The notes under the pieces: model-generated
The model's database searches: none
Seen by the model: the letters and a program-made list of their open reading frames with translations, nothing else
Told to the model about the DNA's origin: nothing
NCBI GenBank assembly: GCA_022571615.1
Contig: JACZXM010000021.1
Coordinates: 1 to 14,828 of the forward strand
Length of the DNA stretch: 14,828 bases
Source: Acidobacteriota bacterium
Lineage (GTDB): Bacteria > Acidobacteriota > UBA890 > WLXD01
Reading direction: 5' to 3'
Translations under genes and position numbers: made by a program
Shown here: positions 1 through 14,828 of the stretch, piece after piece
Layout of the letters: every line of letters starts with the position of its first letter
How positions within the stretch are numbered: position 1 is the stretch's first letter

Positions 1-508
1 CGACCCCGACAAAGCCCAGCACCGCCTTGTGCCAACCCTCGAACACCGCGCGTCCGCCCCGGGCCCGCTTCCAGACCACCGCCGCGAGGGCCAGAAACCC
101 CAGGTCGATGAGCAGCGCGTCACGAGGCGAGCGCTTCAGAAACGGGCCGAAACAACCGCACTCCTGCAGCGTTCCCTGCCACCATCCGTAGGAGATCGCA
201 GCGACGAAAACGGCCAGAAAGGCGACCGCCATCAGGCTCGTTTGCCGCACTCCCCAGCGCGCCAGCAGCGCCACTCCCAGGGCCACCTCGAAGGCGGGGA
301 GCACCGCCGCCAGCAGCGAGCGCAAGGGGCCCTCGACGCCGTAGCCCGGCAGCGCCGAATAGAAGCTCCAAGGGTCGAACACCTTGCCCAAGCCGGCCAC
401 CAGGAACATCGCCCCGACGACCATCGGCCCCCAACGCATCAGCGGTCCGGTGAGCGCCGGGCCCGCCTTCGGCTTCTTGCCACTCCTACCCTTCGCCTTC
501 TTACCCAT
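1..508 (-). CDS. MauE/DoxX-like membrane protein, partial (C-terminus beyond window)
   Basis: An open frame of 169 codons runs to the window edge without a stop, so the C-terminus is missing. It starts at an ATG preceded by GGAG five bases upstream. The N-terminus is Lys/Gly-rich and basic (about residues 2-15), followed by hydrophobic segments near residues 28-42, 64-84, 92-110 and 131-146. The motif ECGCFG (residues 116-121) falls just after the third segment. That Cys-x-Cys-Phe-Gly signature is typical of the MauE family (methylamine-utilisation MauE), whose members are four-helix inner-membrane proteins linked to disulfide or redox maturation of periplasmic proteins. No other mau gene is visible, so a role in methylamine oxidation is not supported; a general thiol-redox membrane role is more likely. 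The start overlaps the stop of the small ORF upstream, and the cytochrome c gene precedes that, suggesting one transcript. Family assignment is fairly confident; substrate is unknown. Confidence 0.8.
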   Translation of the reverse strand, partial: MGKKAKGRSGKKPKAGPALTGPLMRWGPMVVGAMFLVAGLGKVFDPWSFYSALPGYGVEGPLRSLLAAVLPAFEVALGVALLARWGVRQTSLMAVAFLAVFVAAISYGWWQGTLQECGCFGPFLKRSPRDALLIDLGFLALAAVVWKRARGGRAVFEGWHKAVLGFVGV

Positions 509-599
509 GGCTCCGTTCCCAGTTGCGGCCAACGGTGTCGGCCGCGATGATCGCCATCAAGATTACCAACCACAACGCTTCGGCACCGACAAGACCCAC
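501..599 (-). CDS. Possible 32-residue single-span membrane peptide
   Basis: This small frame fills the gap between the cytochrome c and MauE-like genes. It begins with GTG one base after the cytochrome stop (TGA-C-GTG) and ends with TAA, which lies inside the start of the MauE-like gene, so all three frames are tightly linked. The peptide has one hydrophobic stretch (LWLVILMAIIAADTV, about residues 9-23) followed by a charged tail (RNWERSHG), like a one-span membrane peptide with a short polar end. There is no clear Shine-Dalgarno sequence, so translation would depend on coupling from the cytochrome gene. I do not recognise a family. It could be a real small membrane protein of the cytochrome/MauE unit, or a chance frame in a 92-base spacer. 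The overlaps at both ends and the hydrophobic pattern are the only support. Confidence 0.45.
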   Translation of the reverse strand: MGLVGAEALWLVILMAIIAADTVGRNWERSHG

Positions 600-600
600 G

Positions 601-1092
601 TCATCGTTCGTTCTTGCCGCCCTCGGGCGTCGCGGAAGCCGCGGCCGAGACATGGAGCGATCGGATGTAGGCGGTCAGCTGTCTCAGACCTTCCTCGCCG
701 ATCTGTCCCTGGTACACGGGCATGATCAGGTCGTAGCCGGCCAGCACCTTGGCGCCCGGATTCATGATCGACTCCCGCACGTAGCCCTCGTCGGCTTGTA
801 CCGTCACGCCGCTCTGCAGTGTGACCTGGCTGCCGAACAGCCCGGTGAGCGCTGGGCCGCGGGCGCCGGGTTGTGCGCCGTGGCAGGTCCCGCAGCCGAG
901 TCGCTTGAACAGACGCTCGCCGGCCGCCTCCGACGATTCGCCCGAGCTACCGTCGGTGAAGACGCCCAGCGTGCCCCTCAGACCGGCCGCAAGCGCGCCC
1001 AGCACCGCCAGCGCACCCAGGCTGAGCATGAACGTGCGGGTGCTCAGCCCGCGCTGCTTGTGCTGGCTCGAGCCAGCCAAGAAGGAACTCAC
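601..1092 (-). CDS. Membrane-anchored monoheme cytochrome c (CoxB C-terminal-domain-like)
   Basis: This 163-residue protein has one N-terminal hydrophobic segment (about 21-40), a Ser/Glu-rich linker, and a single class I cytochrome c domain. The heme motif is CGTCH (residues 67-71) and the likely axial Met is M124 in LIMPVY. The domain pattern, with GPALTGLFG, a SGVTVQADEGYVRESI-type stretch, NPGAKVLAGY and a GLRQLTAYIRSL-type end, matches the heme domain fused to the C-terminus of many caa3-type cytochrome oxidase subunits II. Here it stands alone, without the cupredoxin CuA domain. It probably sits on the outer face of the inner membrane and carries electrons. The start is GTG with no strong ribosome site; an internal ATG at residue 22 is possible but would cut into the anchor. 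It lies 30 bases after the GGT gene, and the tiny ORF and MauE-like gene follow at once. The electron donor and acceptor are not in the window. Confidence 0.85.
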   Translation of the reverse strand: MSSFLAGSSQHKQRGLSTRTFMLSLGALAVLGALAAGLRGTLGVFTDGSSGESSEAAGERLFKRLGCGTCHGAQPGARGPALTGLFGSQVTLQSGVTVQADEGYVRESIMNPGAKVLAGYDLIMPVYQGQIGEEGLRQLTAYIRSLHVSAAASATPEGGKNER

Positions 1093-1122
1093 TGCGAAAG
1101 AAGACTCGGGCTCACGGTGGGC

Positions 1123-2994
1123 CTACCAGGCGATGCCGTAGTCCTCCCCGTGATGGCTGGACCCGCCCCAGAGCGTGCCGTGTTCCCAGTCGAAGAAGAT
1201 CGCGTTGATCGGTCCCGAGGTGCGCTCGCGATCAACCAGTGTGTAGCCCAGCCGCCGGAGCTGGGCGCGCACCCACGGCGGTGTGGCCGACTGGATCAGG
1301 AGCCGCCCCGGGCTCGATTCATGCTCTCCGAACGAACCGAGCAACTGGTAGCTGTTGATGTTGGCTGCCTCGACCGCCTGCTGCACGTTCATTTCCCATT
1401 CCACGACATTGAGGAAGAACTGCAGCAGGTTCTGATCCTGTGAATCCCCGCCCTGCACGGCGAACGACAGGAACGGCTTGCCATCCTTGATCGCGAGCCC
1501 GGGCGTGAGGGTGGCACGAGGTCGCTTGCCGGGCTCGACCACGTTGTACGGGTTGGAGGCCGCCTCCAGCACGAAGCTCTGCATGCGCTGGCTCATGCCG
1601 ATTCCCGTGTGCCCGGCGATGGCCGCGGGGATCCAGCCCCCGCTGGGCGTCACCGACACCACCCAGCCCTCCGCGTCGGCCGCCTGAATCGACGTGGTTC
1701 CGGCATAGAAGGCATCTTCGAACGCCTCGATCCGCGCCGCGCTCGCCTCGGCCGCATCCAGCGCAGCGCCACCCCAGTTGCGCAGATGCTCCAAGAACGG
1801 GTTCTCGCCACCCTGGTACGGATAAGGATCGCCGGGGCCGACGTCGGGGTCGTTGTGGTCCCAGTTGATCGTCTTCGCTCTCGCCTTGGCGTATTCCTTC
1901 GACAGCAACCCGGCAATCGGCTCCTCGGGCGGGTAGTAGGGGTCGCCGTAGTAGAAATCGCGGTCCGCGAACGCCAGGTTCATCACCTGATAGAGGGTGT
2001 GGATGTAGCGCGCGCTGTTGTAGCCCATCGCCTTGAGGTCGAAGTTTTCGAGCATGTTGAGCGCCTGCAACATGACCGGCCCCTGGACCCAGGTATTGAG
2101 CTTGTAGACCTCGATGCCCTTGTAGGTCGTCATCACCGGCTCCTCGACATACACCTGCCAGTTCGCCAGGTCCTGCAGGGTGTGCAAGCCTCCCATCTCG
2201 CGTGATCCGCGGACGAATTCCTCGGCAATGTCACCGCGGTAAAAGCGCCGGTAGGCGGAGCGAATCGCCTCCTCCCGGCTGGCGCCGCCGATGAGCGCCT
2301 CCTTCTCGGCGTCGACCAGCTTGCGCAGCGTCGCCGCCAGATCCGGCTGCCGGAAGATCTCGCCCGCATGGGGCGCCTCGCGCTCGGAGTCACCAAGGTG
2401 CGGCAGCAACACCTGGCGCGAATAGGGCCACTGCTTGATGAGCTCCTTGCGGCGCTCGATACCGTTGGCGGCCTGGGCCTCGATCGGGTACCCGTCGGCC
2501 ATCTCGATCGCCGGCGCCAGGACCTGCTCCAGGCTCATGCTGCCGAACTGCTCGAGCATCACCATCAGGCCACCGGGAGTACCCGGCGTCACCGCCGCCT
2601 GGGGTCCGAACTCAGGAGGATAGTCGAGCCCTTGGTCCATGAAGTACGCCGCCGTCGCACCGCTCGGCGCCGCCCCCAGGGCGTTGATCCCGACGACCTT
2701 ATGCTGCCGAGGATCATAGATGAGCGCCTGCGTTTCCCCTCCCCAGCTCAGCGTGTCAAACATCGTGGAGGTGGCGGCAAGCATCGCGCACGCGGCATCC
2801 ACGGCATTGCCACCCTGCTGGAAGATCATCGCCCCAGCCGTCGCCGCCAACGGCTTGCCGGTGATCGCCACCCAATGGCTTCCGTGCAGCACCGGCTTCG
2901 CGGTCTGCTGGGCGCTGGCCGATTGGAGCATGACGCAACAGATCACCGCCATCGTCGTCAAGACGAGCCCCGTTCGCCGAGTTGTTCGCTGCAT
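1123..2994 (-). CDS. Exported gamma-glutamyltransferase-family Ntn hydrolase
   Basis: This is a 623-residue secreted protein. I chose the ATG at 2994 because AAGGAG lies 10 bases upstream and it gives a proper signal peptide (MQRTTRRTGL, then a hydrophobic core ending ASA, about residue 28). The frame stays open upstream to 3159, but that extension has no signal-peptide shape. The fold is that of gamma-glutamyltransferases: a large subunit, then a self-cleavage site at AGTTS, where T433 (first Thr) should become the N-terminal nucleophile of the small subunit. Downstream come PGKRPRATLTPG and VQGGDSQDQN. Glutathione-type GGTs usually have GSPGG at the last site; the GGDxQxQ form is common in GGT-like acylases and amidohydrolases, so glutathione need not be the substrate. 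The length is normal and the ends look intact. It is separated from the upstream membrane-protein gene by 179 bases holding inverted repeats, so it may have its own promoter. Confidence 0.9.
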   Translation of the reverse strand: MQRTTRRTGLVLTTMAVICCVMLQSASAQQTAKPVLHGSHWVAITGKPLAATAGAMIFQQGGNAVDAACAMLAATSTMFDTLSWGGETQALIYDPRQHKVVGINALGAAPSGATAAYFMDQGLDYPPEFGPQAAVTPGTPGGLMVMLEQFGSMSLEQVLAPAIEMADGYPIEAQAANGIERRKELIKQWPYSRQVLLPHLGDSEREAPHAGEIFRQPDLAATLRKLVDAEKEALIGGASREEAIRSAYRRFYRGDIAEEFVRGSREMGGLHTLQDLANWQVYVEEPVMTTYKGIEVYKLNTWVQGPVMLQALNMLENFDLKAMGYNSARYIHTLYQVMNLAFADRDFYYGDPYYPPEEPIAGLLSKEYAKARAKTINWDHNDPDVGPGDPYPYQGGENPFLEHLRNWGGAALDAAEASAARIEAFEDAFYAGTTSIQAADAEGWVVSVTPSGGWIPAAIAGHTGIGMSQRMQSFVLEAASNPYNVVEPGKRPRATLTPGLAIKDGKPFLSFAVQGGDSQDQNLLQFFLNVVEWEMNVQQAVEAANINSYQLLGSFGEHESSPGRLLIQSATPPWVRAQLRRLGYTLVDRERTSGPINAIFFDWEHGTLWGGSSHHGEDYGIAW

Positions 2995-3034
2995 AGCCGA
3001 CTCTCTCCTTCGCTCTGCCACATACCACCGGGAG

Positions 3035-3066
3035 TGGGCGATCCCGAAAGGATCCACGATCGCCCA
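3035..3066. repeat. 9-bp inverted repeat in the leader of the GGT-family gene
   Basis: The arms TGGGCGATC (3035-3043) and GATCGCCCA (3058-3066) are perfect reverse complements with 14 bases between them. The repeat lies 41-72 bases upstream of the chosen ATG. In RNA it could form a hairpin in the leader; in DNA it could be an operator. No transcription start is known, so its role is inferred only from position and symmetry. Confidence 0.45.
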
Positions 3067-3153
3067 AGCAAACTCCTCGATCGCGACGATTGCAACCGGC
3101 AGCCCCTTTGGAACTTGACCCCGCATACACCGGCGGCAAGTCCCCAGGGCGGC

Positions 3154-3174
3154 GTCCAACAGGCCGTGTTGGAC
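3154..3174 (-). terminator. Stem-loop at the stop codon of the large membrane-protein gene
   Basis: GTCCAACA and TGTTGGAC form a perfect 8-bp stem around a 5-base loop. The first base of the stem is the last base of the TAG stop (3176-3174), so the hairpin follows translation directly. No T-run follows it in the direction of transcription, so it is not a classic intrinsic terminator. It could be a T-poor terminator, an RNA 3'-end stabiliser, or chance. Confidence 0.45.
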
Positions 3175-5411
3175 TACGGATACCGCGAACCGTCGGAGTG
3201 CACGAACTGGATTCGTCGAATCATGACAGCCGGCGCTCCCCGCGGCACCAGACGCAGATGCAGCCAGGGCATCTCGTCATCCCCAAGCTCGGTCGGAACC
3301 GGTATTTCCAGATACCGCTCGCCGGATCGGAGGTCGGCGGATCCCAACGGTACGGTACCCAGCCGCGCGATGACGCGCGCGCCGCGCAATGTCTCGGGCG
3401 GCGGTACAGCGAGCTCGATGCGCAACACGCCGCGGATCATCCAGCGCGGGAACCGGCGCTTCAGCGCCCCAAGCCTGCCGCCGTTGTTGACCCTCATCAC
3501 CTGGACGGATCCGAAGCGCTCGATCGGCTCGAGCACCGGTGCGAGCTGCGGCAGCCGCTCCGCGAGGGCCCAGGCGCGTCGCTCCATCGACAGCCCGTCG
3601 AGGTCCAACAGCAGGTAGCGAACCGGGAACCCCTCAACCAGGAGATCGACGAAGTCCTGGCCCAGGATCGGACGTGAAAGCAGGTGCAGTCGCTTGATCG
3701 GCCCCGGCACGAAGCCGTTGTGGCCGGTGACGCGACGCTTCCAGTGGTACACGGAGCGCCACTGCTGCCGCGCTGTCTGCCACATTTTCTGTGGCTGCGG
3801 CAGCTCCATGACCCCGAAGGCGCCGGGCTCATCGGCCAGCCATCGGTCGACCGGTCGTGCCGCCGGTGGCGCCACGGGCTCGATCACTGGCCCCAGGTAC
3901 TCCAGTTGCATGAGCACTACCAGTAGCACCGAGGTGGCGGCGACACCGAGGCGCCATTGCCGGGCTTGCTGCAGCAGCCTGGCGGCGCCGAATCCGACCA
4001 CCACGGCGAAAAATGCCATGGCCAGAAAGCCGATCCGGAACGGGGCCCGCAGACTTGCTAGCAGCGGGAACATCCGGTACAGCCAGTACACTGGCAGGTG
4101 CAGGCCGAGATAGCCGAAGAACTGCAACTGCTGCCCAAGCGCCGCCACAACGCCCAGTAGCGCCAGCAGCGTGAAGGCGCGCGCGCCTCTCGGGGCTGCC
4201 AGTATCCGAGCCCACAGATGGCGCAGCAGGATCGGAAAGCGACCACGCTCCACCGCAGCGATGAGGCCAACACCTCCAAGGGCCAGGAAGGTGATCGTAG
4301 TCCACGGCGCTGCCGGCGCGGGCTCCTCGAACAGCCAGGCACGGTGGTGCGCCACCAGGTGGCTCCCGAGGTATGCCAACGCCGCCGCCAGGCTGGCCGC
4401 GCCGGCTGCATGCACCATTCGGCCCCGTACCGTGAAGCCCCGCCACGAAGCGCGCAGTCCGTTGCCTCGCCCCCGCCGGCCCAACAGCGCCAACGCGCCG
4501 AGGACAATCGCCACCGCGCCGGGGAAGAATGCCGCGGTATTGCGGACCGAAAAACGCGACACCAGCAACGGGGTCCAGAGCCAACTATCGAGCACGAAGA
4601 AATCTGCCACATCGGCGCCACTGCCGGGCACAAACAGGTATTCGTACTGTCCCCTCTCCTGCCCGTAGAGGGAACCGTAGGTCCAGAGCACGGGCAGCGC
4701 GGCCAATGCCGCAATCACCGCGGCCAGAGCCACGCCGCCCGCGCGGCGCCGATCCAGCGGGTGACCCGAAGCCCACAACAGCAATGGCACCGCGGCCAAC
4801 AGCATCAACGGGAAGTAGACCGTGTAGTAGGCGCTCGAGAGGCTCGCCAGGGCCACCGCCACTCCGGCCGTCAGCGCCAGCAGCAGGCGCGGCCTCGCCA
4901 GCAGTCGATCCAACGCCAGCAGAGCGAAGGGTACCCACTGCAAAGAGATCGTGTTCAGGTGTGCCAGCGACCAGCGCTTGGCCGGGAACCAGCAGGCAAA
5001 CGCGCCGGCGACCCACCCCGCCCACGCGCTGCCGGTAAGCCGCCGCACCAGCAGAAACGTCCCCCAGCCCCAGAGCACGAAGCTGAGCAGAAACGCCACG
5101 TTGTAGGTCAGTATCGGATCACCCGTGAGCGCCTGCACCGGTACTACGAGCAAGGCCTCGGGAATGAAGTGCTCGGTATAGGCGAGCGAGCGCGGGAAGG
5201 GGAAAAAGCAGTTGGCGTCGAACAGGTTCCACGGGGCCCGCAGCAGGCGTCGGGAGGTCCAGTTCAGGATCCAGCCGTGCAACAGCGCGTCCTCGCGGTT
5301 GCCCCGGGCGATCGCGCTCCCGAGAACAGAGCCCAGCGGCCGCAGATGCAGCAGCGCCAGGCCCAGGTAGCTGCCGATGACCGCTAGATGCAGGCCGACC
5401 CGCCGGATCAC
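3174..5411 (-). CDS. Large polytopic membrane protein, GT-C glycosyltransferase-like
   Basis: This 745-residue protein has about ten or more hydrophobic segments across residues 1-510, then a soluble C-terminal part of about 235 residues. The first outer loop holds NREDALLHGWILNW (38-51), followed by a FFPFPRSLAYTEHF-like stretch (69-82). An acidic residue in the first large loop and this layout are typical of GT-C-fold membrane glycosyltransferases and of YfhO-like proteins, which transfer sugars from lipid carriers to envelope glycans or proteins. Direct proof of a catalytic residue is lacking, so an uncharacterised envelope protein is also possible. Its start is GTG and overlaps the RidA-like stop by four bases (GTGA), which implies translational coupling. 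A stem-loop sits at its stop. Nothing suggests frameshift or truncation. Confidence 0.7.
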   Translation of the reverse strand: MIRRVGLHLAVIGSYLGLALLHLRPLGSVLGSAIARGNREDALLHGWILNWTSRRLLRAPWNLFDANCFFPFPRSLAYTEHFIPEALLVVPVQALTGDPILTYNVAFLLSFVLWGWGTFLLVRRLTGSAWAGWVAGAFACWFPAKRWSLAHLNTISLQWVPFALLALDRLLARPRLLLALTAGVAVALASLSSAYYTVYFPLMLLAAVPLLLWASGHPLDRRRAGGVALAAVIAALAALPVLWTYGSLYGQERGQYEYLFVPGSGADVADFFVLDSWLWTPLLVSRFSVRNTAAFFPGAVAIVLGALALLGRRGRGNGLRASWRGFTVRGRMVHAAGAASLAAALAYLGSHLVAHHRAWLFEEPAPAAPWTTITFLALGGVGLIAAVERGRFPILLRHLWARILAAPRGARAFTLLALLGVVAALGQQLQFFGYLGLHLPVYWLYRMFPLLASLRAPFRIGFLAMAFFAVVVGFGAARLLQQARQWRLGVAATSVLLVVLMQLEYLGPVIEPVAPPAARPVDRWLADEPGAFGVMELPQPQKMWQTARQQWRSVYHWKRRVTGHNGFVPGPIKRLHLLSRPILGQDFVDLLVEGFPVRYLLLDLDGLSMERRAWALAERLPQLAPVLEPIERFGSVQVMRVNNGGRLGALKRRFPRWMIRGVLRIELAVPPPETLRGARVIARLGTVPLGSADLRSGERYLEIPVPTELGDDEMPWLHLRLVPRGAPAVMIRRIQFVHSDGSRYP

Positions 5412-6007
5412 TCCGGCTCCACCTCCACGACCATCTCGATCTCCACCGCGATCCCGATCGGCAGCGCGGCCATACCAACCGCCGCCCGCGCATGCTTGCC
5501 GCGCGCTTCACCGAACACCGCCACCAGCAGGTCCGAGCAACCGTTGATTACCTGCGGCTGCTGTCCGAAGTCAGGCGCCGAATTCACCATCCCGAAGACC
5601 CGTACGATGCGCTTGACCTTGCGCAGATCACCGATCTCGGCCTTGAGGCTCGAGAGCAGACTCAGTGCCGTCGTGCGGGCGGCCGCATAGCCCTCCTCGA
5701 CGCTTAGATCGGTCGGGACCTTGCCTGTAATACAGGTCCCGTCGGCCGCGCATGGCCCATGCCCGGCAAGGAACACGAGGTTGCCGGTTCGCACCGCCTT
5801 GACGTAGTTGGCGACCGGTGCACCGGGGGTGTGCAGCTCGAATCCGAGCTCCCGCAACCGCGCTTCAGGATCGTACTGCTGGACGCCGCGCGTGAGCGGG
5901 CCGTGGTATGCCAAAGCCGGGTTCGGCGACGCCAAGGTGGCGAGCGCCACGACCCCAACCCCGAGTACCGTCAGCAGCTTGTGATGCGATCTTCCCGTGG
6001 CCTCCAT
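5408..6007 (-). CDS. Exported RidA/YjgF/UK114-family protein
   Basis: This 199-residue protein has an N-terminal signal sequence (HHK, then hydrophobic 11-24, likely cut after ALA at residue 33) and then a complete RidA-like domain. The stretch PVANYVKAVRTGNLVFLAGHG (63-83), the LSVEEGYAAAR segment, VNSAPDF and HARAAVGMAALP (172-183) match the YjgF-like subgroup with a longer N-terminus. R174 occupies the place of the Arg that binds substrate carboxylate in RidA enamine/imine deaminases. Classic RidA works in the cytoplasm and clears 2-aminoacrylate; an exported form should act on other imines or have another role. The start is supported by GGGAG about seven bases upstream. It follows the orphan membrane protein by 134 bases and overlaps the GT-C-like gene by four bases. 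Confidence 0.88.
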   Translation of the reverse strand: MEATGRSHHKLLTVLGVGVVALATLASPNPALAYHGPLTRGVQQYDPEARLRELGFELHTPGAPVANYVKAVRTGNLVFLAGHGPCAADGTCITGKVPTDLSVEEGYAAARTTALSLLSSLKAEIGDLRKVKRIVRVFGMVNSAPDFGQQPQVINGCSDLLVAVFGEARGKHARAAVGMAALPIGIAVEIEMVVEVEPE

Positions 6008-6141
6008 GGTCCGCTCCCTTCCCTAGGATCACGTCATCGACGCCCGCATCTTGCACCATGGCGCCGAGGCTTTCGATCCCGCCGCGGGTACAGGGGCGGT
6101 TTCACCTCGCGGTGGCCGGCATCATGCACGCCCTCCGGCGG

Positions 6142-6684
6142 TCACTTCCCCGACGCCCGCCCCAGCAGTAGCGCTGCGAAACCGGGCAGGAACGCGATGC
6201 ACCAGGCCACCAGGTTGCGGCTGTACAGGAAGCCCGGATCGTGGGGTCCGAGCCAGATGCCGGAGATGAGCCAGAACCCAGCGCCCGAGAACACCGCCGC
6301 GCCAATACCGCGGAGTACCGCCCGCCGTGGCGGCTCCGCCGGCACCACCACCGCGTTGGCGAGGAAGGCGAACGCCAACCACAAGGCCATCCAGGAAATC
6401 AGCATCGCGGCGACGCCGATCACCGGATACAAGACGTAGAATAGCGCTGCCGCCAGGACTCCAATCAACAGACCGGAGAGAGCAGCCAGAGTTTTCCGGG
6501 AGCTCGCCCCGAGTTTCGCCAGAATCCAGCCCATGACGCCAACGATGATGCCGCCATGAACGAGCCCGTAGACCGCCCGCTGCTCGGGAAGGGCCGCCGC
6601 CCAGAAGGCGTCGGCTAGCGTGCTCACCAAGGCCATGATCACCGTCCCGATGACCACCTGCCGCAACCCCCGGAGATCCCTCAT
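6142..6684 (-). CDS. Orphan polytopic membrane protein
   Basis: This is a 180-residue, strongly hydrophobic protein with about five or six predicted spans (around 9-30, 38-57, 65-85, 88-112, 125-145 and 158-174). The loops are short, with positive clusters (RKT at 63-65, PPRR near 118-121) that would face the cytoplasm. I do not recognise a family, and no catalytic motif is visible. The ATG has a strong ribosome site (GGAGG, six bases upstream) and lies only 28 bases after the stop of the M24 gene, so the two are very likely cotranscribed. It may serve the exported peptidase or the RidA-like protein downstream, but this rests only on position. The 134 bases that follow hold no gene I can support, only weak GC-rich hairpins. 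Confidence 0.75.
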   Translation of the reverse strand: MRDLRGLRQVVIGTVIMALVSTLADAFWAAALPEQRAVYGLVHGGIIVGVMGWILAKLGASSRKTLAALSGLLIGVLAAALFYVLYPVIGVAAMLISWMALWLAFAFLANAVVVPAEPPRRAVLRGIGAAVFSGAGFWLISGIWLGPHDPGFLYSRNLVAWCIAFLPGFAALLLGRASGK

Positions 6685-6712
6685 ACCTCACCTCCGCGAG
6701 CACACATACCCA

Positions 6713-8077
6713 CTATCGCACCAGGTGGAGCTCGGTCTGCCGCCGCAGAGCCCAACGCATCTGCCCGCCGGGTGTGACCTCAGCCTCCTCCTCCACCATC
6801 ATCCGCACGCGCTGGCCGTTCCACTCCGGGATTGCCGAGGAAACCTGCATCTCGGTGGAAAACCACATGTTGGCTAGCACCGGGACATCGCCACGGCCGG
6901 GGACGCCTTCCTGACGGTCCCACAAACCGATCAGCGGCCCAGCCGCATGGCCATGATCACCGATGGGATGCGTGTACATCGTGCCCTCCAACCCCGCTGC
7001 CCGCATCTTCTCGAGCACCGCGTAGAGCACCTCGTTGCCGGTCATGCCGACTCGAGTCTCCTGCAGCAGGATGTCCTGCAGGCGGTTGGCGGCAGCGAGG
7101 GCGCGCCGAAGGCCTTCCGGCGCGTCGATCTCACCCTCGCGCAACACGTACCCCATGTGCTGGGTGTCGGTGTTCATTCCCATCACGGTGATGCCGAAGT
7201 CGCAATGCAGCAGGTCGCCGCGCTCGATGACCGGATCGGCGCCCAGCTCCTGCTCCTGCACCCCCCGCCGCTGAATGCTCACCGACGGCTGAAACCAAGT
7301 GCCGAAGCCCAGGTCGTCGACCCGTTGACGCATCCACCACACGACGTTCTGCGTCGTCGTGACTCCGGGCGTGATCACCAGGTTGGAAAAGGCAGCGCCG
7401 ATGATCTCGTGAACATAGGCTTGCATCCGCCGATACACCTGGATCTGGCCCGGGACCCGCAGCGCCAGGTAGTCGATCGCAAGGCGAGGATTGCGAACGA
7501 CTCGCGAGGCCAGATCGGGGCCCAGCGCCGTCTCTATCTGTTCCCACTCGCCCGCGCTCAGCCCGTCGGCGAAGTTGTGCTGGCGCGATATGTTGACCGC
7601 TATCGTCACCGGATCCCGCTCCCGGATCACATCCGCGAGCAGCGTCCACTGTTCCGAGCCCCAGAGCTCCGCCTGCACACCCTCGCGACTCGTAGGCAGC
7701 GAGGCGCGATACGCGGTGTACAAGCCGCCCTGCGAGGAGCCGCCGAGTGCCAGGCGCTCGACACCCTCTTGCGCGCCGCGATCGTAGAACACGTAGATCG
7801 TCCTTCGTCGGGCGGCGAACGTGGTTGGCGATACCAACGCCCGGAACACCGGGTCCTCGTTGTACTCGCGCATCGGAATCACCCACATGTCGACCCCGTG
7901 CTCGCGCATGACCTTCGGGAGGTTGATCTCGAGACGCTCCTTGAGCCAAGTCTGCTGGACCGCGGCCTGCTGTCGCATGGTCCCAAACGGTCGGCGGGCC
8001 TCGAAAGAGGAATGCTGCGCCGCTGCGGCGGGCAACAGGCCCAAAGCCGACACGAGCACTGCGATGCTTCTGAGCAT
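6713..8077 (-). CDS. Exported M24-family (Xaa-Pro aminopeptidase-like) metallopeptidase
   Basis: This 454-residue protein has a signal peptide (MLRSIAVLVSALGLLPAAAA) and a two-domain creatinase/prolidase layout. An N-terminal creatinase-like domain (about 40-200) is followed by the pita-bread catalytic domain. Likely metal ligands are D293 (HCDFG), D304 (NTDTQHMGYV), H377 (HPIGDHGHAAG), E409 (STEM) and E430 or E431 (MVEEEAEV), so the binuclear site looks intact. Known relatives remove N-terminal residues next to proline or cut Xaa-Pro dipeptides; the exact substrate here is unknown. Export points to a periplasmic or extracellular role, like the GGT-family protein in the same strand block. The ATG has GGGAGA seven bases upstream. 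It is followed by an orphan membrane protein gene after 28 bases. Confidence 0.9.
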   Translation of the reverse strand: MLRSIAVLVSALGLLPAAAAQHSSFEARRPFGTMRQQAAVQQTWLKERLEINLPKVMREHGVDMWVIPMREYNEDPVFRALVSPTTFAARRRTIYVFYDRGAQEGVERLALGGSSQGGLYTAYRASLPTSREGVQAELWGSEQWTLLADVIRERDPVTIAVNISRQHNFADGLSAGEWEQIETALGPDLASRVVRNPRLAIDYLALRVPGQIQVYRRMQAYVHEIIGAAFSNLVITPGVTTTQNVVWWMRQRVDDLGFGTWFQPSVSIQRRGVQEQELGADPVIERGDLLHCDFGITVMGMNTDTQHMGYVLREGEIDAPEGLRRALAAANRLQDILLQETRVGMTGNEVLYAVLEKMRAAGLEGTMYTHPIGDHGHAAGPLIGLWDRQEGVPGRGDVPVLANMWFSTEMQVSSAIPEWNGQRVRMMVEEEAEVTPGGQMRWALRRQTELHLVR

Positions 8078-8158
8078 GAACGGTCTCCCGGATTGGTTAG
8101 GTAAGGGACAAAGAGGCGCGCCTATCCAATCGCGTCTCCCTCACCGATGCAATCTTCC

Positions 8159-8183
8159 GACAGCGAGCCGGTCCGGGGCTGTC
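8159..8183 (-). terminator. Weak stem-loop at the stop of the DapA-family gene
   Basis: GACAGC and GCTGTC pair as a 6-bp stem with a 13-base loop, overlapping the TGA stop at 8184-8182. No T-run follows in the direction of transcription. It may slow polymerase or be chance; the M24 gene starts 81 bases beyond it. Confidence 0.3.
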
Positions 8184-9123
8184 AACGCCCGATCTCCGCC
8201 GGAGTGCTGAGCGAACGAGCGAACAGGCCCAGCGACCGGATCCGTTCGTGCAAGGCCCGGATCTCCGGAGCGTTCAGCGGCCGGAGCGGCAGGCGCACGT
8301 CGCCGCAATCGACACCGAGCAGCGACATGATTGCTTTGCTGGCGCGCACCTCGCCGAACTCCCGCAAGATTCTTCCCAACTCCAACGCTTTGGCCTCTTG
8401 TTGGCGCGCGCTCACCAGGTCGCCCGAGTCGAAGGCATCGATGATGCGCCGGTACACCGGCGCGGCAAACCCCAAACTGGCTCCGATTGCCCCCCTGCCG
8501 CCGCAAGCGAGTGCGGGCAACAGCGCGTCCGGTGTGCCAATCAAGACCTCGTACTCGGGTCCCAGCCTCAAACAGCGAGCGTAGGTGGCCAGGTCCCGCG
8601 AGCTGAAGTTGACCCCTGCCAGGGTCGGGATCCGGAGCCTCCCCCATTCCAGGATCTGGTCGGTGGGGAACCGCACGAGGTTGAGCTCCGGTACGTCGTA
8701 GTACAGAAACGGCACGTCTGGCGCCGCGGCCGCGATCGGCGCCATGCATTCGATCAAGTCCTCCAGCGATGCCGGCCGATGATAGGTCGAGGCCATCGCA
8801 GCGATCGCCCGAACGCCAGCGCTGCTAGCGTGCCGGGCCAGCTCGATCGCGTCGCCGACACAGTTGTGTCCGACGTGAACGATGATCGGGAACTCCGGCT
8901 CCGTGGCACCGACCCACGTATCCAGGAGCGCCCGCCGCTCCGCGACGGTCAGCGAGTGCCCCTCACCAGCCGTTCCACACAGAAACACGCCGTCGACCTG
9001 GCATTCCCGAAACAGCTCGAGCTGACCGACGACAGCGGCGGTGTCGAGCCTGCCGCTGGGGGCGAACGGCGTGTGCGCCGAGGCGATGAGCCCGCGCAGC
9101 GACGTCGGCGTGGGTGTCGCCAT
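8182..9123 (-). CDS. DapA/NanA-family protein lacking the Schiff-base lysine
   Basis: This 313-residue protein has the full TIM-barrel pattern of the dihydrodipicolinate synthase / N-acetylneuraminate lyase family: GTAGEGHSLTVAER (50-63) for substrate carboxylate binding, YYDVPELN (141-148) with the conserved Tyr, and the C-terminal GGRGAIG segment. In active members a Lys follows in GxK and forms a Schiff base with pyruvate or a keto acid. Here that position is Asn (GVNFSS, N172; codon AAC at 8610-8608), so the usual chemistry should fail. It may be a binding or regulatory protein, a divergent enzyme, or a lineage with a moved lysine. The ATG at 9123 has AGGAAGG about ten bases upstream. It follows the DUF1232 gene by 39 bases. 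Confidence 0.85.
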   Translation of the reverse strand: MATPTPTSLRGLIASAHTPFAPSGRLDTAAVVGQLELFRECQVDGVFLCGTAGEGHSLTVAERRALLDTWVGATEPEFPIIVHVGHNCVGDAIELARHASSAGVRAIAAMASTYHRPASLEDLIECMAPIAAAAPDVPFLYYDVPELNLVRFPTDQILEWGRLRIPTLAGVNFSSRDLATYARCLRLGPEYEVLIGTPDALLPALACGGRGAIGASLGFAAPVYRRIIDAFDSGDLVSARQQEAKALELGRILREFGEVRASKAIMSLLGVDCGDVRLPLRPLNAPEIRALHERIRSLGLFARSLSTPAEIGR

Positions 9124-9162
9124 GCGGGAGCCCTTCCTCTGGAGACGCCAGTATGCCTGCCG

Positions 9163-9588
9163 CTACGAAGGCTCGCGCGCCACCACCGTAGCTTCGACCT
9201 CGATCACCGGGCCGTCGAACGCATCGTCGATCGTTGCCAGGTCGCCAAACCACTTGGCGACGAGCCGGCCGGCGCGCTCGCGCATGCGCGGCGTGATCGA
9301 GGCGGCAACGGATCCGAGCGCCAAGGCCAGCACTCCGAGATCGTCGATAAAGCCGGCGCCAGGCAACAGGTCGGGTATGGCATCGATCGGCGCAATGAAG
9401 TATCCGAGCGCGGCGATCACTGTGGTCTTGGCCCAGACCGGCGCGCGAGGATCGCGAAGAACGAAGTACAGCAGCAGCGCCTTCTCGATCAGCTCCCGAC
9501 CCGCCACACGGATCGTCCGTCGCAGCTTGTTCCAGAGCTTATGCTCCGAGTAGTGACGTCCGTACCGTTGGTGTGCCGCAGAATCCAT
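9163..9588 (-). CDS. YkvA/DUF1232-family protein
   Basis: This 141-residue protein contains the DUF1232 core at about 46-85: DPRAPVWAK, a hydrophobic turn GYFIAPIDAIPDLLPG, and FIDDLGVL. The pattern is that of the YkvA family, small membrane-linked proteins of unknown biochemical role found in many bacteria. The N-terminal 30 residues are basic (KLRRTIRVAGR) and the C-terminal part after the core is mixed, ending in EVEATVVAREPS. The ribosome site is weak. It lies between the alcohol dehydrogenase and the DapA-like gene; a 16-bp perfect palindrome is just upstream. Family assignment is confident; function is not known. Confidence 0.85.
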   Translation of the reverse strand: MDSAAHQRYGRHYSEHKLWNKLRRTIRVAGRELIEKALLLYFVLRDPRAPVWAKTTVIAALGYFIAPIDAIPDLLPGAGFIDDLGVLALALGSVAASITPRMRERAGRLVAKWFGDLATIDDAFDGPVIEVEATVVAREPS

Positions 9589-9618
9589 CTCTCAAGCCTA
9601 CCACTGCCGGTCACCTCG

Positions 9619-9634
9619 GGGTTCGGCCGAACCC
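9619..9634. repeat. 16-bp perfect palindrome upstream of the DUF1232 gene
   Basis: GGGTTCGGCCGAACCC reads the same on both strands. It sits in the 90-base gap between the alcohol dehydrogenase stop and the DUF1232 start. As RNA it could fold as a 6-bp stem with a GGCC loop, with no T-run after it. It may be an operator, a T-poor terminator for the dehydrogenase gene, or chance in GC-rich DNA. Confidence 0.5.
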
Positions 9635-9678
9635 TACGAGCCGTCGCCTCGGGCGCCCCGCCCGGCCTGCTGTGCCGG

Positions 9679-10725
9679 TCAGGGGGTCAAGACCACTTTC
9701 GTGCATCCGTCGCGTTTCTCGTCGAACATACGATAGGCCTCGGATCCCTCCGACAGCGGCATGCGATGCGAGATCACGCGCTCGATGCCGAGATCTCCGT
9801 CGCGCACGATCGGCCCGAGCTTCTCCATGTAGTGGCGAGCCGGGCAACGACCGACACGGAGTGTCAGGTTCTTGTCGTAGGCCTCTCCAGGGGAAAAGGC
9901 GAAGGTCTCGTCGCAATGAAAACCCACGACAGAGACGGTACCGCCGGGGCGCACGATCTCGATCGCAGTACGCGCGGAGCCGAAGTTGCCCACGGCTTCG
10001 AGCACCGCATCCGCTCCACGCCCTTCGGATACCTCTTGTAGCGTTGCCACCGGATCGTCGACGCTAAAATCGATCGGGACGGCGCACGCTTCGTGCGCAA
10101 GCCGCAGACGCTCCGGTACCGAGTCGATCGCGTACACGATCTCGGCGCCCAGCTGCCTGGCCGCGAGGATGGCGAGAATCCCCACCGGGCCACAGCCAAC
10201 AACCGCATAGATGCCGCCAGGACGCACACCGGCGTTCTCGGCGCAAAAGTAGGCGGTCGAGAAAGCATCGCCAACTAGCAACGCCTCCTCGTCGGCGAGT
10301 CCCTCGAGAATCGGCAGCAACGTGGAGCTCGCCAGCGGCACCCGCACGAACTCCGCCTGGGCCCCCTGCAGCCCTTCGCCCACTCCGACCCAGCCGAAGA
10401 GCTGTCCGTGTGGGCAGCGACTGGTCAATCCGATGCGGCAGTAGAAGCACTTCCCGCAGTTGGTGCTGAAGGGTGCATAGACCGAGTCGCCGACCTCGAG
10501 ACCCTCGACTTCGTCGCCCATCTCGACGATCTCACCGATGAACTCGTGACCCATTACCGTGCCGTAATCCAGGCCTTCCTCGCGCTCGTGGTACGGGTGC
10601 AGGTCAGAGCCGCAGATGGCGGTCTTGCGAACGCGCACGATCACATCATCCGGGGCCTCGATTCTGGGATCGTCGACGGTCTCGTACTTGACGGTACGGT
10701 GACCGTCGAACACCAAGCCCTTCAC
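9679..10725 (-). CDS. Zinc-dependent alcohol dehydrogenase (MDR family)
   Basis: I chose the GTG at 10725, which has AGGAG seven bases upstream and gives a 348-residue protein with a normal N-terminus (VKGLVFDGHR). Upstream in-frame codons to 10866 look like leader. The catalytic zinc site is C38 (AICGSDLHPYH) with H60/E61 (MGHEF). The structural zinc site is NCGKCFYCRIGLTSRC, with C90, C93, C96 and C104. The nucleotide fold has GCGPVG (177-182) and an acidic residue, D201 (YAID), that favours NAD(H) over NADP(H). The pattern fits the formaldehyde-dehydrogenase-like branch, but the true substrate is open. It follows the zinc-ribbon gene of the oxygenase operon by 166 bases and may oxidise an alcohol made elsewhere in that pathway. 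Confidence 0.9.
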   Translation of the reverse strand: MKGLVFDGHRTVKYETVDDPRIEAPDDVIVRVRKTAICGSDLHPYHEREEGLDYGTVMGHEFIGEIVEMGDEVEGLEVGDSVYAPFSTNCGKCFYCRIGLTSRCPHGQLFGWVGVGEGLQGAQAEFVRVPLASSTLLPILEGLADEEALLVGDAFSTAYFCAENAGVRPGGIYAVVGCGPVGILAILAARQLGAEIVYAIDSVPERLRLAHEACAVPIDFSVDDPVATLQEVSEGRGADAVLEAVGNFGSARTAIEIVRPGGTVSVVGFHCDETFAFSPGEAYDKNLTLRVGRCPARHYMEKLGPIVRDGDLGIERVISHRMPLSEGSEAYRMFDEKRDGCTKVVLTP

Positions 10726-10803
10726 CTCTGCGCTCCTGGCCTCGGGTAGCCCGCAAGCGGGCGATCTCGTGTCCTCCCGATCATAGGGCTCACGGCCACC
10801 GGT

Positions 10804-10822
10804 GCAAGGAAGACCCCCTTGC
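10804..10822 (-). terminator. Short stem-loop between the zinc-ribbon and dehydrogenase genes
   Basis: GCAAGG and CCTTGC form a 6-bp stem with a 7-base loop in the 166-base gap. It lies on the dehydrogenase side of a second stem-loop. No T-run follows. The two together may end the oxygenase transcript, but weakly. Confidence 0.3.
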
Positions 10823-10829
10823 GGACCCG

Positions 10830-10860
10830 TTCCGGCACCTACCCGGGGAGGGCGCCGGAA
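10830..10860 (-). terminator. Stem-loop after the oxygenase operon
   Basis: TTCCGGC and GCCGGAA form a perfect 7-bp stem with a 17-base GC-rich loop, which can pair again inside (CCT with AGG). It lies 32 bases after the stop of the zinc-ribbon gene. There is no T-run, so termination is possible but not shown. Confidence 0.4.
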
Positions 10861-10891
10861 ATCCACCGGGGGTTGGCGACCCGAGTAGCGA

Positions 10892-11155
10892 TCAGCCGGT
10901 ACCCGTGTCCCACTCTTCCCGGACCCAGTTGAACGTCGTCCGGCAGCTGTGACAGAAGTACTGCGCCAGCAGCATGTGACAGCCGTAGATCGAGCTCGGC
11001 TCGGTGTCGTGGCTGCCGCAGAACGCGCATTCGACCTGTGGCATCTTCTGACGTGGAAGCACCGGGTCGCGTCGGCGTACCGCCCCGCCGGGCTCGATGG
11101 CGAAGGGTTCGATGGACGCCAGGTCGCGCTTGCTCGTCGCCGCGGAGTCGCTCAC
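10892..11155 (-). CDS. Stand-alone PaaD C-terminal zinc-ribbon protein
   Basis: An 87-residue protein starting at GTG 11155, with AAGGTG six bases upstream; an earlier ATG at 11203 would lie inside paaC and is less likely. After a basic, unstructured N-terminus comes CAFCGSHDTEPSSIYGC, then FCHSCRTTFNW: two CxxC pairs plus another Cys. This matches the zinc-binding tail found at the end of normal PaaD proteins (CPRCGS...FGS..CK...C..C.EPF). Here it is a separate gene at the end of the oxygenase operon, while the DUF59 half is a different gene near the start. Its role should be to help assemble or mature the oxygenase, perhaps as an iron-sulfur or metal-transfer partner. It starts 13 bases after the paaC stop, supporting one transcript. 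Confidence 0.8.
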   Translation of the reverse strand: MSDSAATSKRDLASIEPFAIEPGGAVRRRDPVLPRQKMPQVECAFCGSHDTEPSSIYGCHMLLAQYFCHSCRTTFNWVREEWDTGTG

Positions 11156-11168
11156 GTGTACACCTTGC

Positions 11169-12002
11169 TCAATCGTGCACCCCCATCGCTCGGGCGTGGG
11201 CACCGGTGATCATGGCGAACGACGCCTGGTCGAAATCGGGAGATCCGTGCCGGCGGCTTGCTTCGCTCCAACCGTCCCAGTCGATCTCGGCGATCATCTT
11301 CCAGGCACCGTCAGATTGCTCAACCGGAATCCGCACCGCGCCCTGAAACAGCGGCACGGTCTTGGCCAGAAATCGCGATCGCAGCTCGGCTGCGCCAGCG
11401 TCGAGAACGCCGCCAGCCGCGAGCCGATCGAGGCTGTTGTCGACCCCATCTGGCCCGAACCATGCGATGCACTGCGGCCACACCGCATCGGTGGCCCGCT
11501 GCAACCGTTCCACGATGGTGTCGGGACCTGACAGCAGGCGCTCGAACCAGGCCTCTGCGTGCAGAGAGTGGAAGTGCTCCTCGGACACCACCTTACGTAG
11601 GCGCTGCGACAGCACCTTGATGCCACCCTGTGCCGCCGCCTGGAGGTTGACGGTCAGCAGGTTGTCGACCAAGGCGTTGATCACCACCAGCTCGGTCCAA
11701 GTCGGAGCGGGCCGATCGAGCGCCGGCAAGGACCGCCAGGTGGAAGGCTCAGTGCGCCGTGCCCCGTCGCGGGGATCCTCTGGAAGGTCCCCGAGAACTC
11801 CGCGCAACAGCCTGGCGTGCCCGAGCTCGTACTGCGCCATCGCCGAGATAGTGACGTCGGCCTCGAGCTCCGGGGCCCCCACGCACCATTCGCCGTACCG
11901 GAGCCCGAGCACCCGCTTGTTGTCGGCGAGCGTCAACAGCCAGTCCGCCAGATCTTGCCGAATCGAACCGGGCAGGTCCTCGACCCGATCGGTTGTGCTC
12001 AT
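11169..12002 (-). CDS. paaC: PaaC-like subunit of phenylacetyl-CoA-epoxidase-type oxygenase
   Basis: This is a 277-residue ferritin-like four-helix protein; the ATG at 12002 has GGGAGG six bases upstream. The LGLRYGEW...APELEADV segment (32-50) and the C-terminal GDxxWK/WDGW region are typical of PaaC, the structural partner of PaaA in phenylacetyl-CoA epoxidase. In PaaC of the known enzyme the metal ligands are lost. Here E59xxH62 (YELGHA), D113 (LVDN) and E142xxH145 (EEHFH) line up with the metal ligands of PaaA in the same operon; only the first-helix Glu seems replaced (by K29 or a neighbour). So this subunit may bind iron itself. Upstream in-frame codons to 12080 overlap paaB and are probably not used. 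I am sure of the family, less sure it is a true phenylacetate enzyme. Confidence 0.88.
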   Translation of the reverse strand: MSTTDRVEDLPGSIRQDLADWLLTLADNKRVLGLRYGEWCVGAPELEADVTISAMAQYELGHARLLRGVLGDLPEDPRDGARRTEPSTWRSLPALDRPAPTWTELVVINALVDNLLTVNLQAAAQGGIKVLSQRLRKVVSEEHFHSLHAEAWFERLLSGPDTIVERLQRATDAVWPQCIAWFGPDGVDNSLDRLAAGGVLDAGAAELRSRFLAKTVPLFQGAVRIPVEQSDGAWKMIAEIDWDGWSEASRRHGSPDFDQASFAMITGAHARAMGVHD

Positions 12003-12060
12003 TGCGTGCCTCCCGAACCCGTCCCAGTAGGTGCGGCGGGCTGCCACCGCGACGTGGTTT

Positions 12061-12282
12061 TCATTCCTCGGTCGCCCCAAGGTCGATGATCAGCTCCATT
12101 CGGAGCGTGGTGATCATTGCCACTCGCGGCACCACAAACATCTCGACCCAGTTTTCCTCGTCGTACGTGTTTCGCGCGTACACCTTGGCGAAGTCGTCGC
12201 TGATCGCACGGATTGTGCCGATGTGACTCAGCGGCTCCTTGCGCTCCTTGCGCGCAAAAACCTCGTACAGCTTCTTGGCCAT
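12061..12282 (-). CDS. paaB: PaaB-like subunit
   Basis: This 73-residue protein begins MAKKLYEVFARKE and holds LSHIGTIRA and KVYARNTYDEE, matching the short PaaB subunit that bridges PaaA-PaaC heterodimers in phenylacetyl-CoA epoxidase. It is shorter than the enterobacterial PaaB (about 95 residues) at the C-terminus. The ATG has AGGGG four to six bases upstream. It lies 40 bases after the PaaD-like gene and 58 bases before the paaC start, an operon-like spacing. It is expected to help organise the oxygenase complex, not to catalyse. Confidence 0.82.
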   Translation of the reverse strand: MAKKLYEVFARKERKEPLSHIGTIRAISDDFAKVYARNTYDEENWVEMFVVPRVAMITTLRMELIIDLGATEE

Positions 12283-12301
12283 GCAACCCCTGCCTGTCGA
12301 T

Positions 12302-12313
12302 CCGATCGATCGG
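12302..12313. repeat. 12-bp palindrome between paaD and paaB
   Basis: CCGATCGATCGG is a perfect palindrome in the 40-base gap between the PaaD-like and PaaB-like genes. It is probably chance or a short RNA fold in GC-rich DNA; no function is claimed. Confidence 0.3.
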
Positions 12314-12322
12314 TCGCCTCGT

Positions 12323-12727
12323 TCAGAGCGTAATGCCGTAAAGGCGCATCTCCTGGCGACCGTGGCACGACACCCGCGCCGACGACCAGTTCACTTCCCA
12401 GGTTTCGTTGATCTGTACGGTGTCAACGTCCGGCTCACGCAGCAGGCATTGCCGAATGTCATCCTTGATGAAGTCGACCGCAGGGCATGCCGTCGAGGTG
12501 AAGGTGACGTCCACCTCCACGTACCCCTCCTGCCGGCGGATGTCGCAAATCAGCCCCAGATCGACGACGCTCACCGGGATCTCCGGGTCGAGAACCTGGC
12601 GTAGCAAGTCCCACAGACCTGCGGTCTCGGGGCGGATTTTTCGTGCAATCGCCGCGGACTGGTTGCGTTGCAGATCCTGCAGCAACTTCGCCCGGCGTGC
12701 CGCTGCCGCGTCGAGCCGGTCGCTCAT
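12323..12727 (-). CDS. paaD: PaaD-like DUF59 protein lacking the zinc tail
   Basis: This 134-residue protein has an N-terminal helix, then the DUF59/MIP18 domain: DPEIPVSVVDLGLI (47-60), the STACPA loop with C81, and a C-terminal SCHGRQEMRLYGI segment. In PaaD proteins of the known paa operon this is followed by a zinc-ribbon; here the protein stops at YGITL, and the zinc-ribbon is found as a separate gene at 10892-11155. PaaD-type proteins help build the iron centre of the oxygenase. Its ATG shares one base with the PaaA stop (TGATG), so translation is coupled. The cut is clean and at a domain border, so I read it as gene fission rather than decay. Confidence 0.85.
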   Translation of the reverse strand: MSDRLDAAAARRAKLLQDLQRNQSAAIARKIRPETAGLWDLLRQVLDPEIPVSVVDLGLICDIRRQEGYVEVDVTFTSTACPAVDFIKDDIRQCLLREPDVDTVQINETWEVNWSSARVSCHGRQEMRLYGITL

Positions 12728-13668
12728 CAGAGACCCTTGAACATCCAGCTAAAGTCGCCGCGGGAGCGCTGGATCTGCTCGATCATCGCCTCGTTGCGGG
12801 GGCCGCGCGCCTTCCATCGTTTGACAACTTGGTCCCAGCCGATGTGCTCGTCCCACAGCCAGCGTTTCTCGGCAGCATCGAACCGCAGCGGCAGCTCGTA
12901 CTCCAGCTCCCAGGCGCTGTCGTCGCCATTGCGGTGCACCGGCAGCTTCAGACCGATGCTGCAGCAAAAGGGGATGACCTCATCCATCCAACCGGCACGC
13001 AGCTGGTCGTTGGTGAGGCCTTTCATCCGGTACTCGAGCTGGGTGGTGTGCGTCTTCAGGTCGTCCGGCAGCCCGAACCACTCCACCGTGAGCGGGAACA
13101 TCCAGTCCATGGCTTGCTGCACCAGCTGTTTGCCTTCGTCGCCGCTGTCGACGATTTTCTTCATCCACCGCCGCCCGTGCAGCAGATGGAACGTCTCCTC
13201 CTTGCTGACCTTGACCAGCCCTCGCTTCCAGGGGCCGTAGGAGGTGTGCTCGAACACATCGCCTAGCAACGTGTACCCGGCCTGGTCGTAGAGCGCGTTA
13301 GCGACACAGAGCTCGACCCAGGAATCGAGCGGGATGTCGAAGGCGTAAGGATAGCGAAACTCATGTGGTTCCCGCTCGTACATGAGCCAATCACGATCTA
13401 CCCCGAGCTCCTCGAGGATACGATACGCGATGTGGGCGTGGCTGAGCTCGTCCTGAATAATCGCCAGCGCCGAGATCATGCTGTTGACCGACGGCGCCTT
13501 GCGAGCGGCGTAGTAGTAGGCAGGAGCGCTCAGAAGCTCGGTGTCGCCCGAGACGGTGACAATGTGGGTCAGCTCGCGCTTGTAGCCCTCGGTCATCTCG
13601 TCGATCGACTCGACCAGGCTGCCTTCCTGTACTTTCTGGCGCAGAAGCGTGTCGACAGCGGTGCTCAC
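12727..13668 (-). CDS. paaA: PaaA-like catalytic di-iron oxygenase subunit
   Basis: A 313-residue protein; I chose the GTG at 13668, with GGAGG five bases upstream, over another GTG at 13704. It has the PaaA four-helix layout with likely iron ligands E44 (DTELL), E74xxH77 (DELSHA), D128 (LYDQ) and E158xxH161 (EETFH), all in the order expected for the catalytic subunit of phenylacetyl-CoA 1,2-epoxidase. SYGPWKRGLVKVSKEE and a TNDQLR-type stretch also match. The surrounding order is A-D-B-C-zinc-ribbon, with no reductase (PaaE) visible, so electrons must come from elsewhere. The substrate may be phenylacetyl-CoA or another acyl-CoA. This first gene is preceded by a 188-base control region with a palindrome and a candidate promoter. 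Confidence 0.9.
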   Translation of the reverse strand: MSTAVDTLLRQKVQEGSLVESIDEMTEGYKRELTHIVTVSGDTELLSAPAYYYAARKAPSVNSMISALAIIQDELSHAHIAYRILEELGVDRDWLMYEREPHEFRYPYAFDIPLDSWVELCVANALYDQAGYTLLGDVFEHTSYGPWKRGLVKVSKEETFHLLHGRRWMKKIVDSGDEGKQLVQQAMDWMFPLTVEWFGLPDDLKTHTTQLEYRMKGLTNDQLRAGWMDEVIPFCCSIGLKLPVHRNGDDSAWELEYELPLRFDAAEKRWLWDEHIGWDQVVKRWKARGPRNEAMIEQIQRSRGDFSWMFKGL

Positions 13669-13777
13669 GAATACCTCCGAGGGCCGGGTGACAAACCAGG
13701 ACACGCAGAGAGCTGCTGCGCGTGCCTCTCTTGCCGAGTGCCGCCGAGCTCTAGCAAGGCCCGCCGACTACTCGCTA

Positions 13778-13806
13778 ACCTTAGAAGCAGTCCCAGCCAG
13801 GGGCAA
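13778..13806 (-). promoter_or_regulatory. Candidate promoter for the oxygenase operon
   Basis: On the minus strand TTGCCC (13806-13801) and TAAGGT (13783-13778) lie 17 bases apart, matching 4 of 6 and 3 of 6 bases of the usual -35 and -10 boxes. It lies about 110 bases upstream of the paaA start and 17 bases on the downstream side of the palindrome at 13824-13836. The match is only moderate. Confidence 0.35.
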
Positions 13807-13823
13807 GCGCGGGGCTAGCGGGC

Positions 13824-13836
13824 GTGGTCAGACCAC
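13824..13836. promoter_or_regulatory. FadR-like (GntR-family) operator candidate upstream of the oxygenase operon
   Basis: GTGGTCAGACCAC is a perfect palindrome around one central base. Its core TGGTCxGACCA is the core sequence known for FadR-type GntR regulators, which bind acyl-CoAs or organic acids. It lies about 155 bases upstream of paaA, just after the zinc mini-protein gene. No regulator gene is in the window, so the binding protein is inferred. Confidence 0.5.
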
Positions 13837-13856
13837 CACACTTCCACCACGGCCTG

Positions 13857-14081
13857 CTAGTGCCAGAACGACGCCAAGCGGCTTCCGGGCCTCGAGCCGC
13901 AGGACGTGGCTACGGCCCGGGTGCTCGGGCTGGACAACATCTCCGCCAGGCGACTGGCGCAGGTGTCGCAGACGAGGCAGTGGGCAAGAATGACGGCGGC
14001 GTGCCCCGAGGCAAGCGTGCCGCGCACGTAGTGCAGGAGCTCGAGAGGGCCGGGGTGTAAGCCGACATCCGCACCGCTCAT
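13857..14081 (-). CDS. Second zinc-motif mini-protein (anti-sigma/ChrR-ZAS-like)
   Basis: This 74-residue protein starts at the ATG inside the stop of the gene before it (ATGA, four-base overlap). It holds HPGPLELLHYVRGTLASG and then AHCLVCDTC, giving H34xxxC38xxC41, with H9 or H17 as a possible fourth zinc ligand. The pattern is like the small zinc domain of anti-sigma factors (ZAS, as in ChrR), but the protein has no cupin domain or membrane span. It is clearly related to the upstream gene product (HP..L.L, G.LA, HC.VCD.C), so the two are tandem duplicates. The C-terminal part is Ser/Arg-rich and not conserved. Function is unknown; a sigma-factor partner would be expected but none is in the window. 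Confidence 0.6.
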   Translation of the reverse strand: MSGADVGLHPGPLELLHYVRGTLASGHAAVILAHCLVCDTCASRLAEMLSSPSTRAVATSCGSRPGSRLASFWH

Positions 14082-14332
14082 TGCACCGTTACGACGCTCG
14101 GCATCACCAACGGCGAGCTTTCCGGCGCGCGCACCGGCAGGGCGCTGACGCGGCGCAGCAGCACGATCGCCTCCACCTCCGCCCGGCAGCGGTCGCATAG
14201 CACGCAGTGCAGGCCCACCGCCTCCGCCTCAGCTTCCGCCAGAGCGCCGCTGGCGTGGGCAATCAGATCCAGGCAGTCGGGGTGAATGTCGTTGCGGTTC
14301 ATTTTGTCGGGGAGAGCCGTGGTAGCGACCAT
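14078..14332 (-). CDS. First zinc-motif mini-protein (anti-sigma-like)
   Basis: An 84-residue protein with HPDCLDLIAHASGALAEAEA and then LHCVLCDRC, giving H42xxxC46xxC49, with H17 or C20 as a possible extra ligand. This resembles the putative zinc-finger (zf-HC2/ZAS) domain of small anti-sigma factors, without a membrane span. The ATG at 14332 has no good ribosome site; a second ATG at 14302 (MNRNDIHPDC) is also possible and may be the true start, because the DNA upstream changes character near 14340. The gene overlaps the following mini-protein gene by four bases. In other genomes such genes follow an ECF sigma gene; here that place is taken by the plus-strand ATPase fragment. Confidence 0.55.
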   Translation of the reverse strand: MVATTALPDKMNRNDIHPDCLDLIAHASGALAEAEAEAVGLHCVLCDRCRAEVEAIVLLRRVSALPVRAPESSPLVMPSVVTVQ

Positions 14333-14828
14333 GCCTGGCAGGCGGCGGTGAAGTTCTTGTCAGGCCGATTGCCGCCCGTATGGTATTTCCCTAATTTCCT
14401 CTTCGACTTTCCCCAGAGAATCTACTTAATTGACACCCCTGAAGACACAAGCCGTGATCGGTTCTACAGAGCCTTGTTGCAGGATATTCTTAGTGCTGTC
14501 GACGCGAATGCGTCGGTCGAAGAGCACATCGTTCGTCGGGCCGAGTCGGGCCAGGATCCCGACACCCGTGCGTTGAACCAATTGCTACTTGATATGGGTC
14601 GCAAAGTCACCGGGGATATATTCACAGCTTGGAATCGGATATTCAATAGGAATGTCGAAAACAAGAGAATAATCCTCCGTATCGGGAACGAAGAGAGTCG
14701 AGGCAGGTATGTTGAATTTCAGATAGAAGACGACGATGGATACTTCTTTCTACATGAGCGCTCTCTTGGCTTTCGTTGGTTTTTCGTGTTCCTCTTACTC
14801 ACGACATACCGTGGGTTCAGGAGGGACT
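14333..14828 (+). CDS. Partial AAA/OLD-type ATPase, N-terminus missing, runs off the window
   Basis: In one plus-strand frame the sequence reads RLPPVWYFPNFLFDFPQRIY (from 14366), then a charged helical region, TAWNRIFNRN, and near the end FLHERSLGFRWFFVFLLLT. This is the middle part of AAA ATPases of the OLD/ABC-ATPase-like group; the ERSLGFRWFF stretch is in the place of the signature motif, with Walker B expected just beyond the window. The first 200 or so residues with the Walker A loop are not in the window: the frame upstream runs antisense to the zinc mini-protein gene and shows no P-loop. GC content drops to about 42-48% in two 60-base lines counted, against about 67% in an oxygenase line. 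So the gene is probably a horizontally gained remnant cut at about 14302-14345, or a contig join. The left edge is uncertain. Such ATPases are common in phage-defence islands, but defence is not shown. Confidence 0.7.

What the first reader, a model, noticed from the sequence alone, without database searches (positions are those of the whole stretch)
11169..12002. PaaC-like subunit that keeps both ExxH di-iron motifs
In the characterised phenylacetyl-CoA epoxidase only PaaA holds the di-iron centre; PaaC is a structural partner with degenerate ligands. This PaaC-like protein has E59xxH62, D113 and E142xxH145, in the same order and spacing as E74xxH77, D128 and E158xxH161 of the PaaA next door; only the first-helix Glu appears lost (K29 region). 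Both large subunits could carry metal, or this may be an ancestral or differently tuned oxygenase. The motifs are seen; the metal binding is inferred.
Basis: partly seen in the sequence, partly recalled or inferred. Interest (0 to 1): 0.75.

Follow-up and report, generated by a model that had tools for sequence, protein, structure and literature searches.

The report
Structural oxygenase subunit keeping metal-site residues
An enzyme subunit that reviews describe as purely structural still carries, in this bacterium and in related microbes, nearly all the residues of the iron site found in its catalytic partner, with one of them swapped for an unchanging lysine, so the partner may have a chemical job of its own.

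Summary
The motifs are real and in frame: E59xxH62, D113, E142xxH145 lie on four helices of a confident model (pLDDT 94.6) and align with the di-iron ligands of PaaA. The sixth place (PaaA Glu42) is Lys29. This is no oddity of one gene. K29 plus the five ligands stand in 119 of the 120 listed homologues (the exception lacks its N-terminus); all six are among 21 invariant columns of 277, at pairwise identity down to 28%. A site-blind tree puts sampled members in one clade with their own kind of PaaA, mostly in the order A-D-B-C, in several bacterial phyla and haloarchaea. Unexpectedly, the 120 best hits of a search seeded with haloarchaeal PaaC all keep six ligands, whereas the 117 close relatives of E. 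coli PaaC examined lost at least three. So the ancestral PaaC probably had a complete di-iron site, which E. coli's lineage lost and the window's lineage changed by Glu-to-Lys. D113 and H145 persist in degenerate PaaC too, so only E59, H62 and E142 are diagnostic. No metal was shown. I favour a single-metal site (about 0.4) over a metal-free lysine-bridged cluster (about 0.35). Every subunit misses the curated Paa cut-offs: a sister family, substrate unknown.

The parts
11169..12002 (-). PaaC-like subunit, 277 aa, site residues K29, E59, H62, D113, E142, H145
   Evidence: PF05138 140.9 bits; TIGR02158 96.5 bits, below its 133.35 cut-off
11916..11918 (-). codon of Lys29 (place of E. coli PaaA Glu42)
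   Evidence: HMMER alignment with the PaaA chains 4iit_A and 4ii4_A; Lys in 119 of 120 and 80 of 80 loci
11817..11828 (-). codons E59..H62, first ExxH motif
11664..11666 (-). codon of Asp113
   Evidence: D in 120 of 120; G in 3 Chloroflexota loci; E in L153
11568..11579 (-). codons E142..H145, second ExxH motif
   Evidence: both 120 of 120
12727..13704 (-). PaaA-like partner with all six di-iron ligands; start uncertain (GTG 13704 or 13668); Ile and Tyr at the places of the E. coli lysine-bridge residues K68 and E49
   Evidence: PF05138 184.6 bits; TIGR02156 126 bits, below 280; states EEHDEH with I and Y (L001)
12323..12727 (-). PaaD N-terminal-like DUF59/FeS_assembly_P protein
   Evidence: PF01883 55.6 bits
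12061..12282 (-). short PaaB-like protein, 73 aa
   Evidence: PF06243 29.3 bits, cut-off 27
10892..11203 (-). zinc-ribbon protein (PaaD C-terminal domain as a separate gene), overlaps the end of the PaaC-like gene; start uncertain
   Evidence: PF23451 40.1 bits

Best explanation
The window encodes a multicomponent oxygenase, probably of CoA esters, of a sister family of 1,2-phenylacetyl-CoA epoxidase, with genes A, D, B, C and a zinc ribbon. Its C subunit descends from a PaaC that carried a complete six-ligand di-iron site. In this family the helix-B Glu became a constant Lys while the other five ligands were kept. I take it that A activates oxygen at its own complete di-iron centre. In C, the ammonium of Lys29 stands where the first metal would be, and E59, D113, E142 and H145 (perhaps H62) hold one divalent metal. 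Charge bookkeeping suits this: three carboxylates, one Lys and one M2+ sum to zero, as four carboxylates and two M2+ do in PaaA. The site then steadies or tunes A across the A/C helix-bundle interface rather than acting as a second oxygenase centre. Shown here: the residues, their constancy, the clade and the predicted fold. Inferred from the tree: the ancestral six-ligand state (about 0.85). Inferred from chemistry only: one metal (about 0.4). Speculative: the role of the site.
Against: No metal, activity or coordinates were seen. D113 and H145 are kept in degenerate PaaC too. A basic residue at place 29 also arises in PaaC whose site is degenerate (Arg in 5 of those 12 rows), which favours a plain salt bridge. 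Three Chloroflexota rows have G at 113 and one haloarchaeal row Q at 62. If the first metal were gone, H62 should be free to drift, yet it is kept. The root between A and C is a midpoint; the window C scores almost equally with PaaC (52.8 bits) and PaaA (49.1 bits), and in two haloarchaeal loci (L104, L151) the C profile scores the partner A higher than C, so calling it PaaC rests on operon place, tree and the TIGR02158 score.
Confidence: 0.5

Rival explanations
1. The site in C is metal-free. Lys29 forms a salt-bridge network with E59, D113, E142 and the two histidines, a frozen lysine bridge that stabilises the four-helix bundle and the A/C interface; it is conserved for structure.
For: Lysine in place of a Glu ligand is seen in metal-free class Ie ribonucleotide reductase R2 (PMC11846895, passages; that both His are kept there is recalled). 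In the iron-free crystal structure of E. coli PaaA, K68 bridges three carboxylates (PMC4498308, passages). Arg at place 29 in 5 of 12 degenerate PaaC rows; D113 and H145 kept there.
Against: E142 is unchanged in 120 of 120 and E59 in 119 of 120 homologues, not even to Asp or Gln; that is tight for a structural salt bridge. In class Ie R2 the Lys seems to replace a different Glu, that of the second ExxH (inferred from residue numbers), so the parallel is loose.
Confidence: 0.35
2. C carries a working dinuclear site, with Lys29 as a ligand or a carbamylated lysine that restores the missing carboxylate, so the complex has two oxygen-activating centres per heterodimer.
For: Five of six ligands in PaaA-like order, all constant. 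The model aligns with PaaA over 270 residues including the C-terminal part. Haloarchaeal-type PaaC keeps all six.
Against: Lys as a ligand in this fold is not known to me (recalled, not searched). The partner A already has a complete site. A protonated Lys would repel a second metal (inference).
Confidence: 0.12
3. The residues are an inert relic, kept only by recent common descent.
For: D113 and H145 also persist in degenerate PaaC.
Against: Constancy at 28% minimum and 49% median pairwise identity, across bacterial phyla and haloarchaea, on long branches. In close relatives of E. coli PaaC the same positions did decay (0 of 117 keep E59 or H62).
Confidence: 0.05

Closest known systems
1,2-phenylacetyl-CoA epoxidase PaaABC(D)E of E. 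coli and Klebsiella
   Same: PF05138 A and C subunits in one operon, PaaB-like and PaaD-like (DUF59 and zinc ribbon) genes, same predicted fold
   Different: C keeps K plus five site residues, where E. coli PaaC has C-L-Q-D-A-H; A lacks the lysine bridge (K68/E49 are I/Y); PaaD is split into two genes; no PaaE-like gene among the ORFs scanned; subunits under the curated cut-offs
Haloarchaeal PaaABCDE (Haloferax, Halorubrum)
   Same: C keeps ligands (all six there); separate zinc-ribbon gene in the Haloferax records
   Different: C has Glu, not Lys, at place 29; A keeps the lysine bridge; order A-B-C-D-E; lies in the canonical C clade
Class Ie ribonucleotide reductase R2 (metal-free; PMC11846895, passages)
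   Same: a ferritin-like subunit in which Lys stands for a Glu ligand; 7mmp_B is a weak Foldseek match (E 0.018)
   Different: three Glu changed, apparently the Lys at another helix; a DOPA radical does the work
SSO1313 of Sulfolobus (4mud)
   Different: 15% identity; in the alignment (with the window's PaaA) it seems to keep all six ligands; its function is not known to me
BoxB benzoyl-CoA epoxidase and aldehyde-deformylating oxygenase
   Different: no A/C pair (BoxB monomeric, PMC4498308)

Membership tests
PaaA_PaaC fold family PF05138 | profile match over the curated cut-off | tested here: met
   140.9 bits against 28.5
1,2-phenylacetyl-CoA epoxidase subunit PaaC (TIGR02158 equivalog) | score over the curated cut-off 133.35 | tested here: not met
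   96.5 bits; Thermus relative L103 81 bits, haloarchaeal relative L104 no match at 1e-10
1,2-phenylacetyl-CoA epoxidase complex | PaaA, PaaB, PaaD partners over their cut-offs | tested here: not met
   A 126 against 280; B 24.7 against 85.45; D 60.7 against 108.15
1,2-phenylacetyl-CoA epoxidase complex | phenylacetate pathway genes PaaK and PaaZ in the genome | tested here: inconclusive
   no match over either cut-off in G000, G001, G002, G003, G007, but G241 with a canonical-type pair also misses both and G171 misses PaaK, and only 1 of 14 controls passes PaaK; G000 is 71% complete
1,2-phenylacetyl-CoA epoxidase complex | epoxidation of phenylacetyl-CoA | not testable with these tools
   needs purified complex
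Structural, metal-free PaaC (E. coli type) | site residues lost at the places of E59, H62, E142 | tested here: not met
   all three kept in the window; in 117 close relatives of E. coli PaaC E59 and H62 are gone in 117, E142 in the 115 with a letter there
Six-ligand di-iron carboxylate protein | two ExxH motifs and two further carboxylates | tested here: not met
   five of six; Lys29 in place of the helix-B Glu
Metal-free class Ie R2-like site | absence of metal, Lys-carboxylate network | not testable with these tools
   no coordinates or metal data

The most novel reading that the evidence does not exclude
Metal-carrying PaaC is the ancestral and still living state: haloarchaeal epoxidases hold a di-iron centre in both A and C, and the window's family holds a di-iron centre in A and a lysine-modified one-metal centre in C, making these epoxidases of this kind with two coupled metal sites per heterodimer. 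The 'structural' PaaC of the characterised bacteria is then a derived, disarmed form.
Probability: 0.35. Interest if true: 0.8.

Novelty: new variant of a known kind. Interest (0 to 1): 0.6.

Why it matters
The characterised complex has its four non-haem irons in two PaaA and none in PaaC (PMC9493321 and PMC4498308, passages). If whole clades of PaaC keep a metal site, the role of the second subunit, and perhaps control of the reaction, must be looked at again. It also gives a natural series (six ligands, Lys plus five, two left) for asking how an enzyme subunit becomes a structural one. The test is direct: metal content of Haloferax PaaC and of one window-type C.

Tried and rejected
Considered and rejected: a frame or start artefact (one intact ORF, homologues of the same length); an isolated oddity of this genome; inert relic. 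An ordinary phenylacetate pathway was tested with PaaK and PaaZ models: nothing over the cut-offs in the window's genome and four kin, but canonical-type genomes G241 and G171 fail in part too, so this says little. Gene neighbours gave little on the substrate: of ten representatives of recurring neighbour clusters scanned, three had no Pfam match and the rest were a PLP decarboxylase, an Rce1-like protease, an OmpA protein, DUF6941, a methyltransferase, a SpoIIE-type regulator and one enoyl-CoA hydratase/isomerase; only the last (its cluster in 13 of 87 loci) suits CoA chemistry, and none of the nine window ORFs scanned is one. No coordinates are released by the structure tool, so distances between the site residues could not be measured; a dimer or metal-loaded model could not be run. 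The Foldseek and VIA lists are capped at 50 rows.

Limits of the counts: 78 of the 80 loci hold the search pattern that contains M55 to H62 and 19 the one with G42 to 50, so E59 and H62 are favoured there; K29, D113, E142, H145 are not. The word-based protein set (120 listed of 131) is the fairer one. In one search the 87 'window-type' rows were chosen by Lys at place 29 and the 12 'canonical' rows by their degenerate states, so those columns are descriptions; one search recounts without that choice. In one search, 11 hits under 200 aa were dropped and duplicates removed (220 to 208 rows). One search used 117 of 120 E. coli-type hits (those under 260 aa); the six-ligand set is the best 120 of 4031 hits of a profile made from four six-ligand proteins, so it samples their neighbourhood only. 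Of the eight C rows, L148 and L150 repeat genomes seen before (L006, L091). One search kept P0081, whose N-terminus is missing; one search left it out. The DKHGEH paralogue of L110 was left out of the tree. In one search no C was assigned in 22 of 87 loci because the A and C profiles cross-match.

Full report
WHAT IS THERE. The minus strand of the window holds a compact gene row: a PaaA-like gene (13704-12727), a DUF59 protein like the first half of PaaD (12727-12323), a 73-residue PaaB-like protein (12282-12061), the PaaC-like gene of the finding (12002-11169), and a zinc-ribbon protein like the second half of PaaD (11203-10892), with a Pfam match for each. In the alignment with solved E. coli PaaA these fall on E72, H75, D126, E155 and H158, and Lys29 on E42; the ligand numbers are from PMC4498308 (passages). 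That review and PMC9493321 (passages) call PaaC structural and place the iron of the complex in PaaA and PaaE.

IS IT CONSTRAINED. Of the 120 listed homologues (of 131) of the protein search, 119 have K-E-H-D-E-H at the six places; the exception, P0081, has no matching N-terminus. In the 119 rows 21 of 277 columns are invariant and all six places are among them, although pairwise identity goes down to 28% (median 49%). In the 80 genome loci the row that best fits the C profile, picked without regard to place 29, has K-E-H-D-E-H in 77 and K-E-H-G-E-H in 3 Chloroflexota; 78 of these loci hold a search pattern that includes E59 and H62, so those two are favoured there. Among 87 rows chosen by Lys at place 29, E59, E142 and H145 stand in 87, H62 in 86, D113 in 84. 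Of eight C rows fetched later (two repeat known genomes) seven are K-E-H-D-E-H and one has Glu for D113. Partner A rows of this kind have E-E-H-D-E-H (80 rows, a group defined by that set), with one later exception, EEHDQH in L153.

WHAT OTHER PaaC PROTEINS DO. The canonical C clade of the tree has 16 rows: E. coli, Azospirillum, Mesorhizobium, Paracoccus, Saprospira, three haloarchaea (L105, L106, L113) and eight genomes of the window's own phylum. Four of them (the haloarchaea and L121) have all six ligands; the other 12 are degenerate. Over the 16, D113 stands in 15 and H145 in 16, but E59 and E142 in 4 and H62 in 5. In 117 close relatives of E. coli PaaC all have L at 59 and Q at 62, and none of the 115 with a letter at 142 has Glu. 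Against expectation, the best 120 of 4031 hits of a search seeded with the four six-ligand proteins all have six ligands; those that bear an organism name in the listing are haloarchaea, Haloferax volcanii among them. How the remaining hits stand was not examined. L105 and L121 pass the curated PaaC cut-off (172.1 and 272 bits against 133.35), so these two are PaaC by the accepted definition.

HISTORY. A tree of 80 rows built with the site columns taken out gives an A clade (100/99), a canonical C clade (100/97) and a window-type C clade (99/82). A and C split in the same way into canonical and window-type groups, so the two systems parted after the A/C duplication. Scoring place 29 as Glu, Lys or lost needs two changes (single columns need 7, 3, 4, 3, 8 and 0 in the order 29, 59, 62, 113, 142, 145). 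The root is a midpoint, but A and the basal canonical C rows have six ligands, so a six-ligand ancestor is favoured if the root lies between these groups. The window-type family is found in MAGs or genomes labelled Acidobacteriota, Gemmatimonadota, Chloroflexota and Solirubrobacter, in Thermus and in haloarchaea. Some MAG labels (Bacillota, Proteobacteria) were not checked.

WHAT SYSTEM. A, B, C and D fall under the curated cut-offs for 1,2-phenylacetyl-CoA epoxidase. The genome (71% complete) and four kin have no PaaK or PaaZ over the cut-off; this is weak, as G241, which has a canonical-type pair, misses both and G171 misses PaaK. G171 has both a canonical and a window-type pair. A PaaB-like gene is present in 83 of 87 loci examined and a zinc-ribbon gene in 67 (one genome is in twice, as L006 and L148). 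Of 65 loci where C could be assigned, 49 show A-D-B-C with or without the zinc ribbon next. Haloarchaeal copies lie beside 2Fe-2S proteins and enoyl-CoA hydratases, four of five also beside an acyl-CoA or benzoate-CoA ligase, so a CoA ester is the likely substrate (inference). The partner A lacks the lysine bridge of E. coli PaaA (Ile and Tyr at 68 and 49).

MECHANISM. Shown: conserved residues, clade, predicted fold. Inferred: a six-ligand ancestor. Unknown: metal. The charge count (three carboxylates and one Lys) suits one divalent metal; the constancy of E59 and E142 suits metal better than a loose salt bridge. Against it stand the loss of a first-shell ligand, the exceptions at D113 and H62, the Arg at place 29 in 5 of 12 degenerate PaaC rows, and the metal-free class Ie R2 precedent with Lys for Glu (PMC11846895, passages). 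I give one metal 0.4, metal-free lysine network 0.35, two metals 0.12.

IN PRINT. Searches of the open library listed no paper that by title, abstract or the passages I opened treats ligand states of PaaC outside E. coli. PMC13186573 (abstract and passages) treats PaaA/PaaC as markers and has 'ligand' 0 times and 'iron' once; PMC2653477 (passages) has a paaC gene tree, with no ligand states in what I saw. The primary structure paper of 2011 is not held, so its text was not seen.

Noticed in passing
L105:5980-6795, L106:5968-6801, L113:6236-7105, L121:90-857: PaaC of haloarchaea and of one genome of the window's phylum keeps all six di-iron ligands (120 of 120 listed hits of a follow-up search), contrary to the usual view of PaaC.
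   Followed up: yes
window 12730-13704: The PaaA-like partner lacks the E. coli lysine bridge: K68 and E49 are Ile and Tyr, a swap shared by the clade (77 Ile and 79 Tyr of 80 rows).
   Followed up: partly
L110:7387-8142: Mesorhizobium sp. AR07 has a third PF05138-like protein after PaaE with D-K-H-G-E-H at the six places, on a very long branch; role unknown.
   Followed up: no
window 12061-12282: The 73-aa PaaB-like protein scores higher with TIGR04031, an rSAM-partnered candidate RiPP family (28.3 bits, under its 57.2 cut-off), than with NCBIfam's PaaB model (24.7); some of those RiPP candidates may be short PaaB-like proteins.
   Followed up: no
L153:3803-4795: A soda-lake haloarchaeon has a PaaA partner with E-E-H-D-Q-H and a C with K-E-H-E-E-H, so both sites vary there.
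   Followed up: no
L022, L058, L077: Three Chloroflexota C proteins have Gly at the D113 place while the other five site residues stay.
   Followed up: no
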